Origin: a virus
Length of the DNA: 64,000 nucleotides
Virus record (IMG/VR): IMGVR_UViG_3300011113_000238
Span: 1 to 64,000 of that record
Strand: one strand, 5' to 3'
Below the pieces are notes generated by a model. That model was not told the origin of the DNA and ran no database searches. It saw only the letters and a program-made list of their open reading frames with translations. The position numbers were made by a program, and so were the translations under genes. Positions 1 through 64,000 of this stretch are shown here, in pieces (position 1 is the stretch's first letter; each line of letters starts with the position of its first letter).

Positions 1-370
1 GACATTAACTAATACTTAAGTTAAACTGAAGTTATTACTAAGGATGTACTTAAGGTATTACCTTATGGTTCATTGTATGTTTACTTTACGTAGTACGGTT
101 TACTATACGTTGTAACATAAGTTATTACCTTAGTTACAACCTTAGCTACAATACGAGGTGGTCACCGTTATTTGTTGTGCTAAAGAATGAAATGATTTAA
201 TTTCTTACTTACTCCTTTACCTTGTAGTACTCACCATCACCATCAACATTCCGTTAGGTTGTGCAAAAGCCGTAAGGCGTCACTCAAGTTAATCCGCTAA
301 TGCACTGTGCTTAAGCACGTACCACCAGCGGTTACAACTACTATCTCCCTCTCATTACCAGAAAGAAAAT
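1..370. promoter_or_regulatory. Non-coding lead-in with repeats and a nested hairpin
   Basis: No credible gene. The first 170 bases are rich in AAGTTATTAC and GTTACAACC-type words, like those in the 62.8-63.1 kb control region. A nested hairpin lies at 294-331: outer stem CCGCT/AGCGG, inner stem GTGC-TTAA-GCAC (307-318). It matches the architecture of 62846-62881, and both regions also share an ACGAGGTG word upstream. It probably forms the leader of the spike gene that starts at 371. Confidence 0.5.
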
Positions 371-2239
371 ATGCCAAAGACCATAAAAGAAGTTTATAGT
401 GACTATGCAGGTGTCACAACTATTGAATACAGCGACGACACAACTAGAACTTATACTGTTGACGATGTGGCTACTGTAAAAAGCAATCCTCTCACCGGGG
501 GGCTTACGTTGAAAGCCGGGTCAGAAGTGGGGGTTTTCCTCAAACCTTCTCAGCTAGACGCCATCAACGCTCTGCGTGCATCTTCTGTCGGCTCACTGCT
601 TACGAACTGGGCTGGCGCTTCGATCATCGCAAACGGCACCCCTGCCAGCGGCTCTGCTGGCGTAGTCACCACAGATATTGCACCTGCCAAAGAAGCCACC
701 GGCACAGCCGTGCGCCTTATTGGCGATGCCAGTGTCCGTGCATCGGCAGTGTCTACATTCGCCGCAACTCCTACCACTGCAAGTTTTACGGGTATTGCGC
801 TCTGGATGAAGGTAAAGGGTCGCACGCAAGGACCCGTCATGATCCAGCTTTATCTGGGGGCAACTGCAGACCCTTACACCGGCAAGAGCATCGCGCTCAC
901 CTTTGGCGCTCCTAACGATGGCAAGTGGCATTTGATTTACCTGCCGCGCGGGGCATTTGCCCCCATCAACTCCTTTGTGCTCGGCACGGACACCATCCAG
1001 TCCATTGGCTTGCGTGACCGCAATGCTGGCGGCATTGGCTACACCGGCATGCTGACCAACGCTGAAGAGATGCAGCTTGGCCCGGTGTACGCCTCGCCCT
1101 ACAGCCGACCCAAGTTCCTGATTCGCATGGATGACTCGCTCCTAGACGTGATTCAGCCGGATGGCGGTCAACAATTCACCGCAGACGGTGTAACCCGCTC
1201 GTGGTCGCATTACGACCTCATGAGCAAATACGGCTTCGGCTCTAAGGGTTCGTGCTTCCATTTGACCCGTCGCATCGGCAGCGTCAACACCGGCAAGCCA
1301 GTTATGAATGCTGGACATTTGGAAACTTTGGCAAAGGCTGGCTGGTCAAACTGCATCCAGACCCACAATGACCCGGTGGATGCGTCCAACAATGGCTTGT
1401 TGCTCATGGGGCCGGTTGGTTATGCAGCCAAAGCGATTGCATCGGTGGACGCCTCTGCCGACACACTCACAGCCGCCGCTGCGCACAACATTTCTACCGG
1501 AAACCTTTACTGGGGCTACCCCATCGTGTTCACCGGCTCGGATTTGCCTGCGCCACTTTCAGTGGGGACTGTCTATTGGGCGAGGGCGGTGGATGCAACG
1601 GCCTTCACGCTGCACCTGACCGAAAACGACGCCATTTCCAACGTCAACCGCGTCGATTTGACGAGTGTAGGCGTTGCGGCAAACTTCACCTATAGATATG
1701 CCAACAGCGCCGCCGATACAAGCGCGATGCAGAGCGATCTTGTTGCCGGTATCAACTTCTTGACCAGCTTAGGCTACGGCGATACAGCCAAGATTTGGGC
1801 ACCCAATCAAGGCGCAATGAACGAAGACACCCGCACAGCGGCCTTGGCTGCTGGCGTCAAAATGACGCTGGGCATTGGGCGCTTGGGTGCATCCTACGAT
1901 CAGCCGCAAGTGCGACACATCAACATGGAGACCTCTGGGGGGGCAGGCGTTGGCGGCATGGTCTTAGACCCCGTGTTGACTGTGCCGAACGCGCTCCAGA
2001 CTGATGGCGTTGCAACACCTGCCAATGCGCGAACTTATGTCAACGCTGTAATTGCCTGCGGTGGTATCGGCTCCAACTATCACCACACTATCACGACGGC
2101 CAACGGCCCCACGCTGGCTGCATACCTCGATGAGCTGCGTTTGCGCGTCTCCGAGGGCGCGTGTGACGTGGTAACGGCCAAAGAGCTATTGGATTATGTA
2201 GAGGCTGCCAAGTCCATGACGCCGGGCGTTGTTTACTAA
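371..2239 (+). CDS. Tail spike with polysaccharide deacetylase (NodB-like) domain
   Basis: A 622-residue receptor-binding or spike protein. Residues 1-48 (MPKTIKEVY...NPLTGG) are almost the same as the N-terminus of the second spike at 2892 and look like the virion-anchoring module. The middle resembles a carbohydrate-binding beta domain. The C-terminal half carries NodB-type polysaccharide deacetylase features: Asp pair in IRMDDS (residues 251-256), QTHND (330-334) in the place of the metal-binding His motif, and a WAPNQG...NEDTRTAALAAG segment typical of the later part of that fold. It likely deacetylates a surface polysaccharide of the host. From about base 540 the gene is visibly GC-richer than its neighbours, which suggests recent acquisition of the enzymatic part. 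The start has GAAAGAAA upstream. Family assignment is by motif only. Confidence 0.8.
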   Translation: MPKTIKEVYSDYAGVTTIEYSDDTTRTYTVDDVATVKSNPLTGGLTLKAGSEVGVFLKPSQLDAINALRASSVGSLLTNWAGASIIANGTPASGSAGVVTTDIAPAKEATGTAVRLIGDASVRASAVSTFAATPTTASFTGIALWMKVKGRTQGPVMIQLYLGATADPYTGKSIALTFGAPNDGKWHLIYLPRGAFAPINSFVLGTDTIQSIGLRDRNAGGIGYTGMLTNAEEMQLGPVYASPYSRPKFLIRMDDSLLDVIQPDGGQQFTADGVTRSWSHYDLMSKYGFGSKGSCFHLTRRIGSVNTGKPVMNAGHLETLAKAGWSNCIQTHNDPVDASNNGLLLMGPVGYAAKAIASVDASADTLTAAAAHNISTGNLYWGYPIVFTGSDLPAPLSVGTVYWARAVDATAFTLHLTENDAISNVNRVDLTSVGVAANFTYRYANSAADTSAMQSDLVAGINFLTSLGYGDTAKIWAPNQGAMNEDTRTAALAAGVKMTLGIGRLGASYDQPQVRHINMETSGGAGVGGMVLDPVLTVPNALQTDGVATPANARTYVNAVIACGGIGSNYHHTITTANGPTLAAYLDELRLRVSEGACDVVTAKELLDYVEAAKSMTPGVVY

Positions 2240-2240
2240 G

Positions 2241-2260
2241 CCCCTCAGCACGAAGCTAAC
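2241..2260 (+). repeat. 20-bp repeat after spike gene 1 (copy 1)
   Basis: CCCCTCAGCACGAAGCTAAC follows the stop codon of the first spike and recurs exactly after the second spike at 4852-4871. With the shared 5' anchor codons, it frames each spike as an exchangeable cassette. Confidence 0.9.
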
Positions 2261-2279
2261 CTAAACCTAAAATGAAAAC

Positions 2280-2840
2280 ATGCAAGAACCAAAGAAACAA
2301 CCCTTACCTCTGAAAGACCTTCTAAAGTTCTTGCAATACAACCCTCTGACTGGTGAATTTAGCGTTATTACCTCCGGTAACCCTACCAACTGCACTAACC
2401 TTGTCGGTAACCCCTTATCAGCGGTTACCTCTCGCAAAATCCTACCAGACGAGGACAATAAAATCCAGACTACTATCCAAGGAACTAGACTGAGCATCAA
2501 AGCCGACAGGTTAGCTTGGTTTATTTCCACAGGTAAGCAGCCTGCAAGATTTCAAGTTGTATTTCATAAGAATTTAGACTGGAATGACAACCGCCTGAAT
2601 AACTTGGTGCTGCTGCAGAAGAACGAGTACATGCAACTTCAGGAAGCAATGAAGAATATATCAGGCGCTCTAAAGCTAGTTCCGCATCCGAATGATATGT
2701 TTAGCTACATGCTGTTCTACAAGCACAACGGAAGGATGCTTAGGGAAATTGTGCAGGATATATCCATAGCTCGACGCAAGTTTAATAAACTGCAGTTGAA
2801 GTACGTAAAAATCATAAGTAAGTACACAGTGAGTGACTGA
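2280..2840 (+). CDS. HNH/AP2-type homing endonuclease-like protein, degenerate
   Basis: A 186-residue protein with the layout of phage HNH-AP2 homing proteins: an N-terminal LLKFLQYNPLTGEF segment, then RLAWFISTG, then a core FHKNLDWNDNRLNNLVLL that corresponds to the usual DHxNGxxxDNRxxNL. Only one His of the usual His-His/Asp pair remains, so cleavage activity is doubtful. The C-terminal half is basic and probably binds DNA. It lies between two spike genes that share both ends, a position suited to driving or recording cassette exchange. Confidence 0.6.
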   Translation: MQEPKKQPLPLKDLLKFLQYNPLTGEFSVITSGNPTNCTNLVGNPLSAVTSRKILPDEDNKIQTTIQGTRLSIKADRLAWFISTGKQPARFQVVFHKNLDWNDNRLNNLVLLQKNEYMQLQEAMKNISGALKLVPHPNDMFSYMLFYKHNGRMLREIVQDISIARRKFNKLQLKYVKIISKYTVSD

Positions 2841-2891
2841 TAGGTCGCGCTACCAAGTGAGTGACTAACTCATATTAAAGAAAGGGCTAAT

Positions 2892-4850
2892 ATGCCAAAG
2901 ACAATTAAAGAAGTTTATACGGATTATAGTGGGTACACTACCGTGGAGTACAGCGATGATAGTACTCGGAAATACAGTGTGGATGATGTACCTACTGTGA
3001 GTACTAATCCTCTCACAGGGGGGGTTAGCCTTTTCGACATGGTCGTCGTGCCCGGATTGGTCGCTAACGACGTGGCGTTTGCGGAATCTAACACGAAAAA
3101 AATACAGGCCGCGCTTGATACGGGTGGCTATATTTTTGCGGGTGTTCCCGGTGAGGTGTATATCAACAACACTCTGATTATTGGCTCTAAAACTAGCCTT
3201 TTCATGGGTAAAAACACCCGCCTGAAGCTGGCACCGAATACCAATAAGAGCATGCTGAAAAACGCCAATTGGGGCTCTGTGGTGCAAGTTGTCACATCGC
3301 TGACAACACCCGATGCTGGCTTGAATGGCGTCTGCGTCGTAAGCGCTCCGCATGGTTTGGTAGTTGGAGATTACGCCTTGATTCTTGGCGCAACCCAAGA
3401 GGGCTATAACGATATTTGGAAGGTAACTGGCGTAAGCACCACAACGCTGCCGAATGACACGTTTACATTTAATATTGCCGCACACGTTCCCAATGAGCCG
3501 CTAGTAACTCCCGCCACTGGAACTATCACAGTCTGCAAGGCAGATTACGACATTGAGATTTCCGGCGCATTTGACTACAACGGCGCAAATCAGACAACTC
3601 CTGACACTTATGAGCGCCATGCCGTTTATATCCGGCGCGTTCACAACTATCGCTTACTAAAGTCGCAGGGCTACGGTGCCATGAAGTACGCATTCATGCA
3701 TGCGAACATGTACAGCAGCGTGTTTGATGACATTTTCTTCGACACGTTTTCTGACGGAATTCACATGGACTGCTCAGGTAAGCGCAACACGATTTCACGT
3801 ATTCGCGGAAAAACCGGTGATGACTTGGTGGCAATCCTGCAAGGTGACTATCCGCAATACAAAGATGCGGGTTATCTCCTTGGCTACATTGATGACCTTA
3901 CAGTATCTGATGTAAAGATCGGCGGGGGCTTTAGCGGCATCAACTTGCTGCCCGCCAACGTATCCGGCGCGGGCATGGGCACCGTGCGACTACGGGACTT
4001 CTCCGGTCGCATGTCCGGTGGCGCATCTATCGTAAAGTGCTTGTCTGACACCACGGCGGTTGCAACATTCAACGGCGTCATTCAATCCGTTGAGATTGAC
4101 GGCATTACATCTACCATTGGAGCCAATCAGCCAATGGTTGGTGTTACCTGCAACGTGCGTTCACTCTCGATAAGTAACATAGTTGCCAATTTGGGGAACG
4201 TATCTGGTAGCTCTACGGCTGTAAACGTATCTGGCACTTATGGGCAGTGCGGTTCCTTGAGAATCAACAATGTACAAGTGACAGGAGGCGCTGCAAGCTC
4301 TTTGGTTTACATTGCTGGCGTTATTGGATTAACGCCAGGAACCCAATACGACGCGGCTATCGTTATCAACAACGTGACGGGCAAAAACTTTGGCACTGGC
4401 GTAATTCTTACAAGCACAGCCAGCTTCAACGGAATTTGCGCGATCAATGATTACTACGTTGATACGGCTGGATTTGTGTTTGACGTTGCAAAGGCGGGTT
4501 GGACGCTTCACCTTAATGGCTATTCGCACATCGCATACACCACGCAAGCAATCAACATTCGCTCAACGGCAAACTCAGGCATCCGCATTTGCGCAAGCAA
4601 CTTGGGCAACGAGGCGAGAAGTGGAAACTTCCTGCTCCTTGCATCAGCCGTTGCAAGCTCTGTGAGTGTGTTCGGTTGGGATATTGGTGTTGATGTTAAT
4701 AACGCAGCGATTGCGCGTACCGCAGGCTCTTTTGCGTTCAACAGAGCGGCTGCCGCTGGGACGCTGGTTCAAAACAACCTTGTCGCATGCGACGCGACAG
4801 CGACAACAGGAAGCTGGAAGCAACTGACCAATCCGGCGAATAGCTACTAA
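2892..4850 (+). CDS. Tail spike, right-handed beta-helix (pectate-lyase-like)
   Basis: A 652-residue protein. Residues 1-48 repeat the anchor of the 371 gene (MPKTIKEVYTDYSGY...NPLTGG). After it comes a typical lead into a beta-helix (FDMVVVPGLVANDVAFAES followed by NTLIIGSKTSLFMGKNTRLKL), and then many irregular beta-coil turns rich in IxIxN and Gly, as in pectate-lyase or polygalacturonase-like depolymerising spikes. The catalytic residues cannot be assigned by eye. RBS AAAGAAAGGGC lies just upstream of the ATG. The gene is followed by the same 20-bp repeat as spike 1. It is probably an alternative or additional host-polysaccharide spike on the same virion socket. Confidence 0.75.
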   Translation: MPKTIKEVYTDYSGYTTVEYSDDSTRKYSVDDVPTVSTNPLTGGVSLFDMVVVPGLVANDVAFAESNTKKIQAALDTGGYIFAGVPGEVYINNTLIIGSKTSLFMGKNTRLKLAPNTNKSMLKNANWGSVVQVVTSLTTPDAGLNGVCVVSAPHGLVVGDYALILGATQEGYNDIWKVTGVSTTTLPNDTFTFNIAAHVPNEPLVTPATGTITVCKADYDIEISGAFDYNGANQTTPDTYERHAVYIRRVHNYRLLKSQGYGAMKYAFMHANMYSSVFDDIFFDTFSDGIHMDCSGKRNTISRIRGKTGDDLVAILQGDYPQYKDAGYLLGYIDDLTVSDVKIGGGFSGINLLPANVSGAGMGTVRLRDFSGRMSGGASIVKCLSDTTAVATFNGVIQSVEIDGITSTIGANQPMVGVTCNVRSLSISNIVANLGNVSGSSTAVNVSGTYGQCGSLRINNVQVTGGAASSLVYIAGVIGLTPGTQYDAAIVINNVTGKNFGTGVILTSTASFNGICAINDYYVDTAGFVFDVAKAGWTLHLNGYSHIAYTTQAINIRSTANSGIRICASNLGNEARSGNFLLLASAVASSVSVFGWDIGVDVNNAAIARTAGSFAFNRAAAAGTLVQNNLVACDATATTGSWKQLTNPANSY

Positions 4851-4851
4851 T

Positions 4852-4871
4852 CCCCTCAGCACGAAGCTAAC
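4852..4871 (+). repeat. 20-bp repeat after spike gene 2 (copy 2)
   Basis: Exact second copy of the 2241-2260 sequence, again directly after a spike stop codon. Confidence 0.9.
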
Positions 4872-4900
4872 AAACCCGCCTAACCAGCGGGTTACACCAC

Positions 4901-5095
4901 ATGAACAAACTAATCCAAATCCTAAAGTCACGCACAGTGCTTTACGCATTGCTACTCGCAGTACTCTCCGTATTGCAAGGCTTTGTGTTTCTATTACCTG
5001 TGTCACCTATATACCAAATGTATGCGGGTATCGCTATTGCAGTAGGTGTGGTAATACTCCGTGCAATCACAACTGAACCTTTAATTAAGCCTTAG
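4901..5095 (+). CDS. Small two-TM membrane protein
   Basis: 64 residues with two hydrophobic segments (about 12-32 and 40-57) joined by a short SPIYQMY loop and ending in a short charged tail. It has the size and topology of a class II holin or other small inner-membrane phage protein, but it lies far from the endolysin at 38542, where a better holin candidate exists. No clear RBS; CCGCC...CACC precedes the ATG. Confidence 0.55.
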   Translation: MNKLIQILKSRTVLYALLLAVLSVLQGFVFLLPVSPIYQMYAGIAIAVGVVILRAITTEPLIKP

Positions 5096-5102
5096 ATTAC
5101 TC

Positions 5103-5131
5103 TTGACTTAACAATAGGTTCGTGCTATAAT
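5103..5131 (+). promoter_or_regulatory. Sigma-70 promoter TTGACT-17-TATAAT
   Basis: TTGACT at 5103-5108 and TATAAT at 5126-5131 with a 17-base spacer. Bases GTGC directly before the -10 match the recurrent TGTGC extension of this phage. It drives the small zinc protein and probably the terminase genes. Confidence 0.85.
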
Positions 5132-5340
5132 ACAATCTAGCGAGTAAATAATAATCCAAACTAGGAGTAAAATGCTGCATTAAGCGCATCGTGGCTGCTC
5201 TCGGTTGCAACGGATATTAGACTACTTGCTTTGAATCGCTAGGGTTCGCTTGCGGGTTTAAATTAACTCCTTTTACTGCAGGTATTTCTCTAGGCTGGAA
5301 CCGTAACCAGCAATAACATCAAATAATAAGAATAACAAAC
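5132..5340 (+). other. Long 5' leader, no gene
   Basis: About 200 bases between the promoter and the ATG at 5341. It holds a good ribosome-binding site followed by only a three-codon reading frame (ATG CTG CAT TAA at 5171) and several short complementary words (AGTAAAA near 5168, TTTTACT near 5271). It may be a structured leader or a leader-peptide arrangement. I see no recognised RNA family. Confidence 0.35.
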
Positions 5341-5598
5341 ATGGCGACAACTCCAAGAAAGTTGTCGTCTTTAACTATGACTATCTGTGTATCATGCGGA
5401 GAGTATTTCCGCACTAACGCTTGGCACAACGACAGTAATACCTGTCAGAACTGCTATTGCACTTTGCCTATTGTCATCCAAGATGATGACTACGAGGTTG
5501 AGCGCAAGCAATTGCTGCATCCCAATGGTAAAACACCTGCTGTATTTTACGATGATACTGAAGGTTACCATGATGGTAGCGATAGTCACGGTTATTAG
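5341..5598 (+). CDS. Small zinc-ribbon-like protein
   Basis: 85 residues with a CVSC...CQNC pair (residues 16-19 and 34-37), which suggests one structural zinc site, followed by an acidic tail rich in Asp and His. No known family is recognised. It is the first gene after the promoter at 5103 and reads in the same direction as the terminase genes. Confidence 0.55.
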   Translation: MATTPRKLSSLTMTICVSCGEYFRTNAWHNDSNTCQNCYCTLPIVIQDDDYEVERKQLLHPNGKTPAVFYDDTEGYHDGSDSHGY

Positions 5599-5827
5599 TT
5601 AAAGAACCTCCTTAGGGCCGATCTTGACGTTATCGGTTATCTACGCAAGTAGAAGGCGTCAACACGTAACTTATGGAACGTGATTCATCGGCTGATAACC
5701 GAGGTAAGTACCGCCAAGTACTTACGCAAATCTGTAACGTGAATATCAAGCAGTAAGAACGTAATACTTACCCAGTAAATTGTAAGCTGGACTAATTTAG
5801 AATAATGAAGAAAGCACAGGAGATAAT
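5599..5827 (+). other. Non-coding region upstream of terS with inverted repeats
   Basis: About 230 bases without a gene. It contains a perfect 8-bp hairpin GTAAGTAC-CGCCAA-GTACTTAC (5704-5725), the pair CGGTTATC/GATAACCG around 5634 and 5693, and repeated AACGTGA/TAACGTGA words. A repeat-rich non-coding block directly before a small terminase gene is a common place for a cos or pac recognition site. That role is inferred from position only. Confidence 0.4.
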
Positions 5828-6211
5828 ATGCCAGAAGCAGCGCAAGTTCAACCAGAAGAAAAACCAAAGAAGACAGGTTGGAAGGGTCCAGCTGGCAGTA
5901 TTAATAAAGCCGGTAGACCGCCTGCTCCAAAGGGTGAGAAGCCTACTAACAGGGAGTTGCGTGAGCGGGAACTGATGATGTTGCTGCGGAAGATTAAGCC
6001 TCACATTTCGGATGCAGTTATGCAGGCCAGTCTCATAATGAAAAATGAGCAGACCTCGGATATGAACCGTCTCAAGGCAGCGGTAATTCTCATTGATGCT
6101 TACAGAAAGCTTACACTTGATGTTTATGACGGAGAAGACCCTGAAGCGGAAGGTACCGAAGTGCAACAGCAAAACGCGCCTGTATTTTCTTTGAAAGTGT
6201 TGGAAAGTTAA
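5828..6211 (+). CDS. terS: Putative small terminase subunit
   Basis: 127 residues: a Pro/Lys-rich disordered start, GRPPAPKGEKP, then a helical region with LLRKIKPHISDAVMQASLIM and MNRLKAAVILIDAYRKL, and an acidic C-terminus. The size, the N-terminal basic segment, the helical core and the place before the large terminase fit TerS, although the gene for a GIY-YIG protein now separates the two. RBS AGGAGATAAT is strong. The call rests mainly on context. Confidence 0.6.
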   Translation: MPEAAQVQPEEKPKKTGWKGPAGSINKAGRPPAPKGEKPTNRELRERELMMLLRKIKPHISDAVMQASLIMKNEQTSDMNRLKAAVILIDAYRKLTLDVYDGEDPEAEGTEVQQQNAPVFSLKVLES

Positions 6212-6306
6212 TCAAATTATATGTAGGACTAGACCGGCCAGTCGAAAGTAAGTTCCCTAGCTTATTGTCCTATCATTTATACTATTAGGGTTTATTTAGG
6301 GATATT

Positions 6307-7323
6307 ATGGGAATTTTTACAGACCTGATTTACAAAGAAAAACGCCAAACTGAAGCAGATTTTACTAAGTCAACGTTTGTGCGTAAGTTAGACAAAGATA
6401 ATGGCGAGTTTATTTTAGAATGTGGTCATACTAAGACAACATCTTTTCGAAATATGAAAGCTGGTACTTTCACTTGTATAGAATGTCGAGAGTGCTCAAT
6501 AAAACAGGAAGCTCTGGATAAAGGAGTCATTTGTCTAGATGAACACCCTTGCGGTACCTACAACAATTACTACTTTCCAGAGTGCGGTCACACCCGAAAA
6601 ATGGCAAGATGTAATGTAAAATCAAGTGTAGATAAATTACAATGTAGTCTCTGTTTCAATGAAATGCTTTTACGCGGTGCTATTAAAAACAATTTAACTA
6701 TACTCGATGTTAAATCTAAAACATCACACCGCATCTGTAAATTTGCATGTTGTGGACTAGAAAAAGCTGTGGCGGTTGAGTCGCTGCGAGGAACTGTAAG
6801 GTGTCCGATTTGTTACAGGAAATGTATTGACGAGGATGTCGAAAACACATCTGGGTTAAAAATAAATAAGTCTAAAAAAGAACACATTCGGCACCATAGG
6901 TATTTTATATTACCGTGCGGTCATGAGAAGCACATGTCCATTCAACACGCAATTATCGGTAGCTATTCGTGTAGAGAATGTGGGAAATCCAAGCTAGACT
7001 TACCGAGTCGTTTGTACCTGATTAAAGTAGAGTCTATGGGGTATGAGTGGTTAAAATTTGGCTATGGACACTCAATAAGTAAAAGAATAAAAGAATACGG
7101 ACTTATTGACGGAGCAAAAACAGAGGTCATCTGCGACATTATTGTTGAAACAGGTGAGCAAGCCCGAGACTATGAAAAAGCGGTTCACTCTAAGTATAAG
7201 AGTTTGAAACTGGACAAGAGTCTCATGCGCAACTATATGCGAATAGGGGGATTTTCAGAATGTTATCCAATGTCAGCTAAAGATACATTGTTGCAAGAAC
7301 TAAACAGTTGCCCATTTAAATAA
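6307..7323 (+). CDS. Zinc-finger array plus GIY-YIG (T5orf172-type) homing endonuclease
   Basis: 338 residues. The first two thirds contain four repeats of a CGH-x(~17)-CxxC treble-clef-like unit (ECGHTK...CIEC, ECGHTR...CSLC, ACCGLE...CPIC, PCGHEK...CREC), presumably a modular DNA reader. The C-terminal 100 residues begin LYLIKVES...WLKFGYGHSISKRIKEYG and contain ETGEQARDYEKAVHSKYK, the pattern of the T5orf172/MUG113 branch of GIY-YIG nucleases. The gene separates terS from terL, is more AT-rich than its neighbours, and its leader has the TATTTAGGGATATT form also seen before other nuclease genes here. Confidence 0.75.
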   Translation: MGIFTDLIYKEKRQTEADFTKSTFVRKLDKDNGEFILECGHTKTTSFRNMKAGTFTCIECRECSIKQEALDKGVICLDEHPCGTYNNYYFPECGHTRKMARCNVKSSVDKLQCSLCFNEMLLRGAIKNNLTILDVKSKTSHRICKFACCGLEKAVAVESLRGTVRCPICYRKCIDEDVENTSGLKINKSKKEHIRHHRYFILPCGHEKHMSIQHAIIGSYSCRECGKSKLDLPSRLYLIKVESMGYEWLKFGYGHSISKRIKEYGLIDGAKTEVICDIIVETGEQARDYEKAVHSKYKSLKLDKSLMRNYMRIGGFSECYPMSAKDTLLQELNSCPFK

Positions 7324-7333
7324 AAGGAATAAG

Positions 7334-8806
7334 ATGGAAGAACAATTTACACTAGCACCAGCATCTGTCCCACAAGAGCAATTCTTATCGTCTGATTCCA
7401 AGATTACCCTATATGCCGGATCAGCTGGAGCAGGTAAGACGTTCGCTATCATTATTAACCTTGTCAAATTTGCTTTAAAGAAGAACACTACCGCTGTAGT
7501 CTTCCGCAGAACCAGTACGCAGCTTCGGCAGAACGGTGGTATCTGGGATGAAGCTACGATGGTCTTTAAGAAGATGTTTGGTAAGGGTGTTCAGATTCGT
7601 AACAGAGAGATGGAAATATACATCCCTGCTACAAACGCTAAGATTAAGTTCTCGCACCTTCAGTATCAATCGGATATTATGAGTCACCTCGGTGCTCAGT
7701 ACAGTTTGATTATTTTCGATGAAGCTACACTCTTTCCATTTGAGGAAATGATCCTACCGTTGATTGGTCGTTTGCGTAACGCCAATGTGGATTATGTACC
7801 GCAGATGATGTGGGCCACCAACCCAATGTACAATCACGGTATTTATCACTGGATCAAAGAGTTCTACCTTGACGAATACGGTGTACCTTACGATGATAAA
7901 TCAAACGTAGAGCGTTATTTCGTACTGCAGAACAACAAACCGATCTGGTACGACAATCGAAAAGAAGCAGAAGCTATTCACGGTTCCGGTAAGGATTCAC
8001 CTGTTCAAAGCTTCCGAGCAATTAAGGCTCACATCAGTCAGAATATACCTCTGCTGAAAGCTAACCCTGACTATATCGCTAACTTGAAGGCTTTACCTGA
8101 GATTAAGCGAAGAATCTTCCTGGATGGCAGCTGGACTGCTCGTGAGGAAGAAGCCGGTCTGTTTAATCGCACGATGGTTACTATGGTTGACCATCCGAAT
8201 ATCCGAGCTAAGAAAAGAGTTCGTGCGTATGACTTGGCTTCGCAACCTGTATCGACTCAATCTCCGAATCCTGACTGGACTCGTGGGGTATTACTTTCCA
8301 AAGATGATACTGGTATTTATACCGTTGAAGATATTGTTAGCTTGCGAGATAGACCGCACGTTGTGCAGGAACTAATTTACAACACTGCACGGTCAGATGG
8401 TAACTCAACAGTAGTTAGTTATCCTATTGATCCGGGTCAAGCAGGTATCGCACGAGCCAATGAAATGAAAAGAGACTTGGCAGAAATGGGTGTTTCATCT
8501 AAGATGATCCGACCTAATAAATCCAAGCGCAGTCGTTTCCTTGCTTTCTCTGCGATTGCAGAGGCAGGTTTTCTGAATGTAGTCAGAGCGGATTGGAACG
8601 AGGAATTTTTCAATGAACTTGAAGAATTCACAGGATTGAAGCGAGGTGAGCGAGATGATATGTGCGATTGCTGCAGCGATGCTGTGCTAGCGTTGAATCA
8701 GACGTTGGAACTGCCGTCATTCTCCCTCCCAGACCTTAGCATGACACCCACCTATAGCGTAAATCCAAACAGTAGCATCCCATTAAGCGGTGTAACAATC
8801 CCATAA
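7334..8806 (+). CDS. terL: Terminase large subunit
   Basis: The 490-residue packaging motor. Walker A GSAGAGKT at residues 29-36 and Walker B LIIFDEAT around 125-132 define the ATPase. The C-terminal RNase H-like nuclease starts with RAYDLASQ (about residue 297), has a second acidic site at PIDPGQAG and a last one in the RDDMCDCCSDA segment. Length and order match TerL of long-tailed phages. RBS AAAGGAATAAG precedes the ATG; the gene starts 11 bases after the nuclease gene. Confidence 0.95.
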   Translation: MEEQFTLAPASVPQEQFLSSDSKITLYAGSAGAGKTFAIIINLVKFALKKNTTAVVFRRTSTQLRQNGGIWDEATMVFKKMFGKGVQIRNREMEIYIPATNAKIKFSHLQYQSDIMSHLGAQYSLIIFDEATLFPFEEMILPLIGRLRNANVDYVPQMMWATNPMYNHGIYHWIKEFYLDEYGVPYDDKSNVERYFVLQNNKPIWYDNRKEAEAIHGSGKDSPVQSFRAIKAHISQNIPLLKANPDYIANLKALPEIKRRIFLDGSWTAREEEAGLFNRTMVTMVDHPNIRAKKRVRAYDLASQPVSTQSPNPDWTRGVLLSKDDTGIYTVEDIVSLRDRPHVVQELIYNTARSDGNSTVVSYPIDPGQAGIARANEMKRDLAEMGVSSKMIRPNKSKRSRFLAFSAIAEAGFLNVVRADWNEEFFNELEEFTGLKRGERDDMCDCCSDAVLALNQTLELPSFSLPDLSMTPTYSVNPNSSIPLSGVTIP

Positions 8807-8823
8807 TTAAAGGAGCCTAACTA

Positions 8824-10320
8824 ATGGCTATAACAAAACAAAATCAAACAACCGCTCAATCGGCTCAAGCCGTTGAAAAAGCTGTTGCACCTCTAGATAA
8901 ACCAGAGCGCTTTCAGTTAGGTTCCGTTGGTTACTCGGGCTTGCAATTGTTTAACGGAGTGAGCAACGAGGAAATGAAGCAAGAGCTAAACTTCCCTCGT
9001 TCCGTTTACACCTACAAAGAAATGAGCTATCACTCAGCAATTAACTCATGCTTGTCTTTGTATGACAATCTAATCAGTAAGGTTGACTGGCGAGTAATCC
9101 CTCCCAAGGATGCAACTGACGAAGAAAAGAAACAAACGGAATTCATCAATGAGTGCTTGGGTGATATGGATCATTCCTTCCGTGACTTCATCAAGGATGC
9201 TCTGAGTTCAAACATTTACGGTTTCTCCGTGCATGAGAAAGTCTTCCGCAAGCGCACAAAGACAAACGGTAGTCTTTACGATGACGGTAAGATTGCTCTG
9301 AAGAAGCTAGCCCTACGGCACCAAGAGAGTATCACAAAGTTCATATACGATAGAGAAGGTAATGAAATCCTTGGTGTTGAGCAGAATACGTCCAGTGTTA
9401 ACTCCATGCGTTATGCAAGCAGTGCTCAGAAGAATCGCGTAGTACTGCCCAAGAGTAAGTTCGTTCACATTACCGTAGGTCGCAATCGCGGTGATCCATT
9501 TGGTAAATCCCCGTTGCGTGATGTGTATCTCGCATGGCGATACCTTACAGTCATCCAAGAGATTGAAGCAGCGGGTGTAGCTCGTGATCTGCAAGGTCTA
9601 CCTGTACTGGAGATTCCAGCGCAGTATATGTCCGCTGATGCCAGCCCCGAGCAGAAGGCAATCTACGAGAACTTCAAGAATATCATTCGCAACATTCAGA
9701 ATAACTCCCAATCAGGTATTATTCTCCCAAGTGCTCACGATCCTGAAACTCGTACTAAACTCTTCTCGTTGACACTCCTGAATTCCGATGGTAAGAAATC
9801 CTTCGATACAGGTAAGGTTAAAGAGTTCTATCAGAATCAGATTTACACGGGGCTTTTTGGGGATGTGCTTGTACTCGGTCAAGGCGGAGTGGGTTCTTTT
9901 GCGCTTGGTCAAATTAAGAACAGTTTGACTGGTTCCTACGTGGAGAGTATGTTGGATGGTTTGGTTGAAACTTTCAACCGTGATGTGATCCGTCAACTGT
10001 ACGAACTGAATGGTTTCAACCCCGCTCGTGCTTGTTCGTTGGATTACGAAAACCTTCACACTATCGACATGGAAACAGTTAGTAAATTCTGGCAACGTGT
10101 TGCTTCTACAGGTATGGTTGAAAAAGACCGTGCAGTACTTAATGCAGTTAGAACTGCCGCAGGACTGGATGCGTTACCTGACGATCTTCCTCCGCAGGAT
10201 GATCTACTGACAGATAGCACGACGAGAGCCGGTGACGGATTCGCAACCGCTGGAGAAGGTACATCGACCTCCGTGACAGGAGCTGATAGCAGTAGTCTTA
10301 ACCAAGATAATGCAGCATAA
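8824..10320 (+). CDS. Portal protein (DUF935/Mu gp29-like)
   Basis: 498 residues. The LSLYDNLISKVDWRVIPP start, the FRDFIKDALSSNIYGFSVHEKVF and KFVHITVGRNRGDPFGKSPLRDVYLAW core, and GLFGDVLVLGQGGVGSFALG are characteristic of dodecameric portals of the DUF935 group. It forms the DNA gate at the capsid vertex and docks TerL. The C-terminal 50 residues are Ser/Thr/Gly rich and probably disordered. RBS AAAGGAG lies before the ATG, 17 bases after terL. Confidence 0.9.
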   Translation: MAITKQNQTTAQSAQAVEKAVAPLDKPERFQLGSVGYSGLQLFNGVSNEEMKQELNFPRSVYTYKEMSYHSAINSCLSLYDNLISKVDWRVIPPKDATDEEKKQTEFINECLGDMDHSFRDFIKDALSSNIYGFSVHEKVFRKRTKTNGSLYDDGKIALKKLALRHQESITKFIYDREGNEILGVEQNTSSVNSMRYASSAQKNRVVLPKSKFVHITVGRNRGDPFGKSPLRDVYLAWRYLTVIQEIEAAGVARDLQGLPVLEIPAQYMSADASPEQKAIYENFKNIIRNIQNNSQSGIILPSAHDPETRTKLFSLTLLNSDGKKSFDTGKVKEFYQNQIYTGLFGDVLVLGQGGVGSFALGQIKNSLTGSYVESMLDGLVETFNRDVIRQLYELNGFNPARACSLDYENLHTIDMETVSKFWQRVASTGMVEKDRAVLNAVRTAAGLDALPDDLPPQDDLLTDSTTRAGDGFATAGEGTSTSVTGADSSSLNQDNAA

Positions 10321-10339
10321 ATAGGAGGTAGCATTGCAA

Positions 10340-11215
10340 ATGACAATAATTAAATACAACCTGCAAGAGCTACCTCCGGCTATCTTAAATAAATCCCTGA
10401 GAGCCAAGCAAGCCTTTCTCTCGGGCTATACCTCCGCAATCAACCGAGGTTTAACTGACGATGAATCTTACTTCTCGGGATTATCTCAGGCTACTGCAGT
10501 AGAACGCACCGAGAAGGCTCAGAAACAACCCTTGGAGCCGATTAAACCTAAAGTACCACAGCACGTAGCCATGTTGCTGGAAAAGCGCTCTGAGGTCGCT
10601 ACAGCGCTTCCTAGTGTTGCTCCTAGGATTAAACAGGAGTTCCTTGGTAAGAATGCACTAGTACCTGATTCAGAACGAAGTTTAGTTTCTGCTACTTGGG
10701 ATAAGAACGGACGTTTGTTGCTGCAGTTTGATGATGGTCAAAAGATCGTTACTGACCCAGTACCTGTCTCGGAGAATATCGAGCAGTATGTGTCGATTAG
10801 TGCAGGTTCATCTTCTGGTGCATCGGCTAGTACTCTGGACGAATTGACTGATGTACAGATAACTAATCCTCAGCAAGATCAAGTCCTAGCGTATAACGCA
10901 AGTACTAACATCTGGGAAAATAAAGCTCAACAAGCTGTATATACGGATGTTACTTTGCAGAAGACTGCTGCCGAAACTGCCAGCACAAGTATTAATTTCA
11001 GCAACCGCTTGCAGCAAGGTGAGATCGTAGTTAGTACAACTTCTGTACTAGCGTCACCTTCTGGTTTAACAATACTCGATATAACCAACACAAGTACCAA
11101 CGCTGTATTTAAGATAGTTGGAGGTACTCTGCTCCAAGGGTATCAGATTGACATAACTGTCCTTACCTCTCTATCAAACTCACTCACTGCTCGGATATAC
11201 CTACTGATTATCTAG
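10340..11215 (+). CDS. Virion-associated protein with ChaB-like start and virion repeat motif
   Basis: About 291 residues. The start resembles ChaB-like phage proteins (ELPPAILNK...AFLSGYTSAINRGL). Around the middle is STLDELTDVQITNPQQDQVL followed by AYNASTNIWENK, a short motif found widely in phage structural and fibre proteins. The rest is beta-rich and Ser/Thr rich. A TTG at 10334 could also serve as start, but the ATG at 10340 has the better spacing from AGGAGGT at 10323-10329. Gene order (portal, this, decoration-like proteins) supports a head or head-fibre role. Confidence 0.6.
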   Translation: MTIIKYNLQELPPAILNKSLRAKQAFLSGYTSAINRGLTDDESYFSGLSQATAVERTEKAQKQPLEPIKPKVPQHVAMLLEKRSEVATALPSVAPRIKQEFLGKNALVPDSERSLVSATWDKNGRLLLQFDDGQKIVTDPVPVSENIEQYVSISAGSSSGASASTLDELTDVQITNPQQDQVLAYNASTNIWENKAQQAVYTDVTLQKTAAETASTSINFSNRLQQGEIVVSTTSVLASPSGLTILDITNTSTNAVFKIVGGTLLQGYQIDITVLTSLSNSLTARIYLLII

Positions 11216-11235
11216 CATAACAAAAAGGAAATTAC

Positions 11236-11601
11236 ATGATTACATATTCAACTGCAGTTAAGAACAGCCGACTGAGCGCTGTGGTTACCGCCATTGGTAC
11301 TACAGGTGTACTAGAAATTGGTACTGCTGGCATGGCAGCTATCTTGGCGACTATCCCTCTTGCTAACCCCGCTGGTACTGTTAACGCTGGTGTGCTGACG
11401 TTTACTACTCCTGCTTCTGACACGTCTGCAGATAGCACAGGTACTGCTGCCGCTGCTCGTATTCGTACAGCTACAGGTGGTACTGACGTTATCACAGGAT
11501 TGACCGTAGGTTTGAGTGGTACTGACATTGTACTTGACTCCGTTAGTATTACCACTGGTCAGACTGTCACAATTACTTCTGCAACCATTACTCACGCTTA
11601 A
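11236..11601 (+). CDS. Small beta-rich virion structural protein
   Basis: 121 residues starting MITYSTAVKNSRLSAVV and continuing with Thr/Ala/Gly-rich strands. This pattern (YSTA-RN-RL at the start, then TADSTGTA and a final TSAxITHA) is a recognisable family of short phage head-region proteins of unknown detail. RBS AAAGGAAAT precedes the ATG. Possibly a capsid decoration protein. Confidence 0.6.
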   Translation: MITYSTAVKNSRLSAVVTAIGTTGVLEIGTAGMAAILATIPLANPAGTVNAGVLTFTTPASDTSADSTGTAAAARIRTATGGTDVITGLTVGLSGTDIVLDSVSITTGQTVTITSATITHA

Positions 11602-11603
11602 TT

Positions 11604-12533
11604 ATGACTATTAAACATTCTTATGTGGCTACAGGTACTAATGATGCGACAAAGCAAGTATCTGTGGATCGCTGGAATAGTGAACATACGATTACTGCAG
11701 AGCTTGATTTACCAAGTATTACTACTCCAGTAGCTCCCATAGCTACTCAGATTTCATTGTTTGGTCAGAATAGAGCAGGTAAAATGCTACTTGCTCAACT
11801 TGGACCTACTGGATCAGATAGTATTCTACAGACTAGTTTTGCTAGTAATAGAATTGGTCTGTGGCAACCTCCGGGAAATACTACAACTACACCTATTGTT
11901 GACGGTATCAATGCTATGACAGCATTGGGTACAGCTACGGCAAGAGTTGTAGCGGCTACCAACTTCGCAACACGATTACTCCGTTTGGGGTATGTCTCTG
12001 TAGCCACTGCAGCAGGTTTCTGCGGAATCAGGGAAGCACAGAGCAAGTACACAACCGGTGCCGGTACAGGATTAGGTGGTTTCTTCTACCGTCTGCGCTT
12101 CGTTCCGAGTAATGCCGCTGCTGTTGCTGGTGAGCGTATGTTTGCTGGTCTATGGTCCAACACTGCTGCACCAACTAACGTAGAACCAAATACTCTCACA
12201 AATTGCGCAGGTATCTGTCAATTGAGTACTAGTAATAACCTGTTTGTATATGCTGCTGGCGCATCCGCAAGTACTGCTGTTGATCTTGGTGCTAACTTTC
12301 CAGCTAACGGTCTGAGTACTGACGCTTACGAATTTGCAATGTTTGCCCCAGCCAGCGGTGGTATTCAATGGCAAGTATGGCGTCTAGGTACAGCGTTTAC
12401 AGCGTCTGGCACGTTCGCATCCGTGCCAACTAGTTCTACCTTCTTGGGTCATCAGATTTGGAAAACTAATAATGCCACTGCTCTTGCTGTAGGTATGGAC
12501 ATTTCTTCCATCTATATTGAGACTGACAACTAA
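11604..12533 (+). CDS. Putative head fibre or appendage protein
   Basis: 309 residues. The start HSYVATGTNDATKQVSVDRW followed by NSEHTI is a common attachment element of phage fibre-type proteins. The rest resembles a lectin-like or jelly-roll domain (FFYRLRFVPSNAAAVAGERM, then FAGLWSN). Its ATG follows the previous stop by two bases, so the two are translated together. A role in surface binding by head fibres is inferred. Confidence 0.55.
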   Translation: MTIKHSYVATGTNDATKQVSVDRWNSEHTITAELDLPSITTPVAPIATQISLFGQNRAGKMLLAQLGPTGSDSILQTSFASNRIGLWQPPGNTTTTPIVDGINAMTALGTATARVVAATNFATRLLRLGYVSVATAAGFCGIREAQSKYTTGAGTGLGGFFYRLRFVPSNAAAVAGERMFAGLWSNTAAPTNVEPNTLTNCAGICQLSTSNNLFVYAAGASASTAVDLGANFPANGLSTDAYEFAMFAPASGGIQWQVWRLGTAFTASGTFASVPTSSTFLGHQIWKTNNATALAVGMDISSIYIETDN

Positions 12534-12551
12534 TAAATAGCAAGGGTTCAA

Positions 12552-13736
12552 ATGCAAACTTCATTATTTGATAGCGCAGTATTTGATCCTGCTATATTCG
12601 GTGGAACTGGCGCTGTTACATTTGATAGTGCTGTATTCGATGCTGCTATCTTTGAAACCGCAGGTTCAGCACCAGTAGGTGCGTCAGGTACTCTGCAAGC
12701 TACCGAAGTCAATGATAGTATAACTTCACAAGCTAAGGTTGTAGTAAAGGGTTCTTTAATACGAACTGAGGCAACCGATACCTTTCAATCTCAGGGTGAT
12801 GTAATCGTCAGAGGTTTCATTAACCAGACTGAGGTTGCGGATAGTATTTCTGCTGCAGCTAAGTTAGTTGTAAAAGGCACTCTACAAGGAACTGAAAATA
12901 ACGATAACGCAATATCTGCAGGTAAGCTAACTGTCAAAGGTACTGTTAATCGCACAGAGGATGGTGATAGTATTTCTGCCAATGGCAGTGTAATAGCTAT
13001 CCCTGTAGTTGCATCGGGTAGTTTATCTGCTACCGAGGCTATGGATAGTTTCCAAAGCACGGTTAAATTGCATGTCAAGGGTTCGTTATCCAGAAGTGAA
13101 TCCTCCGATACCGCAGCAGTAAATGCCAAGGTAATCGTAAAAGGCGCACTAAACAGAGGCGAATCGGTTGACGTTGCAGCATTTACTGCTAAAGTCACTG
13201 TTAAAGGTGGCATTAGTAGAACAGAATCTCCTGACGTTATTAGCTCATTCGCTAAGTTGCAAGTTAAAGCTAACGCTAACCTGACAGAGCAGTCTGATTC
13301 GTTTCAAGGTAATGCTGGTTCTACAACTAACGGGGTACTGAGTGCTACTGAGGCTAAGGATACAGCAAGTATTCAAGCTGCTGTACGTATTAGAGGTTCT
13401 ATAGTTCGTTCTGAAGGTGTTGATAGCTCTCTAGTTCAAGGTAAGGTCACCGTAAAGGGCATCGCTGCAGCAAACGAGTCGCAGGATAGTTTCTCCGCTG
13501 CGTCTGACGTGATAATCAAAGGTTCTGTTAACGCAACAGAGTCCAGTGATTCCGTTCAGTCCTTGGGTAAGGTTGTTGTCCGCGCTTCGTTGAACGCAAC
13601 AGAATCCAGTGATTCGTTTAGTGCAGGAAGTAGGTTAGTCGAATATGAAGTGATTTTGCGCAGGATAGTATATCAGAGTGCAAGTCAAGAGTTAGTACTT
13701 CCTGCGAATAACAGAGTTGTACTTCTCGCAGCATGA
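12552..13736 (+). CDS. Repeat protein, about fifteen 22-residue beta repeats
   Basis: 394 residues. Two FDSAVFDxAIF units open the protein, then a roughly 22-residue motif KGxLxxTExxDSxxSxAKVxV is repeated about fifteen times to residue 370, ending in a short beta tail. The repeat suggests a long fibrous or solenoid rod with a periodic acidic TExxDS turn. Position next to the two previous genes indicates a virion appendage, probably on the head. Repeat copies differ enough at DNA level to be old. Confidence 0.65.
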   Translation: MQTSLFDSAVFDPAIFGGTGAVTFDSAVFDAAIFETAGSAPVGASGTLQATEVNDSITSQAKVVVKGSLIRTEATDTFQSQGDVIVRGFINQTEVADSISAAAKLVVKGTLQGTENNDNAISAGKLTVKGTVNRTEDGDSISANGSVIAIPVVASGSLSATEAMDSFQSTVKLHVKGSLSRSESSDTAAVNAKVIVKGALNRGESVDVAAFTAKVTVKGGISRTESPDVISSFAKLQVKANANLTEQSDSFQGNAGSTTNGVLSATEAKDTASIQAAVRIRGSIVRSEGVDSSLVQGKVTVKGIAAANESQDSFSAASDVIIKGSVNATESSDSVQSLGKVVVRASLNATESSDSFSAGSRLVEYEVILRRIVYQSASQELVLPANNRVVLLAA

Positions 13737-14062
13737 CAGAACTATCGTATTCAGCATTACCTTTAAATAAGTACAGCAGAATTTACACAAGATTAATCCA
13801 AGATAGGTTACACGCGGTGCATCACAAAGGTCTAACCGAAGCCCACCATGTGTTCCCTGTCTGTGTATTCGGTGATAACCATATCAAGGTCAACCTGACT
13901 CACCGAGAGCATTACGTAAGTCATCTGCTGCTTTATCGGATGTATCTGCAAAGGTATAACCCCAAGCAAGTATACGTTAAACGCCTTAAGAAAGTGCTGG
14001 ATTACTACCGAAGTACTGGTTGTAGAAACTCCAGAGAGTACGCTCAGGGTAAATCGAAATAG
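13733..14062 (+). CDS. HNH endonuclease
   Basis: 109 residues with the compact HNH pattern EAHHVFPVCVFGDNHIKVNL followed by THREHYVSHLLLY: a His-His pair, a central Asn-His, an Asn-Leu and a final His. Typical of small free-standing phage homing nucleases. Its ATG overlaps the previous stop by four bases (ATGA), so it is translationally coupled to a structural gene. Confidence 0.75.
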   Translation: MTELSYSALPLNKYSRIYTRLIQDRLHAVHHKGLTEAHHVFPVCVFGDNHIKVNLTHREHYVSHLLLYRMYLQRYNPKQVYVKRLKKVLDYYRSTGCRNSREYAQGKSK

Positions 14063-14081
14063 TCCGATTATATCAGTTCAC

Positions 14082-14110
14082 TTGACTTCACGATGTAACT
14101 GTGATATAAT
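14082..14110 (+). promoter_or_regulatory. Sigma-70 promoter TTGACT-17-TATAAT with TGTG extension
   Basis: TTGACT 14082-14087, TATAAT 14105-14110, 17-base spacer, TGTGA directly before the -10. Same hexamers as the 5103 promoter. Placed to drive protease, scaffold, decoration and capsid genes. Confidence 0.85.
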
Positions 14111-14141
14111 TATTATTAAGTTTGATTGAAATAAGGGTTCT

Positions 14142-14909
14142 ATGGACAATAAAGAAAACAAAATGTATAGACCTACTCAAGCTATTCAGAACAACGCTAT
14201 CAGAGGTATCAACCTTCTGAAGCAATCTAAGTCTCTTAGTGCTGAATCAGTTCTGAATAGAACTAGTGCGCTATACGAGAGTATTACCAAGAGTGAATGC
14301 TCCTTGGATGACGTAAAGAAACTCTACGTTTACTTGGTTAAAGCTGAAGAAAGCTACGACCCAATGAAACGAGTAGAAGGTGGTGGTTTAACTGCTGAGT
14401 CTGCTGCGTTTCTAGCTGCCGGTGGTACTAGCGCTTTAGCTTGGAGTCGAATGATCCTCAAGCAAGCAGGTATCCTGAAGAGTTATCGCAAAGAGATTAC
14501 GGAAGAACAGATTAATAAAGAGGACGAGCTAAAAGGAATTAATCTTCCTATTAGTAAGGCTGTGAATGAAGAGTTGATGCAGGTTACTTATGTAGTAATG
14601 ATTCCTGAAGAGGCCGACATGCATGGCGATGAAACTTCCATAGCTGAAGTTCGCAAAGCGTGTCATAACTTCAATCAGCACTGCATGAAAGCTAACTTGT
14701 TTCACATGGTTGAAACTGATACGTTTTCCATAATCGAAAGTTACATTGCACCTGTAGATTTTATCCTGAATGAACACCTCGTTAAGGCTGGTACTTGGCT
14801 CTGCACGTTGCAAGTCACAGATGATACCGTCTGGTCGTTAATTAAGAGTGGTGAAATCTGTGCAGTATCTATCGGTGCTGTGGCATCTGTAGAGGTTGTG
14901 AATGAATAA
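14142..14909 (+). CDS. XkdF-type prohead protease
   Basis: 255 residues. The C-terminal 110 residues match the XkdF/Peptidase S78_2 family: YVVMIPEEADMHGDETSIAE, NLFHMV with a candidate catalytic His at 188, SIIESYIAP with the candidate Ser at 200, then GTWLCTLQVTDDTVWSLIKS and GEICAVSIGA. The N-terminal 130 residues are helical. It cleaves scaffold and capsid during prohead maturation, consistent with its place just before scaffold and capsid genes. The 3' end overlaps the next gene by eight bases. Confidence 0.8.
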   Translation: MDNKENKMYRPTQAIQNNAIRGINLLKQSKSLSAESVLNRTSALYESITKSECSLDDVKKLYVYLVKAEESYDPMKRVEGGGLTAESAAFLAAGGTSALAWSRMILKQAGILKSYRKEITEEQINKEDELKGINLPISKAVNEELMQVTYVVMIPEEADMHGDETSIAEVRKACHNFNQHCMKANLFHMVETDTFSIIESYIAPVDFILNEHLVKAGTWLCTLQVTDDTVWSLIKSGEICAVSIGAVASVEVVNE

Positions 14910-15522
14910 ATTTTACGTGTACGTTCATCGTCGATTGTCCGATAACAAACCATTCTACGTGGGCAAGGGGTCCGATAATCGCGCTTGGGATTTTAGTGGT
15001 AGAAATAATTACTGGAAAAGCGTTGCCAATAAACATGGTGTTATTGTTGAAGTAGTTTTTGACAACTTGAAAGAAGCTGAGGCATTTCAGTGCGAAAAGG
15101 ACACTATAACTGAATTTAAATACTTCGGTTATGCTCTAACTAACTTAACTGACGGTGGCGAAGGTCCATGTGGACTGCAGTTTACAGACGAACAGCGACT
15201 ACGAATTGGTGATTCACTACGAGGTAGGACTCCTTGGAATAAGGGTCTTAAATTACCTGACACAAAGGTATATCAGTACTCGGAAGAACACAGAGAAAAG
15301 TTTAGACAAGCAAAACTAGGTGTATTCAAGGGGGATAAAAATCCATTCGCTGATAAAAACGAATACACATTCATACGACTATCTGACGGCTTTGAAATAA
15401 CCTGTACAAGGCAGTATCTTGTGACGCACTTCGGTGTAGACGGTGGCCTGATTAAGAAGTTATTTTACAAAACTAACCCTCGCAAATCAGCTAGTGGTTG
15501 GAAAAGGAAAGGTACAACATGA
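14902..15522 (+). CDS. GIY-YIG homing endonuclease with NUMOD3
   Basis: 206 residues. The nuclease core is YVYVHRR...PFYVGKGSDNRAW, followed by the candidate catalytic Glu in the EAFQCEKDTITEF helix and LTNLTDGGEG. Downstream, FTDEQRLRIGDSLRGRTPWN followed by KG is a NUMOD3 DNA-binding element, and the C-terminus carries a second DNA-binding-like region ending SASGWKRKG. It starts inside the protease gene and its stop overlaps the scaffold start (ATGA), so it is tightly inserted in the head operon. Confidence 0.85.
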   Translation: MNKFYVYVHRRLSDNKPFYVGKGSDNRAWDFSGRNNYWKSVANKHGVIVEVVFDNLKEAEAFQCEKDTITEFKYFGYALTNLTDGGEGPCGLQFTDEQRLRIGDSLRGRTPWNKGLKLPDTKVYQYSEEHREKFRQAKLGVFKGDKNPFADKNEYTFIRLSDGFEITCTRQYLVTHFGVDGGLIKKLFYKTNPRKSASGWKRKGTT

Positions 15523-16544
15523 CTGAAAAACGCAAAACAAAGAGAAATCTAAAGTCCATTGATTTCAGTGCAGAAGGTGCACACTTGGCTCTAGTCTCTA
15601 AGGAGCAAGGTGGCGGTGCAAATGGCGCAAACTATTCTTTGGTTCTAAAATCGACTGCACAGTTTCCAGACGACTTTGTAGAGAAAGCAACAAAGATCAA
15701 GGTCACAATGGAGATCGAAGAATTCCTCCAAACCTTCTACGGACTATACCATGACGAAGCAGAAGTTCTAGCTCGTGCTCTTGGTTTTGATACCGCTAAA
15801 GAAGATATGGACGAATCTGACGTTGCTAGTTATGAAGACTACATTACATCTAAAGTAGAAGCTATCGAAGTACTCAAGTCTCTATATGACGCTGAGAGTA
15901 TCCCAGATGTACTATCTACTCTAACTCCCGATCAATATCTCTCGATGCTCAATGATCAAGCTAAACTTGAAAAAGCATTTAAGAAGATCGAGAAAGAAAA
16001 GAATTCCGCAGTAGCTCCTATAGCTGCAGCAGATGAAGGCTCAACCGAAGCCGTAGCGAAAGCTGAACAATCGGATGAAAAGACTGAAGCGAAGGTTGAA
16101 CCTTCTGAAACCGTTAATAAAGGAAAAAGTATGACCAAAGAAGTCAAAGCAGAACCGCAAGTAGCGTCTGTAGAGATGGTTGAGAAATCGGCTTTGGAAT
16201 CCATTCAGAAACAGATGGAAGACCAAAAAGTCGAATTGCAGAAAGCTCTTGATCTAGTCAAAGCGTTTGAAGCAGAAAAGAAAGAAGCTGTGCGTAAAGC
16301 ACGTTTCGAGCAAGTCAAAGGTGCTGTGAAGGATGAAGCTAAGGCTGAAGTTCTGTTCAAGGCTGCTGGCTTGGTTGAAGATGAATCCGAGTTCCAAGCT
16401 GTTGTGAAAGCTCTCTCCGAGTTGCAAGCACTGGCTGACAAGTCCGATTTGTTCGTTGAAAAGGGTGTGCAGATTGAAACTGAAGAAGCCCCTAAAGAAT
16501 CTGCTGTAGCGCGAGTTCTCAAGTCCCGCCTCGCTGGTAAATAA
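15519..16544 (+). CDS. Capsid scaffolding protein
   Basis: 341 residues, very rich in Glu, Lys and Ala. The first 90 residues form a conserved domain (LKSIDFSAEGAHLALVSKEQ ... AQFPDDFVEKATKIKV); from about 140 onward it is almost wholly coiled coil, ending in RVLKSRLAGK. This is the usual form of an internal head scaffold, between protease and capsid genes. The ATG at 15519 has AAGGAAAGG six bases upstream and overlaps the stop of the GIY-YIG gene; an upstream TTG at 15498 is less likely. Confidence 0.75.
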   Translation: MTEKRKTKRNLKSIDFSAEGAHLALVSKEQGGGANGANYSLVLKSTAQFPDDFVEKATKIKVTMEIEEFLQTFYGLYHDEAEVLARALGFDTAKEDMDESDVASYEDYITSKVEAIEVLKSLYDAESIPDVLSTLTPDQYLSMLNDQAKLEKAFKKIEKEKNSAVAPIAAADEGSTEAVAKAEQSDEKTEAKVEPSETVNKGKSMTKEVKAEPQVASVEMVEKSALESIQKQMEDQKVELQKALDLVKAFEAEKKEAVRKARFEQVKGAVKDEAKAEVLFKAAGLVEDESEFQAVVKALSELQALADKSDLFVEKGVQIETEEAPKESAVARVLKSRLAGK

Positions 16545-16574
16545 TTTAAATAATAATTCACAAAGGAATATAAA

Positions 16575-16973
16575 ATGAGCACTCCACTCTTTACTGAAAA
16601 CTTTCGCTTCAGCAACACTGTAAAAGCTGAACTCTGGCCTGACGCTGGCTATACTCGCGCTGTTGTTACTTACAATGGTACTGCTGGTGAACTGAAAATC
16701 GGCGCTGTGCTGGGTAAGGTTACTGCTAACGGTAAGTACAAAGTCGCTGTTCAATCTGCTGTTGACGGTTCGCAAACTGCTGATGCAATTGTGATTCAAG
16801 AAGTGACCCCTCTGTTGAACACTGACGCTAAAGTTTTGGTGCTGATCAAAGGTCCAGCTATCGTGTCTAAATCTGGTTTGATTCTGGATGCAACATACAA
16901 CGACGACACTAAGCGCGGTGTGGTGTACGCATCTTTGGAAGCCAAGGGTATCCAAGTTAACGACGCTGTTTAA
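16575..16973 (+). CDS. Head decoration protein (lambda gpD-like)
   Basis: 132 residues: TENFRFSNTVKAELWPDAGY then TRAVVTYNGTAGELKIGAVL and GKV, a pattern of the head-decoration protein family in which a short beta domain caps the capsid lattice trimers. Length and position directly before the capsid gene agree. RBS AAAGGAATATAAA. Confidence 0.85.
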   Translation: MSTPLFTENFRFSNTVKAELWPDAGYTRAVVTYNGTAGELKIGAVLGKVTANGKYKVAVQSAVDGSQTADAIVIQEVTPLLNTDAKVLVLIKGPAIVSKSGLILDATYNDDTKRGVVYASLEAKGIQVNDAV

Positions 16974-17011
16974 TATCCGCAACCAACAATAATAAATAAG
17001 GAAAATATATC

Positions 17012-18025
17012 ATGGCAACTATCCGCAGTTTTGACAAACCATTTGAAATGGTCGATCTGACCGAAGAACTTAATCTGATTCCTAATCAATTTGGTTTGAT
17101 CGGTGAAATGGGTCTGTTTAAGTCCGAGCCAGTTACCCAGCACACCGTGACCGTGGAAGCTACTTCCGGTACTCTGAGCGTTATCCCTGACTCGTATCGT
17201 GGTAACCGCACCACCGTGAACAAGGATGACACACGTAACATTCGTGCGTTCTCTATCCCTCACTTTAATGACGCTGACCAAGTTACTCCACAGGACTTGC
17301 AAGGTAAGCGCGGTTATGGTACTGACCAAGCTGACACCGAAGCTGCTGTTGTGGCTCGTAAGCTGGAACGCATCCGTCGTAATTACGCAGTGACTATGGA
17401 AGCTGCTCGTGCTTTCGCAATCACCAACGGAGCCGTCTACGCACCGTCCGGTACAGTTGTCGATTCCTATTACACCAGCTTCGGCATCACCCGTAAGGAC
17501 ACTGACTTCGTGTTGGGTACTTCCACTACTGACCTCGGTGCTAAGATCGAAGAAGTTATCGCTCACACTCAGGACAACATCCTGTCCGGTGAAGTGGTTA
17601 CCTCCGTGACCGTACTGTGCTCTCCTGAGTTCTTCACCAAGTTGATTAACCACGCATCCGTCAAGGACGCATACAAGTACTACACTTCTACACAAGAGCC
17701 TTTGCGCAATCGTTTGGGTACTGGTGTGTATCGTCGTTTCAATCATCAAGGTATGGACTTCGTTGAATATCGCGGTTCCGTTAACGGTCAGCGTTACATT
17801 CCTGCAGGTGAAGCATACTCTGTGCCTATGGGTACGCAAGACACTTTCGTGTCTTACTTCAGCCCAGCCAACAAAAGTAGCCTTGTGAATACTTTGGGTG
17901 AAGAAATGTACGTGTTCCAGTACAGGGACGCCAAAGATGAAGGTCTGAGTTTGGAATCCGAGATGAACCACCTCGCTTTGGTGCGTCGTCCTGCTGCCGT
18001 GACTCGCTTGATTTCGAGCAACTAA
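17012..18025 (+). CDS. Major capsid protein (lambda gpE-like)
   Basis: 337 residues of the Phage_cap_E family: FDKPFEMVDLTEELNLIPNQ start, the YRGNRTTVNKDDTRNIRAFS E-loop area, RKLERIRRNYAVTMEAARAF spine helix, and a C-terminal LESEMNHLALVRRPAAVTRL segment. It builds the icosahedral shell. Codon use is visibly more biased toward C-ending codons than in flanking nuclease genes, as expected for a highly expressed protein. RBS AAGGAAAATATATC precedes the ATG. Confidence 0.95.
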   Translation: MATIRSFDKPFEMVDLTEELNLIPNQFGLIGEMGLFKSEPVTQHTVTVEATSGTLSVIPDSYRGNRTTVNKDDTRNIRAFSIPHFNDADQVTPQDLQGKRGYGTDQADTEAAVVARKLERIRRNYAVTMEAARAFAITNGAVYAPSGTVVDSYYTSFGITRKDTDFVLGTSTTDLGAKIEEVIAHTQDNILSGEVVTSVTVLCSPEFFTKLINHASVKDAYKYYTSTQEPLRNRLGTGVYRRFNHQGMDFVEYRGSVNGQRYIPAGEAYSVPMGTQDTFVSYFSPANKSSLVNTLGEEMYVFQYRDAKDEGLSLESEMNHLALVRRPAAVTRLISSN

Positions 18026-18034
18026 GATGAATTA

Positions 18035-18060
18035 GCCTCCTTAAGTGGAGGCGTTCTATT
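18035..18060 (+). terminator. Terminator after the capsid gene
   Basis: GCCTCC-TTAAGT-GGAGGC (18035-18052) followed by GTTCTATTCT. It would reduce read-through from the head genes into the nuclease gene that follows. Confidence 0.7.
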
Positions 18061-18068
18061 CTAACCTA

Positions 18069-18097
18069 TTGTTAAATGCAGTAGGTTATGGTAGAAT
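18069..18097 (+). promoter_or_regulatory. Probable promoter TTGTTA-17-TAGAAT
   Basis: TTGTTA 18069-18074 and TAGAAT 18092-18097, 17-base spacer, between the capsid terminator and the GIY-YIG/HNH gene. The leader that follows contains complementary words and ends in TTATT-AGG-AATAA, which holds the ribosome-binding AGG in a hairpin loop. Confidence 0.6.
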
Positions 18098-18183
18098 TAC
18101 GATTGAGCTACCTCGACGGAGGGAAAAGAGGACTATTCACCCTCCTGCTCACTCTTATCAGTGAATACTTATTAGGAATAATA

Positions 18184-19014
18184 ATGAATAATAAAGAAGA
18201 CTATTACGTTTATCTTCATCGATCAAAAGTAGATAACGCCATATTTTACGTGGGTAAAGGCAGAGGTCTCCGTCACTCTTCTAAGACCAGTAGAGGCCGA
18301 GATTGGCAGGTTGTAGCCGAAAAAGGATACACTGTGGAGTTTCATGCTCAACACTTGACCAGTTCATCTGCTTACTTAATAGAGCAGGAACTTATTGAAA
18401 CATTACCTAATTTGGTCAATAAAAACATCAGAACGAAAACCAAAGACATTGATTCAGATGTTCTGTCTTTCGTCTACTATGATGAAACTAGTCCAACATG
18501 CTTGAGATACGCAAAAGAGGTTGTAGGTACTAACGGTAGAGTCTACAAGTACATCGGTGATATTGCCGGTATAGAAAAAGAAACTTCTTCTGGATTAGGT
18601 AAGAGATACGTACTTCGTAGTCGAGGTATTGCTTTTTACGTGCATCGTTTAGTTTATGCATTACACCATGACATATCCTCAGATCATGTGATAGACCATA
18701 TTGACGGTAATGCTCTGAACAATAAAATCGAGAATTTGCGACAAGTTACTCATGAGATTAATGCTAGAAATTCGTCAGCATCTTCGTCCACCATTACAGG
18801 TGTGGTTGGTGTAAGCAGGGTTAAACGGACGCGACTGAATTACGCACAGTACGTAGCTCATTATCAGCCGAACAGTAAGTTGGTTACTAAAGAATTCAGT
18901 TGTTTTAACATGTCTGAAGAACAAGCATTCAGACTTGCATGCGAATGGCGCGAACAAAAGATCAAAGAATTAAATGAACAAGGTGCTGGTTATACCGAGC
19001 GTCACGGAACATAA
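18184..19014 (+). CDS. Homing endonuclease with fused GIY-YIG and HNH domains
   Basis: 276 residues. Residues 5-75 are a GIY-YIG nuclease: YYVYLHRS...IFYVGKGRGLRH, with the candidate catalytic Glu in AYLIEQELIETL. Then comes an HNH-AP2-type module: VYYDETSPTCLRYAK, HRLVYALHH, the HNH core DHVIDHIDGNALNNKIENLR, and a C-terminal AP2-like stretch ending NEQGAGYTERHGT. Two unrelated nuclease folds in one chain are unusual. The C-terminus is nearly the same as that of the HNH gene at 55080. The ATG at 18184 is chosen because it follows TAGGAATAATA; longer in-frame starts would run through the leader. Confidence 0.85.
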   Translation: MNNKEDYYVYLHRSKVDNAIFYVGKGRGLRHSSKTSRGRDWQVVAEKGYTVEFHAQHLTSSSAYLIEQELIETLPNLVNKNIRTKTKDIDSDVLSFVYYDETSPTCLRYAKEVVGTNGRVYKYIGDIAGIEKETSSGLGKRYVLRSRGIAFYVHRLVYALHHDISSDHVIDHIDGNALNNKIENLRQVTHEINARNSSASSSTITGVVGVSRVKRTRLNYAQYVAHYQPNSKLVTKEFSCFNMSEEQAFRLACEWREQKIKELNEQGAGYTERHGT

Positions 19015-19022
19015 AGGATAAT

Positions 19023-19448
19023 ATGGCACTAACACTTATTCAGCAATGCAGACTAAACGTAGCAGATATGGACGCTGCATTCCCATTACTGGACGACGCA
19101 TCCTACGATCACTTTCTGCAAAAGCATAATGACAATGTAACCCGCGCTTCACTCGACGCAGCTAAAACAATCCTGCTGATTCTGTCGCAACGGGGCAGTG
19201 AAAGTGTCGATATATTCTCCGTTACAGGCGGTCATAAGACTGCCGAGGCTTACCGCCTAGCATTGCAGCTATTCCTGCGTTCACCGGAGCTAAACCCTCT
19301 AATGACCTCAGCTACAGCCTACGCAAGCGGTATCAGCTTATCCGATATGCAAAGTAACATTGACACATTGGATAACAACGCAGTTAAAACACCCAATGCT
19401 CCGAGTAGTTATAGCAATAGCTCTCTGACTAACCCTTTCGTAATCTAA
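19023..19448 (+). CDS. Head-tail connector protein
   Basis: 141 residues: LIQQCRLNVADMDAAFPLLD then DASYDHFLQKHNDNVTRASL and a helical middle (DAAKTILLILSQRGSESVDI), the pattern of adaptor proteins that bind the portal. RBS AAAGGATAAT. It directly follows the GIY-YIG/HNH gene and begins the connector set 19023-20825. Confidence 0.7.
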   Translation: MALTLIQQCRLNVADMDAAFPLLDDASYDHFLQKHNDNVTRASLDAAKTILLILSQRGSESVDIFSVTGGHKTAEAYRLALQLFLRSPELNPLMTSATAYASGISLSDMQSNIDTLDNNAVKTPNAPSSYSNSSLTNPFVI

Positions 19449-19449
19449 T

Positions 19450-19806
19450 ATGAGTAATGCATTCATGCAAGCTACTGCACGAGCTATTGACCGTCATGGT
19501 TCTTTGGCGACGTACAGAGTGATTACAGAAGGTGCCTACAATATTGAAACCGATAGCGTAGTTAATGCAGAAACTGATTACAGCGTAAAGATGTACATGA
19601 AGCACATTAAAGCTAGTCAGTTCAACTATCCAAATATGATTGGTAGAGACTCAGGGTTATTCTACATACTAGCCTTTAATCTTGGCTTTGCACCTAGTCC
19701 TGCTGACCTAATAATCTTCGGTGGTAAGACATACAAGGTCGACAGCGTACAAAGCCACTCGGCAGGCGCTCAGATCGTTCTATACAGGGTTTTAGCTGCA
19801 GTTTGA
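19450..19806 (+). CDS. Head closure / stopper-like protein
   Basis: 118 residues with a beta-barrel-like layout: TYRVITEGAYNIETDSVVN, a middle insert, then ADLIIFGGKTYKVDSVQSHS and AQIVLYRVLAAV. This form is typical of head-tail stopper or joining proteins. The ATG starts one base after the previous stop. No known active site. Confidence 0.6.
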   Translation: MSNAFMQATARAIDRHGSLATYRVITEGAYNIETDSVVNAETDYSVKMYMKHIKASQFNYPNMIGRDSGLFYILAFNLGFAPSPADLIIFGGKTYKVDSVQSHSAGAQIVLYRVLAAV

Positions 19807-19863
19807 TACGTGCGTAGTCTCTTAATAAATAACAGCCTGTAGAGGCTTATAGGAGTTCCTAGC

Positions 19864-20409
19864 ATGTCAGTCAAAGTCAGTAACGCAAATGAAGTAGCTA
19901 GTGAAATACTTGACTATAAAACTGAGGTTGAACGCAAACTCAGAGGTATGGTAAGTATGTTTGCTTATGCCGCTACCAGAGCAATCCAAGAGAAAACACC
20001 AATCGGTGATCAAGCTAGTATTGATGCTGGTGAGTTAGCAGCTAACGGTCCACAGAAGGCGTACTACGAATTGTACTCCAAGCGAAACGATCGCTTTGGC
20101 ATCGGTGGTGGAGATGATATTGAAGTTGGATTCCATAGAGGTGCGTTCGGATATAGCGAAAGTGGTAACTTTCAGTTTGTACCTATCGTAGTGGACGAAC
20201 TAACTGCTGCGGAAGACCTGCAAATGGACGTAGAAGCGTACTATGCAATCGGTGATAAGTTCTTCATCGGTGCAGAAGGTCCGGGTTATTCAGCACTGGA
20301 AGCTGGTAGTTCTACGCAAGCACCTGATGGTATTAGCGGCCCTGCTATGCAAGTCATATCGGACATATATCGCATGGACATGAAAACATACTACGACGCA
20401 AGTAGATAA
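19864..20409 (+). CDS. Neck/tail completion protein (HK97 gp10-like)
   Basis: 181 residues. The N-terminal helix EVERKLRGMVSMFAYAATRA then IQEKTPIGD...GELAANG resembles HK97 gp10/minor-tail Z-like proteins, which link tail to neck. A central Gly-rich segment (FGIGGGDDIEVGFHRGAFGY) follows. RBS AGGAGTTCCTAGC. Assigned from gene order and the N-terminal pattern. Confidence 0.6.
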   Translation: MSVKVSNANEVASEILDYKTEVERKLRGMVSMFAYAATRAIQEKTPIGDQASIDAGELAANGPQKAYYELYSKRNDRFGIGGGDDIEVGFHRGAFGYSESGNFQFVPIVVDELTAAEDLQMDVEAYYAIGDKFFIGAEGPGYSALEAGSSTQAPDGISGPAMQVISDIYRMDMKTYYDASR

Positions 20410-20420
20410 TAAAGGAAAGT

Positions 20421-20825
20421 ATGTCAATCGTTCTAATTAAGAAAGCACTGCAGAAACATCTGGATACTATGCCTTCGTTGGCTACTGCCTATTCGTCGGC
20501 TAGCTTTACTCCCGTTCAAGGTATTCCCTATCAGAGAGTGCAGCTTATCCCAAGACAACCTGAGAATCCCACGTTCGGTGATTCTTATTACAGAGAAGTT
20601 GGATCATTCCAAATCTTCCTAGCTTATCCTAGTAATAAAGGTGAATCGCAAGTGCTCGAAAGAGCAGAGTTAGTTCAAAAGCATTTCGCTAGAGGAACTA
20701 CATTAACAGAAGGTGCAATCGAGGTTAATATCCTCAGAACACCTCAGATTGCAGGCAGTACTATCGCAGGTGATAGAGTCATAGTGCCGGTGATTATTCA
20801 GTATTCTGCTGGAGTTATGGTATAA
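20421..20825 (+). CDS. Tail terminator protein (DUF4128, gpU-like)
   Basis: 134 residues: KKALQKHLDTMPSLATAYSS, FTPVQGIPYQRVQLIPRQPE then NPTFGDSYYREVGSFQIFLA, and a C-terminal VIVPVIIQYSAG. These are features of DUF4128, the hexameric ring that stops tail-tube growth. The gene precedes the tail tube gene, as in related phages, with a nuclease gene between. Confidence 0.75.
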   Translation: MSIVLIKKALQKHLDTMPSLATAYSSASFTPVQGIPYQRVQLIPRQPENPTFGDSYYREVGSFQIFLAYPSNKGESQVLERAELVQKHFARGTTLTEGAIEVNILRTPQIAGSTIAGDRVIVPVIIQYSAGVMV

Positions 20826-20853
20826 TTACAGAATAGGATAGGGGGCACCCGAC

Positions 20854-20914
20854 AAGACACTTCCTAGAGTGTCTTCCTAGTTCTTTCATCTAGGCATTAT
20901 TTACTAGGAATAAT
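20854..20914 (+). promoter_or_regulatory. Three-hairpin leader of a homing endonuclease gene
   Basis: Three successive hairpins end at the start codon: AAGACACT-TCCTAG-AGTGTCTT (20854-20875), CCTAG-N9-CTAGG (20876-20894) and ATTATT-TACTAGG-AATAAT (20896-20914). The last holds the ribosome-binding TAGG in its loop, and TCCTAG upstream can also pair with it. This suggests translational repression of the nuclease on long structural transcripts. Confidence 0.6.
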
Positions 20915-21721
20915 ATGAACACAATGATTAAATTTAACACCAGATTTGAAGCTGGTAAGTACTTGAGAAATCATTCTCTTAAGCACCACATTTACATGTT
21001 AATGGACGGTGACACACCAATATACGTAGGTGTATCTAATAACTGGAAGCGTGTATACGAGCATTTCAATATTCACGCAAAGCGTGTAAATGTTTTACTT
21101 CGTCGTAAAATGCGTAAGATGTTGCGAGAGGGTAGAGAAGTTACCATCTGTATAGTTGGGCACTTCCACTCCAGAATAGAATTAGAGCACGGTGAGCGAA
21201 GCCTCATTATGTTATACGGAAAGAAAATTGATAGACTTGGTGTACTCTGTAATTTATCAGACGGTGGTGAAGGTACGCGATTACCTAGAACACAGAAACA
21301 AAAAGACGCTGTAAGTGCTGCTAACAAAGGTAGGGTCAAATCTGCCGAAACTCGAAAACGTATATCAGAAGCTCAGAAGTTAAGTTATGAACAAGGGAGA
21401 AAACCTTCGTTCTTGGGTAAGAAGCACACTGAAGAATCTAAGCGTTTGTTGTCTGAATCCCAAAAAGGCGAAAAGAGTAAATATTTCAACGTCACTGGTG
21501 AGGCTCATTTCAACTACGGTAAGCGCAGAACCGACGAGCAGAAAAGAAATATAGCGGCTGGGCAAGACCCAGAGAAACTGCAGTGGGATGCAGAACGTAA
21601 AGAGCAATTGAGAGAGTACTGGGATTCGCAGCCAGTTTTAACTTGTCCTCACTGCGGTAAACAGTCTTCTTTCAAAGCGGCAATGGTTCGACACCACTTT
21701 GATAGTTGTAAATCAAAATAA
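20915..21721 (+). CDS. GIY-YIG homing endonuclease with NUMOD3 repeats and zinc finger
   Basis: 268 residues. The GIY-YIG core is HIYMLMDGDTPIYVGVSNNW followed by KRVYEHFN, with the candidate catalytic Glu in RIELEHGERSLIMLYGK and LCNLSDGGEG after it. Then three NUMOD3-type repeats (DAVSAANKGRVKSAETRKRI, FLGKKHTEESKRLLSESQKG, FNYGKRRTDEQKRNIAAGQ), and at the C-terminus CPHCGKQSSFKAAMVRHHFD then SC, a CCHC-type zinc finger. It separates tail terminator and tail tube genes and is AT-richer than both. Confidence 0.9.
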   Translation: MNTMIKFNTRFEAGKYLRNHSLKHHIYMLMDGDTPIYVGVSNNWKRVYEHFNIHAKRVNVLLRRKMRKMLREGREVTICIVGHFHSRIELEHGERSLIMLYGKKIDRLGVLCNLSDGGEGTRLPRTQKQKDAVSAANKGRVKSAETRKRISEAQKLSYEQGRKPSFLGKKHTEESKRLLSESQKGEKSKYFNVTGEAHFNYGKRRTDEQKRNIAAGQDPEKLQWDAERKEQLREYWDSQPVLTCPHCGKQSSFKAAMVRHHFDSCKSK

Positions 21722-21749
21722 TTTTACAAATTGAATAGGAATAAATAAA

Positions 21750-22964
21750 ATGGCAATTTCAAAAAATATCAGCAAGGTAGTAGCTATCAAAAAAGAAGGT
21801 GCCTACGGTGTCCTTGCTGGTGCTACAGGCGCTCGATTGCTTCGTCGCGTAACTTCTAATTTTAACTTGGTCAAGTCCACGTATTCCAGCGATGAAGTGC
21901 GCCAAGACTATCAAATGGCTGATTTCCGGCACGGTGTACGTAGCGCCGAAGGTTCGTTGAATGGTGAGTTTTCTCCCGGTTCTTACTCCGATCTGTTTGC
22001 TGCAGCTCTCGCTAAAGCATTCGTAGCTGGTGTAGCTATCACTGGTGCTGCAATTACTATTGCTGCCTCTGGTCTGCAGTATACACTGACTCGTGGTGCA
22101 GGTTCTTACCTGACTGACGGTTTCAAGGTTGGTGATGTTACTCGCATTACTGTCGCTACCGGTCTGAACGCTGACTGCTTGAATAAGAACTTGCTGATTA
22201 CTGCACTGACTGCTACTGTAGCTACTGTGTCTGTTCTGAACGGTTCTACCATGACTCCTGCTGCCGGTACTGCTGTATCGTTTAGTGTTGCTGGTAAGAA
22301 AACATTCGTTCCTCAAACTGGTCATACATCTGATTCCTTCACTGTTGAAGAGTTCTATGCTGACATTGCTCAGTCCGAAGTGTTCACAGGTTGCAAGGTT
22401 AACAGCATTGGTGTGAGTATCCCTGCTACTGGTATGGCGACCCTAGACTTCGGTTTTATGGGCAAAGACCTCACCCAGACAGGTACTAGTCAGTACTTCA
22501 CATCTCCTACCGCTCAAGGTACTTCTGGTGTGTTTGCTGGTGTGAATGGTGTGGTTGTGTTTAACGGTTTGCCCGTTGCAGTGATCACTGACGCTTCCAT
22601 CAATATCGACCGTGGTATCGCAAATACTACCGTGTTGGGTTCTAACAGCATCGCTGAGAGTATCGACGGTAAAGCAATGGTTGATGGTTCTGTGAGTTTG
22701 TACTTCACTGATGCGTCCGTCAAGAATGCATTCAAGGATGAGACCGAAGTGTCTCTCGTGTTTGCAATGAGCACCACTAATGCTGCAAACGCTGAGTTCG
22801 TGAGCATCAGCATTCCTCGTGCTAAGTTGAACAGTGCTGATAAGTCCGAATCTGATGCAGGTATCACCATGTCCTGCGATTTCCAAGCTCTGCTGGCAAT
22901 TAATGGCGGTACTGGTACTGCTTCTGAGTTCACTACCATCGTGATTCAAGACTCCTTGGCTTAA
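21750..22964 (+). CDS. Major tail tube protein
   Basis: 404 residues: SKVVAIKKEGAYGVLAGATG, an early DFRHGVRSAEGSLNGEFSPG and YSDL segment, and a C-terminal beta domain with SVSLYFTDASVKNAFKDETE then VSLVFAM. This fits the tail-tube family with an added Ig-like or surface domain, and the length is at the upper end for such proteins. Strong codon bias suggests high expression. A good terminator follows at 22981. Confidence 0.85.
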   Translation: MAISKNISKVVAIKKEGAYGVLAGATGARLLRRVTSNFNLVKSTYSSDEVRQDYQMADFRHGVRSAEGSLNGEFSPGSYSDLFAAALAKAFVAGVAITGAAITIAASGLQYTLTRGAGSYLTDGFKVGDVTRITVATGLNADCLNKNLLITALTATVATVSVLNGSTMTPAAGTAVSFSVAGKKTFVPQTGHTSDSFTVEEFYADIAQSEVFTGCKVNSIGVSIPATGMATLDFGFMGKDLTQTGTSQYFTSPTAQGTSGVFAGVNGVVVFNGLPVAVITDASINIDRGIANTTVLGSNSIAESIDGKAMVDGSVSLYFTDASVKNAFKDETEVSLVFAMSTTNAANAEFVSISIPRAKLNSADKSESDAGITMSCDFQALLAINGGTGTASEFTTIVIQDSLA

Positions 22965-22980
22965 TCTAACTTAAGTTGAC

Positions 22981-23015
22981 CCCCGTAGCCGAAAGGTTGC
23001 GGGGTTTTCTTGTTT
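22981..23015 (+). terminator. Rho-independent terminator
   Basis: CCCCGTAGCC-GAAA-GGTTGCGGGG (22981-23004) followed by TTTTCTTGTTT. A ten-pair stem with two G-U pairs and a GNRA loop, just after the tail tube gene. Confidence 0.9.
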
Positions 23016-23057
23016 GCGCTATCTTATCTTGACAAAGCGGAAATCCTTCGGCTTTCC

Positions 23058-23086
23058 TTGACAACAAAGATTATACATGATAAAAT
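23058..23086 (+). promoter_or_regulatory. Sigma-70 promoter TTGACA-17-TAAAAT
   Basis: TTGACA 23058-23063, TAAAAT 23081-23086, spacer 17. A second TTGACA lies at 23029-23034, and the bases between can form an imperfect AAAGC/GCTTT hairpin. It drives the tail chaperone genes. Confidence 0.85.
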
Positions 23087-23145
23087 GAGTATCTACTTTG
23101 ATGAATTCAAGGAGCTAGCATTACTAACAACCCGAAAGGAACCTC

Positions 23146-23556
23146 ATGTCATTTGATATTGTAAAACAAGATTTCTCCAAGTCCGCTGAAGCTGGACATA
23201 CCTTTGAACTGGTGCTGCCCACTGGTGAACCCTCCGGTGCAAAGCTGACTATCCTCGGTGATCTGTCCCCTACTGTTAAAGCATACAGCCGCCGCAAGTT
23301 CACCGAGTTTCAACAGAAGCAACTCATGGCTCGTCGCAAAGGTAAAGACGTGGATGATATGTCCCTGCAAGAAGCTGAAGAACTGGCAGTTGAATCCGCA
23401 TTGATTCGTTTGGTCGGTTGGGAAGGTATTACCGAAGAAGGTAAACCCGTTGCATTTACCAAGGAGAAAGCTGAAGCTGTACTGACTGCTCACGCATGGA
23501 TTCGTGAAGCTATCGTGCAGGAGGCGAGTGACGTAACTAACTTTCGACCCAAATGA
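23146..23556 (+). CDS. Tail assembly chaperone, short form (gpG-like)
   Basis: 136 residues: VKQDFSKSAEAGHTFELVLP...GAKLTILGDLSPTVKAYSRR, then a helical region EEGKPVAFTKEKAEAVLTAH then AWIREAIVQEA. It fits the gpG-like tail chaperones that coat the tape measure before tube assembly. The reading frame ends at TGA 23554-23556, where a second frame continues for 120 codons (next entry). RBS GAAAGGAACCTC. Confidence 0.8.
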   Translation: MSFDIVKQDFSKSAEAGHTFELVLPTGEPSGAKLTILGDLSPTVKAYSRRKFTEFQQKQLMARRKGKDVDDMSLQEAEELAVESALIRLVGWEGITEEGKPVAFTKEKAEAVLTAHAWIREAIVQEASDVTNFRPK

Positions 23557-23917
23557 TTTAGAGGAAGCTCTTGCTTATTTAAAGCAGGAGTTTAGATTAG
23601 GATCAGGTGCAAGTTCAAATAAAGCTAAACTAGAAAGTGTCTGGAGACAAACTGGTCACAGACCAAAAGAACTAGATGAACTAGTTGAAATGCCGGAATC
23701 GCTCAGTCATATCTGGGCTGATTTCAGAGCACTGAACTCAAGTCGAACTAGCACTGGTTATTCAGCGGAACCTTTGAGCTACACTGAGATACTAAGCTAC
23801 TGCATCACAAACCAAGTTGAATTACAACCGTGGGAAATTGAAATCATTAAGTACTTCGACGCTACATTAATGAATCTTCATGCAGAAGAAGCTGCTAAAG
23901 CTAACAAGAAGAAATAA
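23146..23917 (+). CDS. Tail assembly chaperone, long form by +1 frameshift (gpGT-like)
   Basis: A second frame opens after TAA at 23534-23536 and runs to 23917 as ...PNDLEEALAYLKQEFRLGSG...WRQTGHRPKELDELVEMPES. Its first ATG (23690) would lose the conserved front part, and no RBS precedes it, so it is most easily explained as the T part of a G/GT pair. Relative to the short form the shift is +1 (or -2), not the usual -1: a -1 shift meets a stop at once. Slip sites TTT-C (23542) before CGA and CCC-A (23548) both let the tRNA re-pair. AGGAGG at 23519-23524 may stimulate. End points are shown as one span because the frame changes within 23537-23556. Confidence 0.75.
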
Positions 23918-23932
23918 CAACGATAAAAATTG

Positions 23933-23955
23933 GCCCTCGAAAGAGGGCTTCTTTT
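23933..23955 (+). terminator. Rho-independent terminator
   Basis: GCCCTC-GAAA-GAGGGC (23933-23948) followed by TTCTTTTT, between the chaperone and tape measure genes. It may set a lower level for the tape measure transcript. Confidence 0.9.
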
Positions 23956-24021
23956 TAAGTGCGCATTGAATTAACTACGCGTATTTAAAAAGAATGGCTA
24001 GACACAACCAAAGAGGTTAAT

Positions 24022-27000
24022 ATGGAATTATCAGAACTAAAGTTTGCGGTTAATACCGCAGAACTAAAAGAAGCAGTTGACCTTCTAGGTAAGGTTCAAC
24101 AACGTACATCTGAATTGGGTAAGGCACAAGTTACTCAAGAGAAAGCTGCCAAGAAAGCTGCTAAGAGTCAGACCGAAGTGGGTGATGCAGCGGAAGATAC
24201 CGAAAAGAAAATCTCCCCATTGGAGAAATTGCTTCAGAAACTTAATAACCAATATGGTGATCTGGTTAAAGGATTTACCAAAGGTGAAGCTGCAATCCTA
24301 CAACAAGCTCGTAGTTATGGTGCAGCTGAGGATGCATTGCAACCCTTCATCGCTGAACTGGAAAAGATTAAGGAACTCACTAAAGACCCTTTCGATGCAT
24401 CTGTAGGTGCAATCAGAAGCGTGAGTGCTGAATTCGACAGGCTCAATCAACGTGCAGAATTAGCTCAAAGAGGAATCTCACTGAGTACTAAGCAGTTGTC
24501 CGAGTATAGTAGAATCAGTGCAGAAGTAAAAGGTAAAGTGCTTGAATTGGGCATGGACCCAAAGAGCGCAGCAGGCGTCGAGAAGTTTAATCAGTTACTC
24601 GCTGAGAACCGCAATGAATATCTGAAGGTTGCTGCTGCAGCTAATGCATTGGAGCAAGCCGAATCACTGCGCAATAAGACCCTGAGAGACAATGAGCGTT
24701 TGCTTGCCGCTAACCTACAGGCTCAAGCTACAATGATGAACGACGCTGTGAAGTTATACCAAAATTCAGAAGCAGATAAAGCGAAAGCTCTTGCTAACAG
24801 AATGCGCATGGAAGCTACCGCTGGTGACAATGCTGTGCAGTTGTTCTATAAGAACGAACAGCAAAAGCAGAAAGCTCTTGAAGCACGGATGAAAGCTGAA
24901 GCTACCATGATGGATAGTGCAGTAGTTAAATACTACACTATGCAAAGCAAGACTAATGGTAAAGCTGACGTGCAATCAGTCCGTGAACGCGAACAGGCCA
25001 TTAAACGGTTGGCGGTTGAAGAGTCCAGAATGACTTCTGTATTGAATACTCTTAATCAAGTGCAAGATAAGAATGTAGAAGTATCTGAGAAAGCTGCTAG
25101 AAGTGTCGCTAACTACGAGCGCAACTTAGCTAAAGCTGGTATTACTGGTGAAGCGGCTGCTGCTAAACTCGATACGTACCGCAAGCAACAAAGTGCTATT
25201 CAAAAGATTGAAGAAGACCGTCAAGGTAAATTCCTGACTCGTGCTTTGCAACCTCAGATTGGTGACGTTGCTGTTTCGCTTGCTGCTGGTCAGAACCCCC
25301 TCACTGTGCTGTTGCAACAGGGTGATCAGATCAGAGGTTTGATTGCTCAAACTGGTGTGCAAGGTGAAGCTCTCCGTGCTGTAATGCGCAATGCATTTAC
25401 TGATACAATCAAGAGTGTTAAAGATACTGCCGTGGCAATGAGTTCTGTGCTAGGTGGTGCGCTTATGACTTTGGGTAATAACGTACTCGGTTTAGTTACT
25501 GGTCCATTCACGGCTTTCAAAGCCAGTATGGACGCAGGTGCTACAGCAAGTGGTTCTTTTAAAGATGCTATCGCAGCATTGAACGTGGCTTTTATTAAGT
25601 TAGTGGGTAACCCAGTAGTTGCTGCACTTGTAGCAATTGCCGTTGGATTGACAACACTTGGTATTGCTGCGTTTCAAGTGTCCAAACAGGAAGATGCACT
25701 ATCTAAGTCACTTGCACTGACAGGTGGTTCAATGGGCCTGAATAAGGAATCCGCTATTGCTTACGCAAATTCTCTTAATGATATTGGGATCAGTACAAGT
25801 AAAGCCATTGATGTAATACAAGCTATGGCTAAAGAGGGCGGTTTTCTTTCCAAGGAAATTTCTCTGGTTGCAACCACTGCTGTTAAGATGCAGAAGGATG
25901 CTGGTGTAGCCATTGAAGAGACTGTTAAGCATTTCGCTAAGTTGAAAGATAAACCTGTTGATGCATTGATTGAACTAGCCAAAGCGTCCGGTCTAATTTC
26001 GACTACTTCTATTGAAGCTGTTATTGCTCTTGAGAAGCAAGGTGATAAAGCTGCGGCAGTTGCTCTAGCAATGAAAATTAGTGCGGATACGCAGATTGCT
26101 CAATCAAATAGAATCAAAACCGAACTTAGTTCGCTAGGTGAAGTGATGAATTGGTTCAGTAAGTCGTGGACTGGTATGTGGGACGCCATCAAGGGGACTC
26201 AGTACAGTACACCAATTAAAGAGCAGTTACAAGGTGATTTGATTAAGACGCAACAGGAGATAACCCGAGTTCAGGATAATTTGAAGTTACTCGAAAAGTT
26301 CGGAATAAAGGGTGATCCTAAATTATTGAATCAGCTAAATGCAACTGCTGACGCATTTAGTAAACAACTTCAGGATATAGACGCTAAATCTGCAGCGGAG
26401 AAGAAACTCACTGAAGAGCAGTCTAAAGGAGCAGAGGTTCTCAAAGACAAGATGCGCTTTGAGAAGGAGTACAAAGAAAAGCAAGAGGCTTTGGATAAGG
26501 CTACGTACACTCGTCAACAAGCGATTAACGCAGCAATTGAACAAGAAGCTAAACTGCGTAAAGCAGCAGGTGGTGCGCTGAGTGCATCTGAGGTTGCTAC
26601 TATTTCTACAACAGCAGGTCGGGAGTGGGATAAATCCAAGGCTTCTGAGAATAAGAAGGCTGAAAATAAAGCGCAGCGCGAATTGAACGAGTCTATTGAA
26701 AGATACAATGATATTCTGAATAAGAGTTCAGGTTACAATAAAGAGTTCAATGATGCAATTTTGAGCTTGATGATTGCTCGTGATGCTGGTAAAAAAAGTC
26801 AAGAGCAGTATAACGAAGCTGTTAATCACTTGGTGAAACAACAACCTTTCTATATTCAGCAAGAAAAAGAAGCAGCCGAAGTCGCTAAGAAACGAGCAGA
26901 TAATCAGGAATGGTTGAACTCAGTAATGGGTCGTAGCGAAGGTCTAACTAAGGATTACACTCAAGGCACTGAGCGACTGATGCAGATGCTTGGTTCTGGT

Positions 27001-28104
27001 GATATTGATGCTGTTCAATTCAGAGAAGCACTTGATGCTTTAAACAAATTGACTCCAGCGTACAAAGCCTATGAATCTGTGTTAGCTAACTACGGTAAAA
27101 CTGTTGCTGATTTGGAAGCACAACGCAAAGCTACTGCTGACGAATACAACATTGACTTTAAGACTGACGAAGAGAAGGCTGCGTTGCAATCTCTAAGCAA
27201 GTTCAAAAAGTCCCTTGCTGATTCTGATGCGGATTATGAAAAGGCTATAGCTGACGCTAAAAAGTTTGAAGGTTCACGAGAGTATCAAGGTATGATTGAT
27301 GCTGCACAGGATGTGGCAGATCGTCGTAAGATGATTGCTAAGGATGTGTACGACAGAGAGAAATACTTGCAGACTCAGACTTATCAAATGTACGCAGCTG
27401 GTTTCGATGCACTGAAGAACTTATCCAAGAGTTTCGGTGAAGCTGTCGGTGATCAGTTTGTTAACTTTGCTAAGACAGGCAAGTCTTCCTTTGAAGATTT
27501 GACTAGCAGTTTTGGTAACATGGTCAAGAGTATGATCTATGATCTCATTAAACTGCAGATTCAGAAGCAAGTATCTGGTTTGTTGGATATGGGTATTAGT
27601 GCAGCTGTCGGTTACTTCAAAGGTAGTTCGACTACTGGCTCTAGTCAATATGCTCTGACCTCCGGTGGTTCTGGTTTGGCTAGTATGGGTGGTGGAACTG
27701 GTCTGATTGCTCAAGCTAACGGTGGTGCATGGAACAATGGTGTGCAAATGTATGCCAAGGGTGGTGTCTTTGATGGCCCTACAATGTTCGGACACTCCGG
27801 TGGACTAGGTGTACTTGGTGAAGCAGGCGCAGAGGCTGTAATGCCCCTTAAACGCGACGCAAACGGTTCTCTGGGTGTAGCTGTTACAGGTGGTAGTTCT
27901 TCCGGTTCTAACGTGGAAGTTGTCATCAACAACTACGGCTCCGAGAAAGCAACAACTACTGAAACTACAGATAGTCGCGGTAACCGTAAAATCAATGTTA
28001 CAATTGGCGAGATGATTTCTGGTGAAATCGCTAGAAGCGGTAGCGCGGTTCAGAAGAGCATGCAGAGTACATACGGTCAACGACCACAACTAATTAGACG
28101 ATAA
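24022..28104 (+). CDS. Tape measure protein
   Basis: 1360 residues. The first 450 are mainly coiled coil with repeated AxANRMRMEAT/EARMKAEAT units. The centre has the TailLength_TMP-type segment (RALQPQIGDVAVSLAAGQNP then LTVLLQQGDQIRGL) and hydrophobic helices around 480-560. Another coiled-coil zone follows, and the C-terminus has QFVNFAKTGKSSFEDLTSSF then GNMVKSMIYDLIKLQI and a Gly-rich tail, as in lambda gpH. It sets tail length; at about 0.15 nm per residue the tail would be near 200 nm. RBS AAAGAGGTTAAT. Confidence 0.93.
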   Translation: MELSELKFAVNTAELKEAVDLLGKVQQRTSELGKAQVTQEKAAKKAAKSQTEVGDAAEDTEKKISPLEKLLQKLNNQYGDLVKGFTKGEAAILQQARSYGAAEDALQPFIAELEKIKELTKDPFDASVGAIRSVSAEFDRLNQRAELAQRGISLSTKQLSEYSRISAEVKGKVLELGMDPKSAAGVEKFNQLLAENRNEYLKVAAAANALEQAESLRNKTLRDNERLLAANLQAQATMMNDAVKLYQNSEADKAKALANRMRMEATAGDNAVQLFYKNEQQKQKALEARMKAEATMMDSAVVKYYTMQSKTNGKADVQSVREREQAIKRLAVEESRMTSVLNTLNQVQDKNVEVSEKAARSVANYERNLAKAGITGEAAAAKLDTYRKQQSAIQKIEEDRQGKFLTRALQPQIGDVAVSLAAGQNPLTVLLQQGDQIRGLIAQTGVQGEALRAVMRNAFTDTIKSVKDTAVAMSSVLGGALMTLGNNVLGLVTGPFTAFKASMDAGATASGSFKDAIAALNVAFIKLVGNPVVAALVAIAVGLTTLGIAAFQVSKQEDALSKSLALTGGSMGLNKESAIAYANSLNDIGISTSKAIDVIQAMAKEGGFLSKEISLVATTAVKMQKDAGVAIEETVKHFAKLKDKPVDALIELAKASGLISTTSIEAVIALEKQGDKAAAVALAMKISADTQIAQSNRIKTELSSLGEVMNWFSKSWTGMWDAIKGTQYSTPIKEQLQGDLIKTQQEITRVQDNLKLLEKFGIKGDPKLLNQLNATADAFSKQLQDIDAKSAAEKKLTEEQSKGAEVLKDKMRFEKEYKEKQEALDKATYTRQQAINAAIEQEAKLRKAAGGALSASEVATISTTAGREWDKSKASENKKAENKAQRELNESIERYNDILNKSSGYNKEFNDAILSLMIARDAGKKSQEQYNEAVNHLVKQQPFYIQQEKEAAEVAKKRADNQEWLNSVMGRSEGLTKDYTQGTERLMQMLGSGDIDAVQFREALDALNKLTPAYKAYESVLANYGKTVADLEAQRKATADEYNIDFKTDEEKAALQSLSKFKKSLADSDADYEKAIADAKKFEGSREYQGMIDAAQDVADRRKMIAKDVYDREKYLQTQTYQMYAAGFDALKNLSKSFGEAVGDQFVNFAKTGKSSFEDLTSSFGNMVKSMIYDLIKLQIQKQVSGLLDMGISAAVGYFKGSSTTGSSQYALTSGGSGLASMGGGTGLIAQANGGAWNNGVQMYAKGGVFDGPTMFGHSGGLGVLGEAGAEAVMPLKRDANGSLGVAVTGGSSSGSNVEVVINNYGSEKATTTETTDSRGNRKINVTIGEMISGEIARSGSAVQKSMQSTYGQRPQLIRR

Positions 28105-28113
28105 GGAGAAAGC

Positions 28114-28479
28114 ATGGCCTACGCTTACGTATGGCCTGCAACCCTACCGCAGTTCCCTGATACTAACTACACTGAAACAGGTGGGGTAAATGTCTTGAGA
28201 ACTGCGACGGATGCAGGACCAGCTAAACAAAGAAAGCGCGGTAATAAACCGCAAGTACTTCAGCTTACATTTACAATGAGTAATACCCAAGTTCCAATCT
28301 TTGAGGATTTCGTTAAGAATACTCTTCAAGGCGTGGCTAGATTTGGGTGGACTCATCCTCGTTTGCTGACAGTAGTTGAAGCACGGATCATTCCTCAGAG
28401 TGGTGGTGATTTGTATACCCTGAGTTACATTTCACCCGTGAGGTATTCAGTGCAACTTCAAATGGAGATTCTACCGTGA
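28114..28479 (+). CDS. Minor tail protein (gpM-like)
   Basis: 121 residues: YVWPATLPQFPDTNYTETGG, then RGNKPQVLQLTFTMSNTQVP and a C-terminal ISPVRYSVQLQMEIL. Size, place after the tape measure and beta-rich nature fit gpM/distal-tail-like proteins. Overlaps the next gene by four bases (GTGA), so its partner starts with GTG. Confidence 0.7.
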   Translation: MAYAYVWPATLPQFPDTNYTETGGVNVLRTATDAGPAKQRKRGNKPQVLQLTFTMSNTQVPIFEDFVKNTLQGVARFGWTHPRLLTVVEARIIPQSGGDLYTLSYISPVRYSVQLQMEILP

Positions 28480-28997
28480 GCCGCTTAGGTACAATGTCAC
28501 CTGCAGCGATTCGGGCGGTATTCTCCCCTGAATCCGATAGTGATCTGTACATGCTGTTGACGATCTATGACCCTAGTAATCCAAGTAACGTGATTGCTAG
28601 GTTGTCAGATGGTTATACTCAGCGCATCAGCGAAACAGATGATGATGTAGTCTACGGTGTAGTTAGCCGAGGTGAGAGCTTTGTGTTCTTACCTTTGAAC
28701 ATCTCTCTTCCTACTGAAAGTGATGATCAAGCACCTACCTGCAGTATTACAATCAGTGATGTGACTCGTTATATAATGCCGCTGATACGGCAGTTGAACG
28801 GTCCTCCAAGTATTAAACTTGAACTGGTGCTAAGTAGTACACCGAATGTTGTAGAAGCATCATTCAGTGAGTTCTACTTGACAGGAATCACGTATAATGC
28901 TGAATCAGTCTCTGGTAACCTTAGTATGATCAACTATGATCTGGAGGGGTTCCCGACACATTCATTTACACCATTTTTATTCCCCGGATTATTCTAA
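28476..28997 (+). CDS. Minor tail protein (DUF1833, gpL-like)
   Basis: 173 residues with GTG start: IRAVFSPESDSDLYMLLTIY DPS..., VFLPLNISLPTESDDQAPTC then SITISDVTRYIMPLIRQL, and SEFYLTGITYNAESVSGNLS. This is the DUF1833 pattern, a tail-tip component found between gpM-like and NlpC/P60-tip genes. The C-terminal FTPFLFPGLF is hydrophobic. Confidence 0.75.
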   Translation: MSRLGTMSPAAIRAVFSPESDSDLYMLLTIYDPSNPSNVIARLSDGYTQRISETDDDVVYGVVSRGESFVFLPLNISLPTESDDQAPTCSITISDVTRYIMPLIRQLNGPPSIKLELVLSSTPNVVEASFSEFYLTGITYNAESVSGNLSMINYDLEGFPTHSFTPFLFPGLF

Positions 28998-29022
28998 ACA
29001 ATCAACGTATGAAAGAACCGAC

Positions 29023-32000
29023 ATGCAACTTGCAAAACAAACAAAAGAGCTAAATGTAGAGAAGTACGTCGGCATTAAGTACGAGGTAAACGGTCGTGAT
29101 ATGCAGTCCGTAGATTGCTATGGGCTTGTTTACCTGATCTACAAGAACGAACTGGGTATTACCCTACCCAGCTTTGCAGAAGATGGTATTGATGCTAATC
29201 GCACTCAAGAACTAATCGCGCAATATAAAGAAGGTTGGGAACCTTCCGCTAATATCCAAGCTGGTGATGTGGTCATCTTCCGCATCCTCGGTATTGAAGC
29301 TCATATTGGCCTTGCTATTGACTCCGAGCGGTTCATCCATGCTCGTATTGGTTATAACTCCGCTATAGAGCGCTTTGATAGCTCCAAGTGGAAGACTCGG
29401 TTTGTTGGTAGTTATAAGTACAGTCCAAAGAATTCCGTAGTACTGAATGGTATCCCGCATCCGTTGCGTACTGAGCGCATTACTACATCTATTCCTGCAG
29501 GTACTAATGTACTGCAGTTGCAAGACTGGGTACTGAAAGAATACAATATTGCAGAGAGCTATAAACCTCTGCTGAATATCTTTGTTAACGGTGTAAGAAT
29601 TCCTGAAGAAATGAAGGGTGTTACCGTACTCAAGGATACTGACGTAGTTGAATACCGAGTGGTCGCCCAAAACGATGGGGGTCTGCGCACTGTACTCAAC
29701 TTGGCAGTAGCTGTAGCTGTAATTGCGGCTACTGGTCCCGGTGGTTTTGCAGCTACATGGGGAACTGCTGTTAATAGTGCATTAGGTTTTGCAGCAACAA
29801 GTGCTGCCGGTGGTGCTATTGTCAGTCTAGGTCTAACTGCAGTAGGTATGGCGCTTGTAGATGCTGTAGCTCCTGTACGTCAACCTCAAGGTTCATCTGG
29901 TTCTGCAAATAACCCCGGATCAGCTGAGAGTCAACTGATTATTAATGGCGGCGCTAACCAAGCAACACCGTATGGTGCTATTCCTTTTGTACTGGGTCGT
30001 GTGCGATTGACTCCACCATTGGGTGCCAATACATATAATCTGTTTAGTTCTGATGGTAAAGAATCCTACCTGCGTATGTTGCTCGTATGGGGTTATGGTC
30101 CGTTGTTCGTAGATGAAAGTACATTACAAATTGGTGAACTACCGATTAGTAACTACCAAGGTATCACACAAGAAACCTTGACTCGCATCTCCGAACCTAC
30201 TGCGCAAGAAATAGCTAACTTTGATGGCCTATATGGAACTGATATTACGCAGATTGCATCTGGTGTTGAACTAACGTGCGATGGTGTTGCTGGTAGTAAT
30301 TCCGTTCCAGCTGGTCCGTGGTTGAACGCAGTTAGTACTGACGGTTCTGCTATGGATTTTACAGTAGCAATTCACTTCGGACAAGGTTGTCGCAGGATTA
30401 ACTCACAAACTGGTGATAGCTCTGCTGCACCTGTTACATTTGAGATTGAATACAAGTCGCAATCTGCGGTTACTTGGACAAATACAGGTACTCATATAGT
30501 TGGGACGTCTCCTGTCAAGGATGCATTTACATGGACTAAGAAGTTCACAACCAATAGTTCTGCAGAGAACGTGCAAGTTCGTATCCGTCGAATCACCGGT
30601 ACTGGTACAGGTGCTCCTGTAGATAGCACCGCGCAGTATCTGTTTACTAGCACATTGGTTAACACCACGTTTAGTCGCAATACTAAACCTGCTATAGACC
30701 CGATTAACTGCAAGATTGCCAAGACTGCTTTTGAGATTAAAGCATCTGATCAGTTGAACGGTCAGATTGAAGGTATTAATGCAATCTGCTGGACATACGG
30801 TAAATCATGGAATGGTACAGCTTGGGTTGATGGTAACATCAATAACCCTGCTGCTCTGTTTAGACACGTTCTGGAGCATCCTGCGAACCCTCGTAGGGTT
30901 ACTGATGCTGCTAACAAGATTAACCTCGTGCAGCTACAGGCATGGCATGAATACTGCACTGCTAAAGGTTTCACGTATAATTCAGTAGTAGGAGCACAAC
31001 GCTCTGTTCTGGATATTCTCCGTGATATTTGTGCAGCGGGTAGAGCTAGCCCTGCAATGGTTGACGGTAAATGGACAGTCGTAATTGATGAAGTAAAACC
31101 CAACGTAGTGCAGCACTTTACACCGCATAACTCGTGGGGTTTTGAAGGTACTAAAGCCCTTCCTAGAATTCCAGATGGTCTGCGTGTTACTTTTGTAAAC
31201 GAAGATAAGAACTGGCAAGAGGATGAAACAATCGTATATGCGACTGCTAATTCCGCAAGCAACGCAGCGCTACTGGAAAGTATTTCAGTACCCGGTGTTA
31301 CTAAACTAGATCAAGCAATCGATCATGCTCGTTGGCACATGGCTCAAGCTAACCTTCGTCCAGAGCGTTACTCCCTGAACACTGATATTGAATACATTGT
31401 GTGCAATCGAGGTGACAGAGTTAAGGTGATGCATGATGTTCCAATGTGGGGACTTGGTTCTGGTCGCATTAAGAATAGGCTTAGTGCTACAACTTTTGAA
31501 CTGACGGAAGAACTACCAATGCAAGCTGGTGTTTCCTACAGTATCCGAGTGCGTGGTAAATCCGGTGTAAGTACTGTCCGTCAAATCCGAAGCAAACCTG
31601 CGGACGGTTATTATGACGAGATTACACTTACGGCATCAACTACCATTGCCGAAATCGACAATGACGATCTGTTTCTGTTTGGTGAAAATCAGCAGGAAGC
31701 GCAGGATTGCATTGTGCTGTCAATTGAACCTCAAGATAATAAGACTGCAAGGTTGACTTTAGTTGACTACGGTGTGACTTCAAGTTATAATATCTTTAAT
31801 GATTATCGGAATTACACTAATAATATTGCATTTGAATCTCAGATTAGTATTGCACCTAAGTTGCTGATTCAGAGTTTTGCTGACAAGGTTCCTACAATCA
31901 CGGGTATAATCAGTGACGAGCGTGTGATGCAGAGGATTGCTGCTGGTGTATTTCAGTACAACATGCAAGTGTCATATACAAATGCGGCAGAGCTGCCTGC

Positions 32001-33957
32001 AAAGGTTGCTTTCGTGGAATTTCAGTGGGATTATGCCTCTGCTGTGGATGAATACGGTGCTCGGAGTAAGCAGGTCAAGTATAATTTAGGTTCTGTGTTA
32101 ATCCCTGATGTAGATGAAGGTAGTACTTTTAAAGTACGGTGTCGATACGTGGGTGAGGATGGTAGAACTGGTAAATGGTCAACTTATGTCAATAACACAA
32201 TCGTAGGTAAAACTAATCCACCAAGTCAGGTGCAAGGTTTTGCGGCGGTAGCTGACTTGAGTATTTCAAAGATTAAGCTAACTTGGGCAACAAACCCTGA
32301 ACCTGATATTAAAGTGTATGAGGTGCGGACAGACTTCAACTGGGGGTCTACTGCGAATCTCGTATTCAAAGGTGATGCCACTACTTGTGTAGATACTCCT
32401 GCTGCTGCAGGTGCGTCCAAGACTTACTACATTAAAGCCTTGGATTACAGTGATAACTATAGTCTGGCGTATAGCACCGCATCATTCACTGCACAAGCAC
32501 CTCGTAACGTTAGTAACGTGGGTTATATCTTTGCAGATACGTCATTAACTGCTGCTACAGTTACTATTAACTGGAACTTTGACAGTATGAGTACTTTTGG
32601 TGTTAAAGGGTATGAGGTAATATATGAAGGTATCACGCAGTTTGTCAGTGCTAGTTCTATTACGCTACCTGCAAATTGGATAGGTGAAAGAACATTCGTA
32701 ATCAAGGTTGTTGATTTAATGGACAACAAGAGTACTGGGTATATGCTTCAAATACTGAAGCAGAAGCCTAACCCTTGTGGTAATTTTAGAGCACAAGTTA
32801 TTGATAATACAGTAATGTTCTATTGGAATCTACCTGATATTACTACACTACCAATTGATCACGTTCTTCTAAAGAAAGGTGCTACATGGGCAACCGCTGA
32901 AGTAATCGGAGAAAAGAAGGGTGCGTTTACAACTCAGAATGAAACTCAAGCCGGAACATATACTTATTGGATCGCTGCAGTAGATACTGACGATAATGAA
33001 TCAGAACCCGTGTCGTTGACAACTGCTGTTGCCCAGCCACCGGACTTCGTGTTCTTTGCCAACTTCGTGAGTAATTTTAATGCTACCAAAGTTAATGCCG
33101 TGAAGGAATCTAATTCAAATCATTTGGTTCTACCTGTGAATACCTCCGAGACTTTCCAACAGCACTTCACGGATAACGCGTGGGGTACTCCACAAGATCA
33201 GGTTAATGCCGGTTATCCGATCTATATCCAACCAAATGAAGCAAGTGGTTACTACGAGGAAACGTTTGATTATGGTACTATCCTAGCTAGTAGCAAAGTT
33301 ACTGTAGTTTATCAAGGTACTATTGTTGCAGCGCCTGTAACGATTACTACAAGTATTTCAGTGTCAGCAAACGGGTCAACATGGCAAGTATACGATGGTG
33401 TCAGTGAAGTATTCGCTACTTCATTCAGATATATCAAAGTAAAGTTACAAGTTAGTTCGGGAACTGATAAAGGATTATATAGCTTGGAATATCTGTCGGC
33501 AAAACTAGACTCTAAAGTCATTAGCGATGCAGGTAGTATTGCGTGTAATTCATCTGATAGTTTAGGTACTATTGTGAACTTCAGCAAGGATTTTGCCGAT
33601 GTGAGTAGTATTGTAGTTTCGCCACAAGGTACTACTGCTATTATTCCTGTCTATGACTTCAAGGACGTTGTTGCTAGTGGTACGTATTCTGTTACATCCA
33701 ATGTGTGCACAGTCAACGTAACAGGTCATGAGTTGATTACAGGTCAGAATGTACGCATCGGTATCGCAAGTGGTACTGGAGTACTCGGTGTATATACGAT
33801 TACTTCTCACAGTGCTAATTCGTTTACAGTGAGTATGACGACACCTGACACATCAGGTAACTTGAGTATTTATCCTGAATCATTCAGAGTATATCTATTC
33901 AGTACACTAGGCGTTAGATTGACAGCTAACGCAAGTTGGTCAGTCGCAGGTTATTAA
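29023..33957 (+). CDS. Tail tip protein: NlpC/P60 peptidase fused to gpI- and gpJ-like central fibre
   Basis: 1644 residues. Residues 1-140 are an NlpC/P60 cysteine peptidase: Cys32 in SVDCYGLVY, His94 in EAHIGLAI, and a later His106. This equals lambda gpK. A ubiquitin-like gpI segment follows (IFVNGVRIPEEMKGVTVLKD then TDVVEYRV) with an Ala/Gly hydrophobic stretch (about 215-280). The rest is the gpJ-type host-specificity protein with several fibronectin-like domains (NPPSQVQGFAAVADL...). In lambda these are three genes; here they are one chain. An upstream in-frame ATG at 28936 would overlap the DUF1833 gene, so the ATG at 29023 is preferred. It likely digests peptidoglycan and contacts the receptor. 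Confidence 0.88.
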   Translation: MQLAKQTKELNVEKYVGIKYEVNGRDMQSVDCYGLVYLIYKNELGITLPSFAEDGIDANRTQELIAQYKEGWEPSANIQAGDVVIFRILGIEAHIGLAIDSERFIHARIGYNSAIERFDSSKWKTRFVGSYKYSPKNSVVLNGIPHPLRTERITTSIPAGTNVLQLQDWVLKEYNIAESYKPLLNIFVNGVRIPEEMKGVTVLKDTDVVEYRVVAQNDGGLRTVLNLAVAVAVIAATGPGGFAATWGTAVNSALGFAATSAAGGAIVSLGLTAVGMALVDAVAPVRQPQGSSGSANNPGSAESQLIINGGANQATPYGAIPFVLGRVRLTPPLGANTYNLFSSDGKESYLRMLLVWGYGPLFVDESTLQIGELPISNYQGITQETLTRISEPTAQEIANFDGLYGTDITQIASGVELTCDGVAGSNSVPAGPWLNAVSTDGSAMDFTVAIHFGQGCRRINSQTGDSSAAPVTFEIEYKSQSAVTWTNTGTHIVGTSPVKDAFTWTKKFTTNSSAENVQVRIRRITGTGTGAPVDSTAQYLFTSTLVNTTFSRNTKPAIDPINCKIAKTAFEIKASDQLNGQIEGINAICWTYGKSWNGTAWVDGNINNPAALFRHVLEHPANPRRVTDAANKINLVQLQAWHEYCTAKGFTYNSVVGAQRSVLDILRDICAAGRASPAMVDGKWTVVIDEVKPNVVQHFTPHNSWGFEGTKALPRIPDGLRVTFVNEDKNWQEDETIVYATANSASNAALLESISVPGVTKLDQAIDHARWHMAQANLRPERYSLNTDIEYIVCNRGDRVKVMHDVPMWGLGSGRIKNRLSATTFELTEELPMQAGVSYSIRVRGKSGVSTVRQIRSKPADGYYDEITLTASTTIAEIDNDDLFLFGENQQEAQDCIVLSIEPQDNKTARLTLVDYGVTSSYNIFNDYRNYTNNIAFESQISIAPKLLIQSFADKVPTITGIISDERVMQRIAAGVFQYNMQVSYTNAAELPAKVAFVEFQWDYASAVDEYGARSKQVKYNLGSVLIPDVDEGSTFKVRCRYVGEDGRTGKWSTYVNNTIVGKTNPPSQVQGFAAVADLSISKIKLTWATNPEPDIKVYEVRTDFNWGSTANLVFKGDATTCVDTPAAAGASKTYYIKALDYSDNYSLAYSTASFTAQAPRNVSNVGYIFADTSLTAATVTINWNFDSMSTFGVKGYEVIYEGITQFVSASSITLPANWIGERTFVIKVVDLMDNKSTGYMLQILKQKPNPCGNFRAQVIDNTVMFYWNLPDITTLPIDHVLLKKGATWATAEVIGEKKGAFTTQNETQAGTYTYWIAAVDTDDNESEPVSLTTAVAQPPDFVFFANFVSNFNATKVNAVKESNSNHLVLPVNTSETFQQHFTDNAWGTPQDQVNAGYPIYIQPNEASGYYEETFDYGTILASSKVTVVYQGTIVAAPVTITTSISVSANGSTWQVYDGVSEVFATSFRYIKVKLQVSSGTDKGLYSLEYLSAKLDSKVISDAGSIACNSSDSLGTIVNFSKDFADVSSIVVSPQGTTAIIPVYDFKDVVASGTYSVTSNVCTVNVTGHELITGQNVRIGIASGTGVLGVYTITSHSANSFTVSMTTPDTSGNLSIYPESFRVYLFSTLGVRLTANASWSVAGY

Positions 33958-33962
33958 CAAAT

Positions 33963-33985
33963 AGGGAGCTTCGGCTCCCTTTCTA
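33963..33985 (+). terminator. Rho-independent terminator
   Basis: AGGGAGC-TTCG-GCTCCCT (33963-33980) followed by TTCTATAAT, between tip and collar-fibre genes. Confidence 0.85.
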
Positions 33986-34003
33986 TAATGAAAGGGTTTG
34001 CAA

Positions 34004-35980
34004 ATGGCAGATCATAATAAACCAGTGCTAACTAGCACATATGCTAATTTTGTCAGTGAACTTGATGCTAGGTTTGACGATCTATCTCTTGGCCTAGACC
34101 CCGCTGTAACGTCAGCTACGAACCTTCCAGTTAACGCAATCCGTTGGAACTCTGCGCTTGCCAAAGATCAGAAATGGAACGGTTCCTCGTGGGTTGATAA
34201 AAGTAGCTTCTACGTATTGGGTAGTGTAAGATTCAACAATGGAACAGTTGGTGCTCCCAGTATTACGTTTAGTGATGACACTACTACGGGCATCTTCAAA
34301 CCTACTCCAACTAGTATTGCGCTTACTACATCAGGCGTGGAAGCACTGCGGGCGACAAGTGGTAACATCGGAATTCCCGGTACATTGCAATTAAATAGTG
34401 CAGTCAGTATTGATGCAAATAGTAGTGCGCTGACTATGCGTTATGCAGGTGGGGATCAACAATATGGTATTTCCATTAAAGCCGACGCTGACAACACGCA
34501 GGCCATTGGTTTTTTCAATGCCGCCAGTCAACCAGTTGGTCGGATCAGTCAGACTGCTACAAATATTCAAATTTTTGGTTTGAGTAATCTTAGCGTAGAC
34601 AACGCAGTATTCTCCAAAGACGGTTTCTTGACTACAAATTATGTAGTTAACGCACGAAACCCGATCTGGCGTTTTGGCGATTCGCAGTTGGTTGGTATTA
34701 GTTATTTCCAAGGTACTAGCGGTTATCAAAGTGCAGATAGCATTGGCATGCATTTCGGTGAGGCAAATGCAGCAGGTTCTAAGTTTTCGTTCACCAGTGA
34801 TGGTCGATTAGTGACTACCAAGAATATCGTCAGTGGTATTGCTGCTCCTCATGATTCCGGTCAGAATATTACTGTGAATGGAACGGGGACTACAGCGAGT
34901 ACCGCACCGTATCTTACTGTAAACAGCAGAGGATTAGTTGCAGGTAATGGTTCGCAATTTACATCCGGTGGTCTATTATTTGCAAGCTATCGTGATGTAA
35001 GAACTACATCATACATCGGTGGCATTACAATGCGCGTTAGAAACGTAAATGATGTAGTAACTGACCCTGTTCAGATGGAGTTCCGCATTGGACCTTCTTA
35101 CGGTGATAGCTTTGCGAATGCCGGTGATGCTGCACTACCTGCTGCACCGATGACGTTGAGTGCCGGCGGTGTTCTGAATGTAAGTACTTCCATTACAACG
35201 CCTTACATGCAAGGCGTAGCAGCGCAGAGTAACGGTTTAAAAGTAAGCGATCCTGAAGAAACCCCCGGATTAAATCGAGAATTAGCTCATATTACACCTC
35301 AATCAGTTGTTAGGAACATACGTGCTGATTTCGCACAGAGTACTGCAACAGGTACAGGTGGAAGATACGCTGGTGTAATGACTTTCAGTCCATATGACGG
35401 TAAAACTGCATCCGCGGGTGGTCCAAGTTACCAACTTGCATTCGGCAGTAGTCAAAACAACGGTGGTTCTCCGCAACTGCGCATTCGCAACGGTATTGAC
35501 ACTACATGGAACTCTTGGGTTGATGTAATGACACCTGCTGGTGCTATTGTTCACTTTGCAAGGGCCAGTGCTCCTTCTGGTTATTTGAAGGCCAATGGTG
35601 CAGCTGTGTCAAGAACAGCCTATCATGCGCTATTTGATATTATTGGTACAACATTCGGTGCGGGAGATGGGAGTACCACGTTTAACTTACCTGATTTGAG
35701 GGCGCAGTTTATTCGTGGATGGGATGATGGATTGGGAGTAGACAGCTTCCGCATATTCGGTAGTTTCCAATCAGGTTCTGTTGAGAGTCACACTCACGCA
35801 CCACCTGCAGGTTTGACTGGTCCTTGGCTGAGTAATGCATTCAGTGGTGATGGTCAAATTGATAGCAGTAATGTAACTGGTCCTGGTGAACGAAATGGAG
35901 TGTTAGGTAACACTCAGGCTTACGGTGGTGATGAAACTAGACCTCGTAACATCGCATTGCTGGCTTGCATTAAATATTAA
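34004..35980 (+). CDS. Tail fibre with collar domain
   Basis: 658 residues. A short N-terminal attachment region, then SVRFNNGTVGAPSITFSDDT followed by TTGIF, which is typical of phage fibre shafts, then beta-rich repeats. The C-terminus is a tail-collar domain: HFARASAPSGYLKANGAAVS, TTFNLPDLRAQFIRGWDDG, and a final GDETRPRNIALLACIKY. It binds the host surface. The ATG at 34004 has AAAGGG seven bases upstream; a TTG at 33998 is less likely. Confidence 0.9.
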   Translation: MADHNKPVLTSTYANFVSELDARFDDLSLGLDPAVTSATNLPVNAIRWNSALAKDQKWNGSSWVDKSSFYVLGSVRFNNGTVGAPSITFSDDTTTGIFKPTPTSIALTTSGVEALRATSGNIGIPGTLQLNSAVSIDANSSALTMRYAGGDQQYGISIKADADNTQAIGFFNAASQPVGRISQTATNIQIFGLSNLSVDNAVFSKDGFLTTNYVVNARNPIWRFGDSQLVGISYFQGTSGYQSADSIGMHFGEANAAGSKFSFTSDGRLVTTKNIVSGIAAPHDSGQNITVNGTGTTASTAPYLTVNSRGLVAGNGSQFTSGGLLFASYRDVRTTSYIGGITMRVRNVNDVVTDPVQMEFRIGPSYGDSFANAGDAALPAAPMTLSAGGVLNVSTSITTPYMQGVAAQSNGLKVSDPEETPGLNRELAHITPQSVVRNIRADFAQSTATGTGGRYAGVMTFSPYDGKTASAGGPSYQLAFGSSQNNGGSPQLRIRNGIDTTWNSWVDVMTPAGAIVHFARASAPSGYLKANGAAVSRTAYHALFDIIGTTFGAGDGSTTFNLPDLRAQFIRGWDDGLGVDSFRIFGSFQSGSVESHTHAPPAGLTGPWLSNAFSGDGQIDSSNVTGPGERNGVLGNTQAYGGDETRPRNIALLACIKY

Positions 35981-35989
35981 GGAGAACAT

Positions 35990-36460
35990 ATGACAAAACA
36001 AGTCTCACAACTTGATACCAACGGTTACTTCGTTGGGGTAACAACTGCAGATGAATCCCCGCTAGAGGAAGGGGTATTCCTTATTCCAGCTGGTACCGTT
36101 GATTCGATACCCCCTTCAATACCGGAAGGTAAACTTGCACGGTGGAATGGTGAGTGGACTCTTGAGGATATTCCACAACCGGAACCTGAAGAACCACCTG
36201 TCGAACCAGAACCGTTCAAACCAAAATCAGTGACAATGCGACAGGCTAGACTAGCTCTGCTTGAAGCTGGTTATTATTCTTCGGTTCAAACTGCTATCAA
36301 TGCAATCGAAGACCCTATTATCCGACAAGCATCTCAGATTGAATGGGAGTACGCAGCTACCGTTGACAGGAATAGCTCGTTTACTCAAGGTATGGCGAAT
36401 GCACTCGGTTTAACCGAGCAAGATATGGATAATCTATTCATGCTGGCATGGAGTAAGTAA
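35990..36460 (+). CDS. Tail fibre assembly/chaperone-like protein
   Basis: 156 residues: N-terminal beta part (LDTNGYFVGVTTADESPLEE), a Pro/Glu-rich linker, and a C-terminal helical module MRQARLALLEAGYYSSVQTA...ASQIEWEYAATVDRNSSF...LGLTEQDMDNLFMLAW. This C-terminal form recurs in small proteins that follow fibre genes and help fold or attach them. RBS AAGGAGAACAT. Confidence 0.65.
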   Translation: MTKQVSQLDTNGYFVGVTTADESPLEEGVFLIPAGTVDSIPPSIPEGKLARWNGEWTLEDIPQPEPEEPPVEPEPFKPKSVTMRQARLALLEAGYYSSVQTAINAIEDPIIRQASQIEWEYAATVDRNSSFTQGMANALGLTEQDMDNLFMLAWSK

Positions 36461-36823
36461 ATGCAAGAAGTTCTATTAGCTGCAATACTGGGGTTAGCTA
36501 CCCTAGCTCTGTATCTGGTGATCTTCTTCTACCTGTATGTGCTCGTGATGGGTATATACAGGGTTCATCTCCAAGATAGACTGAAGGGATTTCTATTCGT
36601 TCTTTGCGTACCTGCAGTAGTCGTAGGATTACTCTTTGATGTATTTGCAAATCTATTCATTGCTACGTTCGTTTTCTGGCAGTTACCAAGAGAATGGTTA
36701 GTGACCACTAGGTTAACTAAGATTAAATCCAATCCCCTAGAGCACTGGAAACGCAGGTATATCGCGCAATACGTCTGTGAGCACATACTGGACGTATTCG
36801 ACCCGAACGGTGATCACTGCTAA
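36461..36823 (+). CDS. Membrane protein of unknown function
   Basis: 120 residues. Two or three hydrophobic segments (5-35, 42-75) and a basic C-terminal cytoplasmic part (RLTKIKSNPLEHWKRRYIAQ). The ATG follows the previous stop with no gap. No family recognised. Position at the head of the lysis region suggests a role in lysis or superinfection, but this is only inferred. Confidence 0.5.
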   Translation: MQEVLLAAILGLATLALYLVIFFYLYVLVMGIYRVHLQDRLKGFLFVLCVPAVVVGLLFDVFANLFIATFVFWQLPREWLVTTRLTKIKSNPLEHWKRRYIAQYVCEHILDVFDPNGDHC

Positions 36824-36839
36824 TCGCGCTTAATTACTC

Positions 36840-36868
36840 TTTACTTAACAAGGAAGTAATGATATAAT
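36840..36868 (+). promoter_or_regulatory. Promoter TTTACT-17-TATAAT ahead of a short terminated leader
   Basis: TTTACT 36840-36845 and TATAAT 36863-36868, spacer 17, with TGA before the -10 (extended form). Only about 30 bases after the expected start site lies the terminator 36901-36925. Confidence 0.8.
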
Positions 36869-36900
36869 AAAGTACTGTCAATAATTTTACAATCAACATA

Positions 36901-36925
36901 GCCCCGCAAGGGGCTTTCTTCGTTT
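36901..36925 (+). terminator. Terminator between promoter and lysis genes
   Basis: GCCCC-GCAA-GGGGC (36901-36914) followed by TTTCTTCGTTT. It can end both the long fibre transcript and the short RNA from the 36840 promoter. Confidence 0.85.
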
Positions 36926-36940
36926 ATAAGTGAGTGCAAT

Positions 36941-37267
36941 ATGGAGCTATCCCACCTTTACCTTTCGTTTTCACTGGACCTAATCCCTGTTGTACTCGCC
37001 ATCGTTGCACTGCAGAGATTGTACACAGTTACTGCTGTTAACACTACCCTTCAACTAGCTAGAGCAAGCTGTATTATGCTTGTACTGTGTCAGTTAACTT
37101 GGATTCATTCCTACTTGATGCACTTTCCGTTGATCAATTCCTTGGTGGATAACATCTGGTCATTGTTCAATAGTATTGTAATGCTGATGATCCTTAGTCT
37201 CGTCAGACAGCACAACACCAACACCGATGGTATTGGCTCGCATAGAGATGACTCCAATAGAGGATAG
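36941..37267 (+). CDS. Membrane protein, lysis region
   Basis: 108 residues with three hydrophobic helices (about 8-25, 40-62, 70-90) and a polar tail (RQHNTNTDGIGSHRDDSNRG). It has the topology of a holin-like protein, though a family match is not visible. It is followed after one base by another multi-TM gene, and both precede the 3TM holin and endolysin. Confidence 0.5.
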   Translation: MELSHLYLSFSLDLIPVVLAIVALQRLYTVTAVNTTLQLARASCIMLVLCQLTWIHSYLMHFPLINSLVDNIWSLFNSIVMLMILSLVRQHNTNTDGIGSHRDDSNRG

Positions 37268-37268
37268 T

Positions 37269-37679
37269 ATGCAAACTTCATTCAATTTCAAAGTAGCCTA
37301 CATGCTGGCAATGAGCAAGATTGAAACTACAGCAATGTTGTGCATTGCATCGTGGTTAATGTCCGTGGGCTTCATTACAGGTGTGCATGACAAGAGCGTG
37401 GATTACGTAGCCATCTGGCAACTAGGTAGTAAGTACTTCTGGTGCTATACCTTCGCTATATACGCTCTGATTAAAACTCTGAGTATTTTCGGTAGTGTGG
37501 ACTACCGGCTCGAACTAATTAATGCTGTGGTAGGATTATGGGGCTGGTTATACATTTGCCTGAGCTTTATGCTCTTTGACACGACTCCCATTTCTCCGCA
37601 TGAATTGGTATTTCTTCTTCCGGTAATAGCTGAATCTTGGTTGCTACTGTCCTACCAACAACGAGGTGAAAAAGGATAG
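37269..37679 (+). CDS. Membrane protein, four TM
   Basis: 136 residues with about four hydrophobic segments (TTAMLCIASWLMSVGFITGV, YFWCYTFAIYALIKTLSIF, AVVGLWGWLYICLSFMLF, ELVFLLPVIAESWLLL). The ATG at 37269 has GAGGATAG upstream and starts one base after the previous stop; a longer form from 37227 would overlap. Function unknown; context suggests lysis or envelope modification. Confidence 0.5.
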   Translation: MQTSFNFKVAYMLAMSKIETTAMLCIASWLMSVGFITGVHDKSVDYVAIWQLGSKYFWCYTFAIYALIKTLSIFGSVDYRLELINAVVGLWGWLYICLSFMLFDTTPISPHELVFLLPVIAESWLLLSYQQRGEKG

Positions 37680-37682
37680 CGC

Positions 37683-38036
37683 ATGAACTTGACAAACTTA
37701 TCTGCTGTAGATATTGCCCAAGCTACAACAATGATTGCTGCTGCGATTATAGCAGCTGTAGCCGTACTGCAGAAAGTACTGAAGGGCTTTAAAGACACGA
37801 ACACTGAAAGTAGCATCATCTCACTGATGCATACTGAATTACAGCGGATGGCTACGCAGAATACTCTGCTAACAACCGAACTGAATAAACTACAGCTGGA
37901 AATTCTCAAGCTCAATAAAGAACTTGGTAATCTTTCGGATGAAAATCGCAGGTTGCATAATGAAGTCTCTTCCCTAGCAGCGGAAGTAGTAAGACTGCAG
38001 AATGTAATCGCACTAAACAACATACAAGTTGATTAA
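37683..38036 (+). CDS. Single-TM coiled-coil protein, possible i-spanin
   Basis: 117 residues: one hydrophobic N-terminal helix (ATTMIAAAIIAAVAVLQKVL), then a continuous heptad-like region LHTELQ...LNKLQLEILKLNKELGNL...VSSLAAEVVRLQNVI. An inner-membrane anchor followed by a periplasmic coiled coil is the layout of Rz-type i-spanins. I do not see an embedded or following lipobox Rz1 frame, so this stays tentative. Confidence 0.5.
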   Translation: MNLTNLSAVDIAQATTMIAAAIIAAVAVLQKVLKGFKDTNTESSIISLMHTELQRMATQNTLLTTELNKLQLEILKLNKELGNLSDENRRLHNEVSSLAAEVVRLQNVIALNNIQVD

Positions 38037-38053
38037 TCAACTAAGGAGGTAAT

Positions 38054-38545
38054 ATGCTACCTATTCTAGCAGGTATTCTCTCAAGTCTAATTGCAAATAA
38101 TATGCCACGAGTAGCGCAAGCTGTCGTGGATAAAGGCTTGGATTATGTGGAGGATAAACTAGGCGTGAAACTTGAACCTGACATGACGCAGGAACAACTC
38201 CAAGCTGTGCGCGAAGCAGCCTTGAAGCATGAAGAATTCCAGATTGAGCAAAGCAACAAGAATACTGACAGTGCTCGTGTAATGAACACAGGTATTCAGA
38301 CTTCGGAATTCGCAAGTACTCTGGCGAAGAACGCAGCTTATTTCATTGACTTTGCGATTGTAGCTGCAGCTATCTTTGTTACATGGTTAACATTCTTCAA
38401 AGCTATCCCCTTGGATAACAAAGAGATTGTCTACACTGCATTGGGTTCTCTCTGGACACTGACAGGTACTATCGTGAACTTCCACAGAGGTTCCAGCCGA
38501 CAGTCCCAAGGTAAGGATGATGTTATTAGAAAGCTGAGTGAATGA
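38054..38545 (+). CDS. Holin, 3TM family (GTA-type)
   Basis: 163 residues: short N-terminal hydrophobic helix, amphipathic middle (LDYVEDKLGVKLEPDMTQEQ), and a C-terminal domain with two strong TM helices (AAYFIDFAIVAAAIFVTWLT and EIVYTALGSLWTLTGTIVNF) followed by HRGSSRQSQGKDD. This resembles holins of the 3TM/GTA type with a G-S-S-S-K-like end. RBS AAGGAGGTAATATG. The stop overlaps the endolysin start (ATGA). Confidence 0.7.
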   Translation: MLPILAGILSSLIANNMPRVAQAVVDKGLDYVEDKLGVKLEPDMTQEQLQAVREAALKHEEFQIEQSNKNTDSARVMNTGIQTSEFASTLAKNAAYFIDFAIVAAAIFVTWLTFFKAIPLDNKEIVYTALGSLWTLTGTIVNFHRGSSRQSQGKDDVIRKLSE

Positions 38546-39006
38546 AACCAATCGTGATGCTTAGTCCTAACTTCAGTTTACAGGAGTTTACAGCCTCTCA
38601 ATCAGCGTTACGCAGGGGTATATCCAACGAACCTTCTGCGGAGGCTCTACAGTGCCTCAGAGAGCTTGTAATCAACCTTCTGCAACCGCTGAGAGAGCGC
38701 ATCGGTAAACCTTTTACGATTACGAGTGGTTATCGCTCACTTGAACTGAATAAAGCAGTTGGTGGTAGCAAAACATCTCAGCATAACAATGGTCAAGCAG
38801 TTGACTTTGTTGTGGAGGGTTTGACTCCTTTTGAAGTGTGTCAGATTATTGCAACATCCGGTCTTGACTTTGATCAGTTGATATATGAGGGTACGTGGGT
38901 TCATGTATCGTATAATAAAGGTAAGAACCGCAGGCAGCTACTCACTGCAGTATTCAAGGATGGTCAACCGACGACTTATATTCAAGGCTTAGTTAATAAG
39001 CCATAA
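38542..39006 (+). CDS. Endolysin, M15-type L-Ala-D-Glu/D,D-peptidase
   Basis: 154 residues of the Peptidase M15_3 family: FSLQEFTASQSALRRGISN start, FTITSGYRSLELNKAVGG, zinc ligands His81 and Asp88 in SQHNNGQAVDF, candidate Glu116 in YEGTW and third ligand His121 in VHVSY. It cleaves peptide cross-bridges in peptidoglycan once the holin opens the membrane. No signal peptide. Last gene of the rightward block. Confidence 0.92.
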   Translation: MKPIVMLSPNFSLQEFTASQSALRRGISNEPSAEALQCLRELVINLLQPLRERIGKPFTITSGYRSLELNKAVGGSKTSQHNNGQAVDFVVEGLTPFEVCQIIATSGLDFDQLIYEGTWVHVSYNKGKNRRQLLTAVFKDGQPTTYIQGLVNKP

Positions 39007-39013
39007 ACGAACG

Positions 39014-39064
39014 AAGCCCCTAGAAGGTAGCCATTGCTGGTTATCCTCTAGGGGCTTTTCTTTT
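39014..39064. terminator. Convergent (bidirectional) terminator
   Basis: Perfect 11-bp arms AAGCCCCTAGA (39014-39024) and TCTAGGGGCTT (39047-39057) followed by TTCTTTTATTT on the + side. It lies between the endolysin stop and the end of the leftward thioredoxin gene. Efficient rightward; a weaker leftward one. Confidence 0.85.
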
Positions 39065-39066
39065 AT

Positions 39067-39309
39067 TTAACTCAGGAATTCCTGAAGTTGAGCACTAGTC
39101 TTAGCTCCAGTAGCTCGTTTAATTTCAGTTCCGTTTTCTTCGAGTACCATTGTAGGTACACCTCGGATTCCGTAGTCCTTTGCCAACTGAGGGTCAGTGT
39201 CAATATCTACAAAGACAAGGTTAGCTGACAATGCAGTAGCTGCGATTGCGGCTTTGAGAGGTTTGCAATTAACGCACCAAGTGGCGCTGAATACTTTTAG
39301 TTCTTTCAT
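39067..39309 (-). CDS. Thioredoxin-like protein
   Basis: 80 residues: KVFSATWCVNCKPLKAAI with active-site CVNC (Cys12, Cys15), VFVDIDTDPQLAKDYGIRGV and cis-Pro site VPTMV. A short thioredoxin/glutaredoxin fold suited to reducing the ribonucleotide reductase encoded directly upstream. RBS AAAGGAATTAA. Separated from nrdA by a terminator. Confidence 0.9.
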   Translation of the reverse strand: MKELKVFSATWCVNCKPLKAAIAATALSANLVFVDIDTDPQLAKDYGIRGVPTMVLEENGTEIKRATGAKTSAQLQEFLS

Positions 39310-39326
39310 TTAATTCCTTTATGAAT

Positions 39327-39342
39327 AAGCCCCGAAGGGCTT
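39327..39342 (-). terminator. Terminator after nrdA
   Basis: AAGCCC-TTCG-GGGCTT on the leftward strand, followed by ATTCAT. Short stem, moderate U-run, between nrdA and the thioredoxin gene. Confidence 0.6.
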
Positions 39343-39348
39343 TGTTAG

Positions 39349-42054
39349 TTACTGGCAAGCCTCACATTCAGAACCTTTACTGGCTTGTACACCAGCTTGA
39401 GTATGAACGTAATACAGCGCTAGTACGTTCGGATCAGCAAACGCTTCCTCGTGTACTTCTGCGATCCAAGCAGGGTCTTCATCAGCAGCAAAGAACAGGT
39501 TCAGTGACTGCCACTGGTCAACATACGTACTACGTGCGCTTGCCAACCGAAGAACCGCTTTCTGATTAATCTCAAAGGCCGTCTTGAATACTTCCTTCTC
39601 TTTATCCGTAAGCCAAGTCACATGCTGAACCGAACCTTGTGCGTTAGTAATCTCCTGAACGTGCTTACGAGTATACACTCCTTTGGACTTCATCAGTTCA
39701 AGTAGCACAGGATTCAATCTGTCAATTTCACCTGCAGCTGTCATCTGAGTATAACCCATAGCTGGATCAGGATTGATACCTTCTGATACAGAACCAATAA
39801 GCAACGATGTACTCTTAGTCGGGGCAATAGCAATCAAGTGAGTATTACGCACTCCGTAACCTTTGCACCATTCAGGTTCACCTAGTTCTACGGCAGCATC
39901 TGCACTAGCTTGCTTCGCTTGTTTTGCAATATGCGCTTGGATCTCCTGACTGAGCATATGAGCATCAAATGATTCAAATGATAACCCTTTACTCATAAAC
40001 AATGTATGCACACCACACAGACCTAGACCAAGTGCTCTACTCTTCTCCGTGAACCGAACAGCCTTCTCAAGACCTCGGATACCTTTGGCACGTTCAATAA
40101 ACTCACCAGCTACACAATCCAGAAACAATGTAGCCCAGTATACAGCGTCAGTATTCTTCCACTCGTCATATCGGAAAGCATTCATCGAAGAAAGAACGCA
40201 TGTGTATGTGTGTTCAGCATCATTAAACAGCATAATTTCCGAGCACTGTCCTGTCAGAATACCATTGAAAACACCCATGTGTCGTTTTGGTTCGGTAAAG
40301 CAGTATGTATCGTCGTAGCGTCCTTCATCTGTCACTGCTGTGACCTTTACGAACTGAGTACATTCGCGATTGGGACGATGATCTGAAATTTCAAGTCGAT
40401 GAGGTTTAAATCCTAATTCGCTCAAAGTACAAATTCCAGTTTGACCAATCAAGAGTCGATACGCCTTTTGAGTCCAGTATTCACCCATTTCACCAGAGCC
40501 ATCATTCTTCGGTAGCAGCTTCCAACCTTCGTCTTTAGCCATTGTAACCTTAGATGACACACCCAATGTCTGTAGCATCATTTGTACTTCCTGCAGAAAT
40601 ACCTTATTTATACTACCAACTTGAATACTCTGTGTTTTACCGTTTCTAGTGATTGTCCCATCGCCATCGCAAAGACCCGCAAACCACTCAAGTTTGGACT
40701 TGATTGTGTAATCTCCACTAGGTACTGTAAACTTTTTAGCCAAGAGCTTACTTGTAGCAATCTCTCGATTCTCGGTTTCCTGCACATACCAGTTATGGAA
40801 GATACTCGTATCAACAAATTCTTTAAGTTTACGCTTGTCATGATAGAAATAAATCTTTTGCTGCGCACCGTCTACAAAACCTTCGGCACTATACAGACCG
40901 TTCTCGTAAGCATGATCAAATACTTCCTTACCTTCGATAATCGGAAAATCACTTTTAATTAGCTTATCTCCAGCTTTCAGGTCAATAGCTCGTTTTTCAA
41001 CTGTCCAACGATTACCAGAAGTAGGATGACGCATTGCAACGTAGAACTTATGGTAAGGTGTGCATTCCAACTCAAACCCACTGTTAGTACTAACCTTAAT
41101 CAGTTTTTGGTTTTCACCAGTCTTACGAACAACAACATTTGAAAACTCCTTACCATTCCACACATTCACCGCTTCGTTCTCAAGATCGGCAATTTGTTGG
41201 TAACCTTCATCAGTCAAGATCAATGTTTCAGGAGCTACGCACAATTGCGAGTTGTTAATGAACAACCCCTTGTCTACGTACATTTGCGGACGTTTAGCGT
41301 TAGCCTTATCAACAAAGAAGAAGTAACCTTTACCTGTGATCATTTTCAACTTCATTGCCTTTTGGAAACGAGCGATAGCATCAGGGTCTTTGCGGTTAAG
41401 TCGATCAATGAATGTCTGTCTGATTGTCCAACCCAAATTCAGATCATCAGGTTCTGCGTTTGCATGATCTGCTAACTCAAAGAAGTCACCGTGCTCAATA
41501 TCCAAGTAGCAAGCCCAAGCACCCCTACGAGCAGTACCTTGTGCGATGTTACGCATAGCATTTACATGCTCTTTGATAATCGGGAGTACACCGCTTGCTT
41601 TACCGCCTACACTGATACTAGAACCACGAGGGCGAATATTACTCAGGTCAGTAGCTGTACCAAAACCATATTTAGTTAACATCGCTACTTCGTGAAGGTT
41701 ACTATAGAAACCATCCACAGAATCATCCGCAATTGTACCTGAGCAAGATACAGGCATACCTCGGGTTGTACCCATGTTTGCGAATACTGGAGTACTAGGG
41801 GATACCCAACCTTTCCATAAAAGCTCAAAGAACTTCGATTCAGCTTGTGCTTCAAACTTAGTACCTTTTAGATGTTTAGCTGCAGTACGTGCGATGCGTT
41901 CAAACTGACCTTTGACAGATCGACCGTGAACTTCGTATTCGTACTTCTCCTTAAACATCTGGAAACCTGCAGTTGTATACCAGTCAGGAACTAGACCTTG
42001 TTGTTGTAGTTGTTTGCGTTCTTCGCTTAGTTTGCGATAAATATTATCAGTCAT
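39349..42054 (-). CDS. nrdA: Ribonucleotide reductase large subunit with intein
   Basis: 901 codons: 271-residue N-extein, 332-residue intein, 298-residue C-extein. The mature 569-residue enzyme has class I features: STPVFANMGTTRGMPVSCSG, KYGFGTATDLSNIRPRGSSI, NNSQL-CSEI (the radical Cys), IAPTKSTSLLIG, and C-terminal CEACQ for thioredoxin reduction. It lacks the N-terminal ATP cone of bacterial NrdA, so allosteric control is reduced. It makes dNDPs for phage DNA. The ATG at 42054 overlaps the nrdB end by eight bases (ATGACTGA); longer starts would run deep into nrdB. Confidence 0.95.
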   Translation of the reverse strand: MTDNIYRKLSEERKQLQQQGLVPDWYTTAGFQMFKEKYEYEVHGRSVKGQFERIARTAAKHLKGTKFEAQAESKFFELLWKGWVSPSTPVFANMGTTRGMPVSCSGTIADDSVDGFYSNLHEVAMLTKYGFGTATDLSNIRPRGSSISVGGKASGVLPIIKEHVNAMRNIAQGTARRGAWACYLDIEHGDFFELADHANAEPDDLNLGWTIRQTFIDRLNRKDPDAIARFQKAMKLKMITGKGYFFFVDKANAKRPQMYVDKGLFINNSQLCVAPETLILTDEGYQQIADLENEAVNVWNGKEFSNVVVRKTGENQKLIKVSTNSGFELECTPYHKFYVAMRHPTSGNRWTVEKRAIDLKAGDKLIKSDFPIIEGKEVFDHAYENGLYSAEGFVDGAQQKIYFYHDKRKLKEFVDTSIFHNWYVQETENREIATSKLLAKKFTVPSGDYTIKSKLEWFAGLCDGDGTITRNGKTQSIQVGSINKVFLQEVQMMLQTLGVSSKVTMAKDEGWKLLPKNDGSGEMGEYWTQKAYRLLIGQTGICTLSELGFKPHRLEISDHRPNRECTQFVKVTAVTDEGRYDDTYCFTEPKRHMGVFNGILTGQCSEIMLFNDAEHTYTCVLSSMNAFRYDEWKNTDAVYWATLFLDCVAGEFIERAKGIRGLEKAVRFTEKSRALGLGLCGVHTLFMSKGLSFESFDAHMLSQEIQAHIAKQAKQASADAAVELGEPEWCKGYGVRNTHLIAIAPTKSTSLLIGSVSEGINPDPAMGYTQMTAAGEIDRLNPVLLELMKSKGVYTRKHVQEITNAQGSVQHVTWLTDKEKEVFKTAFEINQKAVLRLASARSTYVDQWQSLNLFFAADEDPAWIAEVHEEAFADPNVLALYYVHTQAGVQASKGSECEACQ
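40246..41241 (-). mobile_element. NrdA (RIR1) intein with LAGLIDADG endonuclease
   Basis: 332 residues, inserted directly before the catalytic Cys of NNSQL|CSEI. Splicing block A begins CVAPETLILTDEG, block B is GFELECTPYHKFYV with TxxH-like TPYH, and the C-end is YCFTEPKRHMGVFNGILTGQ before Cys+1. The last residue is Gln instead of the usual Asn, a known rare variant in RIR1 inteins. The homing endonuclease half shows a DOD motif KLEWFAGLCDGDGTI (one clear copy, second degenerate). Removing codons 41241-40246 leaves an exact, in-frame NrdA. Confidence 0.93.
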
Positions 42055-43036
42055 TCGTACCTTTCCATGTAAAACCTGTTTCGTCCCAGTTTCTGTTATA
42101 TTGATTACCCACGCCTGAGAAAAAGTCGTTAAACTGATAGTCGTTAATCCCTTTGTAAAACCAGTCAGCAATTGGATTGTATTTCACTTCGTACTCTTTT
42201 TCAAATCCCAATTGCTTCAAGCATTCATTCACACGACTTTGCACAAAGTTCTCAAGTTGATGCGCAGTGATACCCTTGATTTCACCCTTCTCAAAGATCA
42301 TCTGGATAATCTGACATTCATGCTCATAAATCTTACGAGCAGTTTCACGCACCAATTGTTCTACCTTCGCCTTGCGTTGTGCAATTTGATCATCAGTATA
42401 ACCTTCGCTCTTCAGCTTATTCATCTTGTGTTTGAACGCCCATGCTCCACCTGTTGAATGCAGATTTTCATCACGCACGGAGAAGTTGATTCCTCGGACA
42501 ATGTTCAACAACTTGTTCTTACCTTGACTTTGGAAGTGCTTCAGGAAACCAAAGTTGCTATAAAGAATAACACCTTCAACCAAACTAAATGATGCAAGTG
42601 AAACTAGGTCATCCTCATGATCAATAATCTCACCAACATGCTCAACTCGACTCTTCAGTACTGCGTTATCCACATAGGACATGTAGAACTCAGGGGTATC
42701 AATGTGCAGTAGTTGGTTAATCTTATTGTAGAACGGGGCATGTACTGCTAGTTCAAACATGCTGAACACAGATGCCATACGATGAAACTCAGCACCATCA
42801 AACATATTCTTGAAGCGACCACCCCAGTATTCAGAACCTGCGTGAGTCTCGTAGATACTGAACAACTTGAGAGTAGTGATCACTGCATGTTTCTCAGCTT
42901 CCGTCATGTTGACCAGAATGTCTTGCACGTCTTTCTCTACTTTGATTTCATCAGGTAACCAAAATACCTTCAGTTGTTGATCAGCAAATTCAATCGGTTC
43001 TTTATTCTCTTCAATCGGTAATAGGTATTTTTCCAT
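42047..43036 (-). CDS. nrdB: Ribonucleotide reductase small subunit
   Basis: 329 residues. Metal-site segments visible: AEKHAVITTLKLFSIYETHA, FELAVHAPFYNKI with the His and a Tyr four residues after it (position of the radical Tyr in class I R2), LASFSLVEGVILYSNFGF and INFSVRDENLHSTGG. The C-terminal tail WDETGFTWKGTND would dock NrdA. Overlaps nrdA by eight bases, so the two are made in equal amounts. Confidence 0.93.
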   Translation of the reverse strand: MEKYLLPIEENKEPIEFADQQLKVFWLPDEIKVEKDVQDILVNMTEAEKHAVITTLKLFSIYETHAGSEYWGGRFKNMFDGAEFHRMASVFSMFELAVHAPFYNKINQLLHIDTPEFYMSYVDNAVLKSRVEHVGEIIDHEDDLVSLASFSLVEGVILYSNFGFLKHFQSQGKNKLLNIVRGINFSVRDENLHSTGGAWAFKHKMNKLKSEGYTDDQIAQRKAKVEQLVRETARKIYEHECQIIQMIFEKGEIKGITAHQLENFVQSRVNECLKQLGFEKEYEVKYNPIADWFYKGINDYQFNDFFSGVGNQYNRNWDETGFTWKGTND

Positions 43037-43047
43037 CTTATCTTTCG

Positions 43048-43509
43048 TTATTTAGCCCATTGGGACTCGTCAATCACTGTGTACTTGTCTCTGCTTTCAA
43101 GATACTCCTGAGTATCCGTAGTTTCACTCCTTGAGCGGTACACATCTTCAAGGATTTTACTACCACTGTACTTATCAATCGCTTCTTTGCTGGCATAACC
43201 TGAGTTGATCCATTCAGAGTCTTGTCGGCTTTCACCAACCCAACGACTGCATGTTACGACTTCATTCAAGCGGTTGCGATGTTTGATTGCATCTTGACGT
43301 TGATACGGTAGGGAGGTATCCATGCCCAAACCGTATAGTGTTTTCTTGAAGTTAAACGGATCGTCAGTTTCAAAACTCGCAGTGTAATCAGGGATAGCTC
43401 GTGCAAGCTCTGATTCTGATACGATCACTTGAGCAATGATCATACTGCTTCTTTTCTCTTTGTGAGCCTGAAACCGAGATAGAGTTTCTTTTGATTTTTG
43501 TGCTTGCAT
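43048..43509 (-). CDS. Hypothetical protein
   Basis: 153 residues, charged, no TM segment. Contains FETDDPFNFKKTLYGLGMDT then SLPYQRQDAIKHRNRLNEVV and a C-terminal EYLESRDKYTVIDESQWAK. Family not recognised. The start has AAGGAG four bases upstream; an internal Met (MIIAQVIVSE) is possible. It is the first gene of the nrdB-nrdA operon and is read from the promoter at 43543. Confidence 0.6.
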   Translation of the reverse strand: MQAQKSKETLSRFQAHKEKRSSMIIAQVIVSESELARAIPDYTASFETDDPFNFKKTLYGLGMDTSLPYQRQDAIKHRNRLNEVVTCSRWVGESRQDSEWINSGYASKEAIDKYSGSKILEDVYRSRSETTDTQEYLESRDKYTVIDESQWAK

Positions 43510-43542
43510 AAGCTCCTTAATGGTAATTCATGGTGAGTAAGT

Positions 43543-43587
43543 ATTATACCAGCAGAAGTACAGGAAGTAAAGATAACTTCTGCTGGT
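43543..43587 (-). promoter_or_regulatory. Promoter inside a 12-bp perfect inverted repeat
   Basis: Leftward TTTACT (43571-43566), 17-base spacer, TATAAT (43548-43543) with TGG before it. The arms ACCAGCAGAAGT (43548-43559) and ACTTCTGCTGGT (43576-43587) enclose a 16-base loop, so the -35 and most of the spacer lie between the arms. Likely operator or structured control site of the nrd operon. Confidence 0.75.
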
Positions 43588-43595
43588 TCTTAGGT

Positions 43596-43793
43596 TCAGA
43601 GGTACTTGCGCTTTTCGATAACAGTTAAATTACCTTCTTCGTCAGTTGTCTCTGTGATGCTACTGGCAGTGTCCTCCTTGTATTTATTGTACATCTTAAT
43701 CAATTGATTCATAATCAGTACGTACATTACAACGATAAGTACAATTTGAGCAATAAGAATAAAGTTACCCATTAGTGCAGTGCTTTCTTCCAA
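43596..43793 (-). CDS. Small single-TM protein
   Basis: 65 residues: a hydrophobic helix NFILIAQIVLIVVMYVLIMN near the start, then KMYNKYKEDTASSITETTDE, a charged cytoplasmic part. Overlaps the end of the upstream gene by 22 bases. No family recognised. Confidence 0.55.
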   Translation of the reverse strand: MEESTALMGNFILIAQIVLIVVMYVLIMNQLIKMYNKYKEDTASSITETTDEEGNLTVIEKRKYL

Positions 43794-44368
43794 AGGTTTT
43801 CGTCGTAAGTTCCATTCGCAATATCTTCCTCAATTTGAGTCTGCAGTCTAAACATCAAGCTAGTGATAGCGCAAGCAAGGTGATAGCAGTTCGTACCTTT
43901 AGAATCATCCTTATCCAAGTCCAAGCGTTCACCTTTCTTAACTGCCATTATGTGACGTTGGGTAGCGTTGTAATAACGGAAGTCAGCATCTGGAACTAAC
44001 CGCCAGTTCTCTTGACCGATTGGTTCATTGTAACGCACAGCACCTACTGTCAGAACCTTCACAACCTCTTCCAGAGCGTTTGTAGGTAGCAGAGCATACA
44101 TTGGCTTACCTGAGTCGAACTTACGTCCTGTAGAGGGTTCTGGTGACTTTACGGAGGGTTCTTCTGGTGCGTATTGCCATACAGACTCTTCGTCTCTCTC
44201 GCACATGAGTTCTCCACTATCATCTACTAGCGGACTGCAATCGGGAGCGTGTAGCATTATACAATGCTTGCACTGGTTAGGGTCGCCAATTACGGAATCA
44301 TCTCGTTTAATGAAAATGATCTTGCGACCATTCAATTCATTGACATACAGACTCTTTACTTCACTCAT
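43772..44368 (-). CDS. dATP/dGTP diphosphohydrolase-like protein (MazG-related)
   Basis: 198 residues. N-terminal part has CKHCIMLHAPDC-type cysteines; the core KFDSGKPMYALLPTNALEEV followed by VKVLTVGAVRYNEPIGQENW and HLACAITSLMFRL matches the all-alpha dATP/dGTP pyrophosphohydrolase family of phages (DUF5664-like). It would remove dNTPs or modified competitors, or tune pools with the MazG-like protein upstream. The ATG at 44368 sits six bases after AGGAGG and overlaps the upstream gene by eight bases. Confidence 0.65.
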   Translation of the reverse strand: MSEVKSLYVNELNGRKIIFIKRDDSVIGDPNQCKHCIMLHAPDCSPLVDDSGELMCERDEESVWQYAPEEPSVKSPEPSTGRKFDSGKPMYALLPTNALEEVVKVLTVGAVRYNEPIGQENWRLVPDADFRYYNATQRHIMAVKKGERLDLDKDDSKGTNCYHLACAITSLMFRLQTQIEEDIANGTYDENLWKKALH

Positions 44369-44861
44369 TGTCACCCTCCTTAATAATCAAACCCAACGGT
44401 ACAAAAGAACTTACATCGTTACTGACGAAGTTACTCGGCTTACGCACCTTGTTGTTAATGTCCTTGAATACAACCAACTCGTAATTAGGATTCTGCTCAT
44501 AAATAATACCTACGTCTTTATCAGCGTACATATTCAAAGTATCAATGCAAGTATCAACATCGCTTGTATTAACGAACTTCGTAAGGTTATTGGCAGCCGT
44601 AGCTTTCATTGCACCTAGAGTATCCATCTGAAGTGCATCCAGCATTTGACCAAGACCGGAAGCGGTAACCATAACATCCACGTAACCATCTAGTAGTCCT
44701 GTGTGGTTACTTGCAAGTAGATCACGTTTAGTTTCGTTAAGTTCCTCCTGAATTAGTTCGATTTGCTCAAGCAAGGATTTCTTTGTTGGTACTCCGTCTT
44801 TACCTGCAATGGTATTGAAGAGTTGACAATCCTTGATGAAGTCATTGGTTGTGTAGTTCAT
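44361..44861 (-). CDS. MazG-like nucleotide pyrophosphohydrolase
   Basis: 166 residues. The metal-binding pattern EExxE-x(14)-D-x3-D is visible as EELNETKRDLLASNHTGLLD then GYVDVMV (Glu39, 40, 43; Asp58, 62). This is the all-alpha NTP-PPase fold. The C-terminal 80 residues are an added domain of unknown use. Co-translated with the dATP/dGTP hydrolase-like gene downstream. Confidence 0.75.
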   Translation of the reverse strand: MNYTTNDFIKDCQLFNTIAGKDGVPTKKSLLEQIELIQEELNETKRDLLASNHTGLLDGYVDVMVTASGLGQMLDALQMDTLGAMKATAANNLTKFVNTSDVDTCIDTLNMYADKDVGIIYEQNPNYELVVFKDINNKVRKPSNFVSNDVSSFVPLGLIIKEGDNE

Positions 44862-44886
44862 ATTTACCTTTCTTTAATGTGAGGTG

Positions 44887-45087
44887 TTACTTACCTTTGA
44901 AAACTGCGTAGACTACTCGCGCCAACATAGCAGTAACTACTACTGAAATTAATTGCGGAAGCGTCATGTATTGCTGAATAAAAACCACTACAGACCAAAC
45001 TGCAGCTACAATCACAAGACATGTACAGAGAAACAATGGAAAACTGTCAATTAATACTGCCACTCGAAACGGATTATGTAGTTTCAC
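44887..45087 (-). CDS. Small two-TM protein
   Basis: 66 residues; two hydrophobic segments (RVAVLIDSFPLFLCTCLVIV AAVW and LPQLISVVVTAMLARVVYAV). Basic ends. No family recognised. It is the first gene after a leftward terminator and promoter pair at 45124-45198. Confidence 0.5.
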   Translation of the reverse strand: MKLHNPFRVAVLIDSFPLFLCTCLVIVAAVWSVVVFIQQYMTLPQLISVVVTAMLARVVYAVFKGK

Positions 45088-45123
45088 TTTAACGCCTTTC
45101 TAATCTTAAAACCTCTAAACAAT

Positions 45124-45147
45124 AAAACCCCTGCGGGTTACGCAGGG
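45124..45147 (-). terminator. Leftward terminator between promoter and gene
   Basis: CCCTGCG-TAACC-CGCAGGG on the leftward strand followed by GTTTTATTG. It lies downstream of the 45256 gene and also 25 bases downstream of the 45170 promoter. Confidence 0.85.
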
Positions 45148-45169
45148 ATTCTCTAATTATCTAACCTGA

Positions 45170-45198
45170 ATTATATCAGATTTTTGCAGTAGTCAGAA
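45170..45198 (-). promoter_or_regulatory. Probable extended -10 promoter
   Basis: Leftward TGATATAAT (-10 at 45175-45170, TG extension), poor -35 TTCTGA at 45198-45193. The -10 sits in the palindrome CTGA-ATTATA-TCAG, which may be a repressor site. Followed at once by the 45124-45147 terminator. Confidence 0.6.
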
Positions 45199-45255
45199 GA
45201 CTCTTGCGTTTTTCTTTGCTGTTCAGCACTTGTCGCTTGCGTTAAGCATTGTACC

Positions 45256-46050
45256 TTAAATTTTAAAGTATCCCAACTCTTTTACACGAGTTAGACAATT
45301 AAAATTAAGGAGTGCATTTTCAACTCTTTCAGGAAGTTTACATTGCAACTTTTCGTAAGCATCTTTGATATACATGTCTTTGAATTTAGCATAAATTTCC
45401 CATGCTTCACTCTCAGATGAACAGCGTCCAATATGCTCCGATTGCCCAGTCACTGTACGTGTAACTTTCACAGCATAAAGATTACGTCCATGATCGTACT
45501 GCATTTTAGTTGCCAACTGGATAGCAATGTTTAATTCATAAGGTAGCAGACAGCACGTATTTTCCGAATAGAGATTGCCCTTTTGGTTAAGTAAATCGCT
45601 ATCTAGACAAACGACTTTGCCTTCTAAATTAGAATCTTGCATCTCTTGTTTAAACCATTTTGCAAACATCTGATAGTTATACCAAAGAGGGTCAACACTA
45701 GAACCCGCATCACTATAGCACTTAACAGCTCTAGCGTGATCTTCACTATGATTAACACCGTAGCATCTTGATAACATACCGTGCCATTTAACATACTCTA
45801 GGGTTTTCTTGTTATTGACAGAGATAGGATAACCCTCTCCGTGAAAACCTTTACTACAGATAACTGGTCTATACGGGTTAGGAGGATTTCCATCTCGGAT
45901 ATTCACAGTTCTAGTCTTCACAACACAATCTGGCTCGTCCGTGTAGCTTATGAAAACACTGTCGCAATTATCGTACTTCACGATCTTAAAAGATTCTCCG
46001 TATGCTGTGTGATAAACACGATCAAAATCAGGTTTTAAACGAGCAGGCAT
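45256..46050 (-). CDS. Putative homing-type endonuclease/DNA-binding protein
   Basis: 264 residues. Features: CSKGFHGEGYPISVNNKKTL, EYVKWHGMLSRCYG, WYNYQMFAKWFKQEM, VVCLDSDLLNQKGNLYSENT then CCLLPYELNIAI, and a C-terminal AP2-like LYAVKVTR...SSESEAWEIYAKFKDM. The YxxWxxMLxRCY ... LDxDLLxKGNxxYSxxTCCxxPxxxN pattern is common in free-standing phage genes with AP2 or HNH-related DNA-binding regions; no HNH core is clear. The start overlaps the upstream exonuclease gene by 16 bases. Confidence 0.55.
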   Translation of the reverse strand: MPARLKPDFDRVYHTAYGESFKIVKYDNCDSVFISYTDEPDCVVKTRTVNIRDGNPPNPYRPVICSKGFHGEGYPISVNNKKTLEYVKWHGMLSRCYGVNHSEDHARAVKCYSDAGSSVDPLWYNYQMFAKWFKQEMQDSNLEGKVVCLDSDLLNQKGNLYSENTCCLLPYELNIAIQLATKMQYDHGRNLYAVKVTRTVTGQSEHIGRCSSESEAWEIYAKFKDMYIKDAYEKLQCKLPERVENALLNFNCLTRVKELGYFKI

Positions 46051-47039
46051 TTACGTTTCTCTTTACTCGTTTTGTTGACTTTACCGCGATGTACGCTTCC
46101 ACAACCAAGACACACGTACTCGTCATAAGTTGAAGATGAAGTTACAACGGCACGACCTGTTGCTTCTAGATTGTCAGAGCCACAAGTCCTGCAGCGAGGT
46201 GTATTATCCTCAAAATACATTGCAGCGTTGAAGTCACTACCAGCTTTACCTGTTTGTTTCAGTTTGTTATAGACTTCTTCAAGCACGACCACATCCTGTT
46301 TGCAGTATTCAACCATAGTTGTCATAGCGTTGACATCACCTGATTGTACACCAACCCACAGTGAAATACCAGAGTGATCCATCTTTAGCGGAAGATTAAA
46401 GTAAGCAGCAATACTCCCAAGTTTGTTACTAGGTAACCGCAAATTACGTTTGGCAAGTTCAAGTGTATCCAGCACCTTTACAACAGGTAGGGCTGGGAAA
46501 TCCCAATACGCGCTACGGGCTTGTAAAACCTTGTGGTCATACCCCTTGGAATTATGACAAATTACAGCATCACTTTCACGGTAAAGTTGGCGCAATTTTT
46601 CTACGACTCGTGAATCATTCCCAGCTTCAACTTCCTCTTTGGTGAGGTGGATCGAATCTACAGTCTTTTCACCGAGATTCTTCCAAGATGCACAGAGAAT
46701 AAAACCACCTTTTTTGACGATAGCTTCCTGACTGATGTTGATCTTGTGTCGTCCGAAAAATAGACCAATATCCCCAGCAACTTCCAGATCATAGAAAAGG
46801 ATGCGTGGACCTTGTTTTTTTGGTTTATCGAAGGCTACATCCTTGGGGTTGTACTGCAGCTCTGGTACTTCTGGACTACCCTCAACACAATCATCGAAAT
46901 GCTCACGTAGAGCTGCCGCAGCAATATAGTTGTTCACCGTACTCTTACTTACATCCGCAATATGAGCAATTTTACGAGAGGACAATCCTAGTTCGGATAG
47001 TGCAAGGATTAGTTCAATGGTTTCTGGGTTAGTTTGCAA
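46035..47039 (-). CDS. DnaQ/RNase H-like exonuclease with HTH and zinc ribbon
   Basis: 334 residues. Residues 15-42 form an HTH of resolvase/sigma type (LGLSSRKIAHIADVSKSTVN). The nuclease carries the DEDD set: FYDLEVAG (Asp84, Glu86), HNSKGYDHKVL (Asp168) and YCKQDVVVLEEVY (Asp249). The C-terminus is a zinc ribbon CRTC...CLGC (Cys282, 285, 309, 312). The combination suggests a site-guided or substrate-guided 3'-5' exonuclease for replication or recombination. Confidence 0.75.
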   Translation of the reverse strand: MQTNPETIELILALSELGLSSRKIAHIADVSKSTVNNYIAAAALREHFDDCVEGSPEVPELQYNPKDVAFDKPKKQGPRILFYDLEVAGDIGLFFGRHKINISQEAIVKKGGFILCASWKNLGEKTVDSIHLTKEEVEAGNDSRVVEKLRQLYRESDAVICHNSKGYDHKVLQARSAYWDFPALPVVKVLDTLELAKRNLRLPSNKLGSIAAYFNLPLKMDHSGISLWVGVQSGDVNAMTTMVEYCKQDVVVLEEVYNKLKQTGKAGSDFNAAMYFEDNTPRCRTCGSDNLEATGRAVVTSSSTYDEYVCLGCGSVHRGKVNKTSKEKRKCLLV

Positions 47040-47048
47040 TTTAGCTCC

Positions 47049-47552
47049 TTATTTCTGGGTTGATGCTGCAATAGCATTTCGTATTGTATCATAACCTAAG
47101 CTACGATCTAGGATTTTAGCTGAGAATAGTTTCAAGCGTTCAGTGCCGTTACTACCTGATGCACTACCTAGTTCCTTCAGGACAACACCTTGTTGTTGAG
47201 CGTTCAGTTTCTTGAAGTCCGTCTTTACTCGTTTAAGCCAGCCATCATGTCGGTAGCGAGTATCGGGCTTGCACTCCAAGAAATCAGCAGTGTTGCGGAG
47301 AGCATCTGACAGCGTACCCTCGTACCACCACCCAAGGCACCGTTTCCACGCTCTTTCGATGATACCAATGAATGAATTAGCTTGTCGATGGAGTACTGCG
47401 CGGACTAGATTCGTGTCATCGTGAGCATGATCAAGTACAGCATCCTTGGTTGTAATCTTAACCTTACTAATCGGACAGATATAATCTTGTTCTTTTAGTA
47501 GCTCATCTCGTACTCGCTTTTTATCTGCGGCGTTGTATAAATCAATTGTCAT
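47049..47552 (-). CDS. Recombination endonuclease VII-like
   Basis: 167 residues. DYICPISKVKITTKDAVLDH AH.., then VRAVLHRQANSFIGIIERAW: the zinc- and His-Me-finger motif DH-x-H...VRxVLHxxxN of endonuclease VII-type resolvases, here with one Cys visible in place of two. It resolves branched DNA before packaging. The ATG at 47552 lies inside the end of the small coiled-coil gene upstream (GGCTATGACAATTGA), which implies translational coupling; upstream starts are not supported. Confidence 0.78.
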   Translation of the reverse strand: MTIDLYNAADKKRVRDELLKEQDYICPISKVKITTKDAVLDHAHDDTNLVRAVLHRQANSFIGIIERAWKRCLGWWYEGTLSDALRNTADFLECKPDTRYRHDGWLKRVKTDFKKLNAQQQGVVLKELGSASGSNGTERLKLFSAKILDRSLGYDTIRNAIAASTQK

Positions 47553-47727
47553 AGCCGCTGTAATTGTAGTTGTATCGCACATTCTCAAGCTCACCTCTAG
47601 CGTACAGAAGTTCATCACGAATATGCGCCATATCATTTTCAAGCTGCTCTACACTAGCTTCAGCTTTAATTGCCCTCTGCTGCCAGTATACCAGTTCAGC
47701 TTCGGTGTTACCTGTTGGTTCTTTCAT
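47542..47727 (-). CDS. Small coiled-coil protein
   Basis: 61 residues: TEAELVYWQQRAIKAEASVE followed by QLENDMAHIRDELLYARGEL, one long heptad helix, then a Tyr/Asn-rich tail. RBS AAGGAGGTGCT directly before the ATG is among the best in the window, so the gene is real. Coupled to endonuclease VII. Function unknown. Confidence 0.65.
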   Translation of the reverse strand: MKEPTGNTEAELVYWQQRAIKAEASVEQLENDMAHIRDELLYARGELENVRYNYNYSGYDN

Positions 47728-47736
47728 AGCACCTCC

Positions 47737-48714
47737 TTATAAAGTTACATCGTATTTACTGCAGAACTTCTCAAAGTTCAGATCATCATTAACCTTTGAT
47801 TTCATCCTGCAAGCCTTGAAGTACAAATCCAAAAGGTACTTGTAGTTTGCAGTAATCTCTGCACCGTTCCATGCTGTATATTTAAAATCATCCATTCCGT
47901 ACCAAGTCACGTACTGCTTGATTACAGCTTGCAATGCTTCGCGTTCGTTCTTGCAGTTCTTCAGGAGGTTATATGCACTCTTCTCACCGAAGCGAACTCC
48001 TGCAAGCTCATACGGGCAATACCCATCGCTTCTGTCACCCATTGCGTGTTGCATGCAATACCAGATGAAACCTTCTCCCACTACTTTCTTCTTGTCACCT
48101 TCAATCCGAAGCTCACCAAAGTCAGGTACTGTAAAAGTATCAGTAGTAGTTCCTGTGTAATCCCAGAGCGCTAAACCTGAATAAGCTCGACTATCCTTTT
48201 CATAAGAGCCTAGGATCACGTTATAGCCTTTTTCAAGGTACTCGTAGCCTTTGTACACGATAGCATCATCAGGCTCCTCTCCGTGTGTTCTGATGGCTCC
48301 TAGCTTGTGCATGTAATCCTTAGCAGCTTTTAACAGCAGAGGTTTAATCATATCATCTCGATTGGACTTATACCGAGTAGGTAACGGAAGGTCTGACCGG
48401 AAGTTACCATCACCTGAGATATAAATCAAGGCTTCATCGGGAGAGTGAACTTCGTTCATCCACTTTAGTTTATTCTTGATGATCTTCTGTAGACTTGCTA
48501 CATTTGCATTCTCTTGCAAGTCCTTGAAGGTGTAATCCTCAGCGACATAAGGGAACGCTTTCTTCTCTAGGAACTCCTTGAACTCCGTGCGGTTCTTCAC
48601 GAGTTTCTTGCGGTTACTCCTAACGTGCGTTACCTCCACGCTTCGATCTTCGCAGACTGCAGCAGCGGAGAATGCTATCGTATCTGCATCAACGATTAAT
48701 ATTTTCTTAGGCAT
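47737..48714 (-). CDS. 5'-3' exonuclease (FEN/T7 gp6-like)
   Basis: 325 residues of the PIN-like FEN family: ILIVDADTIAFSAAA start, YISGDGNFRSDL and TRYKSNRDD (helical-arch and metal Asp), THGEEPDDAIVYKGYEYL with the acidic cluster, ILGSYEKDSRAYSG, and HAMGDRSDGYCPYELAGVRF. It removes RNA primers and 5' flaps. RBS AGGAGGAAC. Confidence 0.82.
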   Translation of the reverse strand: MPKKILIVDADTIAFSAAAVCEDRSVEVTHVRSNRKKLVKNRTEFKEFLEKKAFPYVAEDYTFKDLQENANVASLQKIIKNKLKWMNEVHSPDEALIYISGDGNFRSDLPLPTRYKSNRDDMIKPLLLKAAKDYMHKLGAIRTHGEEPDDAIVYKGYEYLEKGYNVILGSYEKDSRAYSGLALWDYTGTTTDTFTVPDFGELRIEGDKKKVVGEGFIWYCMQHAMGDRSDGYCPYELAGVRFGEKSAYNLLKNCKNEREALQAVIKQYVTWYGMDDFKYTAWNGAEITANYKYLLDLYFKACRMKSKVNDDLNFEKFCSKYDVTL

Positions 48715-48730
48715 GTTCCTCCTATAAACA

Positions 48731-48755
48731 AATAAGCCTCAGCTTTCGCTGAGGC
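48731..48755 (-). terminator. Leftward terminator
   Basis: GCCTCAGC-GAAA-GCTGAGGC on the leftward strand, followed by TTATTTGTTTATA. Eight perfect pairs with a GNRA loop, between the small membrane gene and the exonuclease gene. Confidence 0.88.
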
Positions 48756-48761
48756 CTTACG

Positions 48762-48974
48762 TTAGCTCTTAATGCTTACCTCAAACTTCAGGATTAGCAG
48801 CAATACCAGCACTGCACACCATTCTTTAAATCCGTAGGTAACTGCTGATTCAAACAGGATGTTGGTCATTGCAATCACCAGTAAAGGTGTAATTGCTACT
48901 CCGATTACAACAGAGAGTACAGCAAAGATACTTGGAAGTACTTTCATAATTCGATTGAACGTAATTTCCTTCAT
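48762..48974 (-). CDS. Small two-TM protein
   Basis: 70 residues: VLPSIFAVLSVVIGVAITPL then LVIAMTNIL, and WCAVLVLLLILKFEV. The ATG at 48974 follows the upstream stop by two bases (TGATAATG). Two membrane helices and no known domain. Confidence 0.5.
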   Translation of the reverse strand: MKEITFNRIMKVLPSIFAVLSVVIGVAITPLLVIAMTNILFESAVTYGFKEWCAVLVLLLILKFEVSIKS

Positions 48975-48976
48975 TA

Positions 48977-49228
48977 TCAACCTTGTAGTTCTTCGATCAG
49001 GTCCAGCGTATCCTGAGCTTTGCTTTCTACGTTACCCAGCTTGTCACGAGCCTTAGCTTTAGCCAGAGCAGCAACTGCAGAGAACTTCAGATCGGATTCA
49101 TCGGCTTCTTCCTTCAAAGCCTTTGCGTCTTCTTCAAGCAGAGCAATCTCTGTGTAGATAGGTACGAGTTTGTCGAACAGTTCCTTGTTGGTCATAGGAG
49201 CGGAGGGAGTTGTATTTTCAGTAGTCAT
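48977..49228 (-). CDS. Small acidic coiled-coil protein
   Basis: 83 residues; from residue 12 almost entirely helical: LVPIYTEIALLEEDAKALKE then EADESDLKFSAVAALAKAKA. No family recognised. RBS AAAGGAATACAC. Confidence 0.5.
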   Translation of the reverse strand: MTTENTTPSAPMTNKELFDKLVPIYTEIALLEEDAKALKEEADESDLKFSAVAALAKAKARDKLGNVESKAQDTLDLIEELQG

Positions 49229-49276
49229 GTGTATTCCTTTATGTTAGTAGGTTAATTATGCGTGATTGAGTATGGG

Positions 49277-49630
49277 TTAACGCCACTCAATCTTTTGGAC
49301 TGGTGTAGGATTCACGAAGTCAAAACCTTCGTAAGTACTACCGTCAAAACTTTGGTAATAACCATCGAACTTTACATGAACGCTAACATCACCAGCTGTG
49401 AATATGTAGACGCTCCAATATTCGCTACCCATGTCTTCACCACCGTAGTTATCTTCGTGCTTGAAGCTGATACCTGCAATGGACAGTTCATTGCGGAATT
49501 CTGTAATTTCGTCAGAATCCCACTGACTATAGCCGTCGCGCATTTCACTATTGAAGAAGTGGCGCTCAACGTCACGACCGGCAGCATTCAGCAAATCCGA
49601 TACCTTGGATTGCAACTCTTGTTTGTTCAT
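49277..49630 (-). CDS. Hypothetical acidic protein
   Basis: 117 residues: helical start, then beta-rich acidic part (ISFKHEDNYGGEDMGSEYWS, FTAGDVSVHVKFDGYYQSFD). RBS AAAGGAGTAAAT. Leader holds the hairpins GGC-AATATC-GCC and AGCAG-N9-CTGCT after a TGTATAAT -10 at 49703-49698, a looser form of the promoter-hairpin module at 52737, 59628 and 62578. Confidence 0.5.
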   Translation of the reverse strand: MNKQELQSKVSDLLNAAGRDVERHFFNSEMRDGYSQWDSDEITEFRNELSIAGISFKHEDNYGGEDMGSEYWSVYIFTAGDVSVHVKFDGYYQSFDGSTYEGFDFVNPTPVQKIEWR

Positions 49631-49698
49631 ATTTACTCCTTTTTTAAAGCAGCATTAAGCACTGCTCGAATTGGCGATATTGCCGACTAACCATCTGA

Positions 49699-50523
49699 TT
49701 ATACACCAAGTAACTTTTGTTTTACTTGCTGAATCTTACTTTCGTTGTAATTCTGCACTAGCTCAGGATAATGGTCAATACTGTAATTGCGAAAATAACC
49801 ACTGCACAGCGTAGTGCAAATCTTACCCAGTGCTTTTAAGTACGCTAACTTCATTGGGTAATCCCAGTTATTACGAACTAGAAAACGCTCTGTTGCAATT
49901 ACATACGCTTCCTCCTGAATGCACTTTAGCTTGTCATCGTGCGATAGCAACAGCCACTTATCTTTCTCGCACCATGCGTTACCTTCTTGACGCAGAAGCT
50001 GAGTATACAGCGGTTTGTCGTAGTGCGCGTACAGCTCATGCAAATAGTCATGGTCATATACCTTACTCACAGCATCATCAAAGAACGCTTCTTTATTCTG
50101 CATCAGGTTAGGATTAGCTTGCGGGTATAACTTCATGGTCATCTCTGTGCGTTGCTGCAGTAGGCGTTCATCTTCGGGTGTGTACCAGTTGGTGAACTTC
50201 GCAAGGTGATGGTGATACATTGCAATATGACGATCAAATTTCATGTCACGCCACAAGTGACTGCGCTTAATAATGCAAAGACCTCTAGGTTGTACCACAT
50301 AAACCTTTTGCCCACCGATTTCTACGGTAGCATCTTCCTGAGTAAACCGAGAGAACTCTTCGTTATTTAGTAACCACGGATCGTGATATTCAATATTAAC
50401 ATTAGGTACTTCTTGGAATGTGCCGGCGTGGTTTGTGATTACGTCCCAGTCTGTGCTTTCTTTAATTTGCACGGACGGAAACCAGAAGTTTAGCGCTCGT
50501 GATCCGATTAGTAAATTCTTCAA
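49699..50523 (-). CDS. Nucleotidyltransferase-like protein (DUF7275-type)
   Basis: 274 residues, TTG start with AGGAGG five bases upstream. The N-terminus LLIGSRALNFWFP...KESTDWDVI has the GS-x(n)-D-x-D-like signature of minimal nucleotidyltransferases; VVQPRGLCIIKRSHLWRDMK follows as in phage proteins of this type. The C-terminal half is helical. It is the first protein gene after the tRNA-Arg/structured-RNA locus and may act on those RNAs; that is inference from position. Confidence 0.65.
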   Translation of the reverse strand: MKNLLIGSRALNFWFPSVQIKESTDWDVITNHAGTFQEVPNVNIEYHDPWLLNNEEFSRFTQEDATVEIGGQKVYVVQPRGLCIIKRSHLWRDMKFDRHIAMYHHHLAKFTNWYTPEDERLLQQRTEMTMKLYPQANPNLMQNKEAFFDDAVSKVYDHDYLHELYAHYDKPLYTQLLRQEGNAWCEKDKWLLLSHDDKLKCIQEEAYVIATERFLVRNNWDYPMKLAYLKALGKICTTLCSGYFRNYSIDHYPELVQNYNESKIQQVKQKLLGV

Positions 50524-50543
50524 AAGACCTCCTGTTAATTGAA

Positions 50544-50691
50544 GATGGTGAGGTGCCCTTACGTTTGCATTGAGAGCCTATTGCTGCAGTAAACCTGTTA
50601 GCTGCAACCCGCTATTTCAAACACCACGAGTCATATTGTCGAACCTGTTTCACTACAGGTACTCTTGCGCATTTTACGCGCATTCACCATC
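50544..50691 (-). ncRNA. Structured RNA segment at the 3' end of the RNA locus
   Basis: Leftward RNA begins GAUGGUGA (50691-50684) and ends UCACCAUC (50551-50544), an 8-bp closing stem. Inside are ACCUGU-AGUGAA-ACAGGU (50643-50660), UGCGC...GCGCA near 50667-50683, and a GUUGCAG...CUGCAGC pair near 50576-50603. It ends just before the RBS of the nucleotidyltransferase gene. No RNA family recognised. Confidence 0.4.
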
Positions 50692-50794
50692 AAGTCTGCA
50701 CACTATAGATCAAACTGTTAGCGCTAACATAGTCCCTCATTCAAGATGCCTCTCGTTTGGTGCGGGCTTCGCTACAGTATGCAGACTTGATAGT
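50686..50794 (-). ncRNA. Long-stem RNA element c
   Basis: Arms 50794-50776 and 50704-50686 pair over 19 bases in leftward RNA (ACUAUCAAGUCUGCAUACU with AGUGUGCAGACUUGAUGGU), with two G-U pairs and no mismatch. Interior includes the palindrome GUUAGCGCUAAC and an ACUAU/AUAGU pair. 109 nt. Shares its outer 9 pairs with element b but not the inner ones. Confidence 0.55.
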
Positions 50795-50795
50795 T

Positions 50796-50876
50796 GATGG
50801 TGGTCATACCGTCCTGACCGTGGGTACCCTGAAGGGCACCGAGGATTTGAACCTCTATTTACGCCACTGCACCATC
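50796..50876 (-). tRNA. Permuted tRNA-like fold between elements b and c
   Basis: In leftward order: GAUGGU (50876-50871), 15-nt variable-like segment, T-arm-like hairpin GAGG-UUCAAAU-CCUC (50855-50841) with the consensus T-loop, acceptor-like hairpin GGUGCCC-UUCA-GGGUACC (50840-50823), CAC, D-arm-like hairpin GGUC-AGGACGGUAU-GACC (50819-50802), then ACCAUC (50801-50796) that pairs with the first GAUGGU as an anticodon stem would. All tRNA arms are present but the order is rotated: the acceptor ends are joined by a tetraloop and the molecule is open at the anticodon. T-stem has four clean pairs and one extra base precedes the D-stem, so it may be a decayed or mimic structure. Confidence 0.4.
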
Positions 50877-50960
50877 AAGTATGAACCCTCTGCATTCCTA
50901 TTCGTAAACTTGCGCTTTAGGCCGTTCCATCTTTCGGATCGTGAGTTCATACTTGATAGT
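50871..50960 (-). ncRNA. Long-stem RNA element b
   Basis: Arms 50960-50943 and 50888-50871 pair over 18 bases in leftward RNA (ACUAUCAAGUAUGAACUC with GGGUUCAUACUUGAUGGU), two G-U pairs, no mismatch. Interior about 54 nt with short hairpins such as AUC-CGAAA-GAU. 90 nt in all. Preceded by AGCACC-CGUAA-GGUGCU hairpin. Confidence 0.55.
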
Positions 50961-51040
50961 AGCACCTTACGGGTGCTATTCGCCGAGCGTCATATCCAGA
51001 AGAACCCCGCAGCGGAAGGCCGTTTAATACTTGAATTATA

Positions 51041-51156
51041 CCATCATCAAAGCACCGATGGGACTTGAACCCACATACTTTTCGCGCTCTACCTTATCTA
51101 TAGTTGATAGAGAACAACTGGTCGCACCGCTTAACCTCACGATGCTTTGATGATAG
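51041..51156 (-). ncRNA. Long-stem RNA element a, tRNA-like 3' half
   Basis: Arms 51156-51140 and 51057-51041 pair over 17 bases in leftward RNA with two G-U pairs. The 3' part has a tRNA-like T-arm GUGGG-UUCAAGU-CCCAU followed by CGGUGCU, which pairs with AGCAUCG at the 5' side as an acceptor would; GGU...ACC can form a D-stem with GCGG in the loop. But the anticodon arm AGUUG/CAACU has an 8-base loop and a 27-base variable region follows, so a normal tRNA cannot be drawn. Either a decayed tRNA or a tRNA-like RNA. Confidence 0.5.
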
Positions 51157-51163
51157 AAATTAT

Positions 51164-51352
51164 ACCATAAGTAGTTGCACTAGGTTAGCAGAGACACAAC
51201 TCTTTTAAAGAAACTTATTTATCCAACAGTTACCCATTGCTTTTGTTCCTTGGCTTTTGCCTTCAGCGCTCCGATGTTTAACGCCAGTTTCCCAGCCGCT
51301 GCACTTATTAGTACCTACCAGCGGAATTGTACCTAATGCAACTACTTATGGT
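51164..51352 (-). ncRNA. Long-stem RNA element d, starting in the CCA end of tRNA-Arg
   Basis: Leftward RNA ACCAUAAGUAGUUGCAUUAGG (written here in two parts: ACCAUAAGUAG, UUGCAUUAGG; 51352-51332) pairs with 51184-51164 over 21 bases with a single G-U. The first four bases are the discriminator and encoded CCA of tRNA-Arg. Interior of about 147 nt holds CCGCUG...CAGCGG and GGC-AAAA-GCC hairpins. The stem may act in tRNA 3' processing or control. Confidence 0.55.
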
Positions 51353-51424
51353 GCGAGTGGAGAGATTCAAACTCCCGACCGATGGTATAGAAGACCACAG
51401 CTCTGTTCCCTGAGCTACACTCGC
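51349..51424 (-). tRNA. tRNA-Arg (anticodon TCT), CCA encoded
   Basis: Full cloverleaf on the leftward strand: acceptor GCGAGTG/CACTCGC (7 pairs), D-arm GCTC-AGGGAACA-GAGC, anticodon arm GTGGT-CTTCTAT-ACCAT with TCT, variable CGGTC, T-arm GGGAG-TTTGAAT-CTCTC, discriminator A and CCA. It reads AGA, a codon used often in this AT-rich phage and rare in many proteobacterial hosts. A short hairpin GCTGG...CCAGC lies just 5' (51430-51448). Confidence 0.93.
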
Positions 51425-51512
51425 CAATGCTGGTTACGTAATCCAGCGTTGCTATTTAGGTTGCAACCGTAAGACCTTCTAGCTTAGGAGTACTAGAGTT
51501 CTAGATTATACA

Positions 51513-52184
51513 TCAGAATGGTGCGTCAAGGTCTTCTTCATCAACAGGAGGCTTCGCCTTAGCTGCAGTTTTAGCTGGAGTAGCCTTCTTAGGTGCTTCC
51601 TTGGTTTCTTCCTTAGCCGCACCCTTCAGATACTTTGCGTACTTGTCAGACACGTCAACCTCTTCGCGCTCTTCCTTGACGTATTCAATCAAGTCCAGCA
51701 CTACGACTTCACCGAGGCTCAACTGCATGCTACCGTTGGTGCGCTCCCACTGCTCAATACCCAGAACACCCTTGCTACCGTTAGCAATCAGCTTGGTGTG
51801 CGTAATATCCTTGAGAGTGCCACCCACTACTTCATAGGCTTTTGGCTCATGCTGTGGTAGGATCGGACGACCTGTCTTACCCATTTCGCTGGATTTACGG
51901 AAGGTCAACACCCACACGTTCTTCCCAGCGTCATCAGGGGCAGGGCACTTGTAGATACCTTCAAACTCTGCAGCTTTTACTTTCTTGATGCTTGGTTTGG
52001 CGTCAACCTTGGTGCACCATGCTTCAAATTCATCCACCCAGTCTTCGTCTGTTACGACGACACTGGCTTTGAATTCATCAGGCTTAGGGTCGGTGCCGGG
52101 TTTTTGAAAAGCTTTTACAGGTTTATCAATCTGGACGTAAACCAGAGTACCTTCAACTTCTTTAAATTGTTCGTTTTGTGCCAT
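51513..52184 (-). CDS. Single-stranded DNA-binding protein (T7 gp2.5-like)
   Basis: 223 residues. Beta-rich OB-type part (EGTLVYVQIDKPVKAFQKPG, FEGIYKCPAPDDAGKNVWVL then TFRKSSEM, GEVVVLDLIEYVKEE), a Lys/Ala-rich linker, and an acidic aromatic tip DEEDLDAPF, the classic C-terminal protein-recruiting tail of SSBs. It coats ssDNA at the fork for the polymerase and primase-helicase encoded upstream. RBS GAAGGAACACTAAC. Confidence 0.78.
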   Translation of the reverse strand: MAQNEQFKEVEGTLVYVQIDKPVKAFQKPGTDPKPDEFKASVVVTDEDWVDEFEAWCTKVDAKPSIKKVKAAEFEGIYKCPAPDDAGKNVWVLTFRKSSEMGKTGRPILPQHEPKAYEVVGGTLKDITHTKLIANGSKGVLGIEQWERTNGSMQLSLGEVVVLDLIEYVKEEREEVDVSDKYAKYLKGAAKEETKEAPKKATPAKTAAKAKPPVDEEDLDAPF

Positions 52185-52282
52185 GTTAGTGTTCCTTCTC
52201 GTGTTATGTTAGTAAGTTTTGGTAGTGTTGAGCAGTCTACCAACTGCATGAATCAATAGCTTGATCTGCTAAGTGAAACTGA

Positions 52283-52312
52283 ATTATAGCACAGAAACTT
52301 AAGCAGTTTCAA
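52283..52312 (-). promoter_or_regulatory. Promoter of the SSB gene, TTGAAA-18-TATAAT
   Basis: Leftward TTGAAA (52312-52307), 18-base spacer, TATAAT (52288-52283) with TGTGC extension. It overlaps the 3' end of the 52299 gene. A GAAACTG/CAGTTTC inverted repeat (52275-52281, 52304-52310) brackets it. Confidence 0.75.
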
Positions 52313-52718
52313 ACTTTTTCTTCAGTTCCAAGTATTTTTGATACTCAGGATCGTTTTGGCGTTGCAACTCTTGTTGTTCTGCTAGCAGACTCTGAAAGAT
52401 TTCTTCTGCAACTAGCATCAAGTGCTGCGAGGTAAACCTACCACGTTGATTAGCGTACTTGCTGTACTTGAATAGAACTTTAGATACAGTTTTCAGTGTG
52501 ATTTCCGGTTCTACTTTTCGCTTAGTCTTGATGCGGTAAGAATGGTGGTTGGAAGGAAAGTTGAGTTCACGGTTGTCATTTTCCCACATAGCCCAGACTT
52601 TATACACCACAGGGGAAGTCCCTGCGTATTCTTCAATCTTAGTAACAACCCCTGTATCCCCAACCTTACCGTCTGGACTGCTTTCTTCGACGATATCACC
52701 TACTTCGTAATTTGGCAT
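52299..52718 (-). CDS. Hypothetical protein with KOW/SH3-like start
   Basis: 139 residues. The first 60 residues (YEVGDIVEESSPDGKVGDTG VVTKIEEY...YKVWAMWENDNRELNFPSNH) look like a small beta-barrel, perhaps SH3/KOW-like; the rest is helical and charged. Transcribed from its own promoter with a 5' hairpin leader (52737-52783). Function unknown. Confidence 0.55.
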   Translation of the reverse strand: MPNYEVGDIVEESSPDGKVGDTGVVTKIEEYAGTSPVVYKVWAMWENDNRELNFPSNHHSYRIKTKRKVEPEITLKTVSKVLFKYSKYANQRGRFTSQHLMLVAEEIFQSLLAEQQELQRQNDPEYQKYLELKKKFETA

Positions 52719-52736
52719 ATTATCCTTTCTGTATGC

Positions 52737-52783
52737 GGCAGCATTGGGAAGCTGCCTTTCGTTTGTAAGAAGACTCTATTGTA
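52737..52783 (-). promoter_or_regulatory. Extended -10 promoter plus 5' hairpin leader (module copy 1)
   Basis: Leftward TGTGCTACAAT (-10 at 52783-52778) overlapping the end of the polymerase gene, then hairpin GGCAGC-N8-GCTGCC (52756-52737), then 18 bases to the ATG at 52718. Same order and spacing as at 59628-59672 and 62578-62645. Confidence 0.65.
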
Positions 52784-54980
52784 GCACAGGTTGAGGGACT
52801 TTTGCAGGAACTAGCAATTTTTCTGCTTCATTCACGTAGTATTCAAAATCAATGTCACCATCAAAGTCCAGCATGTTGTTGCATGTCTTGATGTTCCACG
52901 CTGTATCAATCCCTAACCTGCGGAAATCCTCAGAACCTTCCAGTGGTTTCATAATCTTGACTAGCTTACCACCGCTCTTACTAGGATAGTACCGGCAGAT
53001 TCGCTGCTGTTCAACATCATGAGTGCTTCCATCTTCGTTAGTGTACTCCAAAACCAGCTTTGAACTACGATCAACCTTAGTTCTGAGCATGAAATCCATA
53101 ATGTCAATCTTGGAGTGCTCTTCAATGAACTGTCGAATGTCCTTACCATGCACCATAGCAGCCTCTACAGCCTTCTGTACGACTAGAGCGGACTGATTCT
53201 GATGCCACCCTAGCTTCTCGTACTGATAAGCTCCCTTGCGCTTAACATCACCGTTCGTATAAACAGCGTAGTAATTATTTACGTCGCGGATGTACATCTT
53301 ACTGTAATCGACAAACTCAAGGTCAAGTCCTACATCCTTTTGCCATTGATTGCAGACTGCGTTGTATTGATCTTCCGTTTCACGCAGCATGGCGACTGTC
53401 AGACCGTCCGTATTCAACTGAACTAATCTCAGACCTTCAATCTGCAGAAGTCTATCGGCCAGCATGAGCAAGGACAACTGACCATTCAGTGTAATCTGCA
53501 TAGTGAACTTAGGATCATAAAACACGGAATACTTGTCGTTGCTCTTACCATACGTACCATTGAGTGCAAGTTTCAACATTGCATTCTCGGCTGATTTCTT
53601 ATCGTAGGATTTACGTTGTAAGTACATATCCTTGTAAATATCGCAGAACGTATCCCCAAGGTGCTCAGGGTAGATTCGATTTGCAATAGCAATGTTGGGG
53701 TACATTGAACTTACATCTGCATCGCGCACCATATATCGCTTAGTTTCACTAACCACTTTATCCGACAGACTGGCATGTACACCACCTACACCGAAGTCAA
53801 TCCTGTAACCATCCACCAGTACATTCAAAGTAGTAGCCTGACGATGCATTCCCCAGTAGGATTTCTTAGGTACTCGCATCTTCTTCTGTTTCTTGGTGAA
53901 GTCCGGTTGACCGTCAGCATCCAATGGATACTGCATCACATGATTACCTTCTGCGTCAAACAGATATTCTGTAGCCTTGAGTTCTTCAGTTTCGATCCAA
54001 CCAAGAGGATACTGCTTCATGAATTCTGCAATGTCTTCCTCAGTGGGTTTAGTCTTGAACCGCTGCTTCTTAACTTCCATTTCAGCGTATTGAGCAACTG
54101 AACCAAGATCATGTTCTTCAATATCGGAGAACACACCTTTTGTTTCAGTTAGTAATTGCTTACCAAACCATTCGTAGATAGCTTGAAACTCAGGTCGAGA
54201 GAAGGAATAGTAATTGAATAAGCAATCCTTGACTACAATCTTAGGTCGATGTGTCTGGTTCATCTGTCGCTTGCCGTTGCGGTGAGAGTACAGCTTTACA
54301 CCGGCTTTCTCAAGTTCCATCTGAAAGTATTCCGCGCCGATCTTTGTATCATCAGCGTTAGTAAAGTCACGACCAAGTTTAATACTCAACTTATCTCGGA
54401 AGTCAATCTGAGATTCTGATACGAAGTAAAACTGCCGTGTGCATTCTACATCATGCTCGTTGTACTGTTTAATCTTGTCGATGTGTTCTGCAGTAAGCTC
54501 CTGATGAATATCGTAAGGTAAATCCTCGATATTGTTCATACGCATATTGAATTCGATCATCTTAAGGCCAGTAGAACGAGCCTTGTTATTAAAGTGCCAG
54601 ATGCGGTAAAGGTCAACTTGTTTGACGTACTCATCAGCAGTCTTTACGGTGTTGCCGAAACCATCCTTGAAAGAATCAATCTGATCCTGAGCCATGCGGA
54701 AAACCCTACGAGCAATCTTCTTACCATCTGTAGGTAACTTACCACGTAGCTTCAGAATCTCGTGCATGATGGGGTAGTCGAAACCCTTGGAGTTGAACCC
54801 GACCATGCGGAAGTCGTTATCGTGCAAGTAGTCCATGCAGGCGAAAATACGGTCGATCTGATTCATTCGGAAAGAGCACTCAAAGGTCTGTTTGAATTTA
54901 CCGTCTGCTCGGACAATGCTGAATGTAAATGCATCCTTGAATGTCTCAATGTCGTAGATAAAATCCCTTGTGTAATCCAT
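52776..54980 (-). CDS. DNA polymerase, family B, with 3'-5' exonuclease
   Basis: 734 residues. Exonuclease sites: FIYDIETF (Asp10, Glu12), NSKGFDYPI (Asp68), YNEHDVECT (Asp177). Polymerase sites: motif A DADVSSMYPNI (about 420-430), motif B KLALNGTYGKS (470-480), and motif C LNTDGLTV (522-529). Motif C has Asn-Thr-Asp-Gly where most family B enzymes have Asp-Thr-Asp-Ser, so only one of the two usual acidic residues is seen. It is the replicative polymerase of the phage. RBS GGAGAACGC. Confidence 0.88.
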   Translation of the reverse strand: MDYTRDFIYDIETFKDAFTFSIVRADGKFKQTFECSFRMNQIDRIFACMDYLHDNDFRMVGFNSKGFDYPIMHEILKLRGKLPTDGKKIARRVFRMAQDQIDSFKDGFGNTVKTADEYVKQVDLYRIWHFNNKARSTGLKMIEFNMRMNNIEDLPYDIHQELTAEHIDKIKQYNEHDVECTRQFYFVSESQIDFRDKLSIKLGRDFTNADDTKIGAEYFQMELEKAGVKLYSHRNGKRQMNQTHRPKIVVKDCLFNYYSFSRPEFQAIYEWFGKQLLTETKGVFSDIEEHDLGSVAQYAEMEVKKQRFKTKPTEEDIAEFMKQYPLGWIETEELKATEYLFDAEGNHVMQYPLDADGQPDFTKKQKKMRVPKKSYWGMHRQATTLNVLVDGYRIDFGVGGVHASLSDKVVSETKRYMVRDADVSSMYPNIAIANRIYPEHLGDTFCDIYKDMYLQRKSYDKKSAENAMLKLALNGTYGKSNDKYSVFYDPKFTMQITLNGQLSLLMLADRLLQIEGLRLVQLNTDGLTVAMLRETEDQYNAVCNQWQKDVGLDLEFVDYSKMYIRDVNNYYAVYTNGDVKRKGAYQYEKLGWHQNQSALVVQKAVEAAMVHGKDIRQFIEEHSKIDIMDFMLRTKVDRSSKLVLEYTNEDGSTHDVEQQRICRYYPSKSGGKLVKIMKPLEGSEDFRRLGIDTAWNIKTCNNMLDFDGDIDFEYYVNEAEKLLVPAKVPQPVLQ

Positions 54981-54998
54981 GCGTTCTCCAAAAGTAAA

Positions 54999-55034
54999 AG
55001 TCCAGAAGTACTAGAGTATAGCACATTCTGGACT
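54999..55034 (-). promoter_or_regulatory. Polymerase promoter within a 9-bp inverted repeat
   Basis: Leftward TGTGCTATACT (-10 at 55020-55015). Perfect arms AGTCCAGAA (54999-55007) and TTCTGGACT (55026-55034) flank the -10 with an 18-base loop, an operator-like arrangement. Confidence 0.6.
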
Positions 55035-55079
55035 GTTGTTCATAGAACCTGCAAAATTCTGGGCAGGTATTGTTGAAGG

Positions 55080-55991
55080 TTACGTTCCATGTCGCTCAGT
55101 GTAACCAGCACCTTGTTCGTTCACCTTCTTGATGAGTGCATCTCGACACTCTATGGCCATCCTGAGAGCTTCATCGTCGCCGTATTTTACACAAGAAAAT
55201 CCCCGTACAGTTTTGACGCGATTAACACCAACTGCCACAGTGTATCTTCTAATCAGAGTACCACGTTGGTTAAACCCTTCGTAATACGAAATCATACTAT
55301 GACCGGTTGTATTATTTTTGTTTTTACTTCTATTTCTCCCATTCAACTCAGGTATCACTACTCTTAAATTCTCAATTCTATTGTCATTGCGAATTCCATT
55401 AATGTGATCAATCCACAAACCTTCTGGTATTTTACCATAATTAAAGAACCACACTAACCGATGTACTTTGTAATGATTACCGAAACCGTGGATTTTCCAA
55501 TATCCATCAGAAATGTCAAGTGAACCAGCTACATCTCCTTTTTGAACTTTTGAACCATGTGATGTTTTACCTTTCCATCTGAGACAACTCGGACTAGTTT
55601 CATCGTATTCCAGATAAAGTTTTAACTTGTTGCAATATTTTTCAGGAAGGTCTGTTAAGTCCTCTCGTAGTTTCAGATTGGTTAATTTAGCATTTGTACA
55701 ATCTCCGTCTTCAAAAACTAAACTATAACCATCAGGTATCGTACCGTTATGTAGCATCCATATAATCTTCGGAATACTGTACGCGCTTTTCTGATAATTG
55801 AGAACAAGAAATCCATCATAACTTATTCCACCTGCTTGTCCATTATTTCTTCTGGGCACTAATTTACCACCGTTACCTACTCTCATGTGCTTCCAGCGTA
55901 AACAGGTTAGAGACGTTTCATCGTAAACGAATAATCCATGAATATCTAACTGGTCTAGTTTGTCGTGCGCTTTTCTGATGCGTTCTAACAT
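55080..55991 (-). CDS. HNH homing endonuclease with duplicated domain
   Basis: 303 residues in two homologous halves. Each starts with VYDETSLTCLRWK/EYDETSPSCLRWK and has an HNH-type core: the first is decayed (YSLVFEDGDCTNAKLTNLKL), the second intact (VHRLVWFFNYGKIPEGLWID then HINGIRNDNRIENLR). The C-terminal AP2-like part ends VNEQGAGYTERHGT, shared with the gene at 18184. It lies between polymerase and primase genes, has its own promoter (56023-56051), and is AT-richer than both. Confidence 0.82.
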   Translation of the reverse strand: MLERIRKAHDKLDQLDIHGLFVYDETSLTCLRWKHMRVGNGGKLVPRRNNGQAGGISYDGFLVLNYQKSAYSIPKIIWMLHNGTIPDGYSLVFEDGDCTNAKLTNLKLREDLTDLPEKYCNKLKLYLEYDETSPSCLRWKGKTSHGSKVQKGDVAGSLDISDGYWKIHGFGNHYKVHRLVWFFNYGKIPEGLWIDHINGIRNDNRIENLRVVIPELNGRNRSKNKNNTTGHSMISYYEGFNQRGTLIRRYTVAVGVNRVKTVRGFSCVKYGDDEALRMAIECRDALIKKVNEQGAGYTERHGT

Positions 55992-56022
55992 ATTACTCCA
56001 TTGTTGTAGTTAAGTAATCTTT

Positions 56023-56051
56023 ATTTTACCACAACAACAGAGTAATTTCAA
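56023..56051 (-). promoter_or_regulatory. Promoter of the HNH gene, TTGAAA-17-TAAAAT
   Basis: Leftward TTGAAA (56051-56046), 17 bases, TAAAAT (56028-56023) with TGTGG extension, right after the primase-helicase gene end. It gives the homing gene independent expression and may also feed the polymerase. Confidence 0.7.
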
Positions 56052-56061
56052 TAGCTAATTA

Positions 56062-57810
56062 TCAGTTCGGACTGTTTTCGTCAAGCCATGTATCAAGATC
56101 GTGCAAAGTATGTGTCTGCGAGTCATAGTAAATTTTACCGGCTGGACCTGTTTCGGACATTAACCGATTTTTACTCAGATAGATACTTGTGGAATTGCGT
56201 TCCACTAAATCTTCTGCCAACTTATTCCGAACTAACAAAATGTTAGCACTCGCTGACTTCATGACCGACGATGAACCCATAATATCGCTCTCGCTAATCA
56301 TACCACCTGACGATTGATCTTTCTGACCAGATTGACCCTTTCGCACATGGTTGATCAAGAAGAAGGTGCAATTGTGACTCTTAATCATAGATTTAATCCA
56401 TTTCATAGCAACGGCCTGTTCATCAATGGTCAATCCGTCAATTCCAATATCTGTCCAAGGGTCTACTACGATTAACCGCACACCTGATGAAATCACCATC
56501 TGTTCAACCACTGCTTGAAATTGCTCGAAAGATGAATCACGATCCTCTACAAGCATAAACCGAGGACTACCATCTTCGCGTTCAAATAGTTCTTTCCCAG
56601 ATGCCTTGATTTTCTCAGATTGTAGAAACTTAACCTTATCTTCCGAATTAAGTTTAGCCAGTTTCTGCTGAACGTGCCGACTAAGTAGCACTTCACCATA
56701 CTGTGATGCATTCAATTCAAGCGAAACAACACCCACGGTGTATGGTGAATTGAAAATCCAGTGATAAATCATCTCGTTTACCAAACTTGTCTTACCGCCA
56801 CCCGTAACCCCACTGCATGTATAAGCGTGACCCAGCGTCAACCCTCCACCCAGCATATCATTCAGTTTACCAAATACAGGCGGTAAAGTAATCTTTTCCT
56901 GCGAAGACTGATCAAGCATCTTTTGGTAAATATCAGTTGACGCTAATACACCGGCAGGTACGTATGCTTTGGCACTGTAAAAGTCACTAATAAACTGACG
57001 GTCTTTACCTTTCTGCAACATATCATTGGGGTCTTTCATCGACCAGTTGGCAATGAACACTTTACCCTTTGGTAGTGCATTCACAGCTTTTTCCATTGCT
57101 TCCATACCGGGTTCATCTGCATCGTATCCAAGTACAATCTTGGAATACTTGTCAAACCATGCATAGTTTTTTGCAATTTGCTTTGCACTACCTGTTTCTC
57201 CTACGGTTGGAGAAACCACAACTGGTTCAAAGTCCCAATTTTTTGTCTTATAGTAATCTTTGAGCATTTGATAGGCAGCGAGAGCGTCATGTTCCCCACC
57301 TACGATCAGACATACCTTAGCATCTTGCTTGTATTTGAACTGCCCGAACATGTCACAACTTACACCAGTGCGACCTATTGAACCACCAAATTGCTTAGGG
57401 TGTACTCGCGGTTTCCAACCTGTCAATTCACCTTGCTCTGTGCAAGGGTAGTAAACGGCACTAACTTCTTCATCGTCATCATACTCTACACGTACACCAA
57501 ATGTCTGATAAACGTCATCACGAATGCCGCGATAACCATTACCTTTACTAGTAGTGCGAGATTTCAATTCAGCAGTTTGCTCAGTAGTGACTATTTCTTT
57601 CAGTTTCTCATTTTTTTCCATATGATCCTTTGTTTGGTGTTTAATGCTTACTTTAATCTTTGACGGTTTAGACGGGTTGTTCAACCGGTATTCTTCACTA
57701 GGTACTGTAAAATTACAGGACCAACAGAAGCTACTCCCATCACTATAGATCGCTTTCGCGTCACTACTCCCGCATTCATCGCAGGATGTATGTTTAATAA
57801 AATTTGCCAC
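56062..57810 (-). CDS. Primase-helicase (T7 gp4-like)
   Basis: 582 residues with GTG start four bases after AGGAG. N-terminal zinc site Cys10, 13, 29, 32 (SCDECG...FCWSCN), TOPRIM primase with LIVGGEHDALAAY (171-175) and GYDADEPG (230-235), and a C-terminal RecA-type helicase with Walker A GVTGGGKTS (334-342), LIVVDPWTDIG and a late QSSGGMISESDIMGSSSVMK motif. It unwinds DNA and lays primers. A longer frame from 57831 would include the RBS itself. Confidence 0.92.
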   Translation of the reverse strand: MANFIKHTSCDECGSSDAKAIYSDGSSFCWSCNFTVPSEEYRLNNPSKPSKIKVSIKHQTKDHMEKNEKLKEIVTTEQTAELKSRTTSKGNGYRGIRDDVYQTFGVRVEYDDDEEVSAVYYPCTEQGELTGWKPRVHPKQFGGSIGRTGVSCDMFGQFKYKQDAKVCLIVGGEHDALAAYQMLKDYYKTKNWDFEPVVVSPTVGETGSAKQIAKNYAWFDKYSKIVLGYDADEPGMEAMEKAVNALPKGKVFIANWSMKDPNDMLQKGKDRQFISDFYSAKAYVPAGVLASTDIYQKMLDQSSQEKITLPPVFGKLNDMLGGGLTLGHAYTCSGVTGGGKTSLVNEMIYHWIFNSPYTVGVVSLELNASQYGEVLLSRHVQQKLAKLNSEDKVKFLQSEKIKASGKELFEREDGSPRFMLVEDRDSSFEQFQAVVEQMVISSGVRLIVVDPWTDIGIDGLTIDEQAVAMKWIKSMIKSHNCTFFLINHVRKGQSGQKDQSSGGMISESDIMGSSSVMKSASANILLVRNKLAEDLVERNSTSIYLSKNRLMSETGPAGKIYYDSQTHTLHDLDTWLDENSPN

Positions 57811-57820
57811 TGTTCTCCTT

Positions 57821-58681
57821 TTAAAGATCAATCATATCACGAATACCTCTTAACTCGCTCTCAACTTTTTTCACTTCAGAAATAAGTTCTAACTTTTGAG
57901 CTTCTTTAATCTTTTGCTGTTTGTCACGGAACGCAAGTGCATCTAATAATGAATCAGCATGGTCAGAGTCCCCGAAGAACTTTGACCACTCCTTGTCGTG
58001 AAGTCTACCTCTCGCTACCCAACCATCAGAAAGTCTATGCACACCCGTAATGCCTATGCAATTTCTACCTTCCGCATTTTTATCGTCCCTCAAGAATGTG
58101 TTCTGACTTTGAGTTACGGCTATTAAATTACTAGGCTTATTGTTAGATGGATTTGAATCTATGTGGTTTACAACTAAGTCCGCACTCAGATTTCTTTGGT
58201 TGTATAGAACCCAAACAACTCTATGACATTGATTTTGCACTTTCAATACTCGAACAGTATAATAACCTCTATCGTTTACCCCTCCTGCGTTTTTATGCGG
58301 AACAGCTTTTATTGAACTACCTTTATCAAAATCTTTCCATTTTAGACCGCTAGGTGATTCGTCTGAAATATACCAAAACTTATTACAGTAGTCAAACGTC
58401 AACTCTGAATGAGTCTTAGTGTAATTTTTTTGTATATTTAGTAATTTACTTTTATCTGGACACTCTGACAATAATTTGCATTCTATTTGAATTGCCTCGA
58501 ACTTAGTCAACGCGCTTTTAATAATATTCACCTTAAAATTACAAGACTCTAATCTTTTAAGTAGTCTTTCACTTCTGCTCTTTTTAAATAGGTAAGGTCT
58601 TTTTTCATTTCCATGTCCTATGTAGAATACGCCATCAGAATCTTCATATGAATAAACGCAGAATCGTCTATCTTCTTCCAT
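57821..58681 (-). CDS. Homing endonuclease with fused GIY-YIG and HNH domains (second copy)
   Basis: 286 residues. N-terminal GIY-YIG: FCVYSYEDSDGVFYIGHGNE, KR..., with candidate Glu in FEAIQIECKLLSEC. Then SDESPSGLKWKDF, CHRVVWVLYNQ, an HNH core VVNHIDSNPSNNKPSNLIAV, the AP2-like GITGVHRLSDGWVARGRLHD, and a C-terminal coiled coil. It has the same two-nuclease design as the 18184 gene but differs in sequence, so the fusion is old or occurred twice. It lies just upstream of the primase-helicase gene and is very AT-rich. Confidence 0.82.
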   Translation of the reverse strand: MEEDRRFCVYSYEDSDGVFYIGHGNEKRPYLFKKSRSERLLKRLESCNFKVNIIKSALTKFEAIQIECKLLSECPDKSKLLNIQKNYTKTHSELTFDYCNKFWYISDESPSGLKWKDFDKGSSIKAVPHKNAGGVNDRGYYTVRVLKVQNQCHRVVWVLYNQRNLSADLVVNHIDSNPSNNKPSNLIAVTQSQNTFLRDDKNAEGRNCIGITGVHRLSDGWVARGRLHDKEWSKFFGDSDHADSLLDALAFRDKQQKIKEAQKLELISEVKKVESELRGIRDMIDL

Positions 58682-58691
58682 GTATTGCTCC

Positions 58692-59291
58692 TTAGATATT
58701 AATTACTTCAATATGCTGACGGTACAACTTAACTAGATTAATATTACTATCTTCCATGATTTCATAATCAGGGAATTTCTTAATGATCTTGACGATGTAC
58801 GGATCATCCAATTTATACCGCTTGTCAATCAAGAGAACTTTAGCAGCTTCTGCTACTGCAAATTCATATGAAGGCTCCACACGAGTACCGTCATATTCAA
58901 TCTTGCAGATACTAACAGGAAAGCGATCTATTGTTCTACCAACTGTAGTACCCTGCATCAGCATCAATTGAAAATCCAGAAACATATACCGGAAGTCAAC
59001 GACCAATTCAAGGTTATTATCACGAGCATATTCCCCGCGATTCTCACCTTTCTTTACTTCTTTAATCTTTACGCCGATCATCTTAAACAGATTCTGCACC
59101 TGCTCTAGTTTAACATCAGTGATGTAGCAGTCAATGTCTTTTGCTGGTTTACCGAAGTACCAATCTCGCGGAGCGCCACCAGCTACAACTGCAGTGGGGC
59201 AGAGAACCCAAAGGTTACTCAGCATGCGCTTTGCAGCAATAATCTGCCACATGATGATTAGTTTATAGAATACACTCTTGATGAATTTCAT
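58692..59291 (-). CDS. Nucleotidyltransferase of poly(A) polymerase/CCA-adding type
   Basis: 199 residues. AVVAGGAPRDWYFGKPAKDI then DCYI is the GG-x2-RD-x(n)-D-x-D signature of the tRNA nucleotidyltransferase/poly(A) polymerase head. The following region (FRYMFLDFQLMLMQGTTVGR, ICKIEYDG) matches the rest of the catalytic domain. It lacks the neck, body and tail of full CCA enzymes, so substrate is uncertain. N-terminal helix is hydrophobic. With 49699 it makes two distinct nucleotidyltransferases in this phage. Confidence 0.7.
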   Translation of the reverse strand: MKFIKSVFYKLIIMWQIIAAKRMLSNLWVLCPTAVVAGGAPRDWYFGKPAKDIDCYITDVKLEQVQNLFKMIGVKIKEVKKGENRGEYARDNNLELVVDFRYMFLDFQLMLMQGTTVGRTIDRFPVSICKIEYDGTRVEPSYEFAVAEAAKVLLIDKRYKLDDPYIVKIIKKFPDYEIMEDSNINLVKLYRQHIEVINI

Positions 59292-59300
59292 ATATTCTCC

Positions 59301-59414
59301 TTAGTATTTACCGAACTTAAACACGCGATAACGCTTACCCATAACCTGCAGGTACAACCCACCGTACTTAAAGTACATAGGATTCTGCCATACAAATAAC
59401 TTTGGTTGCTTCAT
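59301..59414 (-). CDS. 37-residue basic protein
   Basis: MKQPKLFVWQNPMYFKYGGL continues to YRVFKFGKY: aromatic and basic, probably a small beta hairpin. ATG one base after the upstream stop, with GGGGGTTTT before it, which supports coupled translation. No family recognised. Confidence 0.5.
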   Translation of the reverse strand: MKQPKLFVWQNPMYFKYGGLYLQVMGKRYRVFKFGKY

Positions 59415-59415
59415 A

Positions 59416-59610
59416 TTAAAACCCCCGATAATGGTAGCGACTACTACGATAAGTCTGCTTGGTTATTCGATAAGCGTTAACAAAAGCATTCTTGACGGAT
59501 TTATACAGAACTACCATAAACACCAAAGGTAGCAACGAAATATCCAAGTAATATTGCGCAAAGTGCAGCAGGATTTTAACCTTAATTTTAACTTCAGTGA
59601 AATAGCTCAT
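59416..59610 (-). CDS. Small single-TM basic protein
   Basis: 64 residues: basic start KIKVKILLHFAQYYLDIS, a hydrophobic segment LLPLVFMVVLY, and a Tyr/Arg-rich tail. RBS AAGGAGTTAC. Preceded by the hairpin-leader promoter module at 59628-59672. Confidence 0.5.
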   Translation of the reverse strand: MSYFTEVKIKVKILLHFAQYYLDISLLPLVFMVVLYKSVKNAFVNAYRITKQTYRSSRYHYRGF

Positions 59611-59627
59611 GTAACTCCTTTGGAAGC

Positions 59628-59672
59628 GGCAGCTTTAAGAAGCTACCTTTGTTTGTTGATGCTGCAATTGTA
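59628..59672 (-). promoter_or_regulatory. Extended -10 promoter plus 5' hairpin leader (module copy 2)
   Basis: Leftward TGCTACAAT (-10 at 59672-59667), hairpin GGTAGC-N8-GCTGCC (59647-59628) with one G-U in leftward RNA, then 17 bases to the ATG at 59610. A CCCC-ATC-GGGG hairpin lies just upstream (59683-59693). Confidence 0.6.
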
Positions 59673-59711
59673 GCATAGCACCATCCCCGATGGGGCTGGT
59701 TTACACAGATA

Positions 59712-60050
59712 TTACAGCAAGTCCTGCTTATTTTTACCAATAATTGCAGCAGCAGTAACCACCGCACGGTTAGGTTCGATGCCTGACACGACAATCTTCT
59801 CTTCGTAAGTCTCAGAGTCATAAGATACAGCATCCCACCCACCACCCGCACCAGGAATTAAAGCAAGATTTAGCTGCACTTGCAACTGCCTGTTATCCGC
59901 ATCGTCTTTCAATGGATTCCAGAAGCACAAGAAGTCCCCGTATTCATCCTGAAGGCGCATACCCTTGGTTGTATCTAGCGCCCAACCACCTACACGCATA
60001 TTTACAGATGCAGCCGCTAACTCAAGTAAATCTCTGTCGGTGTAAGTCAT
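59712..60050 (-). CDS. Conserved phage protein of unknown function
   Basis: 112 residues: AAASVNMRVGGWALDTTKGM, FWNPLKDDADNRQLQVQLNL, and a C-terminal NRAVVTAAAIIG. The NPLxDDADAxRLxVxL element is common in small early phage proteins without known function. Overlaps the next upstream gene by four bases. Confidence 0.65.
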   Translation of the reverse strand: MTYTDRDLLELAAASVNMRVGGWALDTTKGMRLQDEYGDFLCFWNPLKDDADNRQLQVQLNLALIPGAGGGWDAVSYDSETYEEKIVVSGIEPNRAVVTAAAIIGKNKQDLL

Positions 60051-60355
60051 AGTACTTCCACGGATTTTAACTTACCTGTTTCACCATCAAAGGTAACGCG
60101 AGTGTTGCAATTATCACCAATGTCGAAGCACCATGCGAATGATTCACTGAACTCATCAACAGTGCTAAATCTAGCAAAGCGAACGCGATCTGGTTTAGGC
60201 TCTGGCTTGATGCGGTATTGATAGTGAACGACCCAACAAGGCTCATTAACTGTTGACCAACGATCAGCATCGTGGACCCTGCATTCAATAACTGACCCAT
60301 CTGCCCAAGCCTTAATCAGCTCTGCGTGTTTGTGCGGTTTATTCTGTTTACTCAT
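60047..60355 (-). CDS. Conserved phage protein of unknown function
   Basis: 102 residues: HAELIKAWADGSVIECRVHD then ADRWSTVNEPCW...YRIKPEP. The KAWADGxxIxxR...W...PxW...YRIKPEP frame is a recurring small phage protein type of unknown role. Overlaps neighbours by four bases on both sides. Confidence 0.65.
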   Translation of the reverse strand: MSKQNKPHKHAELIKAWADGSVIECRVHDADRWSTVNEPCWVVHYQYRIKPEPKPDRVRFARFSTVDEFSESFAWCFDIGDNCNTRVTFDGETGKLKSVEVL

Positions 60356-60543
60356 TTTAGTTCCTTTCCTTGTTTGTCATGAACGCGAATCTTACCAGTT
60401 TTTGTAACGTAAACCTGAAGGGTTTCTTTAGGTGTTGTAATTTGTACAACAACCCAACCTTTCTTCTCGTCGGAAGCACATCGGGTAACCTCCGCTGCTC
60501 CGAACTCGAAACCAAAGCATGTTTCTTTGTAGTGAGTACTCAT
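60352..60543 (-). CDS. Hypothetical small beta-rich protein
   Basis: 63 residues: FEFGAAEVTRCASDEKKGWV then VVQITTPKETLQVYVTKTGK, likely a small beta barrel. RBS GGAAGTCATCA within the upstream gene end; four-base overlaps on both sides show a tightly coupled operon. Confidence 0.55.
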   Translation of the reverse strand: MSTHYKETCFGFEFGAAEVTRCASDEKKGWVVVQITTPKETLQVYVTKTGKIRVHDKQGKELK

Positions 60544-60809
60544 TTGATGACTTCCTTTTGCAAAGATAAATGACTCAGCTCTCTTGAGAATTCAACGGAA
60601 GTAGAATCGTCCTCACCAATAACCTGAGCACCATCTATTACGGCACCATACGGGACTTTACCTTGCACCATGTGCTGTCGGGTATCGCACGGTAAGTGCC
60701 TGTCAGCAACAATCATGGCGTTAGCTGCAGGCCAGAATAAAGCAGGAACGACTCGTTGCCATTTCATGATGCCGCAAATATCGTATTCAATTTTAGATGC
60801 GTCGTTCAT
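60540..60809 (-). CDS. Hypothetical protein
   Basis: 89 residues. The first ten residues, then CGIMKWQRVVPALFWPAANA and an acidic C-terminal part (VIGEDDSTSVEFSREL). No family recognised. RBS GAAAGGTGTAAA. Confidence 0.5.
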   Translation of the reverse strand: MNDASKIEYDICGIMKWQRVVPALFWPAANAMIVADRHLPCDTRQHMVQGKVPYGAVIDGAQVIGEDDSTSVEFSRELSHLSLQKEVIK

Positions 60810-61027
60810 TTTACACCTTTCATCATTCGGTTAACCGCACTGCGAATGGCAGGCCATTCTTTTGGATCAACCCTGATTGTACCACAGTCCGAATGCGTCT
60901 GAGTGATTTCGATGAATTCACCACCGCCTTCATCTACGATTTTAACCTCGGTAGCCATCTCGGAGTACAGAGGTTTGTCTTCTGGTACTACGGTCATAGC
61001 TGTGCATCGTTGTGTATATTTGGTCAT
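60806..61027 (-). CDS. Hypothetical protein
   Basis: 73 residues: MATEVKIVDEGGGEFIEITQ then THSDCGTIRVDPKEWPAIRS, a short beta sheet followed by a helix AVNRMMKGVK. Similar in layout to other small early phage proteins ending in WPxLRxAI. RBS AAGGGGATATA. Confidence 0.55.
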   Translation of the reverse strand: MTKYTQRCTAMTVVPEDKPLYSEMATEVKIVDEGGGEFIEITQTHSDCGTIRVDPKEWPAIRSAVNRMMKGVK

Positions 61028-61035
61028 ATATCCCC

Positions 61036-61188
61036 TTAACGCTTACTAGGGTCGTGCAAAACCTGAAGCAGCATATTGATGCTTGCAATGACCTGTTGCT
61101 GATGTTGAAGCGGCAGTTGATCCCACGAGCGAGTATCACCCGCTTTAGCTGCGATTGCTTGCCAGTACGCTACTACGCTAAATTCCAT
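61036..61188 (-). CDS. 50-residue protein
   Basis: MEFSVVAYWQAIAAKAGDTR, then a helix SWDQLPLQHQQQVIASINML and LQVLHDPSKR. Perfect RBS AAGGAG seven bases before the ATG. It lies between two coupled small genes with 8- and 15-base gaps, so it is a real gene that short-ORF cut-offs would miss. Function unknown. Confidence 0.65.
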   Translation of the reverse strand: MEFSVVAYWQAIAAKAGDTRSWDQLPLQHQQQVIASINMLLQVLHDPSKR

Positions 61189-61203
61189 AATTATCTCCTT
61201 AAA

Positions 61204-61365
61204 TTAAAACACAAGCGAATCAATCTCACCTTGCTGCACTAGCTGCTGCTCAAGGTTAAACCGATGTTCGTACAGTTCATTTAATTCGTTCTGCATGCTA
61301 CGGATTGTATCACGCATTTCTTCAATGTCACGCTGCACGAACTCTAGTTGTTGCTTAAGTTGCAT
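61204..61365 (-). CDS. 53-residue coiled-coil protein
   Basis: MQLKQQLEFVQRDIEEMRDT then IRSMQNELNELYEHRFNLEQ: one continuous amphipathic coiled coil. RBS GTGGAGTAAAC overlaps the stop of the upstream gene, which implies coupling. Function unknown. Confidence 0.65.
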   Translation of the reverse strand: MQLKQQLEFVQRDIEEMRDTIRSMQNELNELYEHRFNLEQQLVQQGEIDSLVF

Positions 61366-61367
61366 GT

Positions 61368-61643
61368 TTACTCCACGTATTCGTACATTTCATTGAAAGA
61401 TTCAGCATCTAGGACTTCAAAATCACCGTTACTGTGCTTGATGATGTAATAACCTAGATAGACCCTGCGGGAGCGACCGCCCACGTCTATACTCCAGTAA
61501 GATATAGTCTTTGTCGGAGGATGTGTAGTAGTAGCTACGGTTCGCATAGAGGGCCACCGCGCCTCAATTGTCAGCTTTTTATCCCATGAACCATCCCATT
61601 GCATGGCTTCAACGATAACAGGTTTCTTTATGTACAGGCTCAT
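61368..61643 (-). CDS. Conserved small phage protein
   Basis: 91 residues: YIKKPVIVEAMQWDGSWDKK...VYLGYYIIKHSNGDFEVLDA then ESFNEMYE. The (K)KPVxVEAxQWDG ... YIIKxxNGxFxVxxxxxFxxxYE frame is widespread in phages of many hosts; role unknown. Confidence 0.75.
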   Translation of the reverse strand: MSLYIKKPVIVEAMQWDGSWDKKLTIEARWPSMRTVATTTHPPTKTISYWSIDVGGRSRRVYLGYYIIKHSNGDFEVLDAESFNEMYEYVE

Positions 61644-61645
61644 AA

Positions 61646-61834
61646 TTACTCCTTGCTCAGACTTTTAACCCACAGTGAACAAACATTCTTCAGTACACCA
61701 ATGGGCGTAGGTTTACCCCACGACTTCTGGCACTCTTCCCAAATCCAAGTTGTACCAGAGGGTAGCACCTCCGCTACACCTGAGCTATAGAACTTGCAGT
61801 TATTGCACTGAGGTTTCTGCTTTACTTCTTGCAC
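61646..61834 (-). CDS. Small zinc-binding-like protein
   Basis: 62 residues with CNNC (10-13), then WEECQKSW and VCSLW, four Cys that could bind one zinc. Resembles small phage proteins with a CxxCxFYxxG start. Starts two bases after the upstream stop. Confidence 0.55.
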   Translation of the reverse strand: MQEVKQKPQCNNCKFYSSGVAEVLPSGTTWIWEECQKSWGKPTPIGVLKNVCSLWVKSLSKE

Positions 61835-61836
61835 GA

Positions 61837-62253
61837 TTACCCCTTAGACGGTGCGGTAGGCTTACGCTTCCAGTGCGTGGCCCACGTAATCGCGTAATCA
61901 GTACTCTCGTCGCACCATGCGTAGTCACGATCCATTGCATTAAACGGATGACCCCAGTAAGCAACAGCAAGAGAACCGTCAGGATGACCGAGAAGGATAC
62001 TGTCTGCTCCTTTTGGAGCTGTTTTGATAGGTTGCCAGTCGCTTGATTGCACCTGTTGTTTCAACCGAATTATCTCAATGTTTAGCGCAGCAATCTCATT
62101 GTTCATTGCACGTTGAGATTCTTTCATTGCAACCCAAAGTGGGTGCTCTTCATTACACCCTGCAGAAGCACCGAGTACACAATGCACTTCAATACAGTTG
62201 TCAACATGCGCGTTAATCAACTGCTGTAGTTTTGCTGTATGGTTATTTTGCAT
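61837..62253 (-). CDS. Coiled-coil protein with DUF551-like end
   Basis: 138 residues. A central coiled coil (ALNIEIIRLKQQVQ) and a C-terminal WQPIKTAPKGADSILLGHPD...ITWATHWKRKP, the WxxIxTAPK...ATHWxPxP pattern of DUF551-type phage proteins. The ATG at 62253 follows GGAGT and overlaps the upstream gene by eleven bases; an upstream Met at 62265 is less likely. Confidence 0.6.
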   Translation of the reverse strand: MQNNHTAKLQQLINAHVDNCIEVHCVLGASAGCNEEHPLWVAMKESQRAMNNEIAALNIEIIRLKQQVQSSDWQPIKTAPKGADSILLGHPDGSLAVAYWGHPFNAMDRDYAWCDESTDYAITWATHWKRKPTAPSKG

Positions 62254-62557
62254 CAGGTACTCCATGTTTAGCTAGCAGCATTGCAAGTTGGTGCTTTTCG
62301 TTTTCTTCGGTAAGTTTAGCACGACGATTTTCTGCATTAATCCGAGTTTGCATCTCTTCATCTGTCTCTGGAACGAGTACAGTGATTGCATAGTAGTAAC
62401 CATCGTCGTATTGCTCTAGGGTGTACTCAATCCTAGCGGCAGGTCCGTACTGCTCAATGAGATTTGCAAGATGCAATGAAAGCTCAAGTAGTGTCATGTC
62501 ATCTATGTAAAACTGACCCTGTTCCTTATAGAAGGACTTACGTTCATGTACTGTCAT
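62243..62557 (-). CDS. Hypothetical protein, first gene of leftward early operon
   Basis: 104 residues: YIDDMTLLELSLHLANLIEQ, ARIEYTLEQYDDGYYYAITV then LVPETDEEMQTRINAENRRA, a helix-strand-helix layout ending in a charged coil. RBS AAGGAGCTTGAT. A longer frame to 62626 would pass through the hairpin leader and is not supported. Function unknown. Confidence 0.6.
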   Translation of the reverse strand: MTVHERKSFYKEQGQFYIDDMTLLELSLHLANLIEQYGPAARIEYTLEQYDDGYYYAITVLVPETDEEMQTRINAENRRAKLTEENEKHQLAMLLAKHGVPDAK

Positions 62558-62577
62558 ATCAAGCTCCTTTGAGATGC

Positions 62578-62645
62578 GGCAGCATCGAGAAAGCTGCCTT
62601 TTGTTGAGAAGCCATAAGTGTATCACAGGTTTCTGCGTCTTACAA
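62578..62645 (-). promoter_or_regulatory. Early leftward promoter plus 5' hairpin leader (module copy 3)
   Basis: TTGTAA (62645-62640), 17 bases, TACACT (62622-62617) with TGTGA extension; hairpin GGCAGC-N9-GCTGCC (62598-62578), then 20 bases to the ATG at 62557. The best of the three modules because the -35 is also clear. Confidence 0.7.
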
Positions 62646-63106
62646 ACAATTTATACACCCTATGATTTGTGTTGCAGCTTTACAACAAATCCGTTGTATT
62701 TAGCACTAAAAGTTGTAACAGTTTGGTTTTGTAAGGTTTTGCAAGAAAAGTAGCGTAAAATAAATACCTTGGTATTACTGACGATGCTACTGAAGTTCAT
62801 CCAAGGTTGCAACACGAGGTGTCCGCAGGGTACTTAAGTTACAACCTGCGTTAATGCTCGGTTAGCTGAGTGCTACCGCAGAGTGACAAGGGATTAAGTA
62901 GTAAACAAGATAAATACATAACTGAAGGTTAACTGCAGTATAGCTTAGGTTAGTACTGAAGTTACAACTGAAGTTACAACTGAAGTTACAGTGCAGGTTG
63001 TCGTCGCCAAAGGCGGTTGCAATCTGCGTAGGTACTTCAACTAACCTTCAGTTACAACCTAAGTTGCATAAATACAACGAAAGTAATTGTGCAAACTTTC
63101 AAGTTG
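62646..63106. other. Divergent control region, candidate replication origin
   Basis: About 460 bases with no gene between leftward and rightward early operons. Three exact tandem 12-mers ACTGAAGTTACA at 62955-62990, further CTTCAGTTACAACCTAAGTTG words in inverted order near 63045, and a nested hairpin at 62846-62881 (CTGCG/CGCAG outside, CTCGG-TTAG-CTGAG inside) that mirrors the one at 294-331. Iteron-like repeats between divergent early promoters suggest an origin or a master operator. Confidence 0.5.
62955..62990. repeat. Three tandem 12-bp iterons
   Basis: ACTGAAGTTACA repeated three times without spacing or mismatch. Confidence 0.95.
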
Positions 63107-63117
63107 TGTGCTACACT
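63107..63117 (+). promoter_or_regulatory. Rightward extended -10 promoter
   Basis: TGTGCTACACT with the -10 TACACT at 63112-63117; no good -35 at 17 bases, although TTGTGC lies 19 bases upstream. Leads to the 63147 gene. Confidence 0.55.
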
Positions 63118-63146
63118 TCAACCTTCTCATTTAAAAGGAGTTCCTT

Positions 63147-63758
63147 ATGACAGCTAAATCAGTACCTATGCAATACGAAGACAAGTTCCATGCTCTTGCA
63201 CGAGCAGTTGAAGTTACGGAAGAAGAGATGCAAATCGCTAAGTTCTTCTGGTACGCTGGGTTGCGCCATGCATTCCAACGAGGTACATCCTCTCCTGCTC
63301 TGCTGGAGAAACCTACTTCCGCGTTTGATATGAAGTTCGGTGCATCTGCCGCTTTGCCGAGTAACAAGCCTGCACCTTTCTTTAATCTCCCCAAAGAAAA
63401 GCGTGAACGAGCAGATAGTCAGTTTACTTTTGTTGACAAAACATATGAACCTCATACAATGGGTTTCTTTGAACATGCTGGTCAGCAATACACGGATGAT
63501 CGAACTCTCACACCCTACGAAGCCAAGATGCTGCAGTTGACATTGGCAGCTGTTCTCTCTGATGTACAGGAAGGAATTAAAGGTTTGCAAACCTACATCA
63601 ATTTCATCTGGAAGGATTGCGACCCAGCGGATAAGCGCACAGAAGAAACCTTCAAGGAAATGAACAAGATGAAGGATATTGTGCGCAAGAGCAAGAAGCA
63701 TGTTGCAACCTTGAATAATGCACAGCGTAAACTGAAGAAGATTGCTAAAGGCACGTAA
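63147..63758 (+). CDS. Hypothetical early protein
   Basis: 203 residues. N-terminal half: YEDKFHALARAVEVTEEEMQ IAKFFWYAGLRHAFQ and a Pro-rich middle; C-terminal half helical and basic (FKEMNKMKDIVRKSKKHVAT then LNNAQRKLKKIAKGT), which suggests nucleic-acid binding. Perfect RBS AAGGAG with six-base spacing. First gene right of the candidate origin. No family recognised. Confidence 0.6.
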   Translation: MTAKSVPMQYEDKFHALARAVEVTEEEMQIAKFFWYAGLRHAFQRGTSSPALLEKPTSAFDMKFGASAALPSNKPAPFFNLPKEKRERADSQFTFVDKTYEPHTMGFFEHAGQQYTDDRTLTPYEAKMLQLTLAAVLSDVQEGIKGLQTYINFIWKDCDPADKRTEETFKEMNKMKDIVRKSKKHVATLNNAQRKLKKIAKGT

Positions 63759-63795
63759 GTGCCTGATAAGGCTAATGGTACTTGAAGTAGCAAGG

Positions 63796-63836
63796 AAAGC
63801 TCCTAGAATGCATTAGAATCGCCCACAGGAGCTTTT
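63796..63836 (+). terminator. Terminator or attenuator hairpin
   Basis: AAAGCTCCT (63796-63804) and AGGAGCTTT (63827-63835), nine perfect pairs with a 22-base loop, followed by a short T-run TTTTC. Located between the early gene and the metallophosphoesterase gene. Confidence 0.65.
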
Positions 63837-63905
63837 CAGAGGGTTACCCAAGGCAGCATAGCCTGAATATAAACAAACGCTCTACGGGGCTTTAAAGGAT
63901 TCGAT

Positions 63906-64000
63906 ATGACAACATGGTTTACGAGCGATCACCACCATCACCACAGGCGCATTACTGAATTCACAGCGCGATGTCAATTCACCGATCCTGACAATCACAG
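63906..64000 (+). CDS. Metallophosphoesterase, partial (runs off the window)
   Basis: The first 31 codons read MTTWFTSDHHHHHRRITEFT followed by ARCQFTDPDNH. The TWFTSDxHxxHxxI start with Asp-x-His is the first metal-binding motif of calcineurin-like phosphoesterases common in phages. RBS AAAGGATTCGAT. The 3' part is outside the window, so the rest of the active site is not seen. Confidence 0.75.
   Translation, partial: MTTWFTSDHHHHHRRITEFTARCQFTDPDNH

Follow-up and report, generated by a model that had tools for sequence, protein, structure and literature searches.

The two spike genes of Curvibacter phage P26059A, a lake phage with Curvibacter sp. IMCC26059 as its laboratory host, begin alike and end in the same short sequence while their distal parts differ, which raises the question of what these shared ends are, and whether they delimit a piece of DNA that phages exchange. 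Movement of receptor-binding domains between phages is known, but its borders are usually fuzzy and inferred. We analysed a window of 64,000 nucleotides (positions 1 to 64,000 of the IMG/VR virus record IMGVR_UViG_3300011113_000238), the first 5.4 kb of which are 100% identical to KY981271.1 and identify it as P26059A; the record that contains it has a 127-bp direct terminal repeat. The passages on tail, cassette, HNH and recombination in the published description of P26059A do not mention the arrangement, whose features are as follows.

371-2239, + strand: spike 1 gene, 622 aa.
371-484, + strand: anchor of spike 1, 38 codons; 74% identity to the anchor of spike 2 over 47 aa, and part of a 13-anchor family in relatives.
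485-502, + strand: 5' junction of spike 1, AATCCTCTCACCGGGGGG (NPLTGG); conserved DNA border, found in 41 contigs.
503-2239, + strand: cassette 1 (distal part of spike 1), 57.5% GC, which contrasts with the flanks; candidate polysaccharide deacetylase, from its homologue in L031.
2236-2255, + strand: 3' element of cassette 1, CTAAGCCCCTCAGCACGAAG, which provides the stop codon; 19/20 consensus positions.
2280-2840, + strand: HNH endonuclease gene between the spikes; above the PF13392 cut-off, and kept in L004 (81%) and L020 (63%).
2892-4850, + strand: spike 2 gene, 652 aa.
2892-3005, + strand: anchor of spike 2, 38 codons; from anchor family clustering.
3006-3024, + strand: 5' junction of spike 2, AATCCTCTCACAGGGGGGG; from the junction alignment.
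3025-4850, + strand: cassette 2, the distal part of spike 2, 50.5% GC; class putative, with weak similarity to phage proteins only, no Pfam match and a low-confidence, strand-rich model.
4847-4866, + strand: 3' element of cassette 2, CTAATCCCCTCAGCACGAAG, which provides the stop codon; 20/20 consensus positions.
4873-4893, + strand: short hairpin AACCCGC/GCGGGTT after the 3' element, with no T run behind it; seen in the sequence.

A preliminary description of this locus had proposed that the two spikes have a common 5' anchor and a common sequence after the stop, that their distal parts are unrelated, with spike 1 the GC-richer, and that an HNH-like gene lies between them, all of which holds; the common anchor measures 38-48 codons, and the HNH gene belongs to the HNH_3 family of Pfam. 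The beginnings of the two genes form a direct repeat of 139 nt (368-506 and 2889-3027, 73% identity), and a repeat of 27 nt (2234-2260 and 4845-4871, 96% identity) includes the 20 bp that are identical behind both stops, for which the chance expectation in the window is 0 matches. The exact 20 bp have no match in IMG/VR because the 3' element varies at a few positions. The distal parts of spikes 1 and 2 do not match each other, and their GC contents compare with about 43-44% in the flanking genes. The labels "deacetylase" and "beta-helix" that had been given to them are not directly confirmed: neither spike matches Pfam, a PDB sequence search with both gave no match, and the structure models of both are of low confidence (mean pLDDT 39 and 32). 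A homologue of spike 1 in locus L031 just reaches the Pfam cut-off for polysaccharide deacetylase (PF01522).

The closest IMG/VR relative of P26059A, L004 (terminase 93% identical), keeps the order spike-HNH-spike and carries the post-stop sequence behind both spikes, and both of its distal parts have been replaced, as expected if other inserts occur between the same ends. In L020 the HNH gene is followed by one spike, and a transposase-like ORF lies upstream where a spike would stand; relatives do not, then, all keep the same two spikes. The proposal of a host-range switching locus stands as far as these other inserts in relatives are concerned, whereas nothing shows switching within one genome via its two copies. 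The shared ends are real, but they had been drawn too narrowly: the key is an 18-nt junction at the end of the anchor together with the 3' element, not the whole anchor, and these two are common to unrelated phages with unrelated anchors, which takes the locus beyond what was first described.

The 5' junction, AATCCNSTCACCGGGGGG, lies between the anchor and the distal part and is translated in frame as Asn-Pro-(Leu/Val)-Thr-Gly-Gly. The anchors of the window belong to one cluster of 13 members, to which the frameshifted second spike of L004 can be added, and in the anchor alignment the border DNA, AATCC(T/C)(C/G)TCACCGGGGGG, is conserved more strongly than the anchor itself. Codon identity at positions with the same residue is 79% at the border versus 53% in the anchor, and GGG makes up 5.9% of the Gly codons in the genes of the window, yet 13/14 and 11/12 of the border Gly codons. 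In L007 the same CTCACCGGGGGG is present, but in another reading frame. The sole member of the anchor family without the G-rich border, L005, is also without the 3' element, and its cassette, which has no ends, has 43% GC with flanks at 41%.

A pattern scan of IMG/VR for the border alone gave 41 contigs, against a chance expectation of about 14 that is rough and assumes uniform bases, and some of the matches may be due to chance. One match, L056, was dropped because it falls inside a long beta-helix-like gene, and nearly all of the others lie where a short anchor gives way to a distal part. Scanning bacterial genomes gave two matches, one of which, in a Dechloromonas MAG (L070), has both ends. 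The patterns behind most loci require six G and so select in part for the conservation seen there; less bias attaches to the anchor family, which came from protein similarity, and to the set selected on the 3' element. The 5' consensus found no match in INPHARED, but this negative is uninformative, since P26059A itself was also missed, probably through the low-complexity filter.

The 3' element, CTAATCCCCTCWGCACRAAG, sits at or just after the cassette stop, and in many loci the stop codon TAA belongs to it. With a match defined as 14 or more of 20 positions, it occurs near the cassette stop in 36/43 loci, compared with 4/401 of the remaining ORF stops on these contigs and 0.6% of shuffled sequences. 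The two ends are paired, as seen by reciprocal selection on the 3' element alone: the contig end leaves the upstream gene uncut in 20 loci, and in 19 of these the cassette start carries TCACCGG, L088 being the exception. In whole records each end is usually present as a single copy, and a reversed control pattern is never present. Both ends have CTAATCCNSTC in common. A search of INPHARED with the 3' consensus gave chance-level matches only, P26059A not among them, and is uninformative as well. A hairpin often stands behind the 3' element; hairpins or inverted repeats were rejected as recombination sites because their arms are not conserved.

About 60 IMG/VR contigs, and the Dechloromonas MAG, carry spike cassettes framed by both ends. 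The contigs come from 32 metagenomes, as counted from contig names, with many from a single one (3300020045). Clustering gives 24 anchor groups, of which about 20 are credible (L066 is mis-framed and L069 is probably a chance match); no similarity was detected from one group to another. The genes beside the loci match portal and terminase proteins of several distinct families, and the carriers therefore do not form a single phage lineage. Among 45 distal parts, 17 match GDSL-type esterases and 3 match polysaccharide deacetylases; single ones match alpha-L-fucosidase, cellulase, an endosialidase barrel and a carbohydrate-binding module, and several match phage tail-fibre families. Given these enzyme and tail-fibre matches, the cassettes seem to supply tailspikes with their receptor-binding or surface-modifying parts.

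Natural recombinants break at these ends. In an all-against-all comparison, L050/L058/L060, L036/L042/L066, L024/L027 (flanks 94.7%), L006/L007 and the window with L004 are alike up to the border, unrelated inside and alike again from the 3' element, and L043 and L057 have the downstream flank in common from the 3' element onward. Cassette starts are common from the border on, behind different upstream sequence, in L041/L042/L060, L049/L058 and L059/L061. Furthermore, related cassettes stand on unrelated anchors in L059/L061 (91%, over the 140 aa available of L061), L024/L036 (60%), L041/L043 (50%) and L004/L068 (39%), and the spike 1 cassette of the window is 28% identical over 360 aa to that of L031, whose anchor is unrelated. 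Base 6 of the border (C or G, 0-based) tracks the anchor in L050/L058/L060, L036/L042/L066 and the window with L004, and it differs among cassettes with a common start, from which we infer that the crossovers in those groups lie in TCACCGGGGGG or just after it.

Composition contrasts within single genes as well. In 29 loci the anchor is long enough for a measurement, and across these its GC goes with that of the flanking genes (Spearman 0.86), which cassette GC does not (-0.12); the GC3 of cassettes correlates with flank GC3 at 0.01 and is much less variable (38 loci), and an earlier GC comparison with single control genes gave the same picture. Since anchor GC tracks the carrier and cassette GC is independent of it, the simplest reading suggests that cassettes circulate, as one shared pool, among phages that differ in composition.

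How the cassettes move can be read from the sequences with less certainty. We think it probable that they are exchanged at their conserved ends by short-homology recombination during co-infection. The spike gene would consist of a fixed, phage-specific N-terminal anchor and an exchangeable cassette, which would code for the host-recognising or sugar-modifying distal part and be bounded by the two short conserved sequences, the 5' junction and the 3' element. With two phages in one cell, recombination at both ends would swap the cassettes and leave anchor and flanks intact, the conserved ends presumably serving as homology for an annealing-type reaction that would need no dedicated site-specific recombinase, and the outcome would be a changed host range. 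The HNH gene may stimulate the exchange locally, though not generally. Short-homology recombination is favoured because recombinases are absent or rare and HNH genes stand at few loci: serine recombinases were found in 0/51 records, with the control genomes giving a signal, and tyrosine recombinases in 4/51, none of them P26059A, although in most of the 51 records, which are fragments, such absence weighs little, only P26059A being complete. P26059A also encodes an exonuclease of a phage family. Against this model, the ends offer about 11-25 nt of homology, which is little for recombination of the RecA type, and both the bases common to the two ends and a tandem of cassettes in L046 fit a site-specific system equally well.

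Such a system would be integron-like, a phage or host recombinase, so far unrecognised, moving the cassettes at the direct repeat CTAATCCNSTC. In L046 two cassettes lie head to tail: the stop of the first is followed by CCTAATCCCCTCACCGGGGGG, which is the border of the second, and the first 3' element is thus fused to the next 5' border through the bases common to both ends. The second cassette spans 92 codons, lacks an in-frame start upstream and carries its own 3' element at its end; over its first 33 residues it shares 76% identity with the beginning of the L054 cassette. It is mainly because of this fusion that the integron-like reading is kept, and the presence of the repeat at both ends, the usual single copy of the ends per record and their recurrence in unrelated phages are in keeping with it. 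The likeness to integrons extends to a 3' site that is conserved and to the placing of cassettes behind a fixed leader, and perhaps to the one head-to-tail array, whose downstream cassette is silent; it stops at the integrase, as none was found, at the structure of the ends, which is not of attC type, and at the cassette, which is read in frame with the anchor. The recombinase counts given above, the lack of conserved inverted-repeat arms and the presence of a single tandem array among about 60 loci, where one-for-one replacement is the rule, all argue against a recombinase of this kind, and we regard it as unlikely. The same low likelihood attaches to its consequence, that a dedicated function acting on the shared repeat carries startless cassettes from one freshwater phage to another, unrelated one and can store silent spares behind the active cassette.

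Homing driven by the HNH endonuclease, in which the enzyme would cut phages at or near the ends and repair from an HNH-bearing phage would copy the adjacent cassette, seems to us quite improbable. It accords with the position of the HNH gene, which P26059A and L004 carry between their spikes and L020 in front of its single spike, and with HNH matches that immediately precede the anchor in L026 and L046. However, HNH_3 is found in 20/51 records and adjoins the locus in five that were located, and exchange is equally clear without an HNH gene at L050/L058/L060, L036/L042/L066 and L024/L027. The gene is too rare at the loci to be the general motor, a role that we reject.

It is very doubtful that the ends have no part in exchange at all, the junction being a protein linker, NP-L/V-TGG, under protein selection and the 3' element a transcription signal. 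The junction is indeed coding, its peptide is conserved and a hairpin often stands behind the 3' element, but conservation reaches the codon level, including a rare codon, the same DNA is read in another frame in L007, similarity breaks exactly at both ends, anchor and cassette contrast in composition, and L005 is without both ends together. Phase variation, in which slippage of the junction G tract would turn the distal part on and off, is barely credible. G runs of 4, 6 and 7 occur, and in spike 2 of L004, with 7 G, the distal part is out of frame; it is the only one clearly so among 52 junctions and could be an assembly error, the runs are short, and in most other 7-G cases the seventh G is the first base of the next GTT, GTG or GAC codon.

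Exchange of host-recognition segments at short conserved motifs has precedents. The tail-fibre adhesins of T-even phages are said to be swapped by recombination between conserved motifs, as Tetart et al. reportedly found in 1998. As at the present loci, short conserved motifs are the recombination points there. Adhesin swapping in T-even phages is confined to one phage group and takes place inside a conserved fibre gene, whereas here entire distal parts are framed by the motifs, and the phages are unrelated. In lytic E. coli phages of six genera, too, conserved DNA motifs flank the receptor-binding domain (PMC10408124, 2023). The idea is similar and the motifs are others, and a conserved noncoding motif after the gene is likewise found here (36/43 versus 4/401 stops); in the E. 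coli phage representatives CBA120, G7C and K1F, no counterpart of the present ends occurs within the allowed mismatches. In comparison with those motifs (PMC10408124), the present ends are shorter, nearly invariant and placed behind about 20 unrelated anchors, and they come with mapped breakpoints and one tandem startless cassette. In cryoconite phages, recombination shuffles tail-fibre and GDSL-lipase genes, of which several variants are maintained, according to the passages found on their host-recognition islands, which describe no conserved DNA ends (PMC7468147, 2020). A Gin/Cin-type invertase switch differs in its serine recombinase, present in 0/51 records here, and a diversity-generating retroelement in that whole unrelated cassettes vary here, not scattered adenine positions.

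The literature searched held no description of these ends. The idea of conserved-motif exchange is already known (PMC10408124); new are the end sequences, their near-invariance across unrelated anchors, the mapped breakpoints, the composition contrast within the gene and the tandem startless cassette. The borders are here searchable DNA sequences, and the carbohydrate-active domains between them form a pool whose composition is its own; ends so defined make cassette exchange directly testable. Such exchange would help explain how virulent phages follow fast-changing host surfaces. The ends alone provide a handle for mining receptor-binding domains from metagenomes, for example with a stop codon followed by CTAATCCCCTCACCGGGG for tandem arrays.

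A duplication of the entire spike unit, older than the split between P26059A and L004, is the probable origin of the second unit, since two spikes are present in both phages and the copies of the 3' element with its hairpin are near-identical in L004, where the hairpin stretch, itself near-identical to that of the window, lies 3' of both spikes. The anchor family was not found in bacterial genomes, and in phages the position of its gene varies between genomes, lying for instance after the terminase in L015 and L016.

The second spike of L004, a relative of P26059A with a spike-HNH-spike layout, carries seven G at the G-rich junction between anchor and distal part (L004 8115-8136), which leaves the distal part out of frame, while a junction of six G would place it in frame. 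The seven-G junction is either a natural OFF variant or an assembly error. A different layout is found in L014, L049, L050, L058, L064 and L065, other viral loci with two-ORF cassettes, in which a short first ORF completes the anchor gene and a long, spike-like second ORF begins at or just past its stop. At the other border of the cassette, the conserved 3′ element reads GCAC(A/G)ATGA in several phages (L082, L086, L087 and L043), so the following gene may have its start codon inside the element. Well away from its spike cassettes, P26059A carries another fibre gene:

Window 34004-35980, tail collar fibre gene

In L020, a relative with HNH and one spike, the position of spike 1 in other phages is taken by another ORF:

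L020 1340-2212 (-), 290-aa ORF upstream of the HNH-spike pair

By eye this ORF looks like a transposase, and comparison with Pfam gave no convincing match.

P26059A contains several HNH_3 genes (window 2280-2840, 18088-19014, 55080-55991 and 57821-58681; record 66010-66096), of which that at 55080-55991 includes two stretches of HNH_3 and also matches AP2 weakly. Profile matches also point to an insert within a metabolic gene, and a Cys-rich ORF weakly matches MUG113, a GIY-YIG-like family:

Window 39349-42054 (-), ribonucleotide reductase large subunit with an intein-like insert
Window 6307-7323, Cys-rich ORF of 338 aa before the terminase gene, weak MUG113 match

The insert (residues about 279-599) carries a LAGLIDADG domain (LAGLIDADG_3, E 8e-13) and matches Intein_splicing with E 9e-8, yet under the family's cut-off. 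A counterpart of the Cys-rich ORF, similar by eye, lies in another virus (L010, 8947-10008).
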